NCBI RefSeq assembly: GCF_011305415.1
Contig: NZ_JAANOQ010000003.1
Coordinates: forward strand, 62,001 to 126,000
Length of the DNA stretch: 64,000 bases
Source of the DNA: Flavobacterium bernardetii
GTDB taxonomy: Bacteria; Bacteroidota; Bacteroidia; Flavobacteriales; Flavobacteriaceae
Reading direction: 5' to 3'
The notes below the pieces were generated by a model, which was given only the letters and a program-made list of their open reading frames with translations, did not search any database and was not told where the DNA came from. A program made the position numbers and the translations under genes. Of this stretch, positions 1 to 64,000 are shown one piece after another. Within the stretch, counting starts at the first letter, position 1; every line of letters begins with the position of its first letter.

Positions 1-1
1 G

Positions 2-31
2 GATAAAGAGATTGTAAGAATTCCTAATTAG
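2..31 (+). CDS. C-terminal end of an upstream gene (partial)
   Basis: An open frame runs in from the left edge and ends at TAG, encoding the last residues DKEIVRIPN. Too little is present to name the protein. It lies on the same strand as the acyl-CoA carboxylase that follows 71 bp later, so it may belong to the same operon. In Flavobacteria a biotin carboxylase or biotin-carrier gene often precedes this subunit, but the tail here does not prove that. Confidence 0.5.
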   Translation, partial: DKEIVRIPN

Positions 32-101
32 TAAAAAGTAAAAAGGCAAAAGGCAGAAGGCAAAAGTAATTGCTAAATGCTAAATGCTAAAAGCTAAAAG
101 A
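31..101. repeat. Low-complexity short repeats in the intergenic leader
   Basis: The gap before the carboxylase gene consists of imperfect short repeats: aaaaggcaaaaggcagaagg, then three to four copies of an 8-mer like gctaaatg or gctaaaag. Such A-rich slippage repeats also occur at 40749-40804. No convincing promoter is visible inside it. Confidence 0.5.
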
Positions 102-102
102 T

Positions 103-1644
103 ATGCAAGACAAAATAAAAATATTAGAAGATAAAATCGCCTTAGCTAAATTAGGCGGTGGTGAAAAACGTATTGCTTCGCATCATGCTAAAAAGAAATT
201 AACGGCAAGAGAAAGAGTAGAGTACTTAATGGACGAAGGTTCTTTTGAAGAAATTGGGATGTTGGTGACACATCGTACGACAGATTTCGGAATGGAGAAA
301 GAACAATATTATGGAGATGGAGTAGTTACAGGTTACGGAACTATCAACGGAAGAGCGGTTTATATTTTCGCACAAGATTTCACTGTTTTTGGTGGTTCGT
401 TATCTGAAACGCATGCAGAGAAAATCTGTAAAGTGATGGATATGGCTTTAAGAAACGGAGTTCCAATGATTGGTTTAAACGATTCTGGTGGTGCTCGTAT
501 TCAAGAAGGCGTACGTTCATTAGGTGGTTATGCGGATATCTTTTACAGAAACGTTCAAGCGTCTGGAGTGATTCCGCAAATTTCTGCAATTATGGGACCA
601 TGTGCTGGTGGAGCGGTTTATTCTCCAGCTATGACCGATTTCACTATGATGGTGGAAAACAACAGTTATATGTTTGTAACGGGTCCGAATGTGGTGAAAA
701 CGGTTACGAATGAAGAAGTAACTTCGGAAGAATTAGGAGGTGCGAGTACGCATTCAACGAAATCTGGAGTGGCGCATATTACGTCTGAAAATGGAATTGA
801 ATGTTTAGAAGATATCAAGCGTTTGTTGAGTTACATGCCTCAAAACAATAGAGAAACAGCACCTGCGATTCCTTTTGAATTGAAAGACGAAATTAGAGAA
901 CAATTGAGTAACATCGTACCCGATTCTGCGAATAAACCGTACGATATGCATGATGTTATTAAAGGAATTATTGATCAAGATAGTTTCTTTGAGATTCATA
1001 AAAACTTTGCGGAGAACATTATTGTTGGTTTTGCACGATTAGGTGGAAGAAGTATTGGTATTGTAGCCAATCAACCAATGTTTTTAGCAGGTTGTTTAGA
1101 TGTTAACAGTTCGATAAAAGCGGCGAGATTTGTACGTTTTTGCGATTGTTTCAACATTCCTTTATTGGTATTAGAAGACGTTCCAGGATTTTTACCAGGA
1201 ACCGACCAAGAATGGAACGGAATTATCACTCACGGAGCGAAATTATTATATGCATTTAGTGAAGCGACAGTTCCAAGAATTACCGTAATTACACGTAAAG
1301 CTTATGGTGGTGCGTATGACGTAATGAACTCGAAACACATTGGTGCAGATATGAATTTTGCTTGGCCAAGTGCAGAAATTGCCGTAATGGGAGCAAAGGG
1401 AGCTTCGGAAATTATCTTTAAGAAAGAAATTAGTGAAGCCGCTGATCCTGCAGCTAAATTATTAGAGAAAGAACAAGAATATGCGGATTTATTCGCGAAC
1501 CCTTATACAGCAGCGCAACGTGGTTTTATTGATGAGGTGATCTTACCAAAAGATACTCGTAAGAAATTAATAAAAGCGTACAGTATGTTAGAAAACAAAC
1601 AGGTTTTAACTCCGCAAAGAAAGCACGGTAACATTCCTTTATAG
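103..1644 (+). CDS. Acyl-CoA carboxylase, carboxyltransferase (beta) subunit
   Basis: This is a carboxyltransferase subunit of the propionyl-/acetyl-CoA carboxylase type, which moves the carboxyl group from carboxybiotin to an acyl-CoA. The 513 residues match the family's usual length of about 510-520. Visible family features are the N-terminal [19 protein letters not shown] block, the oxyanion-hole motif [13 protein letters not shown] near residue 125, [12 protein letters not shown] near 165, and the C-terminal [19 protein letters not shown] and [11 protein letters not shown] blocks. The enzyme is cytoplasmic and needs a biotin carboxylase and a biotin carrier, which may lie to the left of the window. 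Propionyl-CoA carboxylase and methylmalonyl-CoA decarboxylase subunits look alike, so the exact substrate is not settled. A strong terminator follows at 1661. Confidence 0.93.
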
Positions 1645-1660
1645 AATTCTTATACTAACA

Positions 1661-1691
1661 AAAACTCCCAATGTGAATTGGGAGTTTTTTT
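1661..1691 (+). terminator. Rho-independent terminator of the acyl-CoA carboxylase gene
   Basis: The stem aactcccaat / attgggagtt has a 4-nt loop and is followed by a run of seven T. It starts 16 bp after the stop codon. Confidence 0.9.
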
Positions 1692-1718
1692 ATGCCTATA
1701 TGTGAATTAGAAAAATAT

Positions 1719-2264
1719 ACTTGCAACAGCGAGTTTCATACTTGTAACGTAGAGTTTTACACTTGTAATAGGTAGTTTTAACTTTGTAACGAGGAGTTAT
1801 AACTTTGTAACGAACAGTTTCATACTTGTAATGAGGAGTTTTATACTTGTAACGAGGAGTTTTAACTTTGGAGTAATGAGTTTTACAAATGCAGTTGCTA
1901 ATTTCGGAAATGCGGTTGCTAAAAGCGGGAATGCGTTCGTAAGTTTCGGAAATGAAGTTGCTAAAACTGGAAATAACTATGAAAGAAGTGGAAATGACTA
2001 TGAAAGAAATGGAAATGACTATGAAAGAAATGGAAATGCCGATGCAAGAAATGGAAATGTCGATGTTAATTTAGGAAATACCGATGCAAGAAGTGGAAAT
2101 ACAGATGCAAGAAATGGAAATGTAGATGTTAATTTAGGAAATACTGATGCAAGAAGTGGAAATACCGATGCAAGAAATGGAAATGATTATGAAAGAAATG
2201 GAAATGACTATGAAAGAAATGGAAATGAAACTGTTAAAAGTGGAAATGTAGTTTCAAGAAGTTC
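1719..2264. repeat. 21-bp tandem array, 26 units without indels
   Basis: Reading from 1719, the sequence repeats exactly every 21 bp for 26 units. The first eight units resemble acttgtaacgaggagtttta and contain stop codons in the forward frames. The following 18 resemble aaatgactatgaaagaaatg and are open in one frame, encoding heptads such as GNDYERN and GNTDARN. Units diverge in sequence but never in length. 21 bp equals two turns of B-DNA. It is not a CRISPR array, because there are no unique spacers. It separates the carboxylase terminator from a convergent gene. Confidence 0.9.
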
Positions 2265-2361
2265 AATATGGTGTGGTGTTTTTATAACAAGACCTGACAG
2301 GTTTTTGAAACCTGTCAGGTCTGTAAATAGGAATACTTTAAACAGCTGGTTTATAATTTAG
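1831..2361 (+). CDS. Doubtful ORF of heptapeptide repeats (176 residues)
   Basis: This frame is open because the 21-bp array is a multiple of three. It encodes about 18 heptads that start GN and continue DYERN, TDARS, TDARN, VDVNL and similar. The first 15 residues come from stop-containing array units, there is no signal peptide, and the C-terminal part reads through the palindrome at 2290-2322 and ends inside the 3' end of the opposite-strand gene. No start-site signal was seen. It may be an artefact of the repeat rather than a gene. The alternative is a low-complexity polar repeat protein. The conserved GN at each heptad is the only argument for coding. Confidence 0.2.
   Translation: MRSFILVTRSFNFGVMSFTNAVANFGNAVAKSGNAFVSFGNEVAKTGNNYERSGNDYERNGNDYERNGNADARNGNVDVNLGNTDARSGNTDARNGNVDVNLGNTDARSGNTDARNGNDYERNGNDYERNGNETVKSGNVVSRSSIWCGVFITRPDRFLKPVRSVNRNTLNSWFII
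2290..2322. repeat. Perfect 15-bp inverted repeat (hairpin)
   Basis: Arms agacctgacaggttt and aaacctgtcaggtct flank a 3-nt loop. From memory, this palindrome is widespread in Flavobacteria intergenic DNA. It lies between the 21-bp array and the end of the convergent gene at 2358. It lacks a long T tract, so it looks like a dispersed palindromic repeat more than a terminator. Confidence 0.85.
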
Positions 2362-2858
2362 CTTTCCATTGTCATATATTCCAATTGTCCATTTTCATCT
2401 GTATTTATAACAACTAAATAATTTGTTATGTCTTGACCAATTGAATAATCAAAAATCGCAAAATTGTCTTCACTTTCAGGGTAAAGACCAACTCTTACTA
2501 ATTTTAATTTTGCCAAAAGTTGTTGTTCTAGTTCAATTGTTGTGTCGTCAAAGTTTATAAGTGTCGAAAGTTCGTCTTTTCCAATTTCTTCAAGATGATC
2601 TTCTAAATAAAATTTTACCGTGTCTCCTTCTTCGTCATTATAGTCGTCAAGAATATAGTTCTTATTTAGAATGTCAAATTTTTCAATATTCTCAATGAAG
2701 TTTTTTACTTTGTCCATAGTAGCTATATCAATAGCTTTGTTTTCAAAATTGAGGTCAATTTGAATTTCGTTGCCGTTAAACACAATATCAACATCATAAT
2801 ATTCTTCCAAATTTTCTGTTGCTAGTTTTCCGAAATGTGGTAATGTATATTCTGTCAT
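2358..2858 (-). CDS. DUF2004-like cytoplasmic protein
   Basis: This is a 166-residue acidic protein without signal peptide or membrane segment. It starts MTEYTLPHFGKLATENLEEY and resembles the DUF2004 family by its YTLPHFG opening and by the pattern FYLEDHLEEI ... VRVGLYPE ... FDYSIG ... TNYLVV. The function of that family is unknown to me. A longer frame extends 40 residues upstream, but it runs through a REP-like hairpin at 2902-2929. The ATG at 2858 has the A-rich leader typical here and was chosen. Family assignment rests on memory of the motif pattern. Confidence 0.7.
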   Translation of the reverse strand: MTEYTLPHFGKLATENLEEYYDVDIVFNGNEIQIDLNFENKAIDIATMDKVKNFIENIEKFDILNKNYILDDYNDEEGDTVKFYLEDHLEEIGKDELSTLINFDDTTIELEQQLLAKLKLVRVGLYPESEDNFAIFDYSIGQDITNYLVVINTDENGQLEYMTMES

Positions 2859-2901
2859 TTTTATTATTTTTAGTTTGTTATATTGTTTGGTTATGAACGA
2901 A

Positions 2902-2929
2902 CGCGAAAGGATTCGCGCACGAGCGGGGG
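2902..2929 (+). repeat. REP-like hairpin with GCGGGGG tail
   Basis: Stem cgcgaa / ttcgcg has an agga loop and is followed by the tail cacgagcggggg. It has the same architecture as the elements at 6238, 9772 and 9886 (hairpin plus a tail ending AGCGGGG), although the stem sequence is unrelated to theirs. Confidence 0.7.
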
Positions 2930-2947
2930 AATCTGTGCTTTTGGATT

Positions 2948-3415
2948 TTACTCCCAATTCGTTATGTTTTTTGTCCAAGCTTCAATTATGATGGGTTCAA
3001 TAACAAGCATGACTAACTTTATAGGGAATTTATTGTTTTCAGATTGTGGATTAGTCATAATTAGATAGTTATTCACCGTATCATAATAGTACATCATAGT
3101 ATTTACGGTTGCAGTTTTCGAAACTTTAAAATTTGGAATTTCGCTAGCTATTAAGTTTTTAAATGAAGCTTCATCCATAAAATTCTTATTTAAAGTTCCA
3201 ACTGCGATTGCAATACTGTCTTTAGTATATGTAATCATTTTTTTCTCGTCTTTTGAAACTATTAAATCTTCCACTAAAAAACTTCCTTCGGCTCTTAAAC
3301 CTTTAGAAGTTGCTTCGGGATATAATTTATGAATTTCACTGTATGATTTTCTTAATTGCGCAAGAGTCAATTGAGCAAATAGAAAGGCAACGAGTATTAA
3401 AATGCTTTTTTTCAT
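2948..3415 (-). CDS. Secreted protein of unknown function (155 residues)
   Basis: The N-terminus MKKSILILVAFLFAQLTLAQ is a clear signal peptide with cleavage expected after the AQ-type end, so the mature product of about 135 residues is probably periplasmic or outer-membrane associated. The rest has no motif I recognise. It includes EDLIVSKDEKKMITYTKDS and a C-terminal hydrophobic stretch IKLVMLVIEPIIIEAW. The ATG at 3415 was preferred to a start 12 residues upstream because it opens the signal peptide. It follows the small membrane-protein gene at 3421-3687 by 5 bp, so the two are probably co-transcribed. Confidence 0.7.
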   Translation of the reverse strand: MKKSILILVAFLFAQLTLAQLRKSYSEIHKLYPEATSKGLRAEGSFLVEDLIVSKDEKKMITYTKDSIAIAVGTLNKNFMDEASFKNLIASEIPNFKVSKTATVNTMMYYYDTVNNYLIMTNPQSENNKFPIKLVMLVIEPIIIEAWTKNITNWE

Positions 3416-3420
3416 TTTTA

Positions 3421-3687
3421 TTAATTTAAACTTCTTATTATTAAAACACATAAAGTTATTATTAATGTCGTCGCTAAAATTTTAATACTTCTGCTTTTAT
3501 TTTTTGTTAGATAGTTGGCTAATAAACCCAAACCAGCTCCAAGTCCGCCAAATACTCCTGAATATAAAATTTGCATTCCACTTTCATTTGTTAGTTCTTT
3601 TCCGGCATTCATTAAAATAATGCATGGTAAAACGATCATTACTAAAGTCCAAATTTGGTTTTCGTCAAGTTTATTTTTATCTGTCAT
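3421..3687 (-). CDS. Small membrane protein (88 residues)
   Basis: Three hydrophobic segments are visible: IWTLVMIVLPCIILMNAG, a glycine-rich stretch around GVFGGLGAGLGLLANYL, and IKILATTLIITLCVLII. The protein should sit in the inner membrane with short loops. No family is recognised. It is the first gene of a two-gene minus-strand unit with the secreted protein that follows 5 bp later. A REP-like hairpin lies just upstream at 3715-3742. Confidence 0.65.
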   Translation of the reverse strand: MTDKNKLDENQIWTLVMIVLPCIILMNAGKELTNESGMQILYSGVFGGLGAGLGLLANYLTKNKSRSIKILATTLIITLCVLIIRSLN

Positions 3688-3714
3688 TTTGTATTGTTAC
3701 TCTTTAGAATTATC

Positions 3715-3742
3715 GCACGGATTGCAAATCCGTGCTATCGGG
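3715..3742 (+). repeat. REP-like hairpin (gcacggatt stem)
   Basis: Arms gcacggatt and aatccgtgc flank a 3-nt loop, and the tail tatcggg follows. From memory this is a common Flavobacteria repeat whose full form ends TAGCGGGG. It lies between two minus-strand genes and abuts the stop codon at 3745. Confidence 0.75.
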
Positions 3743-3744
3743 TT

Positions 3745-5436
3745 TTATTTTTCAACTTTTAAATCTACTATCGATGTCTTCTCAGCATTTAATTTTGCTA
3801 TTGCTTTTATTACTGTTGTTTCGTTATTGTTTTCATTATTAAAAGCAAAGTAAAGAAATAAAGAATTGGTTTTTTCAACATACGAAGTAGCGCCACCTGT
3901 CATTACTTTTTTTGAATTATCACTTCTTAATTCTATAAGTTCGTTTGCTGGTTCTGAGCTTATTTTAATTTTGTCTGAAATGTTTTCAGTTTTTCCACTT
4001 AAATAATTAGCAATTTCATTTGAAATAAATGCGATTTCTTCTTTTGAATTGATTTTAAAATATCTGTTTTTATTAAATACATTGGTATCATTTTTAGACC
4101 AAACATCATTCAATCTTGAAATTTGTAAAATCTTGTATGATGGATCAATTATAATTCTATTAACGTTTTCAATATTTAATTTTTGTATTTTTTGTTCTTT
4201 TGAAAAAGATAAAGTTTTTAAAGTTTTTTCATTGTTTGAGTCGGTTATAGCGATTTCAACGGTATAGCTTTTATTGGAATTTGATGTTATACAAACTTCA
4301 TTTGAAGCGCAATCTGAAATGAAAAAATCAGGAAAGAATTCATCTGTTGCTATCGCTTCAATTCCTTTTGAATCAAAGAATATATTTATTTCGTCAAGAC
4401 TTGTTTTTCTTCTTTTTTCTTTGTTTTTATACAAGTCTGCAAGTTGATTAATAAAATCCGGATTGCTTAATTGTCTTGTATGAAAATATATAGGCAATAA
4501 ACCATACGATAATGACTTTGTGGATTTCGCGTCTAAATCTTTTTTCCTTAAGTCATTTAATGATTTTTTTCCTTCTAATAAATATAATCTTTCATTTATT
4601 GATTTGTCAAGTTGGCTTTCTCCGTATTGATTTATAACATATTGCATAGAAAGAAATTCAGCAATTCCTTCGGTTAGAGGTCTTTCCTTAATAATTATTC
4701 CGTCTAGACCAAACCAAATATGAGCAATTTCGTGAGATATAGTATTCTCTATGTTTTTTCCCTTAACAACGTCAGAATTGTAAACAATTAAATTTTCAGT
4801 AGTTTCACTTGGTTCATTGTTTGGAGCAAACACAATCTTTGGTTTTCTTTTTTCGCCAAAGTATTTTGAAAAATAATTAAAAGCGTTATTCATTCCGATA
4901 TTGGCTTTTTTCATTTCCTCTAAAAACTCTTTTTCCTTTTCTAGATAATACACTTTAAAACCATTTTCCTCAAAGAAATTAAAATTCCCTGCTACAATTT
5001 TTGGAGATGTTATATAGGTTTCTTTTAAATCATCTTTTGATGGAAAAATAACAGGATATTTTTTTGAAGAAATATCGAGATTGAATTTTTTAAAATCTAA
5101 GAAATTATTTTTTTTTAAACCTAAATATTTCAAATCAGAAATGAAAAAATCAGTATTTAGTTTTGATGTGTTAGTAATAACTTCAAAATTGATGTTGTTT
5201 ACATTATATATTTCATATTCTTTCGAAGAACTTAACTCTCTTAAAAAGACGATTTCTTTTTGATTCGGGGAATAGCTTTTAGGAAGTATATAAATGGCTT
5301 TATTGTTCTCTTTTAAAATCTGATTTACTTGTAGGTTTGAGTTTTCATCGATTATAACTTTTGCCGTTATTTCTTCTTGTGCAGATACGAATGTGATGTT
5401 TAAAAACAGTGTAAAAAATAAAAATTTTCTTTTCAT
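3745..5436 (-). CDS. Secreted M1-like (gluzincin) metallopeptidase
   Basis: The protein has 563 residues and a signal peptide (MKRKFLFFTLFLNITFVSAQ). A zinc-binding HEIAH sits at residues 235-239 and a downstream LTEG supplies a candidate third ligand at E256, the order seen in M1 aminopeptidases. The second His and this Glu are separated by 16 residues instead of the usual 18 of M1 enzymes. A second Glu at 260 in IAEF offers an alternative. The N-terminal 200 residues are beta-rich and lack a readable GAMEN exopeptidase motif, so exopeptidase activity is not assured. The mature enzyme is probably exported to the periplasm or surface. The large intervals to both neighbours suggest a single-gene unit. 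Confidence 0.75.
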   Translation of the reverse strand: MKRKFLFFTLFLNITFVSAQEEITAKVIIDENSNLQVNQILKENNKAIYILPKSYSPNQKEIVFLRELSSSKEYEIYNVNNINFEVITNTSKLNTDFFISDLKYLGLKKNNFLDFKKFNLDISSKKYPVIFPSKDDLKETYITSPKIVAGNFNFFEENGFKVYYLEKEKEFLEEMKKANIGMNNAFNYFSKYFGEKRKPKIVFAPNNEPSETTENLIVYNSDVVKGKNIENTISHEIAHIWFGLDGIIIKERPLTEGIAEFLSMQYVINQYGESQLDKSINERLYLLEGKKSLNDLRKKDLDAKSTKSLSYGLLPIYFHTRQLSNPDFINQLADLYKNKEKRRKTSLDEINIFFDSKGIEAIATDEFFPDFFISDCASNEVCITSNSNKSYTVEIAITDSNNEKTLKTLSFSKEQKIQKLNIENVNRIIIDPSYKILQISRLNDVWSKNDTNVFNKNRYFKINSKEEIAFISNEIANYLSGKTENISDKIKISSEPANELIELRSDNSKKVMTGGATSYVEKTNSLFLYFAFNNENNNETTVIKAIAKLNAEKTSIVDLKVEK

Positions 5437-5477
5437 AAATATATTTTATTAAGTCTCCAAACATACAAAAAATCCCA

Positions 5478-5505
5478 CAAAAAAAGACCGCTACAAGCAG
5501 TCTTT
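5478..5505 (-). terminator. Rho-independent terminator downstream of the 5571-6215 gene
   Basis: Read on the minus strand: stem aagactgct / agcggtctt with a 3-nt loop, then a T-rich run and gtgggattttt. The same terminator, with a slightly different loop, appears at 12048-12075. Confidence 0.8.
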
Positions 5506-5570
5506 CTATATCAGTTATTAACAAATATACTATGTTGGTGCTAACGGACTTTAATGTATTTGTACATTAG

Positions 5571-6215
5571 CTATTGTTTTTCAAAAGATTTTTCGAAATT
5601 ATAATTTAATATCATTCCAACACTTTCTTTTGTGTAATTTATTGACGCGCTGAATAGACTATTATTGATATAAGCATTATATAATTCTTGAGTTAGTAAA
5701 TGTCTGTCATCTTTTGCACTATATATTTTAACTTCTATTTTGTAAAAGTTATGTTTCCCTAATTGTAGGTCAGATTTAGTTAATTCATATTTTAATTCTT
5801 TAATGTTTGAATACGTATCACGTAATAATTTTTCGGTAAATAATTTATGTTCTTCTAATGTAAATTTCTTCTTTCCTACTAAAGTTTCTAAACTACTTTT
5901 GAAATAATTAAATCTATCAAGCTGAAATCCAATTAATTGTGGAGGGTGTCCATTAATAATTATTCCATTTGGAACTTCTTTTTTTATAGCCTCGAGGCCC
6001 TTTTTTTCTAATTCTTCAATTCGTTCTTTCTTGATTATTTGATAACCTTCAGGAATTGCAATTTCCCATTCAATTAGATCACAAATATAAACGCCATTTT
6101 CTATTTTTCCGTTTTCTGAACTTTCAGATTTAGATTCTTTAACTTCTTCTTTCTTTTCTTGAGAGAAAAACAAGTTTGATGAAATTAATAATAGTATGGT
6201 AACTAAGTTTTTCAT
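5571..6215 (-). CDS. Secreted protein of unknown function (214 residues)
   Basis: A signal peptide (MKNLVTILLLISSNLFFSQ) is followed by a charged linker rich in K, E and S, then a domain containing GVYICDLIEWEIAIPEGYQI and a long mixed alpha/beta region. The IPEGYQ pattern and overall size recall small periplasmic proteins that share a fold with the neighbour at 6278-6805, but I recognise no named family. It ends 65 bp before a terminator at 5505 and starts 62 bp from the end of that neighbour, with a REP-like hairpin between them. Confidence 0.65.
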   Translation of the reverse strand: MKNLVTILLLISSNLFFSQEKKEEVKESKSESSENGKIENGVYICDLIEWEIAIPEGYQIIKKERIEELEKKGLEAIKKEVPNGIIINGHPPQLIGFQLDRFNYFKSSLETLVGKKKFTLEEHKLFTEKLLRDTYSNIKELKYELTKSDLQLGKHNFYKIEVKIYSAKDDRHLLTQELYNAYINNSLFSASINYTKESVGMILNYNFEKSFEKQ

Positions 6216-6237
6216 TTTTTTAGATTTATTGATAACT

Positions 6238-6268
6238 CAAAGTCGGTAGACTTTACGCAGCGGGAGGG
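6238..6268 (+). repeat. REP-like hairpin (caaagtc family)
   Basis: Arms aaagtc / gacttt flank ggta, followed by tail acgcagcgggaggg. It is the same element as those around the RAYT gene at 9057-9080 and 9772-9799, here about 3 kb away and between two co-oriented genes. Confidence 0.75.
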
Positions 6269-6277
6269 TATTTATTA

Positions 6278-6805
6278 TTAGTCCTTCAGACTGTAAAGTA
6301 TTTTTTGAAAGTCAGCTTTGAATTTGTCTTTATCTTCTGCTGCTGCCCAAGACATAACTTTGTAATAACTAGTCTTTGTTTCTACAATTCCTACTAAATA
6401 ATAAATTTCTGTTTTAGCTTCCTTGTCATAGAATGTTACATCAGACTCAATAAAATTTATTTCTCCTTTTTTTTGAAATTGAGGTTTTGAAACTTTTCTC
6501 TTTTCTTCGTCTTTTAAAAAGTCTTTTATGAAATCATCATAAAACTCATTTATTGAAGAAAATTTCATATCGACTAAATCTAAATCTTCTTTGGTGTCAA
6601 AAATTATAAAACCGTAAACTTCTTTTACAATGTTTTGGTACTCTATTGCTGACGAACCATTAATTCCGATAGTTTTACTCATGTATTCTGGAAGGCCAAT
6701 TTCAAAAGTATGTCCAGCCTTATACTTTTTTAGTTCAGTTTGGGCAAATGATGTCATGGTCATTAAAACCAAAATTGTTGTGAAAATTGCAATTGTCTTT
6801 TTCAT
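6278..6805 (-). CDS. Secreted protein of unknown function (175 residues)
   Basis: It starts with a signal peptide MKKTIAIFTTILVLMTMTSFAQ. The mature part begins TELKKYKAGHTFEIGLPEYM and contains short beta strands and amphipathic helices, ending FQKILYSLKD. The pattern 'FEIGLPEYM' followed by a C-terminal helix resembles small PsbP/DUF-type periplasmic proteins, but I cannot name the family. The neighbour 5571-6215 has a comparable layout (signal peptide, 'IPEGY', C-terminal helix), which suggests related roles. Confidence 0.65.
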   Translation of the reverse strand: MKKTIAIFTTILVLMTMTSFAQTELKKYKAGHTFEIGLPEYMSKTIGINGSSAIEYQNIVKEVYGFIIFDTKEDLDLVDMKFSSINEFYDDFIKDFLKDEEKRKVSKPQFQKKGEINFIESDVTFYDKEAKTEIYYLVGIVETKTSYYKVMSWAAAEDKDKFKADFQKILYSLKD

Positions 6806-6881
6806 TTTTTATGTTTTATTTTCTGTTATTGATTATTAGATAGTTGTCGTATCTTTTGTTAAACTTACGTAATAGCGTTCC

Positions 6882-6904
6882 TCGGATTGGCGCAATTGCG
6901 GGGA
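6882..6904 (+). repeat. Degenerate REP-like element
   Basis: The short inverted repeat attggcgcaat is followed by tgcgggg, the tail seen in the other REP-like elements. It abuts the end of the PH-domain gene at 6908. The stem is weak, so the assignment is tentative. Confidence 0.35.
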
Positions 6905-6907
6905 TTA

Positions 6908-7288
6908 TTATTTCAAAACGTGATGCGCCAAAACCTTTTGCACATCGTACACATTTACTGATTTGTTAAACTGTTTTACAATGCTTGGTTGCGCTTCGCT
7001 AGAAATCCAAATTTTTAATTCTGCTTCTAAGTCGAATGTTCCTGCGGTTTCTATACTGAAACGTGTGATGCTTTTATAGGTTATTGTTTTGTATTCGGTT
7101 TTACTTCCAGTAAGACCTTGCACATCGACTAAAATTAGACGTTTGTTTGTGAAAATAAAGGTGTCACGAATTAACTTGAAACCTAATTCTATTTCTTCTG
7201 AATCGGTTAGTAATTGCCCGTATTTTTTTAATAAGTCTTCTTGGGTTACGGCTCCTGCGTTACCTAATAATGATGAAAATATTCCCAT
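6908..7288 (-). CDS. PH domain-containing protein, copy 2
   Basis: This 126-residue protein matches the bacterial PH-domain family bPH_1 (PF08000 as I remember it): MGIFSSLLGNAG start, FKLIRDTFIFTNKRLILVD core, KTEYKTITYKSITRFSIETAG, AELKIWIS, and a C-terminal helix VYDVQKVLAHHVL. It has no signal peptide. The protein sequence is identical to copy 1 at 8607-8987, although the genes differ at about 19 synonymous positions. The role is unknown; eukaryotic PH domains bind phosphoinositides or proteins, but that cannot be carried over. It lies 17 bp downstream of the esterase gene in the same direction. Confidence 0.9.
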   Translation of the reverse strand: MGIFSSLLGNAGAVTQEDLLKKYGQLLTDSEEIELGFKLIRDTFIFTNKRLILVDVQGLTGSKTEYKTITYKSITRFSIETAGTFDLEAELKIWISSEAQPSIVKQFNKSVNVYDVQKVLAHHVLK

Positions 7289-7305
7289 GTTTTTATGTTT
7301 TTGGT

Positions 7306-8112
7306 TTAATTATTCAACGACCAAATTAGAGCTTTTTCTTTAGTTGCTCTAAAGATAGTACTATGGTCTTCTTTTTTTTCTGGTGAGTAATTCCAATTTA
7401 GATTTTGAATGTTCTTTGTCGTTAAAATTTTAGCCAATTTATTAGTCGATTTAAAAATGCTTTTTTCACTTGAACCAGCGAACCAAAATGTTTTTTTGTT
7501 ATTTGAAAAATGGTTGAGGTGTTCGTTGGCATTTTTGACTAAATGCTTATTGTTCCACCAAAGAGAAGGATCGAAAGCGATATAGAAATCGAACATTTCA
7601 GGTTGTAGTAATAAGGTTTCGGTTACGAAAAGTCCAGCTAAGGATTCTCCGATGATGCCTTTTTTGGCTGTCGTTTTATATTTTGAATTGATTTCTTGGA
7701 AAAGTTCCTCTTGTATAAATGCTCTAAATGCTGCTGAACCACCAACAACTGGTGCAATTTCTTTATCTTCTTTCACTACCGTTTCGCCCGTTAAATCTCT
7801 TCTGCGTTGTGTGTTTTCAATGCCGACTAAAATGATAGGTTGTATCTTTTTAAGTTGTATTAGTTTAGCTAATGTATTGGCAATGTGTGGAAAATCTTCT
7901 TGAATGCCGCCATCTGCCATGTATAAAACAGGTAATGAATCGGTACTTTTACTATATTCTGAAGGTAGCCAAACATTAATAACTCGAGTTTCATTTACTT
8001 TTTTTGATGAGATGGTAAACGTTTCATATTTTGGAATGGAATCGTTTTGTTGGGCAATTGTATTTGTAATACTAAGTAAGCACGATAAGATACAGAAATA
8101 AATAGATTTCAT
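7306..8112 (-). CDS. Secreted alpha/beta-hydrolase esterase (esterase D / PF00756-like)
   Basis: This 268-residue protein has a signal peptide (MKSIYFCILSCLLSITNTIAQ). Esterase-D-type motifs follow: VINVWLPSEYS, LPVLYMADGG, a nucleophile elbow GESLAG with its serine near residue 155, AFDPSLWWNN, and a C-terminal DHSTIF histidine. The Ser-Asp/Glu-His triad is therefore plausible. Relatives hydrolyse small acyl esters, including siderophore and carbohydrate esters; the substrate here is unknown. It sits between two identical PH-domain genes and after a small membrane-protein gene, all in one direction with 17-27 bp gaps. Confidence 0.85.
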   Translation of the reverse strand: MKSIYFCILSCLLSITNTIAQQNDSIPKYETFTISSKKVNETRVINVWLPSEYSKSTDSLPVLYMADGGIQEDFPHIANTLAKLIQLKKIQPIILVGIENTQRRRDLTGETVVKEDKEIAPVVGGSAAFRAFIQEELFQEINSKYKTTAKKGIIGESLAGLFVTETLLLQPEMFDFYIAFDPSLWWNNKHLVKNANEHLNHFSNNKKTFWFAGSSEKSIFKSTNKLAKILTTKNIQNLNWNYSPEKKEDHSTIFRATKEKALIWSLNN

Positions 8113-8139
8113 TTTAAATTAGTTTAAGTTTTGATTTGC

Positions 8140-8589
8140 TTACCAAGCTTTTTTGATAGCCTCTAATTTGTAATAAAAAGGAAGAAGAAGTATAAGTTCT
8201 AATCTAAGTGTTACACCAGCATTTTCAACAAAAATAGGAATAACAACCATTGAAATAAAACAAATAATAATTCCTGCAATAGCGTCAATCTTTCCTAATT
8301 GGATGGCATTGTCTTTTTCAAACCATAAAGAATAGGCAGTGAAAGCTTTAAATGACATTAAAGCAATAATTAAACTACCTAATAGACTTACAGGTTTGTT
8401 TGTTTCAAAACCATATAAAGATAAATCGGCTGTTCCTCCAAAAATTCCAATAAGAAAGCAAGCAATTCCTGCTACTCCCATAATCATAAATAACCAACAA
8501 AATACTTTTATCCATACGGGTAATAAGGCTCTTCTGTTGACTGGTTTCTTTTCAAATTGATCAAATTGGCTGTTTGTGATTTCTTCCAT
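8140..8589 (-). CDS. Small integral membrane protein (149 residues)
   Basis: After a cytoplasmic N-terminus of about 25 residues (EEITNSQFDQFEKKPVNRR), three to four hydrophobic segments are visible: VWIKVFCWLFMIMGVAGIACF, LLGSLIIALMSFKAFTAY, and AIAGIIICFISMVVIPIFV, plus a less certain one near the end. No family is recognised. It lies 17 bp downstream of PH-domain copy 1 and 27 bp upstream of the esterase, so it is part of the same probable operon. Confidence 0.65.
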   Translation of the reverse strand: MEEITNSQFDQFEKKPVNRRALLPVWIKVFCWLFMIMGVAGIACFLIGIFGGTADLSLYGFETNKPVSLLGSLIIALMSFKAFTAYSLWFEKDNAIQLGKIDAIAGIIICFISMVVIPIFVENAGVTLRLELILLLPFYYKLEAIKKAW

Positions 8590-8606
8590 TTTAAACGAGT
8601 ATTATT

Positions 8607-8987
8607 TTATTTCAAAACATGATGCGCCAAAACCTTTTGCACATCGTACACATTTACCGATTTGTTAAATTGTTTTACAATACTTGGTTGCGCTTCGCTA
8701 GAAATCCAAATTTTCAATTCTGCTTCTAAGTCGAATGTTCCTGCAGTTTCTATGCTGAAACGTGTGATGCTTTTATAAGTTATTGTTTTATATTCCGTTT
8801 TACTTCCAGTAAGTCCTTGAACATCAACTAAAATTAGACGTTTGTTGGTAAAAATAAAGGTATCACGAATTAACTTAAAACCTAATTCTATTTCTTCTGA
8901 ATCGGTTAATAATTGCCCGTATTTTTTTAATAAGTCTTCTTGGGTCACGGCTCCTGCGTTACCTAATAATGATGAAAATATTCCCAT
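8607..8987 (-). CDS. PH domain-containing protein, copy 1
   Basis: The encoded protein is identical over all 126 residues to copy 2 at 6908-7288, with the same bPH_1-type features. The nucleotide sequences differ at about 19 third-codon or silent positions, so this is a true duplication and not an assembly duplicate. It is the first gene of the run PH - membrane protein - esterase - PH. No signal peptide is present, so the protein should be cytoplasmic, perhaps at the inner face of the membrane. Confidence 0.9.
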   Translation of the reverse strand: MGIFSSLLGNAGAVTQEDLLKKYGQLLTDSEEIELGFKLIRDTFIFTNKRLILVDVQGLTGSKTEYKTITYKSITRFSIETAGTFDLEAELKIWISSEAQPSIVKQFNKSVNVYDVQKVLAHHVLK

Positions 8988-9036
8988 GTTTTTTTGTTTT
9001 TATGTTGTTTGATTTTGGTTTATGAGTGTACTTTAA

Positions 9037-9083
9037 CGCTGCGAAAAGTCTCTAACGCTGCGCAAAGTCTCCCGACTTTGAGC
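9037..9083 (-). repeat. REP-like hairpins left of the RAYT gene (one full, one partial)
   Basis: On the minus strand, 9057-9080 reads caaagtc-ggga-gactttg followed by cgcagcg. A partial copy (cgctgcg plus aaaagtc) lies at 9037-9050. Both point away from the RAYT gene and mirror the element at 9772-9799 on its other side. Confidence 0.8.
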
Positions 9084-9085
9084 TA

Positions 9086-9685
9086 CTATTGACTTATATA
9101 TTTATCAAAAGAAGATTGTTTTAATACATCAACTTTTGGGATTTCTACTATTTCTACTTGAATGATTCCTGTTCCATTCATGTAGTTACTTGCACTAGAA
9201 TAAAGATAATCATCCATTTTTATTACAATTCCAGCACGTACTGGATTCATATGTATATAATCTAATTTTGACCACAAAAATTGCTCTGTGAATATCTCTT
9301 CAGCGTGATTTCCGTATTGCCAAAATTGATAATTTTTATTTCTCGAATGAGTTTCCGTTGCTAATTTAAATCTTTCTAACATCCATTCTCTTCTGCTTTC
9401 AGGTTCAGATTGTATTTTTTCTAAAATTGTTTTAGCAGTAAATTTTTTAAAGTCTCTTAATAAATCTGAAAGTTTTCCATCGTTAGATTGAATTATCATA
9501 TGAATATGATTACTCATAATAACATAGCCATATAAAATCATTCCTTTGTTTTTTATACAATAATCAAAACATTCTATAATAGAATCTCTATAACTTTTTC
9601 TTGAAAATACATCTATCCAATCTACAACTGTAGCAGTAATAAAATGTGCTTTTTCTTGTTCTTTTATTGTGTATCCTTCTTTCAT
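9086..9685 (-). CDS. REP-associated tyrosine transposase (RAYT, Y1_Tnp family)
   Basis: The protein has 199 residues with the HUH motif in YVIMSNHIHMIIQ near residue 60 and the RAYT-type signature DYIHMNPVRAGIV near 145, which carries the candidate catalytic tyrosine. An N-terminal block AHFITATVVDWIDVFSR is also typical. RAYTs nick and join single-stranded DNA at REP hairpins and are thought to spread them. The gene is flanked by inverted hairpins of the caaagtc family, the arrangement expected of a RAYT with its cognate REPs. It appears full length and without frameshift, so it may be active. Confidence 0.93.
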   Translation of the reverse strand: MKEGYTIKEQEKAHFITATVVDWIDVFSRKSYRDSIIECFDYCIKNKGMILYGYVIMSNHIHMIIQSNDGKLSDLLRDFKKFTAKTILEKIQSEPESRREWMLERFKLATETHSRNKNYQFWQYGNHAEEIFTEQFLWSKLDYIHMNPVRAGIVIKMDDYLYSSASNYMNGTGIIQVEIVEIPKVDVLKQSSFDKYISQ

Positions 9686-9722
9686 TATCTTAAATATTAA
9701 TTTTTCGTGGCTTATAGTTGAT

Positions 9723-9749
9723 GCTTTGCAAAGTCTCCTGTCTTTGAAC
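9723..9749 (-). repeat. Degenerate REP-like hairpin upstream of the RAYT gene
   Basis: The sequence gctttgcaaagtctcctg then tctttgaac is a one-mismatch copy of the caaagtc hairpin in inverse orientation to the perfect one 22 bp further right. Confidence 0.6.
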
Positions 9750-9771
9750 TTGTTTTTTATTTGTTTTAGCT

Positions 9772-9799
9772 CAAAGTCAGGAGACTTTGCGCAGCGGGG
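9772..9799 (+). repeat. REP-like hairpin right of the RAYT gene
   Basis: Perfect arms caaagtc / gactttg flank agga and are followed by cgcagcgggg. This is the best-preserved member of the caaagtc family in the window. Confidence 0.85.
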
Positions 9800-9823
9800 T
9801 GTTTTTTTTATTCCTTACCTTTT

Positions 9824-9915
9824 CGCTAGCGCGAGCTTCTAGCTCGTAATCGTTCTAAATAATTAAAAATATATGCTTTGTGTGCACGAGCTGGAAGCTC
9901 GCACTAGCGTGGGGG
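9824..9915. repeat. Pair of inverted REP-like hairpins (gagctt stem)
   Basis: A left copy (9824-9848, cgctagcgcgagcttctagc) and an inverted right copy (9885-9915, ending actagcgtggggg) face each other across about 36 bp. Each has a gagct / agctc stem. The right copy ends one base before the stop codon of the DUF262 gene at 9917. The tail again ends AGCGnGGGG. Confidence 0.8.
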
Positions 9916-9916
9916 T

Positions 9917-11902
9917 TTATTTTTTCTTTTCTTTTTTTACAAAAATTTTATCAGGAGTTGTTTCTTTTACAAATGTTAAGTTTAAAATTTCTTTTCTCTT
10001 GTAATCAGAAACAAAATTTAGTTCCCATCTTTTTTCCATAAATTTCAAAAGTTTTATACCTCTGTCTAAAATGTTTTGAGGTGTCCAATCAGTTAAACCT
10101 GAAATTTCATTTTCAGAATAAGAACCATATTTATAACCAACATAATTTTCACCATTATCAATTTTATCTATAAAGCACTTGTTCTGTAAACTTGAATTTT
10201 TAGGTTTAGATAACGGCAATAAGTTACCCAATGAATTATTCAATGTTTTACGTTCTCTTAATGTATATGAATTAAAGTTTTTTGTCCAACAATCCGTTCT
10301 GGGTGTCTGTGGGTAAATATGTTCAATTGTAATAAAATCATCTTTTTCATTTCTGTATTCAAACCAATCTATTTTATTTTTCTTAGTTTTAGATGTCCCT
10401 TTTATGCTTAATTCATACTCGTAAAGAAAATACCTTATTCCGTTCCAACCATAAAATCCATCACTTTTAAAATTATCAACTAAACGGTCAATAAAATCAG
10501 GTTTTTCTATGATTTCTTTTATTTTTAAATCTAAATCTTTGATTAAATCGTTTAGTGACATATCACCTTTTTGAATTTTAATTGCTACCATAGAAAAATC
10601 TATATAATTCACGTAATATCTGTATGATATAAGTAAATATAAAAAGGCTAATTTTTCTAATTTTTCTAAAAGTTTAATTTTTAAATCAGCCTTAGGCTTC
10701 TTTAAGTAGATCGCTAAAATTAATGCTGAGAAATTAGAAAGGCCAATTCTATTTAGACTGTCTAATAGAACTTTTTCATTATCTGTATAATCATTTGAAA
10801 GCGTTGGGTTGAAAAAATAAAACCAATTAACAACTGAATTTTGTAAACTTTCAACATACTTTTTAATTGAATTTATTGTCAGATTATTTTCTGTGATTAT
10901 GTTTTTTAATGTAAACTTACTTTCTAATAAAAAATCTTCTAAATTGTCTCTTAAGTGATGACTAGGTCTTCTTAATCTATTTGCTTGAATTTCATCGTAA
11001 GGAAATATTTCGTGTCCGAAATAAATTGAACAATGATTATTTAAAAAGAAATCATCATTTAAAGGTTTATTTTTATTTAAACCTAAATAATGATAAATAC
11101 CTCTCCATCCATCATTTATTATCTTTCTTAATTTATTTCTTTCGGAATCATCAGCATTAAATTTGGTAGATAAGTAAATTAGTCTGTTCTTTAAAAGTTC
11201 TAAATTTGATAACGGTTTTCCTCTATTATTCATTGTTTCAAATGCAATAAAAACATCAATATCACTTGAAATTGTATAGATATTAAATAATAGGTTTTGT
11301 GTTACTTTTGTAAAAATTACTTCACGTTCCTCTTTAGTAAGCTCCTTTAGTTTATTTACAAAAAACTCTTTTGCATTTTCTAAATTATGTGTGTAGATAG
11401 TTATTTCATTCTTATATCCGCTAGTTGAAGTTTCATTAAAAATTTTAGTTTTTAAGAATTCGTATGACGGATTGTCTTTTTCATATCCAAAAATATATGA
11501 TCTAGAAATACCATTATCCTTTGAATCAAAAATAAATCTTTTTTTTATTTCTTCAACAGTTGTGTAATTTAGAACTTCATCTTTTGAAATTACTTCAGTT
11601 AATGATTGAATCAAAATAATTGTAGTTGTTAGTCTTTGCTGTCCATCTACAACATAATAAGGTTCAAAGTTCTTTGATTTTATAATCCAATTGTCATCTG
11701 CCCAATTTTCATATGTTTTTTTGGGAACACCTTCTAAAGTCAAAACACCAACATAATGATTTTTATCCTCTTCTAAAAGCATAATATCAGACCAAAAGTC
11801 TTTCAGTTGTTTTTCAGTCCAAGCATATCCTCTTTGATAATCAGGAATACGGAATATTTTTTCTGTAAATATTTTTGATATTGATTGAAGTTGATTGTCC
11901 AT
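9917..11902 (-). CDS. GmrSD-like protein: DUF262 plus DUF1524 (HNH)
   Basis: The protein has 661 residues. The N-terminal DUF262 (GmrS-type NTPase) region shows FRIPDYQRGYAW at residues 17-28, VVDGQQRLTT at 85-93 and FETMNNRGKPLSNLELLKN at 221-239. The C-terminal DUF1524 (GmrD-type, HNH nuclease fold) shows IEHIYPQTP at 526-534 and LGNLLPLSKPKNSSLQNK at 558-575. Known relatives are type IV restriction enzymes that cut modified (glucosylated hydroxymethyl-cytosine) DNA, BrxU and SspE. The single-chain order and the intact DGQQR and His residues suggest an active defence protein. Its target is unknown. It stands alone: no methylase or BREX gene is adjacent. It is cytoplasmic. Confidence 0.9.
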   Translation of the reverse strand: MDNQLQSISKIFTEKIFRIPDYQRGYAWTEKQLKDFWSDIMLLEEDKNHYVGVLTLEGVPKKTYENWADDNWIIKSKNFEPYYVVDGQQRLTTTIILIQSLTEVISKDEVLNYTTVEEIKKRFIFDSKDNGISRSYIFGYEKDNPSYEFLKTKIFNETSTSGYKNEITIYTHNLENAKEFFVNKLKELTKEEREVIFTKVTQNLLFNIYTISSDIDVFIAFETMNNRGKPLSNLELLKNRLIYLSTKFNADDSERNKLRKIINDGWRGIYHYLGLNKNKPLNDDFFLNNHCSIYFGHEIFPYDEIQANRLRRPSHHLRDNLEDFLLESKFTLKNIITENNLTINSIKKYVESLQNSVVNWFYFFNPTLSNDYTDNEKVLLDSLNRIGLSNFSALILAIYLKKPKADLKIKLLEKLEKLAFLYLLISYRYYVNYIDFSMVAIKIQKGDMSLNDLIKDLDLKIKEIIEKPDFIDRLVDNFKSDGFYGWNGIRYFLYEYELSIKGTSKTKKNKIDWFEYRNEKDDFITIEHIYPQTPRTDCWTKNFNSYTLRERKTLNNSLGNLLPLSKPKNSSLQNKCFIDKIDNGENYVGYKYGSYSENEISGLTDWTPQNILDRGIKLLKFMEKRWELNFVSDYKRKEILNLTFVKETTPDKIFVKKEKKK

Positions 11903-12047
11903 TTATTCTTGTTTTATTTCTGTTTTTCTTATTTGTTAACTTAATTTGAAAAGTTGCATCTATTGTATAAGTTCAAATTCTAGATATTTTTTCATTTTAA
12001 AATAAATTTCTATAAAATTCATTATTCCGTAAATATATAAAAACCCC

Positions 12048-12075
12048 ACAAAAAAAGACCGCCAAAGCAGTCTTT
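12048..12075 (-). terminator. Rho-independent terminator downstream of the ligase-like gene
   Basis: On the minus strand: aagactgctttggcggtctt then TTTTTTT and gtggggttttt. It closes the two-gene unit 14548-12105 and is nearly the same sequence as the terminator at 5478-5505. Confidence 0.85.
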
Positions 12076-12104
12076 ATGTAGTTAACTTATCAACAAGTTT
12101 ATTT

Positions 12105-13637
12105 TTAGCTTAAAATTTTAGCTTCTAAACCTACCCTTTCAATTTGTTTCTTATGTTGTTCAATTTGGAATTTGTTAAAGTTATCCCATCTTGTAAAACG
12201 GTCTCTTTTTTGGTTGCTCATGGCGTTGATGCAAATGTTATCGTCTTTGTATTTATCGTGTAACACTTCTAATATTTTAAAGAAAAATTCTTCTAATAAA
12301 ACTATAGTATCAAATTCTGATTTAAAATTAGTTAGTTGTAATTCCTCTAAAACTTCTGCTTTTTCTTCAGCATTCATTTCGGTTGTATAACCGTGTTTTA
12401 ACGATTTAAAAATGATGTTGTTCCAAACCTTACTGTCGTGTCCCCAAGCTACATCGGTTACGTTTAAAGAATGTTCGCAAATTAATAGTATCGCATAAAG
12501 TACATCTTGTAAATAGGAGATAGGAAACTCATCAAAACTTCTAAATTCGAAGCCGCTTTGGTACATTTTTTCCTGATTGAAATCTAAACCTACATCAGAA
12601 AGTAAATTATATTCCATGTCGTTTTCAATTTGATCTCTCCACCAAATGTTTTCTTCTTTTGTGAACTTTAGGAGTTTTCTAAAATCCTCTACTTTATAGG
12701 TTAGTATTTTACCTTTCGGCATCACTTTATTATACGTACCTACGCCAATATAGCGCGACATGGCATTTCGCATAGAACCTAAAGCATAGTTTTTATCTAA
12801 ATTGAACTTTTCACTAATCACGCCCATAATGTCCGGACTTCCTAGTGTTGCAATAAAAAGCGGCTGAAACCATTGTAATAAATACATGGCATTCGCGTGC
12901 GTATTTTCGAAGGCATCGTAATCTACAATTCGGCTGTTTTGCGTTAGAGTAGGTAAGGTAAGGTGAAAATGATATGTTCCATTATTGAACAAAACAATGT
13001 TTTCTTGGTTCGACATGAACATGTTTAGTCCGCTGTTGTAGGCAGGAAAATGAAGCTTTTCTTCTAGGACTCCCGATTCGTTAATTTTGTCAACAAATAA
13101 ATTTTTTGTCGTAATTAATTCATTGCAAGATTCTTCTATAGTTCTGTTTTCGAAATATTTAGTGACAAATTCAATAGAATCACCATCAAAACAAACCGAT
13201 CCCATTGGATTTGTTTTAGTAGTAATCATGCTACTAATGTTGAACGGTTGTTTTTCTAAAAAGTTTTCTAAGATACTTTTACCTAAATAATCTGGATTTT
13301 CAATAGTTTCGATACTGATGCTTCCGTTGTCTGGCGCTTCTGTTTCGATTTTTTTGGCTATTGTTTTATGATTGTATTTTAAATCTAATTTTTCTAAAGA
13401 ATGACTGTTGATCATTCTACTTATAAAATAGTTTTTGTTTTCTTCGAAACCCGTTTTTAAAGCTAATGACAAACTTCCTGGCTTGTAATAGGTAGTGTAA
13501 TCTAAACTATATCTTTCACGACCTACTTTTTCATGTATAAATGCACCAGACACCGTTAGAGGATCTTCAAATTGAATATAGGTTTCGTTTTCTAATCCAA
13601 TTCCCCAATAATACTTTGTTGTCTGATTGTCTTTCAT
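12105..13637 (-). CDS. Carboxylate-amine ligase-like protein (GCS/amidoligase superfamily, putative)
   Basis: The protein has 510 residues, no signal peptide and no membrane segment. It opens YYWGIGLENETYIQF at residues 9-23, a G-x-E-x-E strand like the first metal/glutamate-binding strand of the glutamate-cysteine ligase and amidoligase superfamily. Further on are SVCFDGDSIEFVT, the paired histidines of YHFHLTLPTLTQ, LQWFQPLFIATLGSPDIMG and SMRNAMSRYIGVG, in the order expected of that superfamily (acidic strand, H-x-H strand, QP-L-A-SP helix, S-R strand). Such enzymes use ATP to join a carboxylate to an amine. The assignment is by motif order only. The upstream neighbour is an NlpC/P60-like hydrolase in the same direction, suggesting one enzyme makes an amide bond and the other cleaves or transfers it. 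Confidence 0.6.
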   Translation of the reverse strand: MKDNQTTKYYWGIGLENETYIQFEDPLTVSGAFIHEKVGRERYSLDYTTYYKPGSLSLALKTGFEENKNYFISRMINSHSLEKLDLKYNHKTIAKKIETEAPDNGSISIETIENPDYLGKSILENFLEKQPFNISSMITTKTNPMGSVCFDGDSIEFVTKYFENRTIEESCNELITTKNLFVDKINESGVLEEKLHFPAYNSGLNMFMSNQENIVLFNNGTYHFHLTLPTLTQNSRIVDYDAFENTHANAMYLLQWFQPLFIATLGSPDIMGVISEKFNLDKNYALGSMRNAMSRYIGVGTYNKVMPKGKILTYKVEDFRKLLKFTKEENIWWRDQIENDMEYNLLSDVGLDFNQEKMYQSGFEFRSFDEFPISYLQDVLYAILLICEHSLNVTDVAWGHDSKVWNNIIFKSLKHGYTTEMNAEEKAEVLEELQLTNFKSEFDTIVLLEEFFFKILEVLHDKYKDDNICINAMSNQKRDRFTRWDNFNKFQIEQHKKQIERVGLEAKILS

Positions 13638-13810
13638 TTATACGTTTGTTCTTTTAAGTTTGATATATTATTTTTTATCCGTTGGATGTAATTTGTTTTT
13701 GCTGCTATTTTTTTGTCAGAAACTTGTTTCGAGAACAAGTAAAATTTCATTAAAACGATTCTCGATACATTCCGATTCATGCTTCATCGGAACACTCGAA
13801 TTGACGTTTT
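13638..13810. repeat. Intergenic segment with palindromes inside the ligase/hydrolase pair
   Basis: The 173-bp gap holds a 19-bp palindrome acttgtttcgagaacaagt (arms acttgtt / aacaagt) at about 13722-13740. It also holds a second inverted repeat, ttccgat / atcggaa, within a run that looks like a dispersed Bacteroidetes repeat (ttctcgatacattcc ... actcgaattgacg). No ORF is supported here. Confidence 0.6.
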
Positions 13811-14548
13811 TTATTCGTGATAGTAAAACACATGAGACGAATAACGTTCATGATTCCACCAATCTTTTCTCGCTCTAGCAAAATAATTATAATTTATTTT
13901 ACCGGCTTGAGATTGTAATGGGTATTTAACTACACCATTTTCTCGGAATGCTTTTTTGGTTTTTGTTTCTGGGACAATTGGTACAATATGTCCTGATAAA
14001 CCTACTATTTTTCTTTTGGCGCAAATGATACCAATACCACCTTCTGTGTTGACTTTATGTTGAATTTCGTCTAAATCGGTCATTTTTTTCCAACCAAAAC
14101 TAGCGCCCCAAACTCCAAACCAATCGTGAATCGCACTCGAGTAAATGTTATCTACCGTTTCACCGAAAACAGGTTCTACTTCTTCACCGTTTAATACTCT
14201 TTGTAAAGCTTCATCTGTCCACCAAATAGTGGGTAAATAGACTTTAGCGAAATAACAATAATCATAAGAGTATACGTTGCAATAGGTATCTTCAACCGTT
14301 CTTTGGTATCTTATGCTTTTTGTAACGTTTAGTTTTTCAATTAATTGACCTAAACTTTCTTTTTTGGTTTCCAAATTAGTTAGATCTCTGTAAGGAACAC
14401 CTTCATCGCTAATGGGATGAATTTTCATTAAGAAAGAATCTAATCTAGAATCTGGATGTGGTAATAATTCCGCTTTTTTTATGCTGCTGTCAACTTTTGT
14501 TACTTCTACAAGAGTTTTTATATCTGATGATGTAGTACTATTTTTCAT
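13811..14548 (-). CDS. NlpC/P60-like (papain-fold) cysteine amidase, putative
   Basis: The protein has 245 residues counted from the ATG at 14548. A TTG start 10 residues upstream is possible but less likely. A candidate catalytic cysteine lies in DTYCNVYSYDYCYF at about residue 90, followed by YLPTIWW, DWFGVWGASFGW, a candidate histidine in VGLSGHIVPIVPE at about 187, and YPLQSQAGKINYNY. The Cys...His order and the CN-x-Y...GHI pattern are those of peptidoglycan amidases of the NlpC/P60 and CHAP type, including phage and effector enzymes. No signal peptide is seen, so it either acts in the cytoplasm or leaves by a non-Sec route. It lies upstream of the ligase-like gene in the same direction, 173 bp apart. 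Confidence 0.6.
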   Translation of the reverse strand: MKNSTTSSDIKTLVEVTKVDSSIKKAELLPHPDSRLDSFLMKIHPISDEGVPYRDLTNLETKKESLGQLIEKLNVTKSIRYQRTVEDTYCNVYSYDYCYFAKVYLPTIWWTDEALQRVLNGEEVEPVFGETVDNIYSSAIHDWFGVWGASFGWKKMTDLDEIQHKVNTEGGIGIICAKRKIVGLSGHIVPIVPETKTKKAFRENGVVKYPLQSQAGKINYNYFARARKDWWNHERYSSHVFYYHE

Positions 14549-14663
14549 TGTTACTGTCTTACTTAAACAATTTTTCAACTTTCAATTCATAAGGTTTTAA
14601 CCGTTTTGAAATATACTAGTTTTTTTTAATTATTGACAATTAAATTTTACTATTTGAAACAAA

Positions 14664-15992
14664 TTATGCTTGTACGTTAACAAAATCCATTCTTACCAAA
14701 CCGTCATCGTCAATTTTTGTTAGGGTGATTTCGTGTAATGTGTTGGCTAATTCTGGGTTCCAAGGTGTTTTTACTTTTACATAATTTTCAGTAAAACCGG
14801 TAATGTAACCTTCTTTGTTTTCGTTTTCAAACAAAACCGTTCTTGTTGTACCAATTTGACTTTCGTAATACGCTCTGCGTTTTTTAACTGAAAGTCCGCG
14901 TAACATTTTACTGCGTTTACTTCTTACGTTTGCTGGCACAGCGCCTGGCATATTTGCGGCTTCCGTATTGTCGCGTTCACTATAGGTAAACACGTGCAGA
15001 TACGAGATGTTCATTTCATTTAAATAATTGTAAGTATCTAAAAAGTGTTCGTCGGTTTCACCAGGAAATCCAACAATGACATCCACACCAATACAAGCGT
15101 GTGGCATTACTTCTTTAATTTTATTTACGCGTTCCGTATAAATTTCACGTTGGTAACGGCGCTTCATTTTTCCTAAAATTTCATTGCTTCCACTTTGTAA
15201 GGGAATATGAAAATGCGGTACGAACGTTCTGCTTTTGCTTACGAATTCTATCGTTTCGTTTTTTAGTAAATTAGGCTCAATGCTTGAAATTCTTAGTCTT
15301 TCAATACCCTCAACTTTGTCTAATTCTTGTACTAATTCTAAGAAAGTATGTTCGTGTTTTTTGTTTCCAAATTCTCCTTTACCGTAATCGCCAATGTTTA
15401 CACCGGTTAATACAATTTCTTTGATGTTTTGCTCTGAAATTTCTTTGGCGTTTTTCAACACATTTTCCAACGCATCACTTCTTGAAATTCCACGCGCTAA
15501 CGGAATCGTACAATAGGTACATTTATAATCGCAACCATCTTGCACTTTTAGGAAAGCACGCGTTCTGTCGCCAATAGAATAACTTCCGACATAAAAATCG
15601 GCTTCTTCAATTTCACAACTGTGTACTTCGCCCATATCGTTTTTAGATAGGTCGTTGATGTAATCGGTAATTTTAAATTTTTCTGTTGCACCTAAAACCA
15701 AATCTACACCATCCACTGCGGCTAATTCTTCGGGTTTCAGTTGGGCATAACAACCTACGGCTGCTACAAAAGCTTTGTCGTTTAGTTTCATGGCTTTTTT
15801 CACCACTTGTTTAAACTGTCTATCGGCATTTTCCGTTACCGAACACGTGTTAATCACATATATATCGGCTACTTCTTCAAAATCTACTCTATCAAAACCT
15901 TCGTCATTGAAGTTTCTGGCAATCGTAGAAGTTTCCGAAAAATTCAGTTTACAACCTAGTGTATAAAAAGCTACTTTTTTTCTATCAGACAT
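14664..15992 (-). CDS. mtaB: tRNA t6A37 methylthiotransferase MtaB
   Basis: This radical-SAM enzyme converts t6A to ms2t6A at position 37 of tRNAs reading ANN codons. The N-terminal UPF0004 domain shows FYTLGCKLNFSE, INTCSVTENADRQ and AVGCYAQ, giving three cysteines for one iron-sulfur cluster. The radical-SAM core has VQDGCDYKCTYCTIPLARG (CxxxCxxC). A C-terminal TRAM-like segment follows. The length of 442 residues fits MtaB and not MiaB, whose target signature differs. The ATG at 15992 (MSDRKK) was chosen. Starts at 15998 (ATG) and 16013 (GTG) also exist, but the latter lies inside a dispersed repeat. Confidence 0.92.
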   Translation of the reverse strand: MSDRKKVAFYTLGCKLNFSETSTIARNFNDEGFDRVDFEEVADIYVINTCSVTENADRQFKQVVKKAMKLNDKAFVAAVGCYAQLKPEELAAVDGVDLVLGATEKFKITDYINDLSKNDMGEVHSCEIEEADFYVGSYSIGDRTRAFLKVQDGCDYKCTYCTIPLARGISRSDALENVLKNAKEISEQNIKEIVLTGVNIGDYGKGEFGNKKHEHTFLELVQELDKVEGIERLRISSIEPNLLKNETIEFVSKSRTFVPHFHIPLQSGSNEILGKMKRRYQREIYTERVNKIKEVMPHACIGVDVIVGFPGETDEHFLDTYNYLNEMNISYLHVFTYSERDNTEAANMPGAVPANVRSKRSKMLRGLSVKKRRAYYESQIGTTRTVLFENENKEGYITGFTENYVKVKTPWNPELANTLHEITLTKIDDDGLVRMDFVNVQA

Positions 15993-16446
15993 AATCATTT
16001 CTTTATTTGTCACACTGAGCGGAGTCGAAGTGTGGGCGTGCCCTTTCAGGTCGGGCTATCCGTTACAATCTTTTTTATTCTTGCTCAATTGTCACACTGA
16101 GCGGAGTCGAAGTGCTATACACTACTATAAAAAAGGATTTCCACTACTATCCCTCACGCAAATCGGATGCAAAATTACGTATTTTTTATATAAGGAGCAA
16201 TAGCTTGCCATGAAGACGCAAAGGTTCATTTTGCCACGAAGACACAAAGGCGCAAAGTTTTATTCTTTTTCATGCAAAAACGCAGAGGCACAGAGCAAAT
16301 TTGGGTTGATTTTTTATCAATTAGTGTGTTTTTATTTTTACTGTTTTTACACACTGCTAATATCAACCGATAAAATTAAGGTTAAACTTAGCGGCTCTGC
16401 GTCTTTGCGTGCAAAAAATAATATTACATTTTCTTTTCCAAAAAAG
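15993..16446. repeat. Repeat-filled intergenic region upstream of mtaB and rpmE2
   Basis: The 590-bp gap between mtaB and rpmE2 holds no convincing gene. Two direct copies of a 25-bp repeat beginning TGTCACACTGAGC lie at 16008-16032 and 16090-16114. At 16205-16300 there are several runs of acgcaaagg and cacgaagacacaaaggcgca type. At 16270-16420 an inverted relationship links gcaaaaacgcagaggcacag with ctctgcgtctttgcgtgc. An ORF at 16210-16485 exists only because it crosses these repeats. Confidence 0.75.
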
Positions 16447-16447
16447 T

Positions 16448-16478
16448 TTGTAGGTTTAATATATATACTTATATTTGC
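16448..16478 (+). promoter_or_regulatory. Promoter of rpmE2 (TTTG - 19 nt - TATATTTG)
   Basis: A -33 box TTTG at 16448-16451 and a -7 box TATATTTG at 16471-16478 are separated by 19 nt, which fits the Bacteroidetes sigma-A consensus. Transcription should begin near 16484, leaving a leader of about 100 nt before rpmE2. It is the best-formed promoter in the window. Confidence 0.85.
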
Positions 16479-16582
16479 ACCCTGAAATAAAAACAAAATT
16501 AACAAAAGGTTATAAGGCGTTTACACCTTTTTAGTAAAAAGCCGCGAAACAAATTATAATCATACATTTAAAGATTTACAAA

Positions 16583-16837
16583 ATGAGAAAAGGAATTCAC
16601 CCAGAAAATTACAGATTAGTCGCTTTTAAAGACATGTCTAACGATGACGTATTCATCACAAAATCAACTGTTGAAACTAAAGAAACTATCACTCACGAAG
16701 GTGTTGAGTATCCAGTTTTCAAAATGGAGATTTCTAGAACGTCTCACCCTTTTTACACAGGTAAATCTAAACTTATTGATACTGCAGGTCGTATTGATAA
16801 ATTCAAAACTAAATACGCTAAATTCGATAAAAAATAA
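16583..16837 (+). CDS. rpmE2: 50S ribosomal protein L31 type B
   Basis: This 84-residue protein starts MRKGIHPENYRLVAFKDMSN and contains TRSTV-type and SRTSHPFYTGKSKLIDTAGRIDKFK segments typical of the zinc-free (C-minus, type B) L31. The CxxC pairs of type A L31 are absent. It binds the large ribosomal subunit at the central protuberance. It has its own promoter and a terminator 24 bp downstream, so it is monocistronic. The leader of about 100 nt may carry translational control, but no known structure is recognisable. Confidence 0.97.
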   Translation: MRKGIHPENYRLVAFKDMSNDDVFITKSTVETKETITHEGVEYPVFKMEISRTSHPFYTGKSKLIDTAGRIDKFKTKYAKFDKK

Positions 16838-16860
16838 TATCAAATTTATCTATCATACAA

Positions 16861-16888
16861 AACCTCGAATTTATTCGGGGTTTTTTTA
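16861..16888 (+). terminator. Terminator of rpmE2
   Basis: The stem cctcgaa / ttcgggg (one G-T pair) is followed by seven T. Confidence 0.85.
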
Positions 16889-16955
16889 TATATATTATTT
16901 TTATTTCTTTAATTTTGGAATCACCAAATAGTAAGGACAAAATACGATAATTAGA

Positions 16956-16973
16956 GACAAGTCGCGACTTGTC
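16956..16973. repeat. 18-bp perfect palindrome gacaagtcg/cgacttgtc
   Basis: The palindrome lies 25 bp before the GlmU-like start codon. From memory, gacaagtcgcgacttgtc is a common dispersed repeat in Flavobacteria. An operator role cannot be excluded because of its position. Confidence 0.7.
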
Positions 16974-16998
16974 CCTACAAATTATAAAAAATCACAAT

Positions 16999-18171
16999 AT
17001 GAATTATATTTTATTTGATGGCCCACATCGTAACGCTTTATTGCCATTTACTTTCACCAGACCTGTTGCCGATATTCGTGTAGGGATTTTAACCATTCGT
17101 GAAAAATGGGAAAAATATTTAGGTTATACAACTACTACCATTACCGAAGAATATTTGTCAGACAAATGGCCAATGGTAGAAATGGAAAACAACGTGATGA
17201 TTAGTGCTTCTTTTTTACCCAATGATATTTTGGTAGAAATGGTAAAGAATTTAGAGTTAAATCAAGCTATTTTTCAAGACGAAGAAGTGGTAGCGTTTTA
17301 TGCTAAAGAAGGAGAAGAAGTCGATTTTGATTCTTTTGAAGTGATAGAATTCACCAACGAATGCATTAAAATAGAAAACACTTGGGATATTTTCCAAAAA
17401 AATGACGTAGCCATTCGTGAAGATTTCGAATTGCTAACAGAAGATAGATATTCACAACCGATTCCTAAATCGGTCAACGTATTGTCACCAGAACATATTT
17501 TTATAGAAGAAGGTGCGAAATTAGAATTCGTGACTTTAAACGCATCAACAGGACCTATTTATATCGGTAAAAATGCTGAAATTATGGAAGGGTCTGTGAT
17601 TCGCGGACCTTTTGCTTTGTGCGAATCGGGTAGGGTGAAACTAGCAACTAAAGTATATGGCGCTACTACGGTTGGACCACATTCTGTAATTGGTGGTGAA
17701 GTGAATAATTCGGTTTTATTCGCGTATTCTAATAAAGGTCATGATGGGTTTTTAGGTAATGCCGTTTTAGGAGAATGGTGTAATATTGGAGCCGATAGTA
17801 ACAATAGTAACCTAAAAAACAACTACGAAGAAGTAAAATTATGGAGCTACGAAACGGAAAATTTCGCTAAAACAGGCTTACAATTTTGCGGATTAATGAT
17901 GGGTGATCATAGTAAATGTGGTATCAACACGATGTTTAATACTGGAACAGTTGTTGGTGTAAGTACGAATATTTTTGGAGCAGGATTTCCAAGAAATTTT
18001 GTGCCTAGCTTCAGTTGGGGCGGTGCAAGCGGATTTACAACGTATTTAACTAAAAAAGCTTTTGATACGGCTAAAATTGTAATGGCAAGAAGAAATGTAG
18101 AGTTCTCTGAAGAAGATGCTAAAATTTTAGAGCATGTTTTTGAAGAAACTAAAAAATATAGAAAAGAATAA
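16999..18171 (+). CDS. GlmU-like putative sugar nucleotidyltransferase / acetyltransferase
   Basis: The protein has 390 residues. The N-terminus MNYILFDGPHRNALLPFTFTRPVADIRVGI is a variant nucleotidyltransferase domain. The C-terminal half carries hexapeptide left-handed beta-helix repeats (IYIGKNAEIMEGSVIRGPFAL, TTVGPHSVIGGEVNNSVLF, GFLGNAVLGEWCNIGADS). It is the Bacteroidetes alternative to GlmU, expected to act in UDP-GlcNAc synthesis in the cytoplasm. The ATG at 16999 is the first methionine. A frame starting at TTG 16969 is rejected because it runs through a palindrome. The next gene overlaps its stop by one base (TAATG), so the two are co-transcribed. Confidence 0.9.
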   Translation: MNYILFDGPHRNALLPFTFTRPVADIRVGILTIREKWEKYLGYTTTTITEEYLSDKWPMVEMENNVMISASFLPNDILVEMVKNLELNQAIFQDEEVVAFYAKEGEEVDFDSFEVIEFTNECIKIENTWDIFQKNDVAIREDFELLTEDRYSQPIPKSVNVLSPEHIFIEEGAKLEFVTLNASTGPIYIGKNAEIMEGSVIRGPFALCESGRVKLATKVYGATTVGPHSVIGGEVNNSVLFAYSNKGHDGFLGNAVLGEWCNIGADSNNSNLKNNYEEVKLWSYETENFAKTGLQFCGLMMGDHSKCGINTMFNTGTVVGVSTNIFGAGFPRNFVPSFSWGGASGFTTYLTKKAFDTAKIVMARRNVEFSEEDAKILEHVFEETKKYRKE

Positions 18172-18497
18172 TGGAGTTATTATCAAGTCTAATTGTTATT
18201 TTTTTAGTTTTTGCTTTTTATATTTATAAGATTTCCTATTTTTATGATTTCAGATATATTGGAAATGTAATACGTTTTTTAGTTTTTTATTTTATACTAG
18301 TAAACATTGTAGGTTATGTTTTTAAGTATTTTTCTGAAGATTTATTTGAGAATAATGTGATTTTTTCTCTAACAATTTTTATTTTGTGTCTAATTACGTC
18401 AATTTTGTATAGAGCTTATTTGATTAAAAAATTTGGAAATGAAGAACGATTCGCCAACTTAGAAGAGATAGAAGATATTGGTGATTTAAAAGAATAA
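18171..18497 (+). CDS. Small membrane protein (108 residues)
   Basis: Two to three hydrophobic segments are visible (LLSSLIVIFLVFAFYIYKI, FLVFYFILVNIVGYVF, VIFSLTIFILCLITSIL), followed by an acidic tail ending EEIEDIGDLKE. The start codon overlaps the stop of the GlmU-like gene. The next gene begins 3 bp after the stop and encodes a similarly sized membrane protein with a related tail (LTEIEAIGTSNE), so the two may interact or be distant duplicates. No family is recognised. Confidence 0.7.
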   Translation: MELLSSLIVIFLVFAFYIYKISYFYDFRYIGNVIRFLVFYFILVNIVGYVFKYFSEDLFENNVIFSLTIFILCLITSILYRAYLIKKFGNEERFANLEEIEDIGDLKE

Positions 18498-18500
18498 AAT

Positions 18501-18824
18501 ATGTTTGGAATTATATTAATTTATTGGGTTGGAAAATATTTTTACCAATTAGCAATCGAATTTAATAAAAGTAAATGGGGATTTGCTGTTTTAGGATTAG
18601 CAACATATTATGGAAGTCAATTGATAGTTGGTTTTATTTTAGCAGTTTTAAATGAGATTTTCATTTTAGGACTAGACTTTGAAGGTGTAGGGATCAATTT
18701 ATTAGGTATTCCTGTTGGTGCTGCTTCCTGTTATTTTTTATATAATTTTTTAGAGAAGAAATGGAAAAGAGAATATGTAAATCCTTTAACAGAAATTGAG
18801 GCTATTGGAACTTCAAATGAGTAA
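18501..18824 (+). CDS. Small membrane protein (107 residues)
   Basis: Hydrophobic segments occur at the N-terminus (MFGIILIYWVGKYFYQLA), in WGFAVLGLATYYGSQLIVGFILAVL, and around IPVGAASCYFLYNFL. A short charged tail follows. It is the third gene of the GlmU-like operon, 3 bp after the preceding gene, and ends before a terminator at 18841. Function unknown. Confidence 0.7.
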   Translation: MFGIILIYWVGKYFYQLAIEFNKSKWGFAVLGLATYYGSQLIVGFILAVLNEIFILGLDFEGVGINLLGIPVGAASCYFLYNFLEKKWKREYVNPLTEIEAIGTSNE

Positions 18825-18840
18825 AACGAAAGTATAAATT

Positions 18841-18888
18841 AAAACCGCAGATTCAAAGATTATTACACCTTGAATTTGCGGTTTTTTA
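18841..18888. terminator. Bidirectional terminator
   Basis: The stem aaaccgcagattcaa / ttgaatttgcggttt is followed by T-runs on both sides. It separates the GlmU-like operon from the convergent membrane-protein gene. Confidence 0.85.
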
Positions 18889-18923
18889 TTTTTAAACCAA
18901 CTAATTCTACAAATTAGTGCCTT

Positions 18924-19790
18924 CTAAGAAATAGTTTTAAAATGTTTTTTAGTTTCTTTCTTATAATTAATTGCTATTAACAGAAATAAAGGGAAAAGTC
19001 CATGACATAATCTTACTATGGTTTCATGGGTGAATGTTTTTAAAACATCGTATAAAAAGTCATAATTCCAACTAGCAATAATTCGAGCAAAAGCAGTTAA
19101 TAATCCCCAAATTATACAATAATATAAAACCGGTTTTAAGGTGCTTTTTATAAATATAAACGGTAATACCAAAAAGTCTATAAAGCCAAAAACTTTAAGA
19201 TAAATTCTAGCATCAGTTTCATCAAAAGTTTTAATAATATTTAAAGTCATATCTACAAATCGACCAGGTACAGCGTAATATCCGAAAGCATATAAACCAT
19301 GACAGAAAAATGTTGAAGCGATTATGAATTTTGAAAAGAAATAAAATCTACTTTCGTTATAATATTTTGAATAATAATAAAGCAATAAAATAGATATTCC
19401 TATTTGAATGGCGTGTTCAAAAAACATACCTAATTGATAAAAAGCCTCTTTAGTTAACACAAAAAACATAATAAATTGCCAAAATGAAATAAAAATGATT
19501 GGATATTTTAGTTTGTTATAGTTGTTTTTATTGATAAAATATACACAAATTGATGCTATAATAAAAAACACTCCAATGGTTCGTATAAAAAACTGAATTT
19601 TATAATCATACATAGGAGAAACAAAATCTTCCCATTTAATTTTGCAGGTATTTTCAATAAAATTTCTTGAATAGCCTTCACTCCAAATAATTGTCCTGTA
19701 AGAAACATCTAATACAATATGTTGGTAAGCTCTAGATAAAAAAGTAAGAATTATTATTATTTTTAAGAAGTATGCATTTTTTTGAGTCAT
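18924..19790 (-). CDS. Multispanning membrane protein (288 residues)
   Basis: Seven or more hydrophobic segments are seen, for example FLKIIIILTFLSRAYQHIVL, IGVFFIIASICVYFI, YPIIFISFWQFIMFFVL, and a last one near LCHGLFPLFLLIAINY. Histidines lie within or near the segments (YQHIV, FEHAIQ, CHGLYAF, LCHGLF). No family is recognised; the layout vaguely recalls DoxX-like or methylamine-utilisation-type membrane proteins. The ATG at 19790 was chosen over a TTG five codons upstream. It is convergent with the preceding operon. Confidence 0.65.
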   Translation of the reverse strand: MTQKNAYFLKIIIILTFLSRAYQHIVLDVSYRTIIWSEGYSRNFIENTCKIKWEDFVSPMYDYKIQFFIRTIGVFFIIASICVYFINKNNYNKLKYPIIFISFWQFIMFFVLTKEAFYQLGMFFEHAIQIGISILLLYYYSKYYNESRFYFFSKFIIASTFFCHGLYAFGYYAVPGRFVDMTLNIIKTFDETDARIYLKVFGFIDFLVLPFIFIKSTLKPVLYYCIIWGLLTAFARIIASWNYDFLYDVLKTFTHETIVRLCHGLFPLFLLIAINYKKETKKHFKTIS

Positions 19791-19966
19791 GTTTTTTTTT
19801 TTCAAATATTGATTTTTTTTTCAACTTTAAAAAATATATGATTAAAATTAATAATAAGTTAACAAGTCTTATACTTATAATTTGATACAGTTTTTATATT
19901 TTAATTTGACTTGTAACGTTGTGAATATTTATTTTAACATTTATTAACTTTATATTAATATGTTAA

Positions 19967-19999
19967 TTGTTAATAACTTGACACAAAATTTTAGTTTTG
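19967..19999 (+). promoter_or_regulatory. Promoter of the secreted phosphatase-like gene
   Basis: A TTG at 19967-19969 and a -7 box TAGTTTTG at 19992-19999 are spaced by 22 nt. The 230-bp upstream gap is otherwise very AT-rich (poly-A/T) with nothing else recognisable. The start codon lies 38 bp after the box. Confidence 0.65.
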
Positions 20000-20037
20000 T
20001 CTGATAAACAAACAACCAACTTATATATTGTATTATC

Positions 20038-23000
20038 ATGAAAAAAATATTTACTTTTTTGTATTTATTAGGTTCTTTATTTGTCTTTTCTAATACAGAC
20101 AAATATAGATTAATTTTAACTTCGGATCCAAGTACAACTATTACAATTGCATGGAATCAAGTATCAAGCAATAATCCAGTTGTTAGATATGGAACAACAG
20201 ATTTTGGTACAACATGGGCGTCTTATCCAAACTCTAAAACAGCTGATAGAGTAGTTGCGTATAGAGGGATGAATAATCATTTTGCTAGAATTACTGGTTT
20301 AACTCCAAATACAGCTTATTATTTTGTAATTAAAGATGATGCTGGAACTAGTATTAGAATGTGGTTTAAAACCTGCCCTAATGATTTAAGTCGTTTGTCA
20401 TTTATTGCTGGTGGTGATTCAAGAAACAATAGATCGCCACGTCAAAATGCAAATACTTTAGTTTCTAAATTAAAACCACATGCTGTTTTTTTTGGAGGTG
20501 ATATGATTGATGTTGATAACAATACACAATGGATTGAATGGTTTGATGATTGGCAATTAACTAGAGCTACAGATGGAAGAATGTTTCCGATTGTTCCAGC
20601 AAGAGGAAATCATGAGGCTGCTAATACAATAAATAGCTTATTTGATATACCTCTAGTAGAATACTATGCTTTAACTTTTGGTAATAATTTATATAGAGCT
20701 TATACCTTAAACTCTGAAATTGCTGTTTCTGCAACTTCAGCTCAATCAGTTTGGTTGTACAATGATTTTGCTGCCAATACGGGTGCTATATGGAAAGGTG
20801 CTCAATTTCATACACCTTTTAGACCACATCAATCTGCAAAAGCAGATAATTTAGATTTGCAAACGGCATGGGCGCAATCTTTTTATGATAATAATGTCAA
20901 ATTAGTTATAGATTGTGATTCACATTGTGTGAAGTCAACATGGCCTTTAAGACCAAGTACAGCTCCAGGAAATGTGGATGGTTTTGTAAGAGATGATGTA
21001 AACGGAACTGTGTTTGTTGGAGAAGGTTGTTGGGGAGCTCCATTACGTCCTGCAGATGATAATAGAACTTGGACAAGAAATTCTGGTTCTTTTAATGAAT
21101 TTAAATTAATTTTTGTAGATCAAAATAAGATAGAGATACGTACAATTAATGTGGGTTCTGTTGCAGCAGATATTGCAACAGTTGGTGTAGTTTCAAATAC
21201 AGACCCATTTACTTTACCAGCAAATTTAAATGTATGGAATCCTTCAAATGGATCGGTAATTGTAATAAATAAAGCTGTTGTTACTCCAGCTCCTCAAATT
21301 GAATTAAGCACTATCAGTACTTTTACTTGTTATGAATCTGGTAATAATATTACGAATGGAATTACTTTTGCAAATAACGGTAGTACGATAACTAGTGTTG
21401 GCTTTTATTTAGATAATGTATTAATTGGTACAGATACAACAGCTCCATTTGAATTAACTCAAAACTATACTTTTGGTTCACATCAATTAGTTATGGTTGC
21501 TACAGGAATTGATGGTCAAACGGATTCAGTTGTTAAAAACTTTTTTGTAGGATTTTCAACTCAAACTTTATCTTTTCCAATTGTTGTTGGAGATGATGAT
21601 GTAGAAGAACATGGTTCAACTGGTGAATTTTATACAAATAGTTCTGACATTGAAATGGTTTATGATGTTACACCATCTGTTAATTATCAGAAAGTAGGAT
21701 TACGTTTTTCAAGTATAAGAATCCCACAAGGTGCAGTAATTAATAGTGCTTATATTCAGTTTACTGCTGATGAAGTTAATACAGCAGCAGCAAGTTTAAA
21801 TTTTCAAATAGAAAATAGTCAAGATGCCGAACCTTACGTAGAAAGTGTATTGTATGGACTTTCCGGACGAGATTATTTTCCAGATAAAATCAATTGGGTT
21901 CCACCAGCATGGAATACTATAGATGAAGCAGGAGTTAATCAAAGAAGTCCAGAATTAAGGACATTACTTCAAAAAGTAGTGGATAATAACGATTGGGAAG
22001 AAAATAATGCTGTGGGTATAATGATTACTGGAACTGGAGCTAGTTTAACAAACACTGCAGCAAAAAGAGTAGCTGATGCTTATGAAGGTGGTGCTACAAA
22101 AGCTTCAAAATTAGTAGTTAATTTTACTTATGCTTGTTGTGGTGCTTTAACTACAAATTGGAATGGATCAGCTTGGTCAAATGGAGTGCCTAACAAAATT
22201 TATGAAGCTAACTTTACAGGGAACTACAACGCTACTTCAGATATTGAAGCATGCAGTGTCAATGTTTTGAATAATGCAATTGTTACTGTAAATTCAGGAA
22301 ATACATTAACTGTTAAAAATGATATTAGTGTTGCTCCAGGTTCTAATTTAACTATAAACAATAATGCGGCTTTAGTCCAAATTAATTCAATTTCAAGTAA
22401 TTTTGGTGATATAATAGTCAAAAGAAACTCAGCCCCAATGGTCCGGTTAGATTATACCGCTTGGTCTTCTCCGGTTACTGGTCAACAGTTAAAAGCGTTT
22501 TCACCATCCACTTTGGATAATCGTTTTTATCAATATTTGTTTACAGGAACAAATACTGCAACAGCATTTCAAGCAATAAATCCGTTAACTAATTTTGTTC
22601 CAAGTAAAGGATATTTGATTCGTGCAGCAAATGATTGGCCTACAACATTAACTTCATTTTTAAGCTCATTTACAGGTAATCCAAATAATGGAGGTTATAC
22701 TCAAAACATTGGTATAGGTTATAATTTAGTTGGAAATCCGTACGCTTCACCTATCTCTGTGGATACTTTTTTTGAAGAAAATCCAACTATTAGCACGGTT
22801 TATTTTTGGAATCATAATGTAGCGGCAGTTGGTGGTTTGTATCCTCAAAATAATTATTCTTACAGAAATAGATTAGGTGGTGTAGCTGCTGCTTCTGGTG
22901 GTGCTGTACCTAATGCTTATATTCAAACTGCACAAGGTTTTTATGTAAATTCGTCAGTTGCAACAACAGCTAATTTTAGTAATAAACAAAGAGTTAAAGC

Positions 23001-23724
23001 AGTTAATTCTACTCAGTTTTTTAAACAAAATAATGTAGTAAATAGTTCTAATGAAATTGAAAAGCATATTTTTAGATTGAATTTAAATGATAGTCAAAAT
23101 GCTTATAATCAAATATTAGTTGGTTATTCAAATGAATCTACAAACGGAATTGATACTGGAATAGATGCAAAAGCATTAGATAATTCTCAAACTTATTTAT
23201 ATTCTGTTTTGGATACTTCTGATTTAATTATTCAAGGTCGTTCCATACCTTTTGTTGCTGAAGATATTGTACCATTAGGATTAAAAATTAATACTGCAGG
23301 AAATTATTCTATTTCATTTGATTCTTTTGAAGGAATTTTTGCGAATCAAGAAATTTATTTAAAAGATAAATTAAACAATGTAGTTCATGATATTAAGTTA
23401 AGTCCTTATAACTTTAACTCAAATGAAGGAACATTTAATGATAGATTTGAAATTGTTTATGAAAATTCAACACTAAGTAATGATACTTTTAATTTTGAAA
23501 ATGTGCAAGTGTATTCAAACAATAAAGTAATTACAGCTTTATCTCCAAATGAATTGTTAAATGATATTTTTATCTATAATGTTCAAGGGCAATTAATATA
23601 TTCTAAAAAAGATATTAATGAAAATCAGTTTATAGTGAGTAACTTAAATGTTCAAAATCAGATTTTACTTATTACGATTAAAACCAATTTAAATAAAGAA
23701 AAGACTTTTAAAGTGATTTATTAA
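20038..23724 (+). CDS. Secreted purple-acid-phosphatase-like metallophosphoesterase with T9SS tail
   Basis: This multidomain protein of 1228 residues has a signal peptide. An N-terminal fibronectin-III-like domain (to about 115) precedes a calcineurin-type metallophosphoesterase with GGDS (D127), GGDMID (D155), RGNHE (191-193) and DCDSHCVKS (H296). A Cys-containing Ig-like module follows at about 420-510, then a beta-sandwich around 520-700 reminiscent of DNRLRE/CBM96 domains, a TNWNGSAWSNGVPN segment common in Flavobacteria surface proteins, and a C-terminal type IX-like sorting tail ending FIYNVQGQLIYSK ... TFKVIY. It is probably a surface or secreted phosphomonoesterase or diesterase. The metal-ligand histidine of the usual GHxH motif is not obvious, so activity is not certain. 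Confidence 0.85.
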   Translation: MKKIFTFLYLLGSLFVFSNTDKYRLILTSDPSTTITIAWNQVSSNNPVVRYGTTDFGTTWASYPNSKTADRVVAYRGMNNHFARITGLTPNTAYYFVIKDDAGTSIRMWFKTCPNDLSRLSFIAGGDSRNNRSPRQNANTLVSKLKPHAVFFGGDMIDVDNNTQWIEWFDDWQLTRATDGRMFPIVPARGNHEAANTINSLFDIPLVEYYALTFGNNLYRAYTLNSEIAVSATSAQSVWLYNDFAANTGAIWKGAQFHTPFRPHQSAKADNLDLQTAWAQSFYDNNVKLVIDCDSHCVKSTWPLRPSTAPGNVDGFVRDDVNGTVFVGEGCWGAPLRPADDNRTWTRNSGSFNEFKLIFVDQNKIEIRTINVGSVAADIATVGVVSNTDPFTLPANLNVWNPSNGSVIVINKAVVTPAPQIELSTISTFTCYESGNNITNGITFANNGSTITSVGFYLDNVLIGTDTTAPFELTQNYTFGSHQLVMVATGIDGQTDSVVKNFFVGFSTQTLSFPIVVGDDDVEEHGSTGEFYTNSSDIEMVYDVTPSVNYQKVGLRFSSIRIPQGAVINSAYIQFTADEVNTAAASLNFQIENSQDAEPYVESVLYGLSGRDYFPDKINWVPPAWNTIDEAGVNQRSPELRTLLQKVVDNNDWEENNAVGIMITGTGASLTNTAAKRVADAYEGGATKASKLVVNFTYACCGALTTNWNGSAWSNGVPNKIYEANFTGNYNATSDIEACSVNVLNNAIVTVNSGNTLTVKNDISVAPGSNLTINNNAALVQINSISSNFGDIIVKRNSAPMVRLDYTAWSSPVTGQQLKAFSPSTLDNRFYQYLFTGTNTATAFQAINPLTNFVPSKGYLIRAANDWPTTLTSFLSSFTGNPNNGGYTQNIGIGYNLVGNPYASPISVDTFFEENPTISTVYFWNHNVAAVGGLYPQNNYSYRNRLGGVAAASGGAVPNAYIQTAQGFYVNSSVATTANFSNKQRVKAVNSTQFFKQNNVVNSSNEIEKHIFRLNLNDSQNAYNQILVGYSNESTNGIDTGIDAKALDNSQTYLYSVLDTSDLIIQGRSIPFVAEDIVPLGLKINTAGNYSISFDSFEGIFANQEIYLKDKLNNVVHDIKLSPYNFNSNEGTFNDRFEIVYENSTLSNDTFNFENVQVYSNNKVITALSPNELLNDIFIYNVQGQLIYSKKDINENQFIVSNLNVQNQILLITIKTNLNKEKTFKVIY

Positions 23725-23745
23725 ATATATTACATTTATTAAAGA

Positions 23746-23777
23746 AAAAGCCCGATGTTGAATCGGGCTTTTTTTTG
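23746..23777. terminator. Bidirectional terminator
   Basis: The stem aaagcccgat / atcgggcttt has a short loop and a T tract. It lies between the phosphatase-like gene and the convergent SRPBCC gene. Confidence 0.9.
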
Positions 23778-23778
23778 T

Positions 23779-24216
23779 TTAATTTTCGCTTAAATTTTTA
23801 ATCAATTCAATGGCTTTTGGCATGCTTTCATTGAAAAAACCAACATAAGTTTCTAACGCATCAATGCTGACAGTTAGTTGAGTTTGGTTGTTTTCTTCGC
23901 TTAATTCGTATGTTTCTTTCGAATTACACCATAATCGGGTTTCTTCGTCCAAAGGCATTTCTTTATATTCTTTAATGTTTCCAATATGTCGAAATGACAT
24001 CAGTTGATTGGCGATTTTCTTTTCAATTACACTATACATTCCATCGCCATTTGGAGCTAAAAAATGTACAGCATCTCCTTCGTTCCAATTGCTTACCGCA
24101 TAAGAACCTTCACAAAAAGCAGTTGTCCATTTTCTGTATGTGGCATCGTCCCACAAAACACGCCAAACTTTACTAGCAGGTGCGTTGATATCTACTGTGA
24201 ATTTTAGTGTTGTCAT
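23779..24216 (-). CDS. SRPBCC-family protein (AHSA1-like), second copy
   Basis: The protein has 145 residues starting MTTLKFTVDINAPASKVWRVLWDDATYRKW, the usual opening of START/Bet-v1-like AHSA1 domains. HFLAPNGDGMYSVIEKKIANQLMSFRHIG follows, then a C-terminal helix. Such proteins bind hydrophobic ligands; none is specified. The ATG at 24216 sits 1 bp after the stop of the neighbouring SRPBCC gene, so the two are translationally coupled. Confidence 0.85.
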   Translation of the reverse strand: MTTLKFTVDINAPASKVWRVLWDDATYRKWTTAFCEGSYAVSNWNEGDAVHFLAPNGDGMYSVIEKKIANQLMSFRHIGNIKEYKEMPLDEETRLWCNSKETYELSEENNQTQLTVSIDALETYVGFFNESMPKAIELIKNLSEN

Positions 24217-24217
24217 A

Positions 24218-24625
24218 TTAATTTGACTCAATATATTTTTTAAAATTATTCAAAATCATTTGCCAGCCTGTTTGTTGTAATTCTTCTGAATTCTCTGTTT
24301 CTGGATCAAATTTTTCAATAATTTCAATACCTTCTTCTGTTTCCTGAAAAGTGATGTGAATTTTTCTATCGTCAGCTAAAACGTAACTTATTTTAGATAA
24401 AGGTTCAATTTCTGTATAAATTCCAGTAAAATCGAAGCTCATTTCGCCATTTTTAGCTGCCATAGTATAAGTGAAAGATTTCCCAACTTCTAAATCGTTT
24501 TCTGCTTTCGGACAATGCCAATCGTCTCCAGCATAATTCCAATTCATTACGTGTTTTGGGTTAGTGAAATAGTCCCAAACTTCTTCTGTTGTTTTGTTTT
24601 TGATAGTTGTGTTTACAGTAATCAT
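24218..24625 (-). CDS. SRPBCC-family protein (AHSA1-like), first copy
   Basis: The protein has 135 residues with MITVNTTIKNKTTEEVWDYFTNPKHVMNWNYAGDDWHCP, then GEMSFDFTGIYTEIEPLSKISYVL and a terminal helix beginning QQTGWQMILNNFKKYI. The AHSA1 pattern is clear. The gene overlaps the upstream DUF1801 gene by 4 bp (ATGA) and is followed at once by another SRPBCC gene, so this is a three-gene unit of small cytoplasmic proteins. Confidence 0.88.
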   Translation of the reverse strand: MITVNTTIKNKTTEEVWDYFTNPKHVMNWNYAGDDWHCPKAENDLEVGKSFTYTMAAKNGEMSFDFTGIYTEIEPLSKISYVLADDRKIHITFQETEEGIEIIEKFDPETENSEELQQTGWQMILNNFKKYIESN

Positions 24626-25002
24626 TTTTTCTTATTTTTTATAATAGATAGTTTTACGTTTTCTTCGACTCTAAATTTAGTGATTTTTTCAATTAAATCG
24701 TAAGGAATAGGTTCTGAAAATTGAAACTGAATGGTGCCTTTTGAAAATGTATAATCATTTAATTCGTCTTGAAAGTTTTCTATACCAGAAGCACCAGGAT
24801 AAAATCCAATATGATTTTTAAAATTGGCAAAATGCACCAAATTACCATATAATTTAAAGGTTGGAATAGCATAACTGATGGCTTCAGTAGCTTCTGGTGC
24901 TACTTTTTTTATGGTTGCTCTAACTTTTTCTAACAGCACAGCAATTTCTTTGGGTTGCGCTGCAATGTATTCGTCTATAGTTTTAAAATCGTTTTTAATC
25001 AT
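24622..25002 (-). CDS. DUF1801 protein (YdhG/iron-chaperone-like)
   Basis: The protein has 126 residues, opening DEYIAAQPKEIAVLLEKVR and containing ATEAISYAIPTFKLYGNLVHFANFKNHIGFYPG and the FSKGTIQFQFSEPIP block typical of DUF1801. Members have been linked to iron or frataxin-like roles, with weak evidence. It heads the three-gene unit with two SRPBCC proteins (overlap 4 bp). No signal peptide. Confidence 0.88.
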   Translation of the reverse strand: MIKNDFKTIDEYIAAQPKEIAVLLEKVRATIKKVAPEATEAISYAIPTFKLYGNLVHFANFKNHIGFYPGASGIENFQDELNDYTFSKGTIQFQFSEPIPYDLIEKITKFRVEENVKLSIIKNKKK

Positions 25003-25043
25003 ACTTTCTATTTTCTAACAATTCTAATTTTCAAATATTTTTA

Positions 25044-25095
25044 AACACAGATTTGAGAAATTTTATTAATTATTATAATTTCTTAAATCTGTGTT
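25044..25095. repeat. Imperfect inverted repeat (aacacagattt family)
   Basis: Arms aacacagatttgagaaatt / aatttcttaaatctgtgtt have one mismatch around a 14-nt AT loop. It belongs to the same family as the hairpin at 63531-63580. It lies between the selO and DUF1801 genes and has no T tract. Confidence 0.7.
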
Positions 25096-25128
25096 GTCTA
25101 ACTTTCTAAATAAACTAAAACGTCTTAT

Positions 25129-26694
25129 TTAAGAACTACAACTTAACATCGAGCTACCAATTTTTTGTCGCGCCCAATCAGGTCTTTTGGCGAACCATTT
25201 TTCCATTTCGGGTTGTTCGTCGTACGGATGTAACAGTAAAGTATACAATTCTTCAATTAAAGAATAGTCTTCTTTTTCGGCTAATTCAATGGCTGTTTGT
25301 GCCATATAATTTCGTAAAACGTATTTCGGATTGACTGCATTTAATTGTGTTTTACGTTCTGAATCGGAATTCGATTCTTCTTTTAAAATCGACAAATATT
25401 GTGCGAACCAAAAATGCCAAGTTTCTAAAATGATTCTGGTAACTTCTTCTGGTTTATAAAAGGCAAAACTGATTTTAGAAACACATTCTTCAACCGAATC
25501 GGTTTTATTGATTTGATTTAAGTTTCTGAAAAATATCGTGTAATCGGTTTCCGTTTGTTCTAAATTGTATAGTAATTGTTGAATTAACTTGTCGTTTTCT
25601 TCCTTTTTTGAAGTAATTCCGAGTTTTTTTAGCATCATTTCCGATAAATCTTCGTCATATTTTTTAGCGAAATTATTCAGAATCGTTTCTAAAGGTTCCG
25701 CTTCTTCCACTAATGGATATAAAGCATTCGCCAATTGGTATAAATTCCACAAGGCAATATTCGCTTGGTTGCCAAAACGGTATCTTTTGCCTTCAGCATC
25801 GGTAGTGTTTGGTGTCCAATTCGGATTGTAATCTTCTAGCCAGCCGTAAGGTCCGTAATCAATTGTGATGCCGTGAATGCTCATGTTATCAGTATTCATT
25901 ACACCGTGAACAAAGCCTACACGTTGCCAATGTACAATCATTTCTCTTGTGTTTTCGGCTACATTTTTGAAGAATTCGATATATTTTTCTTTTCCTTCAA
26001 CTTGAATTTCGGTATAATAATTCGAAATCGTATAATCGGCTAATAGTTTTAAATTTTCGATATCGTTTTGAGATGAGAACAATTCGAAACTTCCAAAACG
26101 AATAAAACTTGGCGCTATTCGGCACACAATCGCACCTTTTTCCATGGCTGGATTTCCGTTGTACATCACATCTCGTAATACTTCGTCACCAGTAGAAACT
26201 AAAGATAAAGATCGAGTAGTGGGAACGCCTAAATTAAACATCGCTTCACTACATAAATGTTCACGTATAGAAGAACGTAAAACAGCTAAACCATCAGCAC
26301 GACGAGAATAGGGTGTAGCTCCAGCACCTTTTAATTGTAAGGTAAATGTTTGCTTATTGTGTTCAATTTCTCCTATAACAATGGCTCTTCCGTCGCCTAG
26401 TTGTCCAGCCCAATTACCAAATTGATGTCCTGCATAATTCATGGCAAAAGGTTTCGAATTGGAAACAATTGCTGCACCAGAAACTAATTGTAAAAAGGTT
26501 TCAGATTGTACAAAATCATCCGAAAAACCAATTAAATTTTGTACTTCTTTTGAAATATGAATCAGCTTTGGATGACTCGGAATTCGAGGTTTTACATACG
26601 AAAAAGCAGCTTTTGGAACTTGACGTGTGTAATTCTCTTCAATAGCATCTGAAGGTAAATTGGTGGTAAATTTATGTAAAAATTGAATAGACAT
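25129..26694 (-). CDS. selO: Protein adenylyltransferase SelO
   Basis: This pseudokinase-fold enzyme AMPylates Ser/Thr/Tyr of other proteins and is linked to redox stress. The 521 residues from the ATG at 26694 (a TTG seven codons earlier is rejected) show the SelO blocks NYAGHQFGNWAGQLGDGRA, LKGAGATPYSRRADGLAVL, GVPTTRSLSL, FVHGVMNTDNMSIHG with TIDYGP, and VLRNYMAQTAIE. The C-terminus is SMLSCSS, with a cysteine at the position occupied by selenocysteine in animal SelO. It is a monocistronic gene with a -7 box TACTTTTG at 26713-26720 on the minus strand. Confidence 0.95.
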   Translation of the reverse strand: MSIQFLHKFTTNLPSDAIEENYTRQVPKAAFSYVKPRIPSHPKLIHISKEVQNLIGFSDDFVQSETFLQLVSGAAIVSNSKPFAMNYAGHQFGNWAGQLGDGRAIVIGEIEHNKQTFTLQLKGAGATPYSRRADGLAVLRSSIREHLCSEAMFNLGVPTTRSLSLVSTGDEVLRDVMYNGNPAMEKGAIVCRIAPSFIRFGSFELFSSQNDIENLKLLADYTISNYYTEIQVEGKEKYIEFFKNVAENTREMIVHWQRVGFVHGVMNTDNMSIHGITIDYGPYGWLEDYNPNWTPNTTDAEGKRYRFGNQANIALWNLYQLANALYPLVEEAEPLETILNNFAKKYDEDLSEMMLKKLGITSKKEENDKLIQQLLYNLEQTETDYTIFFRNLNQINKTDSVEECVSKISFAFYKPEEVTRIILETWHFWFAQYLSILKEESNSDSERKTQLNAVNPKYVLRNYMAQTAIELAEKEDYSLIEELYTLLLHPYDEQPEMEKWFAKRPDWARQKIGSSMLSCSS

Positions 26695-26712
26695 GGTTGT
26701 AAAATTGTCTAT

Positions 26713-26720
26713 CAAAAGTA
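26713..26720 (-). promoter_or_regulatory. -7 box of selO
   Basis: On the minus strand TACTTTTG matches TAnnTTTG and lies 18 bp upstream of the selO ATG. No clear -33 TTG at 17-23 nt was found. Confidence 0.45.
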
Positions 26721-26758
26721 CTTATAAATATTTAACTATTTTAAAGATTAGTATAGTT

Positions 26759-27130
26759 TTAAGAATTTTTTAAAAAAAAGCGTTTCACTCTAAGTACTAA
26801 TTCTATTGGGTTAAAAGGTTTTGCAATTAAATCATCTGCACCTAATTTAAACGCTTCAATAACAGTTAAATCTTCTTTACCTAAAGAGGAAATAATGATA
26901 ACTGGAACATTAGGGAAATTTGCTTTTGAATACGAAGTAATTTCTAAACCAGATTTGTAAGGTAACATAATATCTGTGATAATTAAATCAGGTAAAAAAG
27001 AATTAATTTTTTCCAAACCAATTAAGCCGTCTTCCGCAAATTCGATTTGATAGCCTTCTTTTTTTAATAAAAATTCGATAATATTTTTGATGATTTTATC
27101 GTCTTCAATAATTAATATTTTATTAGCCAT
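26759..27130 (-). CDS. Lone receiver-domain response regulator
   Basis: The protein has 123 residues and consists only of a CheY-like receiver: acidic pair EDD at 9-11, phospho-acceptor D53 in ITDIMLP, S/T site in VIIISSLG near 79-81, and K103 in AKPFNP. There is no output domain, so it may act by protein contact. It is the last gene of the HEAT - GT2 - YaiO-like - receiver operon (12 bp after the YaiO-like stop), which suggests it regulates glycan synthesis, perhaps by binding the glycosyltransferase or HEAT protein. No sensor kinase lies in the window. Confidence 0.9.
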   Translation of the reverse strand: MANKILIIEDDKIIKNIIEFLLKKEGYQIEFAEDGLIGLEKINSFLPDLIITDIMLPYKSGLEITSYSKANFPNVPVIIISSLGKEDLTVIEAFKLGADDLIAKPFNPIELVLRVKRFFLKNS

Positions 27131-27142
27131 AGGAGGTGTTTT

Positions 27143-28396
27143 TTAGAATAAGTATGTTAAATCTATTGAAAAATTAGATTCATTTTGAAATTTTTCTGGA
27201 TAGTATTCTTGATTATTAAAACTTGTATTAAATCCAATTATGTATTTTTTTGCCAAAAGTTTACTAAAACCTGCACCAAATCGGTAGGAAGTTAGAGCAA
27301 TTCGGTCTTGAAATTGTGTTAATGTTTGTCTTTCATCTGGTGAAGTTCCATAACCTGCTGTGAAAGAAAAATAATCGTATTTGGTGTTGTAATAATGTCT
27401 GAAATTTGAAGTAAACGAAGGATATAATTTCGGTTCGCTTACTAGAAAAGAGGTTCTGAAATTGATCCAATTATTTTTGAAATATTTACCAAATGCGACA
27501 ATTCCGGTGCTTAATTTTATGTCTTCTTGTTGATTGAATCGGTAACCAATTTCTGTTTCAAAACCTTTTCCTAAAGTCAAGTAATAAGAATATAAAAATC
27601 GGAATTCGGGAAAAACTTTTCCTTCACTAAAACCAACATTTGCAAACGAATAGCTCTTTTTTGACGTTTTAAAATACGATTCTAGTTCATAAAAATACCC
27701 AGAATTTGAGCTAGCGCCGTTTATTCTTCTATCAATATAACTAATTCTTCCGCCAAGTGAGAACTTTTCAAATTGTTTCATGTAATTCACATTACTCAAA
27801 TGCCAAGGACCGTAATTGTCTCGACTAAAATGAGTAAAGCTGTAGCCAGTTCCAATTCTGTTGGATTTTAGATTGCTTTTTACTTCACGAAGTTGGTTTT
27901 GAATTTCAATATCTTCAGGATATTTCTCGCTTAAAAATTCTAAATATTCTAAGCTTTTTTTTGGATTTTCTTCACTGTTAATAATTTGAAGTTTTACCAA
28001 ATAAAATTCTTTTTCTTCTGGATGAATCACAATTCCTTTGTTGATTGCTGTTAATGCAGCTTCCTTGTTTTTTGCTTCTAATTCGGTTTTACTTAAAAAC
28101 ACAAATGCTTCTTTGTATTTAGGATTGGCATCAATAACGTGTTGAAAATAATATCTCGCACTGTCAATGCTTTTTTCATTTTTATGAATTCTTCCTAACG
28201 CCATGTGAAAGTCTAAATAATCTGGAGCCACTTTCAAACATTGATGGGCGATTTTTTTAGCTTTAAAATAGTCTTTTGTATCAGAATTAAGGATGTTGTT
28301 TGTCACCACCAATAAACTATCAGTATTTAATTTTTGAGCAAAAGCAGTGCTGCAAAAACATATAAAAAGGTATAGTATTTTAAATTTAGTAGTCAT
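27143..28396 (-). CDS. Outer-membrane YaiO-like beta-barrel with TPR domain
   Basis: The protein has 417 residues with signal peptide MTTKFKILYLFICFCSTAFAQ. TPR-like repeats occupy about residues 25-175 (for example YFKAKKIAHQCLKVAPDYLDFHMALGRIHKN). The C-terminal 230 residues alternate as outer-membrane strands, with GTGYSFTHFSRDNYGPWHLSNV, FASVGFSEG-type strands and a terminal SIDLTYLF. This is the layout of YaiO and PgaA-type export barrels. The start codon overlaps the GT2 stop (TAATG). It probably forms the export pore for the glycan made by the GT2 upstream. Confidence 0.85.
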   Translation of the reverse strand: MTTKFKILYLFICFCSTAFAQKLNTDSLLVVTNNILNSDTKDYFKAKKIAHQCLKVAPDYLDFHMALGRIHKNEKSIDSARYYFQHVIDANPKYKEAFVFLSKTELEAKNKEAALTAINKGIVIHPEEKEFYLVKLQIINSEENPKKSLEYLEFLSEKYPEDIEIQNQLREVKSNLKSNRIGTGYSFTHFSRDNYGPWHLSNVNYMKQFEKFSLGGRISYIDRRINGASSNSGYFYELESYFKTSKKSYSFANVGFSEGKVFPEFRFLYSYYLTLGKGFETEIGYRFNQQEDIKLSTGIVAFGKYFKNNWINFRTSFLVSEPKLYPSFTSNFRHYYNTKYDYFSFTAGYGTSPDERQTLTQFQDRIALTSYRFGAGFSKLLAKKYIIGFNTSFNNQEYYPEKFQNESNFSIDLTYLF

Positions 28397-29835
28397 TAGT
28401 TTGCAGTTTTAAATCCTTTACGAGACATTTCTCCCCATTTTTTCTCTTTTTTAAGTAAGAAATGTGCATAACCTTTTAATGAAGCATACACGTTTAATGG
28501 ATGATATACAAATGGTTCGATGAAAACCATAATAATTAGTCGGCCTACTTCTTTTAAACTCGAATATTGTTTGTGAATCATTTGATCTAAGAAAATAGAA
28601 CTTAGTGTAATGAGTATGTAAAAACAATAAACAGAAATGCTAATAATCACTAAAAACGGAACGTTTATTCCGAAGAAGAAAATGTTTAATAATATAAAAA
28701 CCAACCCAATAACTTCTAAAACCGGAACAATAAATTCGCAAAATACATAATAAGGAAACACAATCATTCCTGTGTTTTTGTATTTCGGATTGAAAAATAG
28801 TTTTCTGTGTAAAAATAAAGTTTGAATTAAACCTCTAGCCCAGCGTACACGTTGACGTAAAAATACTTCTTTATCGTCGGGAACTTCTGTCCAACATAAC
28901 GATTCTGGAATGTATTTTATTTCGAATTCTTTTTTCTGTTCGTGCATGTATTTTCGCATTCGGGTAATCAGTTCTATATCTTCACCAAGCGATTTATTCC
29001 AATATCCACCAACAGCAATCACCGTATCTTTATCGAAAATTCCAAGGCCACCAGAAACTAAAAGTAAACCATTAAGTTTACTCCAAGCCATTCTTCCGAA
29101 TATAAACGAACGAATGTATTCTAACTCTTGAAATCCAGCGAAAAAAGTATTAGGATAATGGGATTTGTATAACATGCCTTCTTTAAAAGTACATGAATTT
29201 GAAATTCGTAATGCCGCACCAGCCGCGATTACTTTTTTATCGCTTTCCAAAAAGGGTTTTACAAGCATTGCTGTTGTATCACGTCGCAAAATACAATCGA
29301 CATCTGTACAAATAAAAAGGGAATATTTTGTAGAATTGATTCCTGCATTGGAAGCATCTGCTTTACTTTTTCCATTTTCTTTATCAACAATTAAAAGTTT
29401 GTTGTAAATCGGATTTGTAGAGCGATAATGGCCTCTTACAGGTTCGGTTTTGATTTTTTCGATATAGAAGAAATCAACTTTTACAAGTTCAAATTCGGAA
29501 ATTAATTTTTCTAAGGTGTCATCAGTACTTCCGTCATTAACGATAACCACTTCAAACTTTGGATATTCTTGAGAAAGTAATGATTTTACATTCGAAATGA
29601 TGGTCATACCTTCATTAAAAGCTGGTGCAACTATAGATACTCCAATCGCATTATTTGATTTTATGATCACATCTTTTTTGAGGAAATACTTACCGATATA
29701 ATATTTTTTTATTTCGTTAAAAGACGAAATAGCCAATATTATATATACAAGAATATAAAAAATGGAATAGCATCCAAAAAATAATTCGGAGCCTTTAACG
29801 ATACTTTCTAAGGTTGTCAATTTAAATAGGGGCAA
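28396..29835 (-). CDS. Processive family-2 glycosyltransferase (BcsA/PgaC-like)
   Basis: The protein has 479 residues. N-terminal membrane segment LFFGCYSIFYILVYIILAI, catalytic domain with IVAPAFNEGMTI, VIVNDGSTDDT (101-107), CTDVDCIL (D178/D180), GEDIELITRM, and RQRVRWARG near residue 318 (the QxxRW motif of processive enzymes), then several C-terminal membrane segments. It should polymerise a beta-linked polysaccharide such as a PNAG- or cellulose-type glycan; the sugar cannot be read. The first start is TTG at 29835; a second TTG at 29820 overlaps the stop of the HEAT gene. No ATG is available near there. Confidence 0.9.
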   Translation of the reverse strand: MPLFKLTTLESIVKGSELFFGCYSIFYILVYIILAISSFNEIKKYYIGKYFLKKDVIIKSNNAIGVSIVAPAFNEGMTIISNVKSLLSQEYPKFEVVIVNDGSTDDTLEKLISEFELVKVDFFYIEKIKTEPVRGHYRSTNPIYNKLLIVDKENGKSKADASNAGINSTKYSLFICTDVDCILRRDTTAMLVKPFLESDKKVIAAGAALRISNSCTFKEGMLYKSHYPNTFFAGFQELEYIRSFIFGRMAWSKLNGLLLVSGGLGIFDKDTVIAVGGYWNKSLGEDIELITRMRKYMHEQKKEFEIKYIPESLCWTEVPDDKEVFLRQRVRWARGLIQTLFLHRKLFFNPKYKNTGMIVFPYYVFCEFIVPVLEVIGLVFILLNIFFFGINVPFLVIISISVYCFYILITLSSIFLDQMIHKQYSSLKEVGRLIIMVFIEPFVYHPLNVYASLKGYAHFLLKKEKKWGEMSRKGFKTAN

Positions 29836-30953
29836 TTTGAGTGTGCAATCATTTTTTGTAACTCGGTATTTTTTTCTTCGTTGTTAAATTTGAAATTTTT
29901 GAAAAATGAAAGATTCGTTTTATTGATAAAATTCACAATTTCAAGTTTCAAATCTAAATCTAAATTTTCGTCTTCATTTAATAATCCCGACATAAAGGCA
30001 ATATTTTCCGACGTACCGATAATATTCAAAGTTTTTACAATAGAAATTTTGTTTCTGATGTTCGTTTCTTTGGTGAAATGTTGCATTAAAATGTCATTCG
30101 CTTCAAACATAACTAGCTCTCTAATAGCTAGAATAACTTCTTTTCTAACAGATGGATTTTCTAAATTTAGTAAGTAGGAAATTTGCTCTAGAGAAATGTT
30201 TTGTTTGTGTCTAAATCGGACAATTAATTTTATAGCAATAATTACAATTGAATCATTTTTACTGTTTAACCAGTTTTTAATGTTCTTTGGAATATTTGAT
30301 TTTTTTCTATAAATAATATCTAAAATTTTAACTTCATCAGATTTAGAAATAGTGTATTTGTAGTTGTCTAAAACATCAAATTTTTCATCAGATAATGAAA
30401 TTAAAGCAATGATAGCATTGGAACGTAAAGCTTTGTTTTTACTGTTTAGAAATTGTTTTACATGTCCAGTTTTTATTTTATATCCAATATTTTGATAATG
30501 ATGAAAGGCTTCCGATTTGGAATACCATTTTCTATTGCGAATTAATTTATTTGAAATTTCATCAAAACCGAAATACTTGTAAATTAATAACATAGTATGT
30601 TCGTTGGTTTCATTTAAATTCTCTTTAATATGAATGATTTTATTTAAAATGTACTTTTTAGAATTTTTGTTTAATTTATGTTTCAATTTAAATTCTTTGA
30701 TTTTACTTTTCATTTCAGGAGCTGTAAAATCTGAAAATATTAGCTCGGTTAAAAATGTATTGGTTTCATTTTCAATGTCTTTTTTAAAATCATCATTTTT
30801 GTCAACAGCATATCTTGTGTATAGTAATGTTAAAACAATTAAAACAACAAAAAGTACAATTAAAGGAATAAAAAAGTATAATAAAAAATAGTATATACTT
30901 TCAGCATTTAATGAGAATAAGAAGTATGAAGCTTTGAAATTAAGGGAAATCAT
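29817..30953 (-). CDS. HEAT-repeat membrane-anchored protein
   Basis: The protein has 378 residues with an N-terminal membrane anchor (AESIYYFLLYFFIPLIVLFVVLIVLTLLYTRY). A long alpha-helical region follows with repeats in the HEAT/PBS-lyase pattern, such as NKALRSNAIIALISLSDEKF, NDSIVIIAIKLIVRFRHKQN and NPSVRKEVILAIRELVMFEA. The helical part probably faces the cytoplasm and is a scaffold. Its stop overlaps the GT2 gene, so it is the first gene of the four-gene glycan operon. I know of no named family for this combination. Confidence 0.8.
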   Translation of the reverse strand: MISLNFKASYFLFSLNAESIYYFLLYFFIPLIVLFVVLIVLTLLYTRYAVDKNDDFKKDIENETNTFLTELIFSDFTAPEMKSKIKEFKLKHKLNKNSKKYILNKIIHIKENLNETNEHTMLLIYKYFGFDEISNKLIRNRKWYSKSEAFHHYQNIGYKIKTGHVKQFLNSKNKALRSNAIIALISLSDEKFDVLDNYKYTISKSDEVKILDIIYRKKSNIPKNIKNWLNSKNDSIVIIAIKLIVRFRHKQNISLEQISYLLNLENPSVRKEVILAIRELVMFEANDILMQHFTKETNIRNKISIVKTLNIIGTSENIAFMSGLLNEDENLDLDLKLEIVNFINKTNLSFFKNFKFNNEEKNTELQKMIAHSNCPYLN

Positions 30954-31102
30954 TTTTAAAATTCGAAATTATAGTTTTTAAATATTTTTTTTTAACATAA
31001 ATTATTGCACAAATATATTAAAATGAAATTGACATAACCTATTGTCATTCTTTTATTTAAGATAATTTAAAAGGATTTTTTTTTACTGAATAAAAAAAGA
31101 CG

Positions 31103-31110
31103 TAATTTTG
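31103..31110 (+). promoter_or_regulatory. -7 box before the class V aminotransferase
   Basis: TAATTTTG lies 18 bp before the ATG at 31129, in the divergent gap between the HEAT-repeat gene and the aminotransferase gene. No clean -33 box was found. Confidence 0.5.
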
Positions 31111-31128
31111 AAAGCAAATTTAGAAGTA

Positions 31129-32613
31129 ATGAACGCAACATTGGTAAAAACAGAATTAGAAACTTATTTTCAACAATTTAGAAAAGATATTATTGGTATC
31201 AATCAAACTTTTGTATCACCTTTTGGGGAACAAAAAATTGTATATACCGATTGGACTGCAAGTGGAAGGTTATATCGTCCAATTGAAGAAAAATTAATGA
31301 ATTCTTTTGGACCTTTTGTTGCCAATACACATACAGAAACTTCTATTACTGGTACGGCAATGACTATGGCTTATCACGAAGCGCGTCATATTATAAAACA
31401 TCACGTAAATGCCAATGATAACGACGTTCTAATTACAGATGGAACGGGGATGACAGGCGTAGTAAATAAGCTACAACGTATTTTAGGTTTACGTATTGCA
31501 GAAAACTTAAAAGAATACACAACTATTCCTAAAGAAATTAAGCCCATTGTTTTTATTTCACACATGGAACACCATTCAAACCAAACGTCTTGGTTGGAAA
31601 CCATTGCAGATGTTGAAGTAATACCAGCTAATGAAGAAGGTTTGTTTTGTTTAGATCAATTTACAGAATTAGTCAATAAATATAAAGATAGAAGTTTTAA
31701 AATTGCTTCTATTACTTCTTGTTCTAATGTTACAGGAATCAGAACTCCTTACCATGAAGTTGCCAAAATTATGCACCAAAATAACGGGGTTTGTTTTGTA
31801 GATTTTGCATGTTCTGGTCCATATGTAGAAATTGACATGCATCCCGAAGATAAAGACGCTTATTTAGATGCGATTTTCTTTTCGCCACATAAATTTTTAG
31901 GTGGACCTGGAACTTGTGGCGTGATGGTTTTTAATAAAGAATTATATAAAAATAATGTTCCTGATTGTCCAGGTGGTGGAACAGTAAGCTGGACAAATCC
32001 TTGGGGAGAACACCAATATATAGACAATATTGAAGATAGAGAAGATGGTGGAACGCCAGGTTTCTTACAAGTTATCAAAGCAGCACTTTCTGTTCAATTG
32101 AAGGAAAAAATGGGCGTGAAGAATATTTTAGATCGAGAACATGAATTGGTAGATTATATTTTTGAAAGATTAGCGCCAATTGAAAACATCAATATTTTAG
32201 CAGAACAACATACCAATAGATTAGGAGTGATTTCGTTTTACATTACAGATTTACACTTTAATTTAGGAGTGAAATTATTGAATGATAAATTCGGAATTCA
32301 AGTTCGTGGTGGATGCAGTTGCGCGGGAACGTACGGACATTATTTGTTAAATGTAAACCAAGAAACTTCAAATTCAATCACTTGCAGTATTAATGAAGGT
32401 GATTTAACCAACAAACCAGGTTGGATTCGTATGTCGATTCACCCAACAACAACTTCAGAAGAAATTCAATTGGTTTGTGATGGAATTATTGATTTAGCGG
32501 AAAATTTTACAACTTGGCAAGAAGATTACGTTTATAATCCAGCTAAAAATGATTTCAATCATAAAAATGATATGAGACCTGAAGTTGAAATGGTAAAAGG
32601 TTGGTTTTTGTAA
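31129..32613 (+). CDS. PLP-dependent class V aminotransferase / cysteine desulfurase-like
   Basis: The protein has 494 residues starting MNATLVKTELETYF (a TTG 7 codons earlier overlaps the -7 box). It shows the class V fold with IVYTDWTASGRLYRP, NTHTETSITG, HMEHHSN, FACSGPYV and the PLP lysine in FFSPHKFLGGPGTCG, plus CSCAGTYGHYLL. It is longer than IscS-type desulfurases and has no adjacent scaffold (SufU/IscU). The substrate is unknown. Alternatives are isopenicillin-N-epimerase- or kynureninase-type enzymes. Confidence 0.85.
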   Translation: MNATLVKTELETYFQQFRKDIIGINQTFVSPFGEQKIVYTDWTASGRLYRPIEEKLMNSFGPFVANTHTETSITGTAMTMAYHEARHIIKHHVNANDNDVLITDGTGMTGVVNKLQRILGLRIAENLKEYTTIPKEIKPIVFISHMEHHSNQTSWLETIADVEVIPANEEGLFCLDQFTELVNKYKDRSFKIASITSCSNVTGIRTPYHEVAKIMHQNNGVCFVDFACSGPYVEIDMHPEDKDAYLDAIFFSPHKFLGGPGTCGVMVFNKELYKNNVPDCPGGGTVSWTNPWGEHQYIDNIEDREDGGTPGFLQVIKAALSVQLKEKMGVKNILDREHELVDYIFERLAPIENINILAEQHTNRLGVISFYITDLHFNLGVKLLNDKFGIQVRGGCSCAGTYGHYLLNVNQETSNSITCSINEGDLTNKPGWIRMSIHPTTTSEEIQLVCDGIIDLAENFTTWQEDYVYNPAKNDFNHKNDMRPEVEMVKGWFL

Positions 32614-32627
32614 TTTCAACATTCTAA

Positions 32628-32665
32628 AAAAAAATCGTTGTTTTTAGTTAACAACGATTTTTTTT
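32628..32665. terminator. Bidirectional terminator
   Basis: The stem aaaatcgttgtt / aacaacgatttt has a 7-nt loop with A and T runs on either side. It separates the aminotransferase from the convergent acyltransferase. Confidence 0.9.
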
Positions 32666-32668
32666 ATC

Positions 32669-33541
32669 TTATCTCTTATGTTTCCAACGTTTATGCGTCC
32701 ATAAATAAAATTCTGGAGCGTCATAAATTTGTTGTTCTACTAATTTTAGGAAATTATCTGTGATTTCGTAATTTGGGATATCTTTTGTATTTCCGTCCGA
32801 AAGAATTTCAAAACTAGCTTCATAATATCCACGTTTGACTTTCTTCGTTTTTAAGAAAATCACGTTCATGTCGTATTTTTTGGCTAACATTTCGCCACCT
32901 GTATGAACCGGAACTTCCACGCCCATAAATTTTTGCCAATGGTGTGTAGCGCTTAGTTTTGGCGATTGATCGCTCACTAAGCCATACACGCTAAACGTTT
33001 TACTTCTATAATTCGAAGCTATTGTTGGAATTGTAGATTTACTATCAATTAACTCGCTTTTAAATTTAGAACGAATTTTTCGTACCAATTTATCAAAATA
33101 CGGATTAGCTAATTTTTTATATACACCAAACCCTAAAAAATTAATGTGATAATTCATAGAAACAGCCCATTCATAACTGGCATAATGGGCGCACAATAAA
33201 GCAATGCTTTTTTCTTTTTTCTCTAATTCGTGATACACTTCCATGTTGGTAAAAACGTATCTTTTTTCAATTTCTTTACGAGAAATAGATAACGTTTTTA
33301 TCATTTCTAAAAACATATCGCACATATGTGAATAGAATTTTTTCTCAATTACATTTCTTTCTTTTTCAGATAAATGCGGAAGAGCTAAAGCTATATTTCC
33401 TCTAACGACTCTTTTTCTATATTTAATAACTCTATAAACTAGAAAATAAATACAATCTGATAAAAAATATAAAACAGGAAATGGAAGTATAGAAATGATC
33501 CAGATAATAGGATAAATTAAAATATATAGTACTAATTGCAT
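32669..33541 (-). CDS. Lipid A (lauroyl/myristoyl) acyltransferase, LpxL/HtrB-like
   Basis: The protein has 290 residues with a membrane anchor at residues 2-38 and the HxxxxE motif HYASYE (H119-E124), as in lysophospholipid and lipid A acyltransferases. Further blocks are DSKSTIPTIASNYRSK, GLVSDQSPK, VPVHTGGEMLAKKYDMNVI and FYLWTHKRWK. It transfers a secondary acyl chain to the lipid A precursor at the inner membrane. The ATG at 33541 was chosen over an in-frame start 8 codons upstream that would disrupt the hydrophobic N-terminus. Confidence 0.9.
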   Translation of the reverse strand: MQLVLYILIYPIIWIISILPFPVLYFLSDCIYFLVYRVIKYRKRVVRGNIALALPHLSEKERNVIEKKFYSHMCDMFLEMIKTLSISRKEIEKRYVFTNMEVYHELEKKEKSIALLCAHYASYEWAVSMNYHINFLGFGVYKKLANPYFDKLVRKIRSKFKSELIDSKSTIPTIASNYRSKTFSVYGLVSDQSPKLSATHHWQKFMGVEVPVHTGGEMLAKKYDMNVIFLKTKKVKRGYYEASFEILSDGNTKDIPNYEITDNFLKLVEQQIYDAPEFYLWTHKRWKHKR

Positions 33542-33670
33542 GAATCTTTTTTTGCAAATATACACGTTTTGTTATTTCTTAGGAAAACATTTTAAATTTT
33601 GGTTAACATTGGATTTTTATGATAAAGAATTGAATTATTATCTTACCTTTATGTTTATTAAAATTTTTAT

Positions 33671-34309
33671 ATGTATTCTATTACAACAATTATCATTGCA
33701 ATTACCGCTTTAGTAACCTATACAGGTTTGTCCAACCCAGTATTTTTCGACAAGTTTAAGTTTAATATTTCTGGCATCAAGGCAGGCGAACAATATCGCA
33801 TGATAACTTCCGGTTTTTTACATGCCGATTGGTTTCATTTTGCTTTTAACATGTTTAGTTTTTGGAGTTTTGCCAATTTCCTTACTCAAGAATTTAGTAC
33901 TATACATTTTCTTGTAATCTATTTCGGAAGTATGGCAATTGGAAGTTTATTAACCTATTATATTCATAAAGAAGAACCTTTTTATTCAGCAATAGGAGCT
34001 TCTGGAGCGGTAATGGGAATTATTTATTGTGCGATTTTGTTGTATCCAGAAAATTCTATTTTGTTATTTGGAGCTATTCCAATTCCAGGCTATATTTTTG
34101 CTTTTTTGTATTTAGCTTATTCTATTTACGGAATGAAAGGTCAATACGATAATATTGGGCATACTGCGCATTTAGGTGGTGCCATTGGTGGATTACTGTT
34201 TACTTTATTACTTATGCCAAATTTATTTGAAACAAGATTGTTATTCATTGGGATTTTATTGATTCCAATAGCCGTTTTAATTTATTTAGTAAAGATGAAA
34301 AAGATATAA
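33671..34309 (+). CDS. Rhomboid-family intramembrane serine protease
   Basis: The protein has 212 residues and about six membrane segments. GASGAVMG gives the catalytic serine S111 and HTAHLGG gives H167. HADWFHFAFNMFSF (H51-N60) is the conserved loop with stabilising His and Asn residues. Rhomboids cleave transmembrane helices of substrates; the substrate here is unknown. It lies 46 bp upstream of the SIMPL-domain gene. Confidence 0.93.
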   Translation: MYSITTIIIAITALVTYTGLSNPVFFDKFKFNISGIKAGEQYRMITSGFLHADWFHFAFNMFSFWSFANFLTQEFSTIHFLVIYFGSMAIGSLLTYYIHKEEPFYSAIGASGAVMGIIYCAILLYPENSILLFGAIPIPGYIFAFLYLAYSIYGMKGQYDNIGHTAHLGGAIGGLLFTLLLMPNLFETRLLFIGILLIPIAVLIYLVKMKKI

Positions 34310-34354
34310 TTGGCATGCTATTTGAATTAGAAATTTAAACTAAAAAAAATCAAA

Positions 34355-35047
34355 ATGAAAAAGTTAATTTTATTACTAACATTAGTTACAACAATGAATG
34401 TTATGAGTCAAGAACAACACAAATTAGTACCACAAATTTCTATTTCTGGTGAAGGAAAAATTAAAGTAACGCCAGATATTGTGGTAATCCAATTAGGAGT
34501 TCAAAATAATGGTAAAGATGCCAAAGAAGTAAAAACTTTAAACGATGTAACAATTGATAAAGTAATTAAGTATATCAAGAAGTTTAATATTCCAACGGCC
34601 GATTATCAAACAGCTCAAATGAGTTTATATAAAAATTACGATTACGAGAAAAAGAAATATTCGTACCAAGCGAATCAAACTATTTCTGTTACTTTAAAAG
34701 ATATTTCTAAATACGATGCCTTTATGATGGACGTAATGGAAACAGGAATTAACGTAATTAACGGAGTGGAGTTTAAGTCTTCTAAAATGGAAACTTACGA
34801 AACTGAAGCTAGAAAAAAAGCCATTTTAAATGCTAAGAAAAAAGCAGACGATTATGTATCTGTTTTACCTGGTCAAAAAGTAGGTAAAGCCATCTTGATT
34901 TCAGATAACTCTTATACAAATTATCCACAACCAGTTTTTATGGCAAAAGGAGCCATGATGGATGCAGAAGCAGCACCAAGAGAAACATTAGCAGTAGGTG
35001 AAATTGAAATCGTTTGTACAGTAAATGTTAGTTTTAGTTTAGAGTAA
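34355..35047 (+). CDS. SIMPL/DUF541 periplasmic protein
   Basis: The protein has 230 residues with a signal peptide (MKKLILLLTLVTTMNVMSQ). VPQISISGEGKIKVTPDIVVIQLGVQ is the usual SIMPL opening; DYQTAQMSLYKNYDYEKKKYSYQANQ and AILNAKKKADDYVS follow. E. coli and Brucella relatives are implicated in oxidative-stress and envelope functions. It sits after a rhomboid gene, with its own A-rich start and a terminator at 35068. Confidence 0.9.
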   Translation: MKKLILLLTLVTTMNVMSQEQHKLVPQISISGEGKIKVTPDIVVIQLGVQNNGKDAKEVKTLNDVTIDKVIKYIKKFNIPTADYQTAQMSLYKNYDYEKKKYSYQANQTISVTLKDISKYDAFMMDVMETGINVINGVEFKSSKMETYETEARKKAILNAKKKADDYVSVLPGQKVGKAILISDNSYTNYPQPVFMAKGAMMDAEAAPRETLAVGEIEIVCTVNVSFSLE

Positions 35048-35067
35048 AACTCAAACACATGTAAAAT

Positions 35068-35100
35068 AAAAAAAGCACTTCAATTGAAGTGCTTTTTTTT
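35068..35100. terminator. Bidirectional terminator
   Basis: A perfect stem aaagcacttcaa / ttgaagtgcttt is followed by eight T. It terminates the SIMPL gene and can also act for the tRNA on the other strand. Confidence 0.9.
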
Positions 35101-35102
35101 TG

Positions 35103-35183
35103 TGGGGAGAGTAGGATTCGAACCTACGAAGTTTTCACAGCAGATTTACAGTCTGCCCTCGTTGGCCGCTTGAGTATCTCCCC
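35103..35183 (-). tRNA. tRNA-Tyr (anticodon GTA)
   Basis: On the minus strand the acceptor GGGGAGA pairs with TCTCCCC. The anticodon loop contains CTGTAAATC with GTA, a long variable arm of the type II Tyr form is present, and the T loop GTTCGAATC is intact. The discriminator base is A. CCA is not encoded. Confidence 0.97.
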
Positions 35184-35287
35184 GTGGCCATAGCTTGAGT
35201 GCAAATATATAATTGTTTTTTAGAGTTACAAACTTATTTTAAAGGAATATTTAAATTATTTTATAACTTTCTGAATATTAAAAACAT

Positions 35288-35325
35288 AAAAAAATCCCAT
35301 TTTGTAATAATTAACAAAATGGGAT
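35288..35325 (-). terminator. Terminator downstream of the split thioredoxin gene
   Basis: On the minus strand: stem aatcccattttgt / acaaaatgggatt then seven T. Confidence 0.85.
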
Positions 35326-35346
35326 TGATTTTTATAGCTTGATGTG

Positions 35347-36491
35347 TTATTTTACACCTAATAATTCTTTTACTTTAGCTTTTAATTCGTCACCTCTAAG
35401 GTTTTTTGCAACAATATTACCTTTTGCATCTAATATAAATGTTGAAGGAATTTCTTCAATCTCATAAGCTAACGCAATTGGATCTTTCCATTTCTTAAGA
35501 TTTGAAACTTGTGTCCAAGTTAATTTATCTTTAGCAATAGCAGCTTTCCAATCTGCGGCATCATCGTCTAACGAAACACCAATAATATTTAAACCTTTGC
35601 TATGTAATTCGTTATATAACGCCACTACATTAGGGTTTTCAGCTCTACATGGTCCACACCAAGAAGCCCAGAAATCAATAATTGTAACTTTTCCTAAAGA
35701 TTCTTTTAAAGAAACTGTTTTTCCTTCAGGCGTTTTCGCAGAAAAATCAGCAGCTTTAGTTGAGTTATCTACTTTTTTTTTTCTGTATTACCTTTTTCTA
35801 ATGGTAATTGTGTGTCTAAATGTTTTTTTACACTTTTTCCGCTTGTAGTTTCTTTTAAGTCAGCATCCAATCCATCATAAAATGTTTTCACTTTAGAAGC
35901 TTCCATTTTATTGTTATAGAATAAGTTTTCAATTAATAATAAAGACACAAAAGAATTTTGATTTTTAGCAACAAAATCTTTTGATCTTTTATCCATTTCC
36001 AGTTGAATTTTTTGAAATTCAGCCATAATTACTTCGGCTTTAGCTTTTTCTTCATCTGTTTCTGGTTGTTTTTGCATAAATGCACCATTTGCTTCGTAAA
36101 TAGCTTTAACTTTTTTCTGAATGTCTAAGTTAGCATTGTTGTATGATTGGTATAAATCATTATTTTTAGTTCCACTAATAGCATTTTTTTCAATGTTTTT
36201 AGCGTCAAAATTAATAGCAACAGTTCCTTTTTCTAATATAAATCCAACATTTCCGTTTGGCGTTTTTTCAAAAGCAATATAAGCAATTTCAGGTTTTTCA
36301 CTTTTACCTTCAAATTCAAATTTACCATCTGTTACTTTAACTGTGTCTTTAGGTTTTGGAGTTCCAGTAGAATCTGAAGTTACTAAAAATACGTTTGTTC
36401 CGTTAGCAACACCAGTTGCAGTTCCTTCAACTTTATACTTGTTGCAAGAAATTAAAATTAATGCAGAAAATAATACTACTAATTGTTTCAT
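35347..36491 (-). pseudogene. DUF4369-thioredoxin (TlpA-like) lipoprotein gene split by a frameshift
   Basis: Two adjacent frames give one family protein. The first 240 codons encode a lipoprotein (lipobox LILISC) with a DUF4369-like domain (GTATGVANGTNVFLVTSD) and end at TAG right after NTEKKK. In the next frame the sequence continues VDNSTKAADFSAKTPEGKTV, then a thioredoxin domain with WASWCGPCRAEN and IEEIPSTFILDAKG to the stop at 35347. The break sits in a run of ten A (35773-35782). One extra A would fuse the frames into about 380 residues, the usual size of Bacteroidetes DUF4369-AhpC/TlpA proteins. It may be a sequencing error, phase-variable slippage, or a true pseudogene. Confidence 0.8.
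35773..35782 (-). other. A10 homopolymer at the thioredoxin frame break
   Basis: On the coding strand the run is G followed by ten A and then GTAG. Ten A place TAG in frame and eleven A restore the long frame. Such runs favour both sequencing error and transcriptional slippage. Confidence 0.85.
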
Positions 36492-36606
36492 TTTTATTTT
36501 TTGTAAATTGTTATACTGAAAACTCAGTTTTTATTTTTATTGGATGCAAATGTATTAATTTTTTTAGGATTAATGAAATCTTATCGGAAAGGAAAATAGT
36601 TATGAT

Positions 36607-36614
36607 TATCTTTG
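36607..36614 (+). promoter_or_regulatory. -7 box 4 bp before the 36619 gene
   Basis: TATCTTTG matches TAnnTTTG and ends 4 bp before the ATG, so transcription would start at or near the A of the start codon. Confidence 0.5.
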
Positions 36615-36618
36615 CAAA

Positions 36619-37167
36619 ATGAATGTTTATCATAGGAACAATTTTCACAAACACACTTTTTGCTTGTTTCAACAAGTGGATAATTCTGTTTTGTCCGATT
36701 TGAAACTCGGATACAAAAGCAATTCTGGAAGCGAATATTATTTCACGGAAGTTGGCGTGTACCGAAAATCCAATCATTGGGGAAGAGCGGCGAATTGTCG
36801 TTGGCGATTACTTGTGAATTCCGAATATAAAAACCAAACTGAAATCATCGGATTTGCACGTTGGACTGATTTTTATTCGAATAATGAAACAGATAAATTG
36901 TTTTACATCGAAATAAATGAAGAAAAAAACGAAGTCCATTTCAATCATAAAAACAATCCGAATTATACGAATCAAGTTTTAAGAAATGCTTCGGAAACCG
37001 CAAAAAGAATTAAAGAAATAAAAGAAGTTTTACAGAATACTTCTTGGGCAAAATATCTGGTTTTTGATGATTTTGAAGAAATTAGACGTAAAATGCTATC
37101 AGAATTGAGCAATACCAACGAAAGTTTCGTAAATTTGCGTAAAATATTAAAAGATGGGAAGAAATAA
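36619..37167 (+). CDS. Conserved hypothetical protein (182 residues)
   Basis: A soluble protein with no signal peptide. Segments VGVYRKSNHWGRAANCRWRL and EIIGFARWTDFYSNNETDKLFYIEIN look like a small alpha/beta domain, followed by a helical tail (AKRIKEIKEVLQN, FEEIRRKMLSEL). I cannot name the family. The start lies 4 bp after a -7 box (possible leaderless mRNA). The next small ORF overlaps its end by 14 bp. Confidence 0.65.
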   Translation: MNVYHRNNFHKHTFCLFQQVDNSVLSDLKLGYKSNSGSEYYFTEVGVYRKSNHWGRAANCRWRLLVNSEYKNQTEIIGFARWTDFYSNNETDKLFYIEINEEKNEVHFNHKNNPNYTNQVLRNASETAKRIKEIKEVLQNTSWAKYLVFDDFEEIRRKMLSELSNTNESFVNLRKILKDGKK

Positions 37168-37300
37168 CGCCGTAAATCAAGACAAGCATAAAAAACAATT
37201 GGATAATCACATGAAGAAAATTAAACAGACAAAATTAACTTCTGCTGCCAAAAAAGCTTCTATTTTAGAGCAATACAAGCAATCGCTAAAAAATCAGTAA
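37154..37300 (+). CDS. Small basic protein (48 residues)
   Basis: An ORF of 48 codons starts MGRNNAVNQDKHKKQLDNH and ends EQYKQSLKNQ. It is strongly basic and probably helical. It overlaps the end of the preceding gene by 14 bp in another frame. It resembles short conserved Flavobacteria proteins in composition, but no family is known to me. It is supported by good coding-like content and coupling, not by similarity. Confidence 0.5.
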   Translation: MGRNNAVNQDKHKKQLDNHMKKIKQTKLTSAAKKASILEQYKQSLKNQ

Positions 37301-37337
37301 TTCCTTTATTTTTTTACCGTTGCCAATAATTTTTTGC

Positions 37338-37345
37338 TATATTTG
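37338..37345 (+). promoter_or_regulatory. -7 box of the methyltransferase gene
   Basis: TATATTTG lies 17 bp before the ATG at 37363. A TTG lies 15 nt further upstream at 37320-37322, a little closer than consensus. Confidence 0.6.
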
Positions 37346-37362
37346 AGTAAATCAGTTTATAT

Positions 37363-38967
37363 ATGACGACAACTTCAAATTTTAGACAAAGAATTTTTCA
37401 ACACTTAGATGGATTAGTAACTGCACCGGTTGTTTTTGCACTTCATCAAAAAGGAATTTTACACTATCTGCTCGAAAATAAAGAAGTTTCACTATCCAAA
37501 TTATCTTCAGAATTTAAAGCCAACGAAGGATATCTTAACATTGCTTTGCGTGTTTTGGCATCTCAAGGTTTGTTAGAATATAAATTAGACAATGCCAATA
37601 ATTCGGTGGTGGTTTCAACCAATTCCAAATCGGCACTTTTCTTTTCTTTAGCACCAGTTTACGAAGAAGTTATTGATGTTTTAAAAGAGAAAGATTGGTT
37701 TACTTCGGTACAAATTCAAAACGAATCGTATCAGGATTTAAACAGGTTGTTCGAATGGTATAAAAACAAGTGTCATGTTCAACTTTCTGAAAATGATGAA
37801 GAAAGAGCCATTCAAGAACAATTTTTAGCACATATTGAAGGGTATTTAGTTGGGCCAATTATCGTAAGTTTAGGAATGACAGGCATGTTTCATAAGTATT
37901 TTATGGAAACGTCTTTCAGTCCGGAAGAATTTCATAAACATCCGGAAGTTTTCAAAATTATTTTAGATTTCTTCACGCATTTAGGTTGGTTTACCCATAA
38001 AAAAGACAATTATCAATTTACAGAATTAGGTTTGTCTTTTGCCAAAAGAGCTTCGGCTTATGGTGTAACGGTTTCTTATTTGCCGATGTTCAAAAATATA
38101 GATAAATTATTGTTCGGAAATCCGAAAGCATTGAGAGAAACCGCTATTGGTGAAGACGAAATTCACGTCAATAGAGAAATGAATGTTTGGGGAAGCGGTG
38201 GCGCACATACTACGTATTTTAAAGTAATTGATGAAATTATTATCGAATTATTTAATAAACCCATCAACGAACAACCTAAAGGAATTTTAGATATGGGTTG
38301 TGGGAATGGAGCGTTTTTACAACATATTTATGAAGTTATCGAACGTCAAACCATTCGAGGAAAAATGTTGGATGAATATCCTTTGTTTTTGGTCGGAGCC
38401 GATTATAATCAAGCCGCTTTAAAGGTGACAAGAGCGAATTTGATAAAAGCAGATATTTGGGCAAAAGTAATTTGGGGCGACATCGGAAATCCAGAACTAT
38501 TAGCTTCAGATTTAAAAGAAAATTACAATATCGATTTGAAAGATTTATTAAATGTACGAACATTTTTAGATCATAATAGAATTTGGGAAACACCAAAAAC
38601 TGTTTCAAAAGATAGAATTAGTACGTCAAGTGGTGCTTTTGCTCACAGAGGAGTTTGGATTAAAAACAACGAAGTAGAAGATAATTTGTTGGAACATTTA
38701 CAAAAATGGTCGACTTACGTTCAAAAATTCGGATTGTTAATAATAGAATTACACACGATACCACCAGAAATAACAGCAAATAATTTAGGGAATACAGCTG
38801 CAACAGCTTACGATGCAACTCACGGTTTTTCAGACCAATACATAGTAGAAATCGATGTTTTACATAAAGTTGCCGCCGAAGTAGGATTGTTTCCCGATCC
38901 ATTATATTTTAAAAAGTTTCCAAATACCAATTACGCCACAGTTAGTATTAATTTATTAAAAGGCTAA
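37363..38967 (+). CDS. Winged-helix SAM-dependent methyltransferase
   Basis: The protein has 534 residues. Two winged-helix/dimerisation-like segments are visible at about 10-80 (ALHQKGILHYLLENKEVSLSKLSS) and again around 160-230. A Rossmann methyltransferase core follows with GILDMGCGNGAFLQHIYEV and VGADYNQAALKV. The C-terminal domain includes THGFSDQYIVE, typical of plant-type O-methyltransferase folds. The double N-terminal domain makes it longer than usual O-methyltransferases. Substrate unknown. It forms an operon with the two small genes that follow (14-bp gap, then overlap). Confidence 0.85.
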   Translation: MTTTSNFRQRIFQHLDGLVTAPVVFALHQKGILHYLLENKEVSLSKLSSEFKANEGYLNIALRVLASQGLLEYKLDNANNSVVVSTNSKSALFFSLAPVYEEVIDVLKEKDWFTSVQIQNESYQDLNRLFEWYKNKCHVQLSENDEERAIQEQFLAHIEGYLVGPIIVSLGMTGMFHKYFMETSFSPEEFHKHPEVFKIILDFFTHLGWFTHKKDNYQFTELGLSFAKRASAYGVTVSYLPMFKNIDKLLFGNPKALRETAIGEDEIHVNREMNVWGSGGAHTTYFKVIDEIIIELFNKPINEQPKGILDMGCGNGAFLQHIYEVIERQTIRGKMLDEYPLFLVGADYNQAALKVTRANLIKADIWAKVIWGDIGNPELLASDLKENYNIDLKDLLNVRTFLDHNRIWETPKTVSKDRISTSSGAFAHRGVWIKNNEVEDNLLEHLQKWSTYVQKFGLLIIELHTIPPEITANNLGNTAATAYDATHGFSDQYIVEIDVLHKVAAEVGLFPDPLYFKKFPNTNYATVSINLLKG

Positions 38968-38981
38968 TTTTAAAAAAAGAT

Positions 38982-39206
38982 ATGTTTACAGAACAAATAG
39001 TTAATTTAAAACCGAAAGTTCAAACCATTATTGACTTCATAGCCAAAAAAGATTTGGTAAATGCCCATGTTTATTTACATGAAGTAAGTAATGAAGTTGA
39101 AGATTTAATTGATTCCGTGTCGCTTGATGCGCATTTAATTGAGTTAGGTAAATACCAAGTTTTATTGAAACATTTATTACATAAAATACAAAATGATAAA
39201 GACTAA
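38982..39206 (+). CDS. Small helical protein (74 residues)
   Basis: MFTEQIVNLKPKVQTIIDFI, then KKDLVNAHVYLHEVSNEVEDL and SLDAHLIELGKYQVLLKHLLHKI suggest a three-helix protein. No family is recognised. It overlaps the next gene by 14 bp and follows the methyltransferase by 14 bp. Confidence 0.6.
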   Translation: MFTEQIVNLKPKVQTIIDFIAKKDLVNAHVYLHEVSNEVEDLIDSVSLDAHLIELGKYQVLLKHLLHKIQNDKD

Positions 39207-39576
39207 ACCTTGCCCGTGTGGGAGTGAATTACATTTGGAAAATTGCTGTTCTCCATATATTTACGATGGAGTAGTAGTACCAACTGCAGAAAAACTAATG
39301 CGTTCTAGGTTTACAGCTTATTGTTTGCAAAATGCCGATTATTTATACAATACGACTCATGTTTCTCAAAAAAAATACACCAATAAATCGGATATTTTAG
39401 CTTGGGCGAAATCAAACACTTGGCAAAAATTAGAAATCTTAAATTTCTCTGAAAATACAGTAGAATTTAAAGCCTATTATTTAGACGAAAACAGAAAACC
39501 TCAAATTCATCACGAAAAATCAACGTTTATCAACTTTCAAGACGCTTGGTTTTATGTAGATGGGAAATTCTATTAG
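39193..39576 (+). CDS. YchJ-like SEC-C motif protein (UPF0225)
   Basis: The protein has 127 residues with an N-terminal PCPCGSELHLENCC zinc-knuckle (SEC-C type), AEKLMRSRFTAYCLQNADYLYNTTH and a C-terminal DAWFYVDGKFY. It matches the YchJ/UPF0225 pattern well. Function unknown; SEC-C motifs bind zinc. It overlaps the preceding small gene. Confidence 0.9.
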   Translation: MIKTKPCPCGSELHLENCCSPYIYDGVVVPTAEKLMRSRFTAYCLQNADYLYNTTHVSQKKYTNKSDILAWAKSNTWQKLEILNFSENTVEFKAYYLDENRKPQIHHEKSTFINFQDAWFYVDGKFY

Positions 39577-39638
39577 ATTTAACTAAAAATTAGTATTCGT
39601 TTTTATGTTATAAAATATAAACCTTGTAATTTTAGTGT

Positions 39639-40748
39639 ATGAAAAAAGGATTCTATTTTAAAACATACGAAAAACCATTTAAGACACCCTTTGAGGTGCT
39701 TTTTGGCGTTTTTAAAGAATTGATTGTACACACTTCAGGCGATTTTGATGAAGCTATCGATTGGTTACGAGAATTAGATAACGAATACAAATTAACCACT
39801 CCAGAATACACAATTGAAGATTTTATCGAAGATTTAAAGAAAAAAGGATTCATCCGTGAAGAAATCACACCTGATGGTGGTTCCGGCGAAACTACTATAA
39901 CTTCAAAAACAGAGCGTTTAATCAGACAATCGGCTTTAGATCAAATTTTCGGGAATTTAAATAAATCGGGTAGTGGAAACCATAAAACCAAACAAGTTGG
40001 CGGTGGTGATGAACTTACTGGCGAATTCAGAAGTTATAATTTTGGCGATTCTTTAGATAAAATTTCATTAACCGAAAGTTTAAAAAACGCTCAAATCAAC
40101 AACGGAATCGGAGATTTTCAATTAACTGAAAACGATTTGGTGATTGAAGACACACATTACAAATCGCAAATGAGCACGGTTTTAATGATTGACATTTCGC
40201 ACAGTATGATTTTATACGGTGAAGATCGAATTACGCCTGCCAAAAAAGTAGCGATGGCTTTGGCAGAACTTATTACCACGCGCTATCCAAAAGACACCAT
40301 CGATATTTTAGTTTTTGGTAATGATGCTTGGCCGATTTCTATAAAAGAATTACCGTTTTTAAAAGTCGGACCATATCATACAAACACTGTAGCTGGTTTA
40401 CAATTAGCTATGGACATGCTGCGAAGAAAACGAAACACCAACAAACAAATTTTCATGATTACCGATGGAAAACCAAGTTGTGTTCGTGAAAAAGATGGTT
40501 CTTATTACATGAATAGTAACGGTTTAGATGAATATATCGTAGAAAAATGTTACACACAAGCTGCTCAAGCCAGAAAATTACATATTCCAATTACCACTTT
40601 TATGATTGCTAACGATCCGTATTTGCAACAATTCGTAGATAAATTTACAGAAGCCAATCAAGGAAAAGCTTTTTATACCGGTTTGAAAGGTTTAGGAGAA
40701 ATGATTTTTCAAGATTATGAAGCGAATAGAAAAAAGAAGTTGAAATAA
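39639..40748 (+). CDS. VWA domain protein (MoxR-associated)
   Basis: The protein has 369 residues. The MIDAS motif of a von Willebrand A domain is seen in LMIDISHSMILYGED around residue 185, with a downstream DILVFGNDAWPI and QIFMITDGKPSCV (the T and D ligands). The N-terminal 120 residues are a charged region with a Gly/Ser-rich insertion. It is the usual partner of the MoxR-type AAA+ ATPase located 109 bp downstream, and the two probably act as a metal-insertion or complex-assembly chaperone pair. The order VWA then AAA+ with a repeat between is unusual. Confidence 0.88.
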   Translation: MKKGFYFKTYEKPFKTPFEVLFGVFKELIVHTSGDFDEAIDWLRELDNEYKLTTPEYTIEDFIEDLKKKGFIREEITPDGGSGETTITSKTERLIRQSALDQIFGNLNKSGSGNHKTKQVGGGDELTGEFRSYNFGDSLDKISLTESLKNAQINNGIGDFQLTENDLVIEDTHYKSQMSTVLMIDISHSMILYGEDRITPAKKVAMALAELITTRYPKDTIDILVFGNDAWPISIKELPFLKVGPYHTNTVAGLQLAMDMLRRKRNTNKQIFMITDGKPSCVREKDGSYYMNSNGLDEYIVEKCYTQAAQARKLHIPITTFMIANDPYLQQFVDKFTEANQGKAFYTGLKGLGEMIFQDYEANRKKKLK

Positions 40749-40804
40749 AGAGCCAAGTAAAAAGAGCCAAGTAAAAAGAGCCAAGTAAAAAGAGCCAAGT
40801 AAAA
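40749..40804 (+). repeat. Four perfect 14-bp tandem repeats
   Basis: agagccaagtaaaa is repeated four times without change just after the VWA stop codon, followed by a degenerate copy. Tracts of this type are slippage-prone. The repeat fills most of the 109-bp gap before the AAA+ gene. Confidence 0.9.
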
Positions 40805-40857
40805 AGTAAAAGATTCAAGTAAGGTTGACGAAAGTCTAAAAAAAAATAAATTAAAAC

Positions 40858-42324
40858 ATGGACATTAAAAATATAAATACTTTAGGTGAATTGATAGCGT
40901 CAGGTTATCAATCTAAAAACATAAAAGACGAGTTACGTAACAATTTGCGACATAAATTAATAGCCAAACAGCCTACTTTTACTGGTGTTCATGGTTTTGA
41001 AAATTCGGTTATTCCTGAATTGGAACGCGCTATTTTATCTCGACACAATATCAATTTATTAGGGTTGCGTGGACAAGCGAAAACTCGTTTAGCCCGAAAA
41101 ATGGTCGAACTTTTGGATGAATATATTCCGTTTGTTTCTGGTTCTGAAATTAATGACGATCCTTTAAACCCGATTTCTCGTTTTGCCATAGATTTTATTG
41201 CTGAAAAAGGAAACGAAACACCAATTTCTTGGTTACACAGAAGTGAGCGTTTTTTCGAAAAATTAGCTACGCCAGATGTAACTGTTGCTGATTTAATTGG
41301 TGATGTAGATCCAATAAAAGCTGTGAATTTAAAATTATCTTATGCAGATGAACGTGTGATTCACTTCGGAATGATTCCGCGAGCGAACAGATGTATTTTT
41401 GTTATTAACGAATTGCCCGATTTACAAGCTCGTATTCAAGTCGCGCTATTCAATATTTTGCAAGAAGGCGACATTCAAATTCGTGGATTTAAGTTAAGAA
41501 TGCCTTTAGATTTACAATTCATTTTTACAGCAAACCCTGAAGATTACACTAATCGTGGAAGTATTGTTACGCCTTTAAAAGACAGAATTGGTTCACAAAT
41601 TTTAACGCATTATCCAGAAACTATTGAAATTGCTAAAACGATTACACATCAAGAAGCTAAATTAGATGAAAATCAATCTTCTATCGTACATGTTCCAAAT
41701 TTAGCAAAAGATTTATTAGAACAAGTGGGTTTTGAAGCAAGAGAATCTGAATATATTGATGCGAAAAGTGGTGTTTCTGCCAGAATGAGTATTACCGCTT
41801 ATGAAAATTTAATTAGTACGGCAGAACGTAGAGCATTGCAAAATGGAGAAGAAAAAACAACAGTTCGTTTGTCTGATTTCTTAGGAATTATTCCAGCAAT
41901 AACAGGGAAAGTAGAATTAGTGTACGAAGGCGAACAAGAAGGAGCAGGAGTTGTAGCGCAATATTTAATTTCCAATGCGATTCATACTTTTTTCCCAGGT
42001 TATTTTCCTAAAATAGAGAAATTAGAAAAACAAAATGAAGTCAATCCTTATACAGAAATTTCAGAATGGTTTTTCAATGAATCTGGTTTTGAATTGTCAG
42101 ATGATTGTTCAGATGAAGTGTATAAAAATGTTTTAGATGAAGTGGAACCACTTGAGAATTTAATTCAAAAATACCAACCAGAAATTGCCATTTCAGATAA
42201 ATATTTCCTAAAAGAATTTATACTTTGGGCTTTAGTAGAATACAATAAATTATCAAAAGAAAGAACACAAGACGGTTTTCAATTTAAAGATCCGTATGCT
42301 AAGTTTATTAGTAGATTGTCTTAG
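40858..42324 (+). CDS. AAA+ ATPase, MoxR/ChlI-like
   Basis: The protein has 488 residues. A Walker A variant LLGLRGQAKTRLARK near residue 63-77 and a Walker B CIFVINELPDL are visible, then FNILQEGDIQIRGF, FIFTANPEDYTNRGSIV (sensor) and a C-terminal helical domain. Usual Walker B ends DE; here it reads NELP, as in some MoxR and ChlI subgroups. It is paired with the VWA gene upstream. Confidence 0.88.
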   Translation: MDIKNINTLGELIASGYQSKNIKDELRNNLRHKLIAKQPTFTGVHGFENSVIPELERAILSRHNINLLGLRGQAKTRLARKMVELLDEYIPFVSGSEINDDPLNPISRFAIDFIAEKGNETPISWLHRSERFFEKLATPDVTVADLIGDVDPIKAVNLKLSYADERVIHFGMIPRANRCIFVINELPDLQARIQVALFNILQEGDIQIRGFKLRMPLDLQFIFTANPEDYTNRGSIVTPLKDRIGSQILTHYPETIEIAKTITHQEAKLDENQSSIVHVPNLAKDLLEQVGFEARESEYIDAKSGVSARMSITAYENLISTAERRALQNGEEKTTVRLSDFLGIIPAITGKVELVYEGEQEGAGVVAQYLISNAIHTFFPGYFPKIEKLEKQNEVNPYTEISEWFFNESGFELSDDCSDEVYKNVLDEVEPLENLIQKYQPEIAISDKYFLKEFILWALVEYNKLSKERTQDGFQFKDPYAKFISRLS

Positions 42325-42339
42325 TTAAATATAAAATAT

Positions 42340-42376
42340 AAAATCCGTTCTGATTAAAAATTAGAACGGATTTATT
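42340..42376. terminator. Bidirectional terminator
   Basis: The stem aaatccgttct / agaacggattt is flanked by AT runs. It separates the AAA+ gene from the convergent toxin-antitoxin pair. Confidence 0.85.
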
Positions 42377-42689
42377 TGTTTTTATTAGGATTTTGTCGCG
42401 TGTCAAAAATTCTATTTATGTATATTTTATTTTTTCCTTCTCGGTAAGTTATTTTGCAGTGATGATGAATTAATTTTCTATATTCAAATTTTAAATGAGT
42501 GAAATCTTCATCTATTGATCCAATTTTATTGAAATCACTTGATTCTAAAATTTCAGTTCCTTCTTGAATTTCAATTGCAATTTCAACTGCTTTATTAAAA
42601 CCAAATAATTTACTATTAAAGCGAGTTACTTTTTCTAAATCTTTTACTGCTCTATTGGTCCAAAAAACAGGTTTAATTATTCTTTCCAA
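42372..42689 (-). CDS. RelE/ParE-family toxin
   Basis: The protein has 105 residues with the ParE/RelE layout: PVFWTNRAVKDLEKVTRFNSK, HLKFEYRKLIHHHCKITYREGKNKIYINRIFDTRQNP. The IFDTRQNP end is typical of ParE-like toxins. The only start near the front is TTG at 42689, immediately after an in-frame TAA, and it overlaps the antitoxin gene by 13 bp. It is followed by a terminator. Confidence 0.85.
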   Translation of the reverse strand: MERIIKPVFWTNRAVKDLEKVTRFNSKLFGFNKAVEIAIEIQEGTEILESSDFNKIGSIDEDFTHLKFEYRKLIHHHCKITYREGKNKIYINRIFDTRQNPNKNK

Positions 42690-42886
42690 TTAGCAATCAT
42701 TTTTTTTACTTCTTCTTGAGTATGAATGTTACCAGAATCAATATCTTTTTCAGATTCAGCTATCATTTTGTCTTTTTTTATTTGAACTAAGTATGTTTTA
42801 GCCATATCGTAAAATAATTGCACAAACTTATCATCACCTTTATTGATGATGTCATGAAGTTCTTGTTTTAGCTCAATTGTACTCAT
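42677..42886 (-). CDS. Antitoxin of the RelE/ParE pair
   Basis: The protein has 69 residues starting MSTIELKQELHDIINKGDDKF, with a C-terminal tail DIDSGNIHTQEEVKKMIANWKE that looks like the toxin-binding helix of Phd/RHH-type partners. It lies upstream of and overlaps the toxin gene. The ATG at 42886 was chosen over a TTG 7 codons earlier. Confidence 0.8.
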   Translation of the reverse strand: MSTIELKQELHDIINKGDDKFVQLFYDMAKTYLVQIKKDKMIAESEKDIDSGNIHTQEEVKKMIANWKE

Positions 42887-42967
42887 AATAGAATATTTAT
42901 AAAACAAAATTACAAAAAAAAACCACTGAATTCACAACGGATTTTTAATTATGTTTTTTGTTTTTTC

Positions 42968-43903
42968 TTATTTCAAAACAGGTTCATCAATATTGGAACC
43001 ACCCCATTCTACAACGGTAAAACCTTTTCTTGGAGTTGTGCTTAATTCTTGTTGAGGTAGTTTTTCTTCACCATGATATGCTTTAAATTCCATGAAAATT
43101 CGCAACAAAGTATCCGGTTTTGGTGTGATAGTTAAGATAGAAGAATTATCAATATTATCATTCACCCAAAAATGAATAAAGTTTTCCTCGTTTTTGTTTA
43201 GTTCTGGAAGCCAATACACTACAAAATCATTGATTTCAGTATTATTTAAACCTAAAAGCTCTAGTTTTTCTTGAAGAAAAGTAATATTGTCTTCTTTCTT
43301 GACATAAAACCCATTTTCATATTGATAATGTTTCTTCGTAAAACTATATGAGCCATCCCAAAATAAATAATTATAGGTTCGTTTGTCATCTAAATTATAT
43401 AAAACTCCATTTGGTTCTGCCATAACATTCCAACCATTTTTGTATGAAGGATAGGTGTTCATGATTTTTCCTTTAAAATCATTTTTAATACTAATTTCAG
43501 ATTTAACTTTTGGATAAAGATAAATAGCTGGTTTCGCTCCAACAATCTCTAGATCAGGATTGTAATTAGGATTTTCTCCTACTTTAGCAATTAAAATACT
43601 ATCATTTGGAATTTTATTTATCACATAAATTGCATTGCCGTTTTTGCTTTCAAATTCCAAATAAGGATATTTTCTTAAATCAATTTTACTAATTGAAATT
43701 TCAAATTTTTCATTTTTTGTTTCTAATATTTTTTTTGCTTTTGAGTATGTATTAAAATCTCTAAGAAGGTAGATATGATAATGTTTTAGATATATTATTG
43801 TGTCTTTGTTAGTTTCATCTACGAAATAACCTGATATTTTTTTATCTTGGGAAAATCCTAAAAAAGTTATAAAAAGTAAGAATAATGCAAATATTTTTTT
43901 CAT
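42968..43903 (-). CDS. Secreted protein of unknown function, paralogue 2
   Basis: The protein has 311 residues with signal peptide MKKIFALFLLFITFLGFSQ. The C-terminal domain contains GAKPAIYLYPKVKSEISI, NTYPSYKNGWNVMAEPNG, YNYLFWDGSYSFTKKHY and the end TPRKGFTVVEWGGSNIDEPVLK. It is closely related to the next gene upstream (43936-44886), with a 185-bp stretch identical in DNA. KPAIYLYP also occurs in some eukaryote- and Bacteroidetes-type proteins of unknown role. No function is assigned. Confidence 0.75.
   Translation of the reverse strand: MKKIFALFLLFITFLGFSQDKKISGYFVDETNKDTIIYLKHYHIYLLRDFNTYSKAKKILETKNEKFEISISKIDLRKYPYLEFESKNGNAIYVINKIPNDSILIAKVGENPNYNPDLEIVGAKPAIYLYPKVKSEISIKNDFKGKIMNTYPSYKNGWNVMAEPNGVLYNLDDKRTYNYLFWDGSYSFTKKHYQYENGFYVKKEDNITFLQEKLELLGLNNTEINDFVVYWLPELNKNEENFIHFWVNDNIDNSSILTITPKPDTLLRIFMEFKAYHGEEKLPQQELSTTPRKGFTVVEWGGSNIDEPVLK
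43350..43534. repeat. 185-bp tract identical to 44318-44502
   Basis: The two paralogous genes share an uninterrupted identical run here while flanking parts differ, including the N-terminal halves. Confidence 0.85.
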
Positions 43904-43935
43904 AATGTAGTTTCTAATAAGCAAATTTAGGAAGT

Positions 43936-44886
43936 TTATTTTAATATTGGTTCATCAATGTTTGATCCACCCCATTCCACGACAGTAAATCCTTTTCTTG
44001 GTGTTGAAGTTAATGCTTGAATAGGTAATTTTTGTTCGCCATTGTAAACTTTAAATTCCATGAAAATTCTCAACAATGTTTCAGGTTTTGGATTGATGTT
44101 TAAAATAGAAGAATTATCGATATTATCATTTACCCAAAAGTGTATGAAATTTTCTTCGTTTTTGTTTAATTCGGGTAACCAATACACGATAAAATCATTG
44201 ATTTCAGTATTATTTAGGCCTAAAAGTTCTAATTTTTCTTGAAGAAAGGTAATATTATCTTCTTTTTTGACATAAAAACCATTTTCGTAATTATAATGTT
44301 TCTTCGTAAAATTATAAGAGCCATCCCAAAATAAATAATTATAGGTTCGTTTGTCATCTAAATTATATAAAACTCCATTTGGTTCTGCCATAACATTCCA
44401 ACCATTTTTGTATGAAGGATAGGTGTTCATGATTTTTCCTTTAAAATCATTTTTAATACTAATTTCAGATTTAACTTTTGGATAAAGATAAATAGCTGGT
44501 TTACCTACCATTATTTTATATTTACTATAATCCCCCAAATTTTCTCCAACTTTAGCAATTAAAATGGTATCGTTAGGTATTTTATTAATCGCATAAAGTG
44601 CACCTCTGTTTTCACTTTCAAATTCCAAATAATAATACTTTTTTGCATCTTTTTTGCTAATTGAAATTTCAAATTTTTCGTTTAAAGATGTCAATATTTT
44701 TTTATATCTAGAATCAGGATTTAAATCTTTAAGCAAGTAAATGTTATAGTTTTTTATGTTAACTATTGTATCAACATAATTTTTAGTTAATTCCTTTGTA
44801 GTGAAATAACCTGATATTTTTTTATCTTGAGAAAACCCCAAAATGGAAACAAAAAGCACTAATAATAATACAACTATTTTTTTCAT
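43936..44886 (-). CDS. Secreted protein of unknown function, paralogue 1
   Basis: The protein has 316 residues starting MKKIVVLLLVLFVSILGFSQ (the ATG at 44886 was chosen because it opens the signal peptide). The C-terminal domain KPAIYLYPKVKSEISIKNDF ... PRKGFTVVEWGGSNIDEP is nearly identical to that of the downstream paralogue. The N-terminal halves are clearly diverged. It lies 33 bp upstream of the paralogue in the same direction. Confidence 0.75.
   Translation of the reverse strand: MKKIVVLLLVLFVSILGFSQDKKISGYFTTKELTKNYVDTIVNIKNYNIYLLKDLNPDSRYKKILTSLNEKFEISISKKDAKKYYYLEFESENRGALYAINKIPNDTILIAKVGENLGDYSKYKIMVGKPAIYLYPKVKSEISIKNDFKGKIMNTYPSYKNGWNVMAEPNGVLYNLDDKRTYNYLFWDGSYNFTKKHYNYENGFYVKKEDNITFLQEKLELLGLNNTEINDFIVYWLPELNKNEENFIHFWVNDNIDNSSILNINPKPETLLRIFMEFKVYNGEQKLPIQALTSTPRKGFTVVEWGGSNIDEPILK
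44318..44502. repeat. 185-bp tract identical to 43350-43534
   Basis: Second copy of the identical tract within the paralogous pair. Confidence 0.85.
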
Positions 44887-44931
44887 AATATAATTTCTAA
44901 AAATCAAATGTAAGGAAGTTTTTATAAAATT

Positions 44932-44970
44932 AAAATCCGTCTCGAAATAATCGGGACGGATTTTGTTTTT
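44932..44970 (-). terminator. Terminator of the S9 peptidase gene
   Basis: The stem aaaatccgtc / gacggatttt has a short loop and an AT tail, read on the minus strand. Confidence 0.8.
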
Positions 44971-45003
44971 ATTGACTAATCGACACATTGTCGAATTGAC
45001 TCA

Positions 45004-47172
45004 TTATTTTTTCAAATGCACATCGAAATAATCTGCGATTTTCGCATACATGTGAATTCTGTCTCTTCCGCCCACATTATGTTCGTGGTTTGGATATAAG
45101 AAATAATCTACTTGTTTTCCTGCTTTTATAGAAGCTTCAATGAAATTCATACTGTGTTGTTGCACTACAACTGGATCTTGAGCTCCGTGAATGATTAATA
45201 ATCTTCCTTTTAAGTTTTTTACTTTATCTAATAAAGATGCTTTTGCATAACCTTCTGGGTTATCTTGTGGTGTATCCATGTAACGTTCTCCGTACATAAT
45301 TTCATAATATTTCCAATCAATAACTGGTCCACCAGCAACACCAACTTTAAAAGTTTCTGGTTGAGCAGTTAATAAAGAAGTCGTCATAAAACCACCAAAA
45401 CTCCATCCGAAAACTCCAATTTTATCCGCATCTACAAATGATTTCGATTTTAAAAATTCTACACCTTTCATTTGGTCGGCCATTTCGTTTACTCCTAAAT
45501 TTCTATGTGTGACATCGCAGAATCTTTTTCCACGAGCATCACTTCCTCTGTTGTCTAATGTAAATACCACATAACCTTGTTGTGCCATGTATATATCAAA
45601 ATAACCAGCGCCACCTAACCATTTGTTAGTCACCAATTGCGCGTGCGAACCACCATAAACATAAACCATTACTGGGTATTTTTTAGTCGCATCAAAATTT
45701 GCTGGATAAATTAATCTTCCATTTAAAGGCGTTTTTCCATCAGGTGAAGTTAAAGTTACCATTTCGATTCTTGGTAAATCAATTTTTCCTGCAAAAGGAT
45801 TTTCGGCTTTCACTAAAGTCGTATTGGCCATTTTTGTTTTGATGTTTAAAATCGAAATTTCATTAGGCGTTGTTGTATTACTGTATTGGTCTAAAACCAT
45901 CATTCCATCAGAAGAAACAGAAGCATTATGCGTTCCAGAAACTGTTGTTAATTGTAACGTTTTTCCAGATTTAATATCAACTTGAAACAATTGTCTGTCT
46001 AAACCATTATTTATTGTTCCGATGTAGTTGATTTTTGAATTCGACGCATCGAAACCTAATAAATTAGTCACAACCACATCTTTAAAACCTAAGTTTTTAA
46101 TCAATTTTCCATCTGTATTGTACAAATACATTTGGTTGTATCCGTTAAAATCAGTTTGATAAATAAATTGATTTGGATTGTTGGGTACGAAAGTCAAAGC
46201 GTGTTGAGGTTCTACCCAAGTAGTTGCTTTTTCTTCGAATAATGTTTTTACAAAAGCTCCAGTTGAAGCATCGTATTTATTGAATTTTAAATGATTTTGA
46301 TCACGATTTAAGATTCCAATAAAAATGTATTTTCCAGTTGGTTCCCAAGAAACCATCGTTAAATATTGTTCTTTTGGTTCACCAGTTTGAATCGTTACTT
46401 TTTTACCAGTTGCAACATCATAAACCACTAAAGTCACATTTTCACTGGTCATTCCAGCCATTGGATATTTGATGTCTTTGTTGATTGCTTCGCGTTCGTT
46501 CCAGTTGATAATTGGATAATTTCCAACCATAGTTTCATCTTTTCTGTAATAGGCTAATTGTGTTCCAGTTTCGTTCCACCACATTCCTCTATCGATACCA
46601 AATTCTTGACGGTGTACATAATCTGAACCGTTAACAATTGCTGGATTTTCATCATTTGTAACTTCGATAGTTTTAGTGTTTGATGTAATTCTGATGTTGT
46701 TATCTTTTAACCAAGCGACATTACTGTTTGAAGCAAATTTAGCTTGAGCTCCTTCATTTGAATAACCAATTGCTGAAGAAATTTGTTTTGTAGATACATT
46801 ATAAACAACTTTATAATTGTTTGTTTTTGATGCGATTTCCGTTTCAAAAGTTGTTGCAGTTTTCCATGTTATAGCTGTAGGAAATGTTCTTAAAGCGAAT
46901 TCTTCTGTTGGAAATTTTGCTTTTAAAGCGGCTTCAAATTCAGCTTTTGTAGCTAAATTAGTTTCTTTCCATCCGTTTGCAGCACTTTTTTCTAGTAAAT
47001 TAGAAAAATCAGAACTTAAATACGTAATTGATTTTGAATCTTTTCTCCATTGTTGAGCCAATAATGAAGTTGGGGCATATTTTCTTGGTCCCATCACCGT
47101 TTCTTCAATGGTTAACTTTTGTGCGAAAGAAATACTTCCAACCAAAAGAAAACTTAAAATATATTTTTTCAT
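45004..47172 (-). CDS. S9-family prolyl oligopeptidase / dipeptidyl peptidase IV-like
   Basis: The protein has 722 residues with signal peptide MKKYILSFLLVGSISFAQ, a beta-propeller-like N-terminal domain, and a C-terminal alpha/beta hydrolase. Catalytic serine is in GVFGWSFGGFMTTS, the aspartate in IHGAQDPVV, and the histidine in PNHEHNVGG. It should cleave dipeptides from peptide N-termini in the periplasm. A substrate preference for proline cannot be confirmed from sequence. Confidence 0.92.
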   Translation of the reverse strand: MKKYILSFLLVGSISFAQKLTIEETVMGPRKYAPTSLLAQQWRKDSKSITYLSSDFSNLLEKSAANGWKETNLATKAEFEAALKAKFPTEEFALRTFPTAITWKTATTFETEIASKTNNYKVVYNVSTKQISSAIGYSNEGAQAKFASNSNVAWLKDNNIRITSNTKTIEVTNDENPAIVNGSDYVHRQEFGIDRGMWWNETGTQLAYYRKDETMVGNYPIINWNEREAINKDIKYPMAGMTSENVTLVVYDVATGKKVTIQTGEPKEQYLTMVSWEPTGKYIFIGILNRDQNHLKFNKYDASTGAFVKTLFEEKATTWVEPQHALTFVPNNPNQFIYQTDFNGYNQMYLYNTDGKLIKNLGFKDVVVTNLLGFDASNSKINYIGTINNGLDRQLFQVDIKSGKTLQLTTVSGTHNASVSSDGMMVLDQYSNTTTPNEISILNIKTKMANTTLVKAENPFAGKIDLPRIEMVTLTSPDGKTPLNGRLIYPANFDATKKYPVMVYVYGGSHAQLVTNKWLGGAGYFDIYMAQQGYVVFTLDNRGSDARGKRFCDVTHRNLGVNEMADQMKGVEFLKSKSFVDADKIGVFGWSFGGFMTTSLLTAQPETFKVGVAGGPVIDWKYYEIMYGERYMDTPQDNPEGYAKASLLDKVKNLKGRLLIIHGAQDPVVVQQHSMNFIEASIKAGKQVDYFLYPNHEHNVGGRDRIHMYAKIADYFDVHLKK

Positions 47173-47220
47173 TTATAATTATTTAATTTGTATTAGTTGG
47201 CAAAGCTAAGAAATTGTTAC

Positions 47221-47254
47221 AAAAAAATCCGACTCATTTCTAAATCGGATTTTG
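47221..47254 (-). terminator. Terminator downstream of the methionine gamma-lyase-like gene
   Basis: The stem aaaatccga / tcggatttt is read on the minus strand and is followed by seven T. Confidence 0.85.
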
Positions 47255-47275
47255 ATATTATGTGTTTTCTAATTA

Positions 47276-48514
47276 TTATGCATTCTCTAATTGTAGGATA
47301 CCTAATTCTTTCATACAAGCATTCATGCTTTGATACGTTCTTTCAATATCGTTATCTAAACCAATTGAAAAACGAATTAAACCATCTGTTAAACCCATTT
47401 CTGCTTGTTCTTCTAAAGGAATTTCAGAAGAAGTTGAAGTTCCTGGCGCGCTAAATAACGTTTTGTAGAATCCTAAACTTACAGCTAAATAGCCTAAATT
47501 TCTTTCTTGCATTAATTCCATCAAAGCGTTTGCTTTATCTAAACTTCCTACGTCAATTGTCATCATTCCACCAAAACCATATTCTGGATTAATCATATTT
47601 TTATATACTTCATGACTTGGATGACTTGCTAAACCTGGATATACCGTTTTGATTCCGTCTGCTTCAAATTTATTCGCCAAATACATTGCGTTATGACTAT
47701 GTTGCTTCATTCTAATATGTAATGTTCTAAGATTTTTCATTACTGAAGCAGAACGTAAACTGTCCATTGTAGGTCCTAATAACATGCTTGCACCAGAATT
47801 TACATTTTTCAAATCGTTAATAAATTCCTGACTCGCACAAGTTACACCACCAACTGTATCAGAACTTCCGTTGATGTATTTTGTAAGTGAATGAATTACG
47901 ATATCTGCTCCTAATTTTGCTGGAGAAACTGATAAAGGTGAAAAAGTATTATCTACAACTAATTTAATATTATGTTTTTTAGCGATTTTAGCCAATGAAG
48001 CAATATCTGCCACTTCTAATAAAGGATTACTAACTGTTTCACAATATAAAACTTTAGTATTTGGTGTAATGGCTGCTTCTACAATATCTAATTTAGTAAT
48101 GTCAACAAATGTTGTGGCAACGCCAAATCTTGGTGCAAAATTTTTCAAGAAAGCATACGTTCCACCATAAATAGTTCTACTAGAAACTACGTGATCACCT
48201 TGTCCGCATAATTGTAAAATAGTCGGTGTAATGGCACCCATTCCAGAAGCAGAAACGTTCGCTGTTTCAGTTCCTTCCATTGCTGCCAATGCTTTATCTA
48301 AATATAAATTACTTGGAGAAGAATGACGTGAATATAAATAACAACCTTCTGCGTTACCTTCGAAAGTATCGAACATGGTTTTTGCTGAAAGAAAAGTGTA
48401 AGTTGAGGAATCTGAAATAGAAGGATTTACACCTCCAAATTCACCAAAATATTGTAAATCTTGGATTTTGTCTGCTGGGTTAAAGTTGTTCATGTTGTTT
48501 AGTTTTTTATTCAT
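47276..48514 (-). CDS. Methionine gamma-lyase / Cys-Met metabolism PLP enzyme
   Basis: The protein has 412 residues with the PLP-lysine block SLTKYINGSSDTVGG, the YSRHSSPSNLYLDKALAAMEGTE segment, and FFSAPGTSTSSEIP near the C-terminus. It belongs to the trans-sulfuration family (fold type I). The upstream divergent Lrp-type regulator suggests control by an amino acid such as methionine. A start at 48493 (MNNFNPADK) is a second possibility. A -7-like box TAAATTTG lies on the minus strand near 48580. Confidence 0.88.
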   Translation of the reverse strand: MNKKLNNMNNFNPADKIQDLQYFGEFGGVNPSISDSSTYTFLSAKTMFDTFEGNAEGCYLYSRHSSPSNLYLDKALAAMEGTETANVSASGMGAITPTILQLCGQGDHVVSSRTIYGGTYAFLKNFAPRFGVATTFVDITKLDIVEAAITPNTKVLYCETVSNPLLEVADIASLAKIAKKHNIKLVVDNTFSPLSVSPAKLGADIVIHSLTKYINGSSDTVGGVTCASQEFINDLKNVNSGASMLLGPTMDSLRSASVMKNLRTLHIRMKQHSHNAMYLANKFEADGIKTVYPGLASHPSHEVYKNMINPEYGFGGMMTIDVGSLDKANALMELMQERNLGYLAVSLGFYKTLFSAPGTSTSSEIPLEEQAEMGLTDGLIRFSIGLDNDIERTYQSMNACMKELGILQLENA

Positions 48515-48637
48515 CAAAATTGATAAAAAAAAATTAATATTTCAACATAGGTACGATATTTTAGAGTTTAAATCTAAAAAAATCAAATTTAAAGGTTTTT
48601 TATTCTGAAATTTAAAACAAAATTTAAAAAAAAATGA

Positions 48638-48645
48638 TATATTTG
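48638..48645 (+). promoter_or_regulatory. -7 box of the Lrp regulator gene
   Basis: TATATTTG lies in the divergent gap, 33 bp before the ATG at 48679. It overlaps a longer upstream frame, which supports the later start. Confidence 0.65.
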
Positions 48646-48678
48646 CGTCACAAACACACATACAACAACACAACTAAA

Positions 48679-49134
48679 ATGGATGCAACAGACAAAAAAC
48701 TGTTAGAATTAATGCAAATTGATTCTAAAAAAACTACTAAAGAGCTTTCTGGTAAACTAAATCTTTCTGTAACTGCGGTTTATGAAAGGATAAAAAAACT
48801 AGAACGTGAAGGAATTATTAGCAAATATGCTACAATTTTAGACAAAACTAAAATCGATAAAGGATTTGTGGTATTTTGTCATATCAAATTAATTAAACAT
48901 TCTAAAGATTTAATTTCTGAATTTGAAAAAGAAGTCGTTACTCTAAATGAAGTTTTAGAATGCTTTCACGTAAGTGGAGATTACGATTATATTCTGAAAA
49001 TCTGTGTAAAAGACATGGAAGAATACAGAGAATTTATGGTTACGAAGTTAACAACACTGCAACATATTGGTAGTACGCACAGTACTTTTATGATTGGAGA
49101 AGTTAAAAACTCCACTTCATTTGTAATCAATTAA
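48679..49134 (+). CDS. Lrp/AsnC-family transcriptional regulator
   Basis: The protein has 151 residues: N-terminal helix-turn-helix (ATDKKLLELMQIDSKKTTKELSGKLNLSVTAVYERIKKLE), then the RAM-type AsnC_trans_reg domain (GFVVFCHIKLIKHSKDLI, CFHVSGDYDYILKI). It should form an octamer that senses an amino acid. The ATG at 48679 was taken because a promoter box precedes it and the longer frame (from 48634) begins inside the promoter. It diverges from the methionine gamma-lyase-like gene, which is its likely target. Confidence 0.93.
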   Translation: MDATDKKLLELMQIDSKKTTKELSGKLNLSVTAVYERIKKLEREGIISKYATILDKTKIDKGFVVFCHIKLIKHSKDLISEFEKEVVTLNEVLECFHVSGDYDYILKICVKDMEEYREFMVTKLTTLQHIGSTHSTFMIGEVKNSTSFVIN

Positions 49135-49144
49135 ATTTATTGAA

Positions 49145-49182
49145 GTTTTTAAATAAATATCAGTACATATTTATTTAAAAAC
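49145..49182. promoter_or_regulatory. Perfect 16-bp inverted repeat upstream of lpdA
   Basis: Arms gtttttaaataaatat and atatttatttaaaaac flank cagtac. The palindrome ends 2 bp before the -7 box of lpdA, in the position of an operator, and starts 10 bp after the Lrp stop codon. There is no long T tract, so it is a poor terminator. Confidence 0.7.
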
Positions 49183-49184
49183 TT

Positions 49185-49192
49185 TACTTTTG
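49185..49192 (+). promoter_or_regulatory. -7 box of lpdA
   Basis: TACTTTTG matches TAnnTTTG. It follows a perfect palindrome by 2 bp and lies 43 bp before the start codon. Confidence 0.55.
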
Positions 49193-49235
49193 TACTCGAA
49201 AAATACACAACAATCATTTTATAAAAAAAATATTT

Positions 49236-50639
49236 ATGAGTCAATTTGATGTAACCATTATTGGTTCTGGACCTGGAGGATATGTTGCAGCTATTCGTTG
49301 CGCACAATTAGGATTTAAAACAGCAATTATTGAAAAATACTCAACTCTTGGTGGAACTTGCCTTAACGTAGGTTGTATTCCATCAAAAGCATTATTAGCT
49401 TCTTCGCATCATTATGAAGAATTACAACATTTTGCAGATCACGGAATTGAGGTTTCTGGTGAGGTAAAAGTGAATTTAGAGAAAATGATTGCTCGTAAAC
49501 AAGCTGTTGTAGATCAAACTTCTGGTGGAGTAAAATACTTAATGGATAAAAATAAAGTTACCGTTTTTGAAGGTGTTGGTTCATTCGAAAGTGCTACTTC
49601 AGTTAAAGTAACTAAAAATGATGGTTCGTCAGAAGTGATTGAATCTAAAAATATTATTATTGCTACGGGTTCTAAGCCTTCTTCTTTACCTTTTATCAAA
49701 TTAGATAAAGACAGAATTATTACGTCTACGGAAGCTTTAAAATTAAAAGAAGTTCCAAAACACTTAGTAATTATTGGTGGTGGAGTTATCGGTATTGAAT
49801 TAGGTCAAGTTTATTTACGTTTAGGAGCGCAAGTTTCTGTCGTAGAATTTATGGATAGAATTATTCCAGGAATGGATGCTTCTTTATCTAAAGAATTGAC
49901 TAAAGTATTGAAAAAACAAGGTATGAAGTTTTACACGTCTCACAAAGTTCAATCGGTTGATAGAGCAGGAGATGTAGTAACTGTAAAAGCTGAAAATGCA
50001 AAAGGAGAAATCATCACTTTAGAAGGTGATTATTCTTTAGTTTCTGTGGGTCGTCGTCCTTATACAGATGCTTTAAATGCAGATAAAGCAGGTGTTAAAG
50101 TTACAGAAAGAGGTATGATTGAAGTAAACGATCATTTACAAACTTCAGTTTCAAATATTTATGCAATTGGTGACGTAGTTCGTGGAGCGATGTTAGCACA
50201 TAAAGCGGAAGAAGAAGGGGTAATGGTTGCTGAAATTTTAGCTGGACAAAAACCACATATCGATTATAATTTAATTCCTGGAGTAGTATATACTTGGCCA
50301 GAAGTTGCTGCTGTTGGTAAAACAGAAGAGCAATTAAAAGCAGCAGGAATTGATTTCAAAGCAGGAAGTTTCCCTTTCAAAGCATTAGGAAGAGCTCGTG
50401 CTGGTGGTGATACAGACGGATTTGTGAAAATCTTAGCTGACGCGAAAACAGACGAAGTTTTAGGTGTTCATATGATTGGTGCGCGTTGTGCCGATTTAAT
50501 TGCAGAAGTAGTTACAGCTATGGAATTTAGAGCATCTGCTGAAGATATTTCAAGAATGTCTCACGCACATCCAACTTTTGCTGAAGCCATCAAAGAAGCG
50601 GCTTTAGCTGCAACTGGAAACAGAGCATTACACGTATAA
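49236..50639 (+). CDS. lpdA: Dihydrolipoyl dehydrogenase (E3)
   Basis: This 467-residue flavoprotein reoxidises lipoamide in 2-oxo-acid dehydrogenase complexes. FAD site VTIIGSGPGGYVAAIRCAQ, redox disulfide GGTCLNVGCIPSKALL, NAD site VIIGGGVIGIELGQVYLRLG, and the C-terminal HAHPTFAEAIKEAALAA with the catalytic histidine are all present. The length is usual. It stands alone, without E1 or E2 genes in the window. Confidence 0.97.
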   Translation: MSQFDVTIIGSGPGGYVAAIRCAQLGFKTAIIEKYSTLGGTCLNVGCIPSKALLASSHHYEELQHFADHGIEVSGEVKVNLEKMIARKQAVVDQTSGGVKYLMDKNKVTVFEGVGSFESATSVKVTKNDGSSEVIESKNIIIATGSKPSSLPFIKLDKDRIITSTEALKLKEVPKHLVIIGGGVIGIELGQVYLRLGAQVSVVEFMDRIIPGMDASLSKELTKVLKKQGMKFYTSHKVQSVDRAGDVVTVKAENAKGEIITLEGDYSLVSVGRRPYTDALNADKAGVKVTERGMIEVNDHLQTSVSNIYAIGDVVRGAMLAHKAEEEGVMVAEILAGQKPHIDYNLIPGVVYTWPEVAAVGKTEEQLKAAGIDFKAGSFPFKALGRARAGGDTDGFVKILADAKTDEVLGVHMIGARCADLIAEVVTAMEFRASAEDISRMSHAHPTFAEAIKEAALAATGNRALHV

Positions 50640-50660
50640 TTAGAGTAATTTAAAATATAG

Positions 50661-50698
50661 AAAATCCCAAATTCCTTAACTGGAGTTTGGGATTTTTT
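50661..50698 (+). terminator. Terminator of lpdA
   Basis: The stem aaaatcccaaa / tttgggatttt is followed by a T-rich run. Confidence 0.85.
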
Positions 50699-50719
50699 GT
50701 TTTCTCTCTTTTCGAAATT

Positions 50720-50735
50720 TTAACACCATTGTTAA
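50720..50735. promoter_or_regulatory. 16-bp palindrome TTAACA-ccat-TGTTAA upstream of umuC
   Basis: A perfect inverted repeat lies about 34 bp upstream of the -7 box and 46 bp before the umuC start. It is a candidate operator for damage control. Confidence 0.5.
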
Positions 50736-50768
50736 TAAATTCTCGAACCAAATTCAATGCTGAAATCG

Positions 50769-50776
50769 TACCTTTG
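50769..50776 (+). promoter_or_regulatory. -7 box 4 bp before umuC
   Basis: TACCTTTG matches TAnnTTTG and ends 4 bp before the ATG. Confidence 0.5.
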
Positions 50777-50780
50777 GCAT

Positions 50781-52046
50781 ATGTTTGCATTGGTCGATTG
50801 TAATAATTTTTATGTGTCTTGTGAGCGTGTTTTTCAACCTCAATTTCAAAAAAAAACCGTTGTCGTTTTATCTAATAACGATGGTTGTGTGATTTCTAGA
50901 AGTGATGAAGCAAAAGCGCTTGGAATCGCTATGGGTGTGCCTGAATTTAAAATTCGAAACGAAATTAAACAACACCAAATAGCTGTTTTTTCTTCCAATT
51001 ATGCCTTGTATGGCGATTTAAGTAAACGGGTAATGGATGTATTAGCTGATTTTACACCAGATATTGAAAATTATAGTATCGACGAAGCTTTTCTTAATTT
51101 TAAAAACACGAATACAACCAATTTTGAAACGTGTGGTTTACAAATGAAACAACGGGTGCAAAAGTGGATTGGAATTCCAGTCTGTATAGGTTTTGCCGAA
51201 ACAAAAGCGCTGAGTAAAGTCGCCAATAAAATTGCAAAAAAATTTCAAGAGAGAACAGGCGGGATTTATGTTATTGATACTGACGAAAAACGTATTAAAG
51301 CTTTGAAATGGACAAAAATTGAAGATATTTGGGGAATTGGGTATCAGTTGTCTAAAAAAATGAAAGCATTTGGAATGGTTTCGGCTTACGATTTTACCTT
51401 GCAGCATAATGAAGATTTCGTAAAAAGAACAATGGGTGTAGTTGGGAAACGTCTTCGTGCGGAGTTGTTAGGTCTTTCTGTATTAGAATTAGAACAACAA
51501 CCTGAAGCCAAAAAAAATATTGCCATTACTCGAACTTTCGAGAAATCTATTACCAATTTAAGCGAATTGAAAGAACGCGTGTCTACTTTTGCAACCATTG
51601 CTTCGGAGAAATTACGCCAACAAAAATCGTGTTGTTACGGAATTATTTTATATTTGAGAAAAGATAAATATAAAGCTGAAAATGAACGGTATAATTTTTC
51701 TGTTTACGAAGCGTTACCGTTTGCGACACAATCAAGTTTAACATTAAGTACTACAGCTATTAAAATGTTAGAAAAGATAGTGCAAGTTGGCGAAACCTAT
51801 ACGAAAGCTGGAATTATTATAACGGATATTATTCCACAAGATCAAAAGCAATTTAATTTATTTGTAGAAGAGAATCCGAAACACGAAAAAATAATGAAAG
51901 TGATGGACGATATCAGAAAAAAAACGGGTGAAAGAAAAATTCGACTCGGAAACCAAGATTTGCAACGAACTTGGAAAATGAAGCAGAATTTTTTGTCTAA
52001 AAAATACACGACAGATATAAAAGAATTATTAGAAATAAAATGCTAA
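50781..52046 (+). CDS. umuC: Error-prone DNA polymerase V catalytic subunit UmuC
   Basis: This Y-family polymerase of 421 residues starts MFALVDCNNFYVSCERVFQP, with SNNDGCVISRSDEAKALG and ENYSIDEAFLNF (active-site acidic residues). A little-finger domain and a C-terminal tail RKIRLGNQDLQRTWKMKQNFLSKKYTT follow. It does translesion synthesis with UmuD'. The ATG at 50781 is preferred. A frame 8 codons longer would cover the -7 box. The umuD gene overlaps it by 7 bp, so the order is umuC-umuD, opposite to E. coli. Confidence 0.93.
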   Translation: MFALVDCNNFYVSCERVFQPQFQKKTVVVLSNNDGCVISRSDEAKALGIAMGVPEFKIRNEIKQHQIAVFSSNYALYGDLSKRVMDVLADFTPDIENYSIDEAFLNFKNTNTTNFETCGLQMKQRVQKWIGIPVCIGFAETKALSKVANKIAKKFQERTGGIYVIDTDEKRIKALKWTKIEDIWGIGYQLSKKMKAFGMVSAYDFTLQHNEDFVKRTMGVVGKRLRAELLGLSVLELEQQPEAKKNIAITRTFEKSITNLSELKERVSTFATIASEKLRQQKSCCYGIILYLRKDKYKAENERYNFSVYEALPFATQSSLTLSTTAIKMLEKIVQVGETYTKAGIIITDIIPQDQKQFNLFVEENPKHEKIMKVMDDIRKKTGERKIRLGNQDLQRTWKMKQNFLSKKYTTDIKELLEIKC

Positions 52047-52474
52047 AAAAAAATAACTTATCGTTTTTTATTCCAAATACGGAAAGCAATTTAGAAATGC
52101 CTTACATTTCTAGTGGAATAAAAGCAGGGTTTCCTTCTCCGGCAGCCGATTTTGATGGTACCAGAATTAGTATTGATCAAATTGTTGTGAAAAACCAAAC
52201 AGCTACTTTTTATGCTAAAGCGAATGGGAACTCTATGATTGGAGCCGGAATTGACGATGGTGATATTTTAGTAATTGACAAAAGTATAGAGCCAGAAGAT
52301 GGTAAAATTGCCGTTTGTTTTATTGATGGCGAATTTACCGTAAAAAGAATTAAAGTACAAGAAAACAGTTTGTTGTTATTACCAGAGAATAAACTATTTG
52401 AACCAATTGAAGTCACTCAAGAAAATGATTTTATCATATGGGGAATTGTGACGTATGTAGTAAAGAAATTATAA
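52040..52474 (+). CDS. umuD: UmuD-like S24 peptidase
   Basis: The protein has 144 residues with the S24 catalytic serine in ANGNSMIGAGIDDGD and lysine in DGEFTVKRIK. The probable self-cleavage site lies at KAG-F near residues 29-31, as in LexA/UmuD. After cleavage it would form UmuD' for UmuC. It lacks a DNA-binding domain. It overlaps umuC by 7 bp and is followed by a terminator at 52480-52508. Confidence 0.92.
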   Translation: MLKKNNLSFFIPNTESNLEMPYISSGIKAGFPSPAADFDGTRISIDQIVVKNQTATFYAKANGNSMIGAGIDDGDILVIDKSIEPEDGKIAVCFIDGEFTVKRIKVQENSLLLLPENKLFEPIEVTQENDFIIWGIVTYVVKKL

Positions 52475-52479
52475 ATAAA

Positions 52480-52508
52480 AAATCCTGAGTTTACTCAGGA
52501 TTTTTTAT
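52480..52508. terminator. Bidirectional terminator after umuD
   Basis: The stem aaatcctgag / ctcaggattt is flanked by T and A runs. Confidence 0.88.
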
Positions 52509-52520
52509 TTATATGTTTTT

Positions 52521-53981
52521 TTATGACTTCGCTAATTCTTTTTCTTTTAGATATCCGAATAAATGGTCTTTTTTGATGATTTCAGCCGTTCCATCAGGAA
52601 GCATTTCTTCCCAACCTGGTTCTCCTTTTGCAATCATTTTTAAAATTCTTCTAGAGAAAATATCTAATGTTTTTTCATCGTAAGTTTCTATATCGGTAAC
52701 TTTTCCATTGTATTTAAAGAATTTATACAACTCTTTCATTCTAGGATGAACTTTTAAGTTTTCAGAAGTAATAACTTCACCAGTTTCAGGATCTTTCATT
52801 GGGTATAAATACACTTTTAAATCTCTGTAAAACAGTTTTCCAAAAGCTTCTAAAATCCCACCCGACATGTGACGGTAGTATTTTTCGTCAAAAATTTCAA
52901 CTAAATTACTTACTCCCATCGCTAAACCAGTTCTTGATTTGGTGAATGATGAGAAATATTCTAGTACTTTATAATATTCTTGGAAGTTTGAAATCATTAC
53001 CGTTTGTCCTAATGAACATAATAATTCCGCTCTATCTAAGAAATCTCTTTCGTCAATTTCACCTTCTGCTTTTAAGTTAGAAAGGGTAATTTCAAAAACC
53101 ACAAATGTATTTTCTTTACTAACTTTATTTTCTTTGATAAACATCTCGTAAGATTGTTTATACATATCCATATTTACTTTCGTTACTGGACGGAAACTTC
53201 CACGTAACGCTAAAATGTTCTTTTTGTATAAAACAGCTGCTGGTAAAATGTTTTTTCCTTCTGGATTGAACATTACGGCATCTGTAAATCCATATTTTAC
53301 TAATTGTAAACTCATTAATCTGTTGTCAACATCAGCAAAACGTGGTCCAGAGAAATTTACTGTATCAATTTCAATTTGGTCTTTTTCTAAGTGATCGTAT
53401 AAATAACGTAATAATTTCTTCGCATCATTATGTTTATAAAACGCACCATAAATTAAGTTTACTCCTAAAATACCTAAAGTTTCTTGTTGTAAACGCGCAT
53501 CATTTTCTTTAAAACGAATATGTATTAAAATTTCGTTATACGCTTCATCTGGTTCTACTTGAAATTTAACTCCAACCCAACCATGACCTTTAAATTGTTT
53601 TGCAAAATCGATTGTAGCAACCGTATTCGCATAACTAAAAAACATTTTATTTGGATGTTTATCACGACCTAATCTATCTTCAATAAGTTGGGTTTCGTGA
53701 GTCAACATTTTTCTTAATCGACTTTCTGTAACATAACGACCATCTTCTTCAATACCATAAATGGCATCACTAAAGTCTTTGTCATAAGCAGACATCGCCT
53801 TTGCAATCGTTCCAGAAGAAGCTCCAGCTCTGAAAAAATGTCTTACAGTTTCCTGTCCTGCGCCAATCTCAGCAAAGGTTCCGTAGATGTTTTCGTTTAA
53901 ATTAATACGGAGTGCCTTATCCTTAGTTGAAGGAATTTGTTCAATTGCTTTGTCTCCTCTTAATGTTATTTCAGTCGTCAT
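52521..53981 (-). CDS. Conserved soluble protein of unknown function (486 residues)
   Basis: A cytoplasmic protein with no signal peptide and no membrane segment. Segments such as NIYGTFAEIGAGQETVRHFF, AGASSGTIAKAMSAYDKDFSDA, RYVTESRLRKMLTHE and LRGSFRPVTKVNMDMY are strikingly regular and look highly conserved. From memory, homologues in Bacteroidetes carry inconsistent names such as nicotinate-nucleotide adenylyltransferase or TonB-dependent receptor, neither of which fits a soluble 486-residue protein without the (H/T)xGH nucleotidyltransferase motif. I therefore leave the function open. A -7 box (TACATTTG, 53987-53994 minus) ends 5 bp before the ATG. Confidence 0.8.
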   Translation of the reverse strand: MTTEITLRGDKAIEQIPSTKDKALRINLNENIYGTFAEIGAGQETVRHFFRAGASSGTIAKAMSAYDKDFSDAIYGIEEDGRYVTESRLRKMLTHETQLIEDRLGRDKHPNKMFFSYANTVATIDFAKQFKGHGWVGVKFQVEPDEAYNEILIHIRFKENDARLQQETLGILGVNLIYGAFYKHNDAKKLLRYLYDHLEKDQIEIDTVNFSGPRFADVDNRLMSLQLVKYGFTDAVMFNPEGKNILPAAVLYKKNILALRGSFRPVTKVNMDMYKQSYEMFIKENKVSKENTFVVFEITLSNLKAEGEIDERDFLDRAELLCSLGQTVMISNFQEYYKVLEYFSSFTKSRTGLAMGVSNLVEIFDEKYYRHMSGGILEAFGKLFYRDLKVYLYPMKDPETGEVITSENLKVHPRMKELYKFFKYNGKVTDIETYDEKTLDIFSRRILKMIAKGEPGWEEMLPDGTAEIIKKDHLFGYLKEKELAKS

Positions 53982-53986
53982 TTTTT

Positions 53987-53994
53987 CAAATGTA
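53987..53994 (-). promoter_or_regulatory. -7 box 5 bp before the 486-residue conserved gene
   Basis: On the minus strand TACATTTG matches TAnnTTTG and lies 5 bp before the ATG. No leader is expected. Confidence 0.45.
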
Positions 53995-54061
53995 TTTTTG
54001 GGGAAATTATAATATATATTGCAAAGTTAACAAATTATAGGTTTTAACAAGAGTAATTTGT

Positions 54062-54069
54062 TATTTTTG
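54062..54069 (+). promoter_or_regulatory. -7 box of the MBL-fold gene
   Basis: TATTTTTG lies 16 bp before the TTG start of the next gene. Confidence 0.5.
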
Positions 54070-54085
54070 TATAAAAATATTCGCT

Positions 54086-54853
54086 TTGCAAATTTACTTT
54101 TTAGGTACAGGCACGTCTCAAGGAATTCCAGTAATTGGAAGTAATCATTTCGTATGTTTAAGTGAAGATCATAAAGACAAACGATTGCGTGTTGCTGTAT
54201 GGATTCATGATGAAGATTTTTCTATAGTAATTGATTGTGGTCCCGATTTCCGTCAGCAAATGTTAACGAGTAAATGTTCGCATATTGATGGGTTGCTTTT
54301 TACCCACGAACATGCTGATCATACTGCTGGTTTAGACGATATTAGACCCTTTTATTTTAAACAAGGTGATATTCCAGTTTATGGACATCAACGTGTTTTG
54401 CAAAATTTAGCAAGACGATTCGATTATATTTTTGAAAAGGAAAATAAATATCCTGGTGCGCCTTCTGTTTTGCCGTTCGAAGTGGTAAACAATCAAAACA
54501 TACAAATCAAAAATCAGGAAATTATCCCGATTAATGCGATGCATGGAAATTTACAAGTTTTTGGCTACCGTATAAAAGATTTCGTATATTTAACAGATGT
54601 AAAAACCATGGAAGCTTCAGAAATTGTAAAGCTAAAAAATGTAGAAGTTTTGGTTATCAATGCCTTACGTTTTGAACCACATAATACACATTTTAACATT
54701 GAAGAAGCAATAAATTTTATAAATTTGGTGCAGCCAAAAAAAGCGTATTTAACGCATATTAGTCATATTTTAGGATTGCATGAAGAAGTACAAAAACAAT
54801 TGCCAGAAAATGTGTTTTTAGCCTACGATAATTTAGAAATAGAAATTAAATAA
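54086..54853 (+). CDS. MBL-fold metallohydrolase (PhnP-like)
   Basis: The protein has 255 residues, MQIYFLGTGTSQGIPVIG... with zinc motif LLFTHEHADHTAGLDD and downstream INAMHGN, VYLTDVKTM and LTHISHILGLHEEV histidines. It resembles PhnP-type phosphodiesterases with the ASQGIP opening. The start codon is TTG (54086) with the usual MxIYFLGTGTSQG protein start; no ATG is available upstream. Two small exported-protein genes follow at once (8 and 3 bp gaps). Confidence 0.9.
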   Translation: MQIYFLGTGTSQGIPVIGSNHFVCLSEDHKDKRLRVAVWIHDEDFSIVIDCGPDFRQQMLTSKCSHIDGLLFTHEHADHTAGLDDIRPFYFKQGDIPVYGHQRVLQNLARRFDYIFEKENKYPGAPSVLPFEVVNNQNIQIKNQEIIPINAMHGNLQVFGYRIKDFVYLTDVKTMEASEIVKLKNVEVLVINALRFEPHNTHFNIEEAINFINLVQPKKAYLTHISHILGLHEEVQKQLPENVFLAYDNLEIEIK

Positions 54854-54861
54854 CAACAAAA

Positions 54862-55350
54862 ATGAAGAAGAATTTATTGCTTTACGGATTAGTGTTTTCA
54901 GTATTAATTAACATTTTCCAGATGGTTAACTCCTCAAACATTTTAAAAAGAAGTGAAGAAGTTTCTACTATCAGTAAGAAAGAATTAAAAAAAGCAAAAG
55001 ATTCAATTGCGAAATTATTAGATAACGATAAATTTTCTTTAGATAATAATGAATTTGCTCAGGAATATTATTTTGAACATAATTTAAAAGCTTTAAAAAC
55101 GAAAGTTAAAGAAGATTTAATAGCATTTAATGCTGATAAAAGAGGAAATAAATATGTTTCTTATGACCAAATTAGTGATAGTCCGTTTTTAATTAATGAT
55201 GTTAAAATTTTAAATCATAGATGGATTATTGCTAATTTTTCTGATGGCAAAATTTGGGGTGAAGTATTAATAAAATACTTTCATAATACAGATAAACCAA
55301 CTGATTTTGAAACGGTTGAAACGTTAATTTACGCAGATACTAACAATTAA
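54862..55350 (+). CDS. Membrane-anchored protein of unknown function (162 residues)
   Basis: The N-terminal hydrophobic segment LLLYGLVFSVLINIFQMV anchors it, and a short charged, possibly coiled-coil stretch follows (SEEVSTISKKELKKAKDSI). The rest is a small domain with WIIANFSDGKIWGEVLIKYF. No family is recognised. It lies 8 bp after the MBL gene in a probable three-gene unit. Confidence 0.65.
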   Translation: MKKNLLLYGLVFSVLINIFQMVNSSNILKRSEEVSTISKKELKKAKDSIAKLLDNDKFSLDNNEFAQEYYFEHNLKALKTKVKEDLIAFNADKRGNKYVSYDQISDSPFLINDVKILNHRWIIANFSDGKIWGEVLIKYFHNTDKPTDFETVETLIYADTNN

Positions 55351-55353
55351 TCT

Positions 55354-55833
55354 ATGAAGAAAATTCTATATTTTTTAATACTGGCTTCCTTGTTTTCTTG
55401 TGATTTTATTCTTAAAAATCCAACCTCAGATGAAGAGGTATTAGACTCTATTGTAGGAAACCAAGTGAACGACGATAAAAATGAAAACGGTTGCGATTTA
55501 AAAGCGGGTTACAAATGGTCAAATATGACTAAAAAATGTGTACGTGTTTTTGATGAAGGGTATCGTTTAACCTCTATTGAAAAAGACACATTGGGTAAAG
55601 GTAAAAACGCTTACTTTTTTGTAGATGAAGACAGTTTAATCGCTGAAGTTTTCTTACCAGATTCTAAAGAATCTATCATTTTTACAAGAGAAAACGAAGA
55701 TGATAACTTCAAATTTAAAAACTTCGAATTTCGTACCAAAAAAGGATTCAATTTGTATTATAATGAAACCTTAATGTTTCAACCAGCTATTCCTGTAGAT
55801 ACTAAAGTTTTAGGAAAAGACGAGGAACATTAA
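55354..55833 (+). CDS. Lipoprotein of unknown function (159 residues)
   Basis: MKKILYFLILASLFSCDFIL is a lipoprotein signal (SLFSC). A Cys-containing segment ENGCDLKAGYKWSNMTKKCVRVF and a C-terminal FRTKKGFNLYYNETLMF follow. It is expected on the periplasmic face or outer membrane. It lies 3 bp after the preceding gene. Confidence 0.7.
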   Translation: MKKILYFLILASLFSCDFILKNPTSDEEVLDSIVGNQVNDDKNENGCDLKAGYKWSNMTKKCVRVFDEGYRLTSIEKDTLGKGKNAYFFVDEDSLIAEVFLPDSKESIIFTRENEDDNFKFKNFEFRTKKGFNLYYNETLMFQPAIPVDTKVLGKDEEH

Positions 55834-55860
55834 TTGAATTTGTCACATATTTTTCAATAA

Positions 55861-55896
55861 AAAAAAGCATCTCATTTTTTTGAGATGCTTTTTTTA
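55861..55896. terminator. Bidirectional terminator
   Basis: The stem aaaagcatctca / tgagatgctttt has a T6 loop and A/T tracts on both sides. Confidence 0.9.
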
Positions 55897-55940
55897 TTTA
55901 GAATTTAAAATCTGATCAATCCGTAAAATCTGTGTACCTA

Positions 55941-56972
55941 TTATTTAAACTTCTTCTCATCCACATCTTTCAAAAACTGAATTAAACCTGTAAAATACGT
56001 TTCTTGATCATCATATTGTGATAAATGACTTCCGTTTTTACAAAATAAAAAGCGTCCATTTTGCACTTGAGTTGCCATCCATTTCATGTGTTCTGGATCC
56101 ATCGTGTCATATTTTGAACCAATAGTTAAAGTTGGAACAGTCAATTCTTTCAATCGTTTCGAAACATCCCAATTTTTAATATAAGCATCGCCTGTGATTC
56201 CGAATTCACTGTAACCTTGCATCGAAATATAAACCTCAGAATTGATGTGTTTAAAACATCTGGTAATCGATTCTGGCCAATCCTTTTGTGGTTTTCTTAA
56301 AATGTGTTCTGTATAATAATGTTCGAAAAGCAATTCAGAATATCTTGGATTCGCAAAATCATTATTTTTTTCCAATTTCATGATTTCATCGTATACTTCT
56401 TTTTTCATTTGCGGCCCTAACACTTCTTGCGCATATTTATTATACAATGGAATACTCGAAACCATATTGGAAATAATCAAACCTTTTAGATTTTTCTGAT
56501 ATTTCAAAGCATAATCCATCGCTAAAATCCCACCCCAAGATTGTCCTAAAATGTAAAAATTGTCTTTATTTAAACCTAACGTAATTCTAACTTGTTCTAC
56601 TTCTTCCACAAAGCGTTCGTTCGTCCAAAGTGATTTGTCTTTCGGTTGATCGGAATAATAGGAACCTAATTGGTCGTAGTAAATGAATTCGATACCTTCT
56701 TTAGGTAAATAACCTTCAAATGATTCGTATAATTCGTGCGTCAAACCTGGTCCGCCATGCAAAAGCAAGACTTTTATCTTAGGATTATTTCCAAATCTTT
56801 TGGTCCAAACCTTAAACGTTCCTTTTGGCGTTTTAATTGGAATCATTTTGATACCTCCAGAATATTGGTCTTCTTTTGATTCAAAAGTATGATAGTTTTG
56901 TAACGAAAAATCTTCGCTCTTTTTACAAGAAAAAAAAGCGAAGATTAACGAAATGAAGAATATTTTTTTCAT
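55941..56972 (-). CDS. Proline-iminopeptidase-like (S33) lipoprotein
   Basis: The protein has 343 residues with a lipoprotein signal (FAFFSCKKSED). S33 alpha/beta-hydrolase features: VLLLHGGPGLTHELYESFEGYLP (oxyanion HGGPG), ILGQSWGGILAMDYALKYQ (nucleophile Ser), TIGSKYDTMDPEHMK (Asp) and KNGSHLSQYDDQE (His). It probably removes N-terminal residues from peptides in the periplasm. It lies 1 bp after the acyl-CoA ligase stop. Confidence 0.9.
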   Translation of the reverse strand: MKKIFFISLIFAFFSCKKSEDFSLQNYHTFESKEDQYSGGIKMIPIKTPKGTFKVWTKRFGNNPKIKVLLLHGGPGLTHELYESFEGYLPKEGIEFIYYDQLGSYYSDQPKDKSLWTNERFVEEVEQVRITLGLNKDNFYILGQSWGGILAMDYALKYQKNLKGLIISNMVSSIPLYNKYAQEVLGPQMKKEVYDEIMKLEKNNDFANPRYSELLFEHYYTEHILRKPQKDWPESITRCFKHINSEVYISMQGYSEFGITGDAYIKNWDVSKRLKELTVPTLTIGSKYDTMDPEHMKWMATQVQNGRFLFCKNGSHLSQYDDQETYFTGLIQFLKDVDEKKFK

Positions 56973-56973
56973 T

Positions 56974-58749
56974 TTATGCTGAATAAATTTTATCGTAAAG
57001 GGTTTGGTATTTTTCTTTGATAATTTTACGTTTCAATTTCATAGTTGGCGTTAAATGTCCGTCATTAATAGACCAAACATCTGGTGTTAATTCAAAACGC
57101 TTCACTTGTTCCCAATTTCCGAATTTTTTGTTAGCTTCATCAATATCTTCTTGAATTCTAGCAATCACTTTCGGATTATTGCAAATGTCTTCGTTAGTAC
57201 TTCCTAAATCCACTTTATGTCTGTTTGCCCATTCTTTTACGAAATCAAAAGCAGGTTGAATAAAGGCTGCAGGCATTTTTTCGCCATCACCTATCACCAT
57301 TATTTGTTCAACGAAACGAGATTGTTTGAAAGTGTTTTCTAAAACTTGTGGTGCTACATATTTTCCTCCCGAAGTTTTAAACATTTCTTTTTTACGATCC
57401 GTAATTTTTAAGAAACCATCAGCGTCAATTTCTCCAATGTCACCTGTATGGAAATAACCATTTTTGATTACTTCAGCCGTTTGTGCTTCATCTTTATAGT
57501 AACCCATCATTACGTTTGGACCTTTACAAAGGATTTCGCCATCTTCAGCAATTTTGACTTCTACATTGTCGATAACTCTTCCTACGGTTCCAATTCTGAA
57601 ACCACCATTTCTCATATCATTTACAGAAATTACTGGTGAAGTTTCTGTTAATCCGTAGCCTTCCATAACTGGTATTCCAGCTGCAGTAAATACTTTTGTT
57701 AAACGAGTTTGTAAAGCAGCACTTCCAGAAACTAAAAGTTCTAATTCGCCACCTAAACCTTCTTGCCATTTAGAGAAAATTAATTTTCTTGCAATTCCTA
57801 ATTGAAAATTATACCAAGCACCGTTTGCATTATAAGGTTTGAACTCCATTCCTAAATCTAAAGCCCAAAAGAATAATTTCTTTTTGATTCCAGTTAAATC
57901 AGCACCTTTAGCATAAATTTTATCGTATACTTTTTCTAAAAGTCTTGGTACAACTGACATGACGTGCGGATGAACTTCTTTTAAATTGTCGGAAATTTTC
58001 TCAATACTTTCCGCAAAATAGATTGAAATTCCACCATATTGATATAAATAGGTTAACATTCTTTCGAAGATATGACAAATCGGTAAGAAACTTAAAGCAC
58101 GTGTACTTCCTTTTCTTAACGGCATTCTTTTATCTGAATTTAAAACATCAGAAACAATATTATCGTGAGAAAGCATTACACCTTTTGGTCTTCCTGTTGT
58201 TCCAGAAGTATAAATTATAGTAGCTAAATCTGTTGGTAAAACATTATTTTTACGTTCTTCAACTGCATTTTGGTTGGAAGTATCTGAACCAGATTCTAAT
58301 AAGTCGCTCCATTTTTTACAACCAGAAATTTCGTTGAATGAATATATTTCCACTAATAATGGAATTCTAGAATGAACCGATTTTAATTTATCATATACTT
58401 CTTGGTCAGAAACGAAACAATATTTTGCTTCAGAATGATTTAATATATATTCATAATCTTCTGAAGAAATAGTAGGATAAATAGGCACGTTTTGTGCACC
58501 CGTTTGCAAAATTCCAATATCTGAAATATGCCATTCTGTTCTGTTATTAGAAGAGATAATAGCAATTTTATCATTTTTTTGTATTCCCAAATGTAACAAA
58601 GCTCTTGATAAAGAATTGGCTTTATTTAGGTATTCTTGTGTAGAAGTTTTTACCCAATCATTACCATATTTAGTAACCAAAGCATCTGGTAAATTATGGT
58701 GTTCTAATTGATAATATGGGAAATCGAAAAGTCTAGTAACGTTTTGCAT
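56974..58749 (-). CDS. Long-chain acyl-CoA ligase (AMP-forming)
   Basis: The protein has 591 residues, with ATP/AMP motif TIIYTSGTTGRPKGVMLSHDN near residue 173, VMEGYGLTETSP, and ILCKGPNVMMGYYKDE with TGDIGEIDADGFLKITDRKKEM in the C-terminal domain. It activates fatty acids as acyl-CoA for lipid synthesis or beta-oxidation. It is cytoplasmic, probably membrane-associated. It and the S33 peptidase are separated by 1 bp, so they share a transcript. Confidence 0.93.
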   Translation of the reverse strand: MQNVTRLFDFPYYQLEHHNLPDALVTKYGNDWVKTSTQEYLNKANSLSRALLHLGIQKNDKIAIISSNNRTEWHISDIGILQTGAQNVPIYPTISSEDYEYILNHSEAKYCFVSDQEVYDKLKSVHSRIPLLVEIYSFNEISGCKKWSDLLESGSDTSNQNAVEERKNNVLPTDLATIIYTSGTTGRPKGVMLSHDNIVSDVLNSDKRMPLRKGSTRALSFLPICHIFERMLTYLYQYGGISIYFAESIEKISDNLKEVHPHVMSVVPRLLEKVYDKIYAKGADLTGIKKKLFFWALDLGMEFKPYNANGAWYNFQLGIARKLIFSKWQEGLGGELELLVSGSAALQTRLTKVFTAAGIPVMEGYGLTETSPVISVNDMRNGGFRIGTVGRVIDNVEVKIAEDGEILCKGPNVMMGYYKDEAQTAEVIKNGYFHTGDIGEIDADGFLKITDRKKEMFKTSGGKYVAPQVLENTFKQSRFVEQIMVIGDGEKMPAAFIQPAFDFVKEWANRHKVDLGSTNEDICNNPKVIARIQEDIDEANKKFGNWEQVKRFELTPDVWSINDGHLTPTMKLKRKIIKEKYQTLYDKIYSA

Positions 58750-58827
58750 TTGAATTGGTTTTAAACTGCAATTTATAAAAAAAATAGATATTTATAAATA
58801 TTTTAACGGTTAAACTTCTATTATTGT

Positions 58828-58835
58828 TAATTTTG
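58828..58835 (+). promoter_or_regulatory. -7 box of the sulfatase gene
   Basis: TAATTTTG lies 20 bp before the ATG at 58856 in the divergent gap with the acyl-CoA ligase. Confidence 0.5.
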
Positions 58836-58855
58836 CAATAATTAATTTTTAAAAT

Positions 58856-60793
58856 ATGAAATCTATTTTCAGATTAGATGAGTATAAAGTGCTGTTTTAC
58901 AGAATTTTATTAGTTTATTTCTTTTATTTTATTGCCAGAGTTTTGTTTTATGTCTTCAATAGCGAAATTGTTGAGGTAGATTCCATTTCAGAGTTTTTAC
59001 AGATTTCTTATCATGGTTTAGCATTTGATACCACAGCTATTTTATATGTAAATGGACTGTTTATTTTGCTTTCTATTTTGCCTTTTTTTATCAATACGAA
59101 ACCTAAATATCAAAAGATTTTATTCTATTTGTATTTCTTTTCGAATTTACTTTTTTTCTCATTCAATTTTGTAGATTTCATTTATTATAAATATAATTTT
59201 TCTCGTTTAACACTTGCTGCTTGGGATTTAGTTAAAAATGAAGAAGCTAAAGGCGGTATGTTATTTCGATTTTTAATCACATATTGGCATGTATTTTTAT
59301 TATTCATTGCCGTTTCTGCTTTATGGATTTTCTTATATAAAAGAGTGAAGATTAAAGAGAATTTAGTAGAACATTCTAAAGTAAAATATGTTTTAGTCTC
59401 CGTTTTTGGATTTCTAATTATTGCCACATTATGTATTGGTGGAATTCGTGGTGATTTCAAAAAAAGTACACGACCAATTAATTTAGTAGATGCCAATCAA
59501 CACGTAAAAAAAGCACAACAAGCCGATTTAGTACTGAATTCTCCTTTCACTTTTTTAAGAACTTTAGGTGTACAATCATTTAAAAAACCAGAATTCAATA
59601 TTCCACAAGATGTAGTTGCTTCCAATTTTCAACCTATAAAATTTTACAAATCGAATAGTCCTTCAACTCCAAATATTGTTCTAATTATTACGGAAAGTAT
59701 GGGTCGTGAATACATTGGAGCTTTTAATAAAAATACAAATATTAAAGATTATGTAAGCTATACACCGTTTTTAGATTCGTTAGCAGCAGAAAGTTTGATT
59801 TTTACTAATGCTTATGCAAATGGCTATAAATCTATTCACGGAATGTCTTCTATTTTATCTGGAATTCCGTCGTTTAAAGAAGCTTTTACTTCTTCGCCAT
59901 ATGCGAAACAAAAAATAGAATCTTTGGTTTCTTGTTTAAAAAGTAAAGGTTATGATACTTCGTTTTTTCACGGTGCGCCTAATGGTTCCATGGGGTTTTT
60001 AGGATTTGGAAATATTTTAGGATTTGACCATTATTATGGAATGACAGAATACGGAAATGATAAAGATTTTGATGGTTCTTGGGGAATTTGGGATGAACCT
60101 TTTATGCAATTTATGAATCAAACCATTAGCAAAAAGAAAGCTCCATTTTTCAGTACGATTTTTACAGTTACTTCGCACGAACCTTATGTAGTTCCTCAAA
60201 AATTTAAAAACAAAATTCCAAAAGGAACCAATCCAATGCATCAACCTGTTGGTTATACTGATTATGCTTTTAAGAAGTTTTTCGAAACAGCCAAAAAACA
60301 ACCTTGGTTTGAAAATACCATTTTTATTATCACGGCCGACCATTGTAATTTGGTGAATTATTCAGAAGAATATACTGATAAAGTTACGAACAGATTAGCA
60401 GTTCCGATTTTGTTTTATTCTCCAAAATTCAAATTGAAAGGTGAGAATAACGATTTAGCGCAACATATAGATATTTTTCCAACAGTTATGGATTTGATTG
60501 GCTATGACAAACCTTTTAGAAGTTGGGGAAGAAGTTTATTAGACAAAAAGCAACAAATTCAACCTTTTGTTATCAATCATAACTCGGGTTTATATAACTT
60601 TGTTAGAGGAAATTATATTTGTGCTTTTGATGGAAAAGTCGCGGTTGGGTTTTATGACAAAAACGACAAAAAACAATTGCATAATTTAATTGGCAAACGA
60701 AATAAAGAAATGAATGATATGGAAATTGCTTGTAAAGCTTTCATTCAGGATTATTTTAATAGAATTATTGATAAAAAATTAACTGCGAAATAA
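58856..60793 (+). CDS. LTA-synthase-like sulfatase family membrane protein
   Basis: The protein has 645 residues with five N-terminal membrane segments (to about residue 190), then a periplasmic sulfatase-fold domain. IVLIITESMGREYIG supplies the candidate nucleophile threonine, and NAYANGYKSIHGMSSIL, TSHEPYVVP and IITADHCNLV carry further metal-site residues. Homologues transfer glycerol-phosphate or phosphoethanolamine groups to glycolipids, or act as sulfatases. The stop codon overlaps the next gene (TAATG). Confidence 0.88.
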   Translation: MKSIFRLDEYKVLFYRILLVYFFYFIARVLFYVFNSEIVEVDSISEFLQISYHGLAFDTTAILYVNGLFILLSILPFFINTKPKYQKILFYLYFFSNLLFFSFNFVDFIYYKYNFSRLTLAAWDLVKNEEAKGGMLFRFLITYWHVFLLFIAVSALWIFLYKRVKIKENLVEHSKVKYVLVSVFGFLIIATLCIGGIRGDFKKSTRPINLVDANQHVKKAQQADLVLNSPFTFLRTLGVQSFKKPEFNIPQDVVASNFQPIKFYKSNSPSTPNIVLIITESMGREYIGAFNKNTNIKDYVSYTPFLDSLAAESLIFTNAYANGYKSIHGMSSILSGIPSFKEAFTSSPYAKQKIESLVSCLKSKGYDTSFFHGAPNGSMGFLGFGNILGFDHYYGMTEYGNDKDFDGSWGIWDEPFMQFMNQTISKKKAPFFSTIFTVTSHEPYVVPQKFKNKIPKGTNPMHQPVGYTDYAFKKFFETAKKQPWFENTIFIITADHCNLVNYSEEYTDKVTNRLAVPILFYSPKFKLKGENNDLAQHIDIFPTVMDLIGYDKPFRSWGRSLLDKKQQIQPFVINHNSGLYNFVRGNYICAFDGKVAVGFYDKNDKKQLHNLIGKRNKEMNDMEIACKAFIQDYFNRIIDKKLTAK

Positions 60794-61380
60794 TGAAGAA
60801 AAGAATAATAAAAATAGTCGTTGCAGTTTTAGTAATTGGAGCTATTTTCTGGGCAAAAAGTTTTTTTTATGATTATAAGATGAATCATAATTTTAAAGTA
60901 ATTTCTGAAGGGAAAGTCTATAAAAGTGGTGTTATTCCTCCAGAAAAATTGGCTGAATTTGTGAAGGAACACAAAATTAAAAGTATCATCGATTTACGTT
61001 TTCCAGGTACTGCCGATTTAGTAAATAATCCAGAAATTCCGACCGAACTAATTGCCGAAAAAGAAGCAGCATCAAAAATTGAAGGATTAAATTATTTTAA
61101 TTTAGGTTCTGATCAAGTGCCAAAACCTGAAAATTTAGAGTATTTTTTTAAAATCATGGACAACAAAGCGAATTATCCAGTTTTAATTCATTGTTTTCAC
61201 GGTGTTGGTCGTGCCGAAATGTATTCAGCAATCTATCGCATAGAATATGAAAATTGGGGCAGAGATGACGCAAGAAAAGAAACTAGATTTTTAACGAAAT
61301 TTAGTTCTTTCGATTTAGGAAAACCAAAAGGTGATTTTTTGCATAGTTATGTGAAAAGAAAAGAGAAAACAGCGAAGTAG
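60793..61380 (+). CDS. Tyrosine-phosphatase-like protein with membrane anchor
   Basis: The protein has 195 residues with an N-terminal membrane anchor (IIKIVVAVLVIGAIFWA) and a PTP signature HCFHGVGRAEMYSAI (Cys then Arg, CX5R). VYKSGVIPPEKLAEFVKEHK and SIIDLRFPG precede it. It is expected to be a phosphatase on the periplasmic face, and to work with the sulfatase-like enzyme upstream, perhaps hydrolysing its phospholipid products. It overlaps that gene. Confidence 0.85.
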   Translation: MKKRIIKIVVAVLVIGAIFWAKSFFYDYKMNHNFKVISEGKVYKSGVIPPEKLAEFVKEHKIKSIIDLRFPGTADLVNNPEIPTELIAEKEAASKIEGLNYFNLGSDQVPKPENLEYFFKIMDNKANYPVLIHCFHGVGRAEMYSAIYRIEYENWGRDDARKETRFLTKFSSFDLGKPKGDFLHSYVKRKEKTAK

Positions 61381-61399
61381 TTTTAAGCTAAAGTTTTTT

Positions 61400-61804
61400 A
61401 TGAGTTATACATGTGAACCTTCACCAATTAATAAAAAAGAGTACATTACGTATATTGGTAAAATTCTGGTGGATGATTATGGTAAGAAAGCATTTTATAA
61501 GCCAGAAGAAGTAAAGAAAGCCCATAATAAGAGCAAATGGTATGATGGTTTGGATTTCTCGTGTTGGGGAATGAGTACTTTTTCATCTCATTCAGATTTT
61601 GATTTTTACCATTCTAAAATTGGGGAGAATTGTAATTATGTAGAAATGAAAACAGAAATGTTTCAAGGAATAGCTAACAGTGAATCTTTAAATTGGTTAG
61701 ATATTCCTGACATAGATATTGATTCTTCTTTTTTTGAATTAGGAGATATTTTTAGTGGAATATTTGAGAATTTCGGAGAAATATTAGCTTCGATTTTTGA
61801 ATAG
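61400..61804 (+). CDS. Hypothetical acidic protein (134 residues)
   Basis: No signal peptide or membrane segment is visible. The start MSYTCEPSPINKKEYITYIG and the ending FGEILASIFE give no family hit. The centre has many S, D and F residues. It lies 19 bp after the phosphatase-like gene in the same direction. Confidence 0.55.
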   Translation: MSYTCEPSPINKKEYITYIGKILVDDYGKKAFYKPEEVKKAHNKSKWYDGLDFSCWGMSTFSSHSDFDFYHSKIGENCNYVEMKTEMFQGIANSESLNWLDIPDIDIDSSFFELGDIFSGIFENFGEILASIFE

Positions 61805-61900
61805 ATTCAAACAATTTAGAAACAAAATTTTGAAACTTTTTCGGATTGACAAACTTTACAGACAAAATCTGCTTAATCTGTAAGATCCGCGTTCCTAAAT

Positions 61901-62674
61901 CTAAACAATCCCCAATCCTAAAGCGATCGCAAACAAAATAATCATAAAAGCTACGATTTTCTGAATGGTGTTTATGGTTATTTTTTTGACCAATTTATTT
62001 CCGAAATACACGCCAATAAAAGCGGCAAGAGTTGCCACAAAAATCAAGTTAAAGTTTAAAGAATCTTTCACTTTTGAAATATTGGTAAAATAAACCGACA
62101 TTCTGCTCACATCAATCATACAAGCGATTATTACGCCTGTAGCAATAAACGCTTCTTTAGATAAACCGACTTTAGTTAAAAACGCACTTCGCAACGCACC
62201 TTGATGTCCGGAAAGTCCTCCAAAAAAACCACTTAAAATTCCGCCAATCGGTAAATATTTCTCAGGAAATTGTAAGTTTTTTAGTTTCGGAATTAACTCA
62301 AATAAAGCAAAGAAAATCAGTAAAAACGCAACAATAATTTTCATTAAAGTTACTTGAAATACTTTGTCGTTTAAACTGTATTCAGTAAGAATATTAGCAT
62401 TTGTAATCTTATCTAACAAAAATGCGCCAAGAAAAGAAAACAGTAAAGCTGGAAGTCCAAATCGTAAGGCAATTTTCCAATTGATTTGTTTTTTTACTAA
62501 TAACAGTTTAAACGCATTATTTAAAAAATGCACAATTGCCGTTAATGCTATCGCTACATCGACAGGGAAAAACAGCGCAAAAGCAGGTAATAATAAAGTT
62601 CCCAATCCGAAACCTGAGAAAAAGGTTAGGGCAGAAGCGAGTAGTGCTACAATTGGGATTAGGATGTATTCCAT
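61901..62674 (-). CDS. TauE/SafE-family sulfite/anion exporter
   Basis: The protein has 257 residues and about eight membrane segments. IPIVALLASALTFFSGFGLGTLLLPAFALFFPVDVAIALTAIVHFLNNAFKL is the first repeat and LPIGGILSGFFGGLSGHQGALRSAFLTKVGLSKEAFIATGVIIACMIDVSRM the second (GGLSGHQGALR signature). Family members export sulfite, sulfoacetate or other anions across the inner membrane. The ion here is not evident. Confidence 0.9.
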   Translation of the reverse strand: MEYILIPIVALLASALTFFSGFGLGTLLLPAFALFFPVDVAIALTAIVHFLNNAFKLLLVKKQINWKIALRFGLPALLFSFLGAFLLDKITNANILTEYSLNDKVFQVTLMKIIVAFLLIFFALFELIPKLKNLQFPEKYLPIGGILSGFFGGLSGHQGALRSAFLTKVGLSKEAFIATGVIIACMIDVSRMSVYFTNISKVKDSLNFNLIFVATLAAFIGVYFGNKLVKKITINTIQKIVAFMIILFAIALGLGIV

Positions 62675-62751
62675 AGAAGCTGGAAGTTTGGAGTTAGAAG
62701 TTTGAAGCTAGAAGTGTTAAAAAAATCTTCCAGCTTCTAGCTTCCATCTTT
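62675..62751. repeat. Gap with imperfect inverted repeat gaagctggaag
   Basis: The 77-bp gap between the TauE gene and tpiA has gaagctggaag / cttccagcttc and related gaagctagaag copies facing each other. It may form a long hairpin acting as a terminator for tpiA. Confidence 0.6.
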
Positions 62752-63501
62752 TTATATTCCGTTAATAATTCCGAAGAAATCGTTGGCGTTTAATGCTGCA
62801 CCACCAATTAATCCACCATCAACATCCGGTTTTGAGAAAATTTCTTTGGCGTTGTCAGGTTTAACACTTCCACCGTATAAAATAGAAACGTTTTCAGCAA
62901 TTTCTCTTCCGAAAACTTTATCAACTAAGTTTCTAACAAATAAATGCATTTCTTGTGCTTGTTCTGGAGAAGCGGTTTCGCCAGTTCCAATAGCCCAAAC
63001 TGGTTCGTAAGCTAATACGATATTATTCCATTTTTCATTTGAAATATGAAACAAACCATCCCGTAATTGGTATTCAACAATATTAAAATGGTTGTCGTTT
63101 TGTCTGTCTTTTAATTCTTCACCAAAGCAAAAAATAACCGTCATATCGTGAGTTAAAGCAGTATCCACTTTATTTGCTAATAACGCATCATTTTCATGAA
63201 AATAAGCTCTTCTTTCGCTATGACCTAAAATCACAGTATTCACAGCAATACTTGTTAACATTGACGCAGAAACTTCACCTGTAAACGCGCCACTTTCTGC
63301 TTGATGCATGTTTTGAGCGGCGATTTTAATATCCGTTCCAGCCACTAATTCCACCGCTTTTGCTAAAAATGGAAATGGAGTAGCTAAAATGACTTCAGCA
63401 TTGTTGTTTGGTTTGTTGTTTTTGATTTCGTTAATTAACTCTATGGCTTGTGGTAAGGTTTTGTTCATTTTCCAGTTACCAGCGACGATGTTTTTTCTCA
63501 T
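62752..63501 (-). CDS. tpiA: Triose-phosphate isomerase
   Basis: The protein has 249 residues, MRKNIVAGNWKMNKTLPQAI (catalytic Lys in GNWKMN), ILGHSERRAYF (His), LAYEPVWAIGTGE (Glu) and ILYGGSVKPDNAKEI. It interconverts dihydroxyacetone phosphate and glyceraldehyde-3-phosphate in glycolysis. It is of usual length and follows a TlpA-type gene on the same strand with a 116-bp gap. Confidence 0.97.
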   Translation of the reverse strand: MRKNIVAGNWKMNKTLPQAIELINEIKNNKPNNNAEVILATPFPFLAKAVELVAGTDIKIAAQNMHQAESGAFTGEVSASMLTSIAVNTVILGHSERRAYFHENDALLANKVDTALTHDMTVIFCFGEELKDRQNDNHFNIVEYQLRDGLFHISNEKWNNIVLAYEPVWAIGTGETASPEQAQEMHLFVRNLVDKVFGREIAENVSILYGGSVKPDNAKEIFSKPDVDGGLIGGAALNANDFFGIINGI

Positions 63502-63530
63502 TTTTTATTTAGTTACAACATTTTTTTTCG

Positions 63531-63580
63531 ACACAGATTGGAGAAATTATTTAAATTATTAAAATTTCTCCAATCTGTGT
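63531..63580. repeat. Perfect 18-bp inverted repeat (acacagattgg family)
   Basis: Arms acacagattggagaaatt / aatttctccaatctgtgt flank a 14-nt AT loop. It is closely related to the hairpin at 25044-25095. Confidence 0.85.
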
Positions 63581-63617
63581 TCAAAGAATAAAAAATGTTT
63601 CTTTTGGTTATGATATT

Positions 63618-64000
63618 TTATTTAGATTTTTCTATAGTTTCTTTAATTTTATCAAAGTCTTTTTCAATAGCTCTGAATAACGCAATGTTTCCTTTTTTAT
63701 CCAAAACAATAAAACGTGGAATCCAATCTAATTTGATAGATTGTCCGAATTCACCTTTCATACCATCCTTAATTAAATAGTTTTCACCAGTAACATTATG
63801 TTTTTCAATACCTGTTTTCCATGCATCGAAAGTTTTATCACAAGATAGGTTTACAAATGCTACATTTGGATTTTTAGCTTTTAATTCTTTTACTTGTGGC
63901 ATACTTTTTACACAGTCGGAACACCATGATGCCCATACTTCTATAACAACTACTTTTCCTTCGTTTTGTTTTAAGATCTCTTCGAAAGTGATGTCTTTAT
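63618..64000 (-). CDS. Thioredoxin-fold (TlpA-like) protein, cut by the window edge
   Basis: The frame is open to the right edge. It includes VVVIEVWASWCSDCVKSMPQ (redox CxxC, here C-S-D-C) and KLDWIPRFIVLDKKGNIALF, with the cis-proline region IPRF. The start lies outside the window, so a signal peptide cannot be seen. It is a likely periplasmic thiol-disulfide oxidoreductase. Confidence 0.85.
   Translation of the reverse strand, partial: KDITFEEILKQNEGKVVVIEVWASWCSDCVKSMPQVKELKAKNPNVAFVNLSCDKTFDAWKTGIEKHNVTGENYLIKDGMKGEFGQSIKLDWIPRFIVLDKKGNIALFRAIEKDFDKIKETIEKSK

What the first reader, a model, noticed from the sequence alone, without database searches (positions are those of the whole stretch)
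2902..9915. REP-like hairpins with variable stems and a shared tail, next to a RAYT gene
At least six elements (2902, 3715, 6238, 9057, 9772, 9885) have a hairpin followed by a tail close to nnnAGCGGGG, but the stem sequences fall into four unrelated types (cgcgaa, gcacggatt, caaagtc, gagct). Only the caaagtc type flanks the RAYT at 9086-9685 in inverted orientation. This suggests the transposase recognises the tail and a stem structure, not the stem sequence, or that several RAYTs of the genome share one tail.
Basis: partly seen in the sequence, partly recalled or inferred. Interest (0 to 1): 0.6.

Follow-up and report, generated by a model that had tools for sequence, protein, structure and literature searches.

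The report
Several REP families, one shared frame
The odd hairpins beside this gene are small repeats that probably moved as mobile DNA; each stem type belongs to its own branch of one family of transposase-like enzymes, and only one of those branches was found in this genome.

Summary
The six hairpins are real, but the tail is looser than claimed: AGCGGGG is exact in 2 of 6, and 3715 ends in TATCGGG. The gene is a RAYT (REP-associated tyrosine transposase). In 150 genomes of the genus, 88 related RAYTs fall into five clades, and each clade is flanked by its own stem: CRAAGTC (the window's), CGGATT, CGAGCK, CTCGWT, CRCGAA. So the four stem types of the window are cognate repeats of four RAYT clades; only the first clade was found in this genome, and the other three types are low-copy here. 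All families share a frame: 2-bp basal clamp, conserved A.C (or T.C) mismatch, 6-7 bp stem, 3-4 nt loop, and a 3' tail near CGC-TA(G/T)CG, mostly pointing away from the gene. Stems drift within a clade with pairing and frame kept. Presence of the cognate RAYT goes with more copies clearly for two families (CGGATT, CGAGCK), weakly for two. Many genomes carry the repeats without the cognate RAYT. Bacteroidetes RAYTs with 'atypical' hairpins were reported in 2018; the shared frame and the stem-clade match are what I add, though that paper's supplementary motif table was not readable. Binding, cleavage and mobility are inferred, not shown.

The parts
9086..9685 (-). RAYT gene, 199 aa, clade A
   Evidence: NCBIfam NF047646 101.4 bits, cut-off 80; Pfam Y1_Tnp 29.8 bits, cut-off 23; HuH N59-H60-x-H62 and Y143-I-H-x-N-P invariant in 28 aligned sequences
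9053..9084 (-). CAAAGTC-type REP downstream of the RAYT, tail outward (GCT-CAAAGTC-GGGA-GACTTTG-CGCAGCG)
   Evidence: DNA fold z -3.0
9034..9071 (.). 19-bp unit, two copies: tail plus half stem of the CAAAGTC element duplicated
   Evidence: 94% matches
9720..9748 (-). decayed CAAAGTC-type copy upstream of the RAYT (stem 9730-9745)
9769..9799 (+). CAAAGTC-type REP upstream of the RAYT, tail outward, exact AGCGGGG
   Evidence: DNA fold z -3.9
9816..9850 (-). CGAGCT-type REP, tail CGCTAGCG, one half of a tail-out pair (stem 9832-9846)
   Evidence: fold alone not significant, z -0.8
9882..9912 (+). CGAGCT-type REP, tail CACTAGCGTGGGGG, other half of the pair (stem 9887-9901)
   Evidence: fold alone not significant, z -1.1
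2898..2929 (+). CGCGAA-type REP, tail CACGAGCGGGGG (stem 2902-2917)
   Evidence: fold z -2.3
3715..3742 (+). CGGATT-type REP, fully paired variant (A.C mismatch replaced by A-T), tail TATCGGG
   Evidence: fold z -4.4
6236..6264 (+). AAAGTC variant of the CAAAGTC type, tail ACGCAGCGGG
   Evidence: fold z -1.9

Best explanation
The window holds REPs (short palindromic, probably non-autonomous mobile elements) of four families around one RAYT gene. Each family is the cognate repeat of a different clade of one RAYT group that is spread through the genus. The window's RAYT (clade A) owns the CAAAGTC family. The CGGATT, CGAGCT and CGCGAA copies are low-copy members of families whose RAYTs sit in other genomes of the genus and were not found here. 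All families share a frame: basal 2-bp clamp, A.C or T.C mismatch, 6-7 bp stem, 3-4 nt loop, conserved tail. Inferred mechanism: the RAYT binds the folded single strand, uses mismatch, loop, head and tail to choose the strand and place the cut, and reads part of the stem as a clade-specific check. Shown: the frame, the stem-clade match, stem drift with pairing kept, tail-out orientation, copy numbers. Inferred: binding, cleavage, transposition, and that the B, C and D copies here are leftovers rather than repeats served by another enzyme.
For: Tree of 88 RAYTs: labels need 13 changes against 55.4 shuffled; C, C2 and D labels each form one side of a branch (support 99, 100, 99). Stem beside RAYT matches its clade in 159 of 161 assignable distinct hits. 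Frame: 177 hits against 2.8 shuffled and 1 in gene bodies; A.C at -1/+1 in 85 and T.C in 9 of 104 distinct elements, -2/+2 paired in 98, -3/+3 in 88. Tail columns up to 2.3 bits over all clades against a far-flank mean of 0.03. Tail outward in 144 of 163. Off-locus copies higher with the cognate RAYT: t = 4.6 (B), 3.0 (C) after genome size. The same elements flank clade-A RAYTs in named genomes: 53 of 80 loci.
Against: Copy number rises only weakly with the cognate RAYT for A (t 1.7) and D (t 1.1). 33, 29, 28 and 24 genomes hold at least 3 copies of A, B, C and D without that clade's RAYT among the loci fetched, against 16, 20, 13 and 5 with it. The CGAGCT pair sits beside a clade-A RAYT. 27 of 80 named-genome loci show no element by the descriptor. 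No empty site was found, so mobility is not shown. Several RAYTs carry stops or are fragments.
Confidence: 0.82

Rival explanations
1. One promiscuous RAYT: the clade-A enzyme reads only the shared frame and tail and serves all four stem types in this genome.
For: The frame and the outline of the tail are shared. E. coli TnpA-REP tolerates swapped upper stems and acts on REPs of another species (PMC8266576, section 13 read). The genome carries B, C and D copies without those RAYTs, and G123 carries 28 B and 14 A copies with no match to this RAYT group.
Against: Stem family follows RAYT clade, and stems within a clade are about as conserved as the first tail positions. In the linear model, clade-A presence does not raise B, C or D copies (t -1.3, 0.1, 0.5).
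Confidence: 0.15
2. The repeats are no longer mobile and are kept as host features (for example RNA 3' ends or protein-binding sites).
For: Low copy number (at most 40 perfect stems per genome); the copies at 2902, 3715 and 6238 lie between genes on the same strand; RAYTs are described as domesticated (PMC8266576, section 29 read).
Against: RAYT matches are patchy in the genus (80 of 150 genomes) with many fragments, and the tail side lacks the T-run of an intrinsic terminator (sequence).
Confidence: 0.15
3. Unrelated chance hairpins.
For: The CGAGCT copies fold no better than shuffles, and AGCGGGG is not enriched.
Against: Blind descriptor enrichment about 60-fold over shuffles in RAYT flanks and clade-wide conservation of head, loop and tail.
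Confidence: 0.02

Closest known systems
TnpA-Y1 subclass 2.6 (group 5 of Bertels) RAYTs of Bacteroidetes, PMC6006769 (passages read; supplementary motif table not available)
   Same: Phylum, 'atypical' hairpins beside the gene with copies elsewhere, NHxH and WQ motifs and a HuH-Y spacing near 82 for the window gene
   Different: The paper gives the Y motif as YIH[QN]NP and says no GT[AG]G; the window gene has YIHMNP, and clades B, C and C2 carry GTGG or GTAG just before the clamp and mostly an SHxH motif. Clade C2 has YIHYNP, a motif that the paper lists for subclasses 2.2 and 2.8. The clade-specific stems and the shared mismatch frame are not in the passages I read.
E. coli TnpA-REP and REP (group 2), PDB 4er8; PMC8266576 (abstract, sections 13, 17, 28, 29 and passages read)
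   Same: Best fold match of the model; imperfect hairpin in which an unpaired site is required for activity
   Different: E. coli REPs have a GTAG head and a mid-stem AA/GC bulge; here a single A.C or T.C mismatch lies near the base, and clades A and D lack the head. Sequence similarity to 4er8 is not significant (E 0.86).
Stenotrophomonas and Pseudomonas RAYT-REP sets, PMC2817692 (passages read)
   Same: Several REP classes, each with its own RAYT; RAYT and REP coevolve; copies follow RAYT presence
   Different: That paper gives 37 to 427 perfect copies per genome for the Stenotrophomonas repeats; here at most 40 by my patterns, and repeats without a cognate RAYT are common
GTAG and CGTC palindromic repeats, PMC3733652 (passages read)
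   Same: Short hairpins with a conserved tag at one end, several families per genome
   Different: The GTAG phyla listed there do not include Bacteroidetes, and the CGTC repeats found in Bacteroidetes had no RAYT association

Membership tests
RAYT / TnpA-REP | Y1 HuH nuclease with REP-associated transposase model over cut-off | tested here: met
   NF047646 101.4 bits against 80; PF01797 over cut-off; HuH and Tyr invariant in 28 sequences
RAYT / TnpA-REP | Gene flanked by inverted hairpin repeats | tested here: met
   9063-9080 (-) and 9772-9789 (+), tails outward; 144 of 163 outward in relatives
RAYT / TnpA-REP | Fold of E. coli TnpA-REP | tested here: inconclusive
   4er8 is the only Foldseek match with E at most 0.001 (3.1e-4, TM 0.51/0.60), but the model has mean pLDDT 61.5
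RAYT / TnpA-REP | Strand-specific cleavage of the single-stranded REP | not testable with these tools
   bench assay needed
Subclass 2.6 (group 5) | NH[LIV]H, WQ, YIH[QN]NP, HuH-Y spacing near 82, Bacteroidetes | tested here: inconclusive
   Window gene: NHIH, WQ, spacing 81 met; Y motif YIHMNP differs at one letter. The paper's own profile was not run
REP | Conserved GT[AG]G head 5' of the hairpin | tested here: inconclusive
   Present in the consensus of B, C (GTGG) and C2 (GTAG), absent in A (window) and D
REP | High copy number, usually over 100 per genome | tested here: not met
   G000: 5, 6, 2 and 3 perfect stems of A, B, C and D; maximum in 150 genomes 34, 40, 37 and 21. Decayed copies are not counted. 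So 'REP-like' is the safer word
IS200/IS605 insertion sequence | IS200 transposase model over cut-off | tested here: not met
   NF033573 23.4 bits against 55

The most novel reading that the evidence does not exclude
In this RAYT group the hairpin is modular: a fixed frame (clamp, A.C mismatch, loop side, tail) marks the strand and the cut, and an interchangeable stem acts as a clade-specific key. The A.C mismatch reads as a G.T wobble on the opposite strand, so the near-palindrome is asymmetric only there, in the loop and in the flanks; this could be how the enzyme picks the strand in clades A and D, which lack a GT[AG]G head.
Probability: 0.45. Interest if true: 0.55.

Novelty: new member of a known kind. 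Interest (0 to 1): 0.4.

Why it matters
It turns a puzzling mix of hairpins into a testable set of five nuclease-hairpin pairs with one frame and different stems. RAYT specificity was studied at the bench for groups 2 and 3 (PMC8266576); this Bacteroidetes group offers natural stem swaps and stem drift that can separate reading of shape from reading of sequence. It also shows repeats of several families in genomes where no cognate RAYT was detected, which bears on how long such repeats outlast their enzyme.

Tried and rejected
Tail as an expanded repeat by itself: AGCGGGG 15 sites against 27 reversed, 2 of the 15 at the end of what looks like tRNA genes: rejected. The genome's other RAYT-like genes as owners of the B, C or D stems: L003 and L005 are flanked by CCTACAAGGTTT and GGACAGGTCGCGACCTGTCC hairpins: rejected. 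One search reports two matches to the window RAYT in this genome but lists only one, among the five PF01797 loci only the IS200-like L002 matches besides the gene itself (22.8 bits). RAYTs of another group as owners of the B stems in G123: three of its four RAYT-like genes were read and carry other hairpins. AlphaFold model weak (mean pLDDT 61.5), used only as support. phmmer against solved structures: 4er8 at E 0.86, not significant. Rfam was not searched. Held library: 'RAYT' with 'Flavobacterium' 0 papers, 'RAYTs' with 'Bacteroidetes' 2; some searches gave listings in which I saw no title or abstract opening on these repeats. A table passage of PMC12306157 lists two Flavobacterium genomes with large REP-related numbers; its column heads were not seen, so it may not agree with my low counts.

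Limits: patterns find perfect stems only, and CTCGWT was not counted genome-wide. RAYT presence per genome uses the 90 loci fetched from a longer, capped list; L053-L057 and L076 were placed in clades by list position, L095, L098 and L122 left out. Of 98 RAYT pieces, 88 entered the tree (under 130 bits and L043_2 dropped). The tree is the quick method, SH-aLRT only, with a warning that long branches meet. No phylogenetic correction in the copy-number tests. Stems were required to be perfect, and one search also requires clamp and mismatch, so pairing inside the stem and +1 = C there are not results; clamp and mismatch are tested, on elements whose stems I had chosen. L063 and L043 gave no shared inverted repeat.

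Full report
What is there. The window lies in a 3.39 Mb genome of 37 contigs, probably Flavobacterium (an inference: the best RAYT relatives in named genomes are mostly Flavobacterium). The six hairpins are present, and two more were missed: a decayed CAAAGTC copy at 9730-9745 (-) and a CGAGCT copy at 9832-9846 (-). The tail is exact AGCGGGG in two of the six and TATCGGG at 3715.

The gene. 9086-9685 (-) encodes a 199-aa RAYT: NCBIfam REP-associated tyrosine transposase, 101.4 bits with cut-off 80, and Pfam Y1_Tnp. HuH and Tyr motifs are invariant in 28 aligned sequences, 27 of them relatives. A low-confidence model (mean pLDDT 61.5) has E. coli TnpA-REP bound to a REP (4er8) as its only Foldseek match with E at most 0.001; by sequence the match is not significant. 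The genome has five PF01797 hits: two that I call IS200-like by length and score, this RAYT, and two other RAYT-like genes with unrelated flanking hairpins. Only the window gene passes the NCBIfam cut-off.

Relatives. Of 150 genomes of the genus, 80 match the window RAYT. I read the flanks of 90 loci. The CRAAGTC, CGGATT, CGAGCK and CRCGAA stems each flank a different set of RAYTs, and a fifth set has CTCGWT. A tree of 88 RAYTs has five deep clades of 24 (A), 29 (B), 17 (C), 10 (C2) and 8 (D) rows. The C, C2 and D labels are each one side of a branch. The A and B labels are broken only inside their own clades, by 10 unlabelled rows and 3 rows with other stems. All labels together need 13 changes against 55.4 when shuffled.

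The shared frame. 163 elements were oriented by loop sequence alone, so the tail is an independent readout. Consensus: A GGTA[CGAAGTC-RGGA-GACTTCG]CACAGCG; B GTGGGCA[CGGATT-GCA-AATCCG]CGCTATCGG; C GTGGGCA[CGAGCG-GGA-CGCTCG]CGCTAGCGGGGG; C2 GTAGGTA[CTCGAT-GCA-ATCGAG]CACCAG; D AACCA[CGCGAA-AGGA-TTCGCG]CGGnAGCGGGG. Over all clades the 3' columns reach 2.3 bits against a far-flank mean of 0.03; within clades they reach 2.3 to 2.6 against 0.10 to 0.20, and 0.49 (maximum 1.9) in C2, where the loci are close kin. C2 fits the tail least. Tails face away from the gene in 144 of 163. Next to the stem there is A.C in 85 and T.C in 9 of 104 distinct elements, a real pair in 7; the clamp is paired at -2/+2 in 98 and at -3/+3 in 88, with at most 60 in controls slid by one or two bases. 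On the complementary strand A.C reads G.T, a wobble pair. A descriptor of clamp, mismatch, stem length and loop length finds 177 hits in 81,870 bases of flanks, 2.8 in shuffles and 1 in 44,411 bases of gene bodies. In named genomes from Flavobacterium to Chryseobacterium, 53 of 80 clade-A loci show such an element.

Is the stem read? Of 170 distinct hits, 159 match the clade of the neighbouring RAYT, 2 do not and 9 were unassigned; with the nine main stems only, 126 match, 1 does not and 43 are unassigned. So the stem is not free across clades. Within a clade it drifts with pairing kept: seven stems beside clade-B RAYTs; L073, L075, L081 and L108 keep the GGCA, GCA and CGC surroundings with stems CAGTTT or CAGAAT. 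Stem positions within a clade are about as conserved as the first tail positions, which argues that part of the stem is read.

Copy number. In 150 genomes the perfect-stem patterns give A 383, B 456, C 324 and D 246 sites against 37, 4, 12 and 114 for reversed controls (sums). Off-locus copies are higher with the cognate RAYT: Mann-Whitney p 0.004 (A), 5e-6 (B), 9e-4 (C), 0.07 (D); with genome size and the other clades in a linear model, t is 1.7, 4.6, 3.0 and 1.1. A copies also rise with clade B (p 0.007) and clade C (0.036), C copies with clade A (0.033), and D copies with clade C (0.004) before that correction, so the link is not exclusive. Against a strict link, 33, 29, 28 and 24 genomes have at least three copies without that clade's RAYT, against 16, 20, 13 and 5 with it. 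G123 has 28 B and 14 A copies and no listed match to this RAYT group. The window's genome is the same kind of case: 6 B, 2 C and 3 D copies and no clade B, C or D RAYT found. The simplest view is that repeats outlive the enzyme; service by another enzyme is not excluded.

Mechanism, inferred. E. coli TnpA-REP needs an unpaired bulge but tolerates swapped upper stems; the Stenotrophomonas enzyme needs one loop base; GTAG is proposed to act like the guide of IS200/IS605 (PMC8266576, sections 13, 17, 28 read). By analogy the mismatch and loop here would mark the strand, head and tail would place the cut, and part of the stem would be a clade-specific check. None of this was tested.

Known or new. 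PMC6006769 (passages read) reports Bacteroidetes RAYTs of subclass 2.6 flanked by atypical hairpins with copies elsewhere, without GT[AG]G. That agrees with clades A and D; B, C and C2 carry GTGG or GTAG and mostly an SHxH motif, so whether they belong to that subclass is open. The frame and the stem-clade match are not in the passages that I read. I file this as new members of a known kind.

Noticed in passing
L005 (G000:C1:105208-108453), about 1401-1424: A GGACAGGTCGCGACCTGTCC hairpin lies in frame inside the RAYT-like gene that is flanked by the same hairpins; in-frame REPs inside such genes are described for subclass 2.4 in PMC6006769.
   Followed up: partly
window 16956-16973: A GACAAGTCGCGACTTGTC hairpin that resembles the repeats of the L005 RAYT-like gene, not the four families studied here.
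   Followed up: no
window 6908-7288 and 8607-8987: Two copies of a bacterial PH-domain gene: proteins identical, DNA 362 of 381 identical, so duplicated fairly recently or kept alike.
   Followed up: partly
window 9917-11902: GmrSD-type restriction endonuclease gene (Pfam GmrSD_N and GmrSD_C) directly beside the RAYT and its repeats.
   Followed up: no
window 1716-2228: Degenerate 21-bp tandem array (63-bp higher period) that reads as an open frame of NGN-type repeats.
   Followed up: no
L048, L049, L051 (clade-A RAYT flanks in relatives): Flanks packed with several different hairpins (AAGGTC, TTCAGTC, CAAAGTC, TCCCGAA) around one RAYT: stem variety inside one locus.
   Followed up: partly
L071 (clade-B RAYT flank): A TCCCGA hairpin appears to sit inside the loop of a CAG...CTG element with the usual GGCA and CGCTATC surroundings, a nested hairpin.
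   Followed up: no
L218, L230, L240 (G123): RAYT-like genes of another group with GTAG-headed hairpins of different stems in a genome rich in orphan CGGATT repeats.
   Followed up: partly
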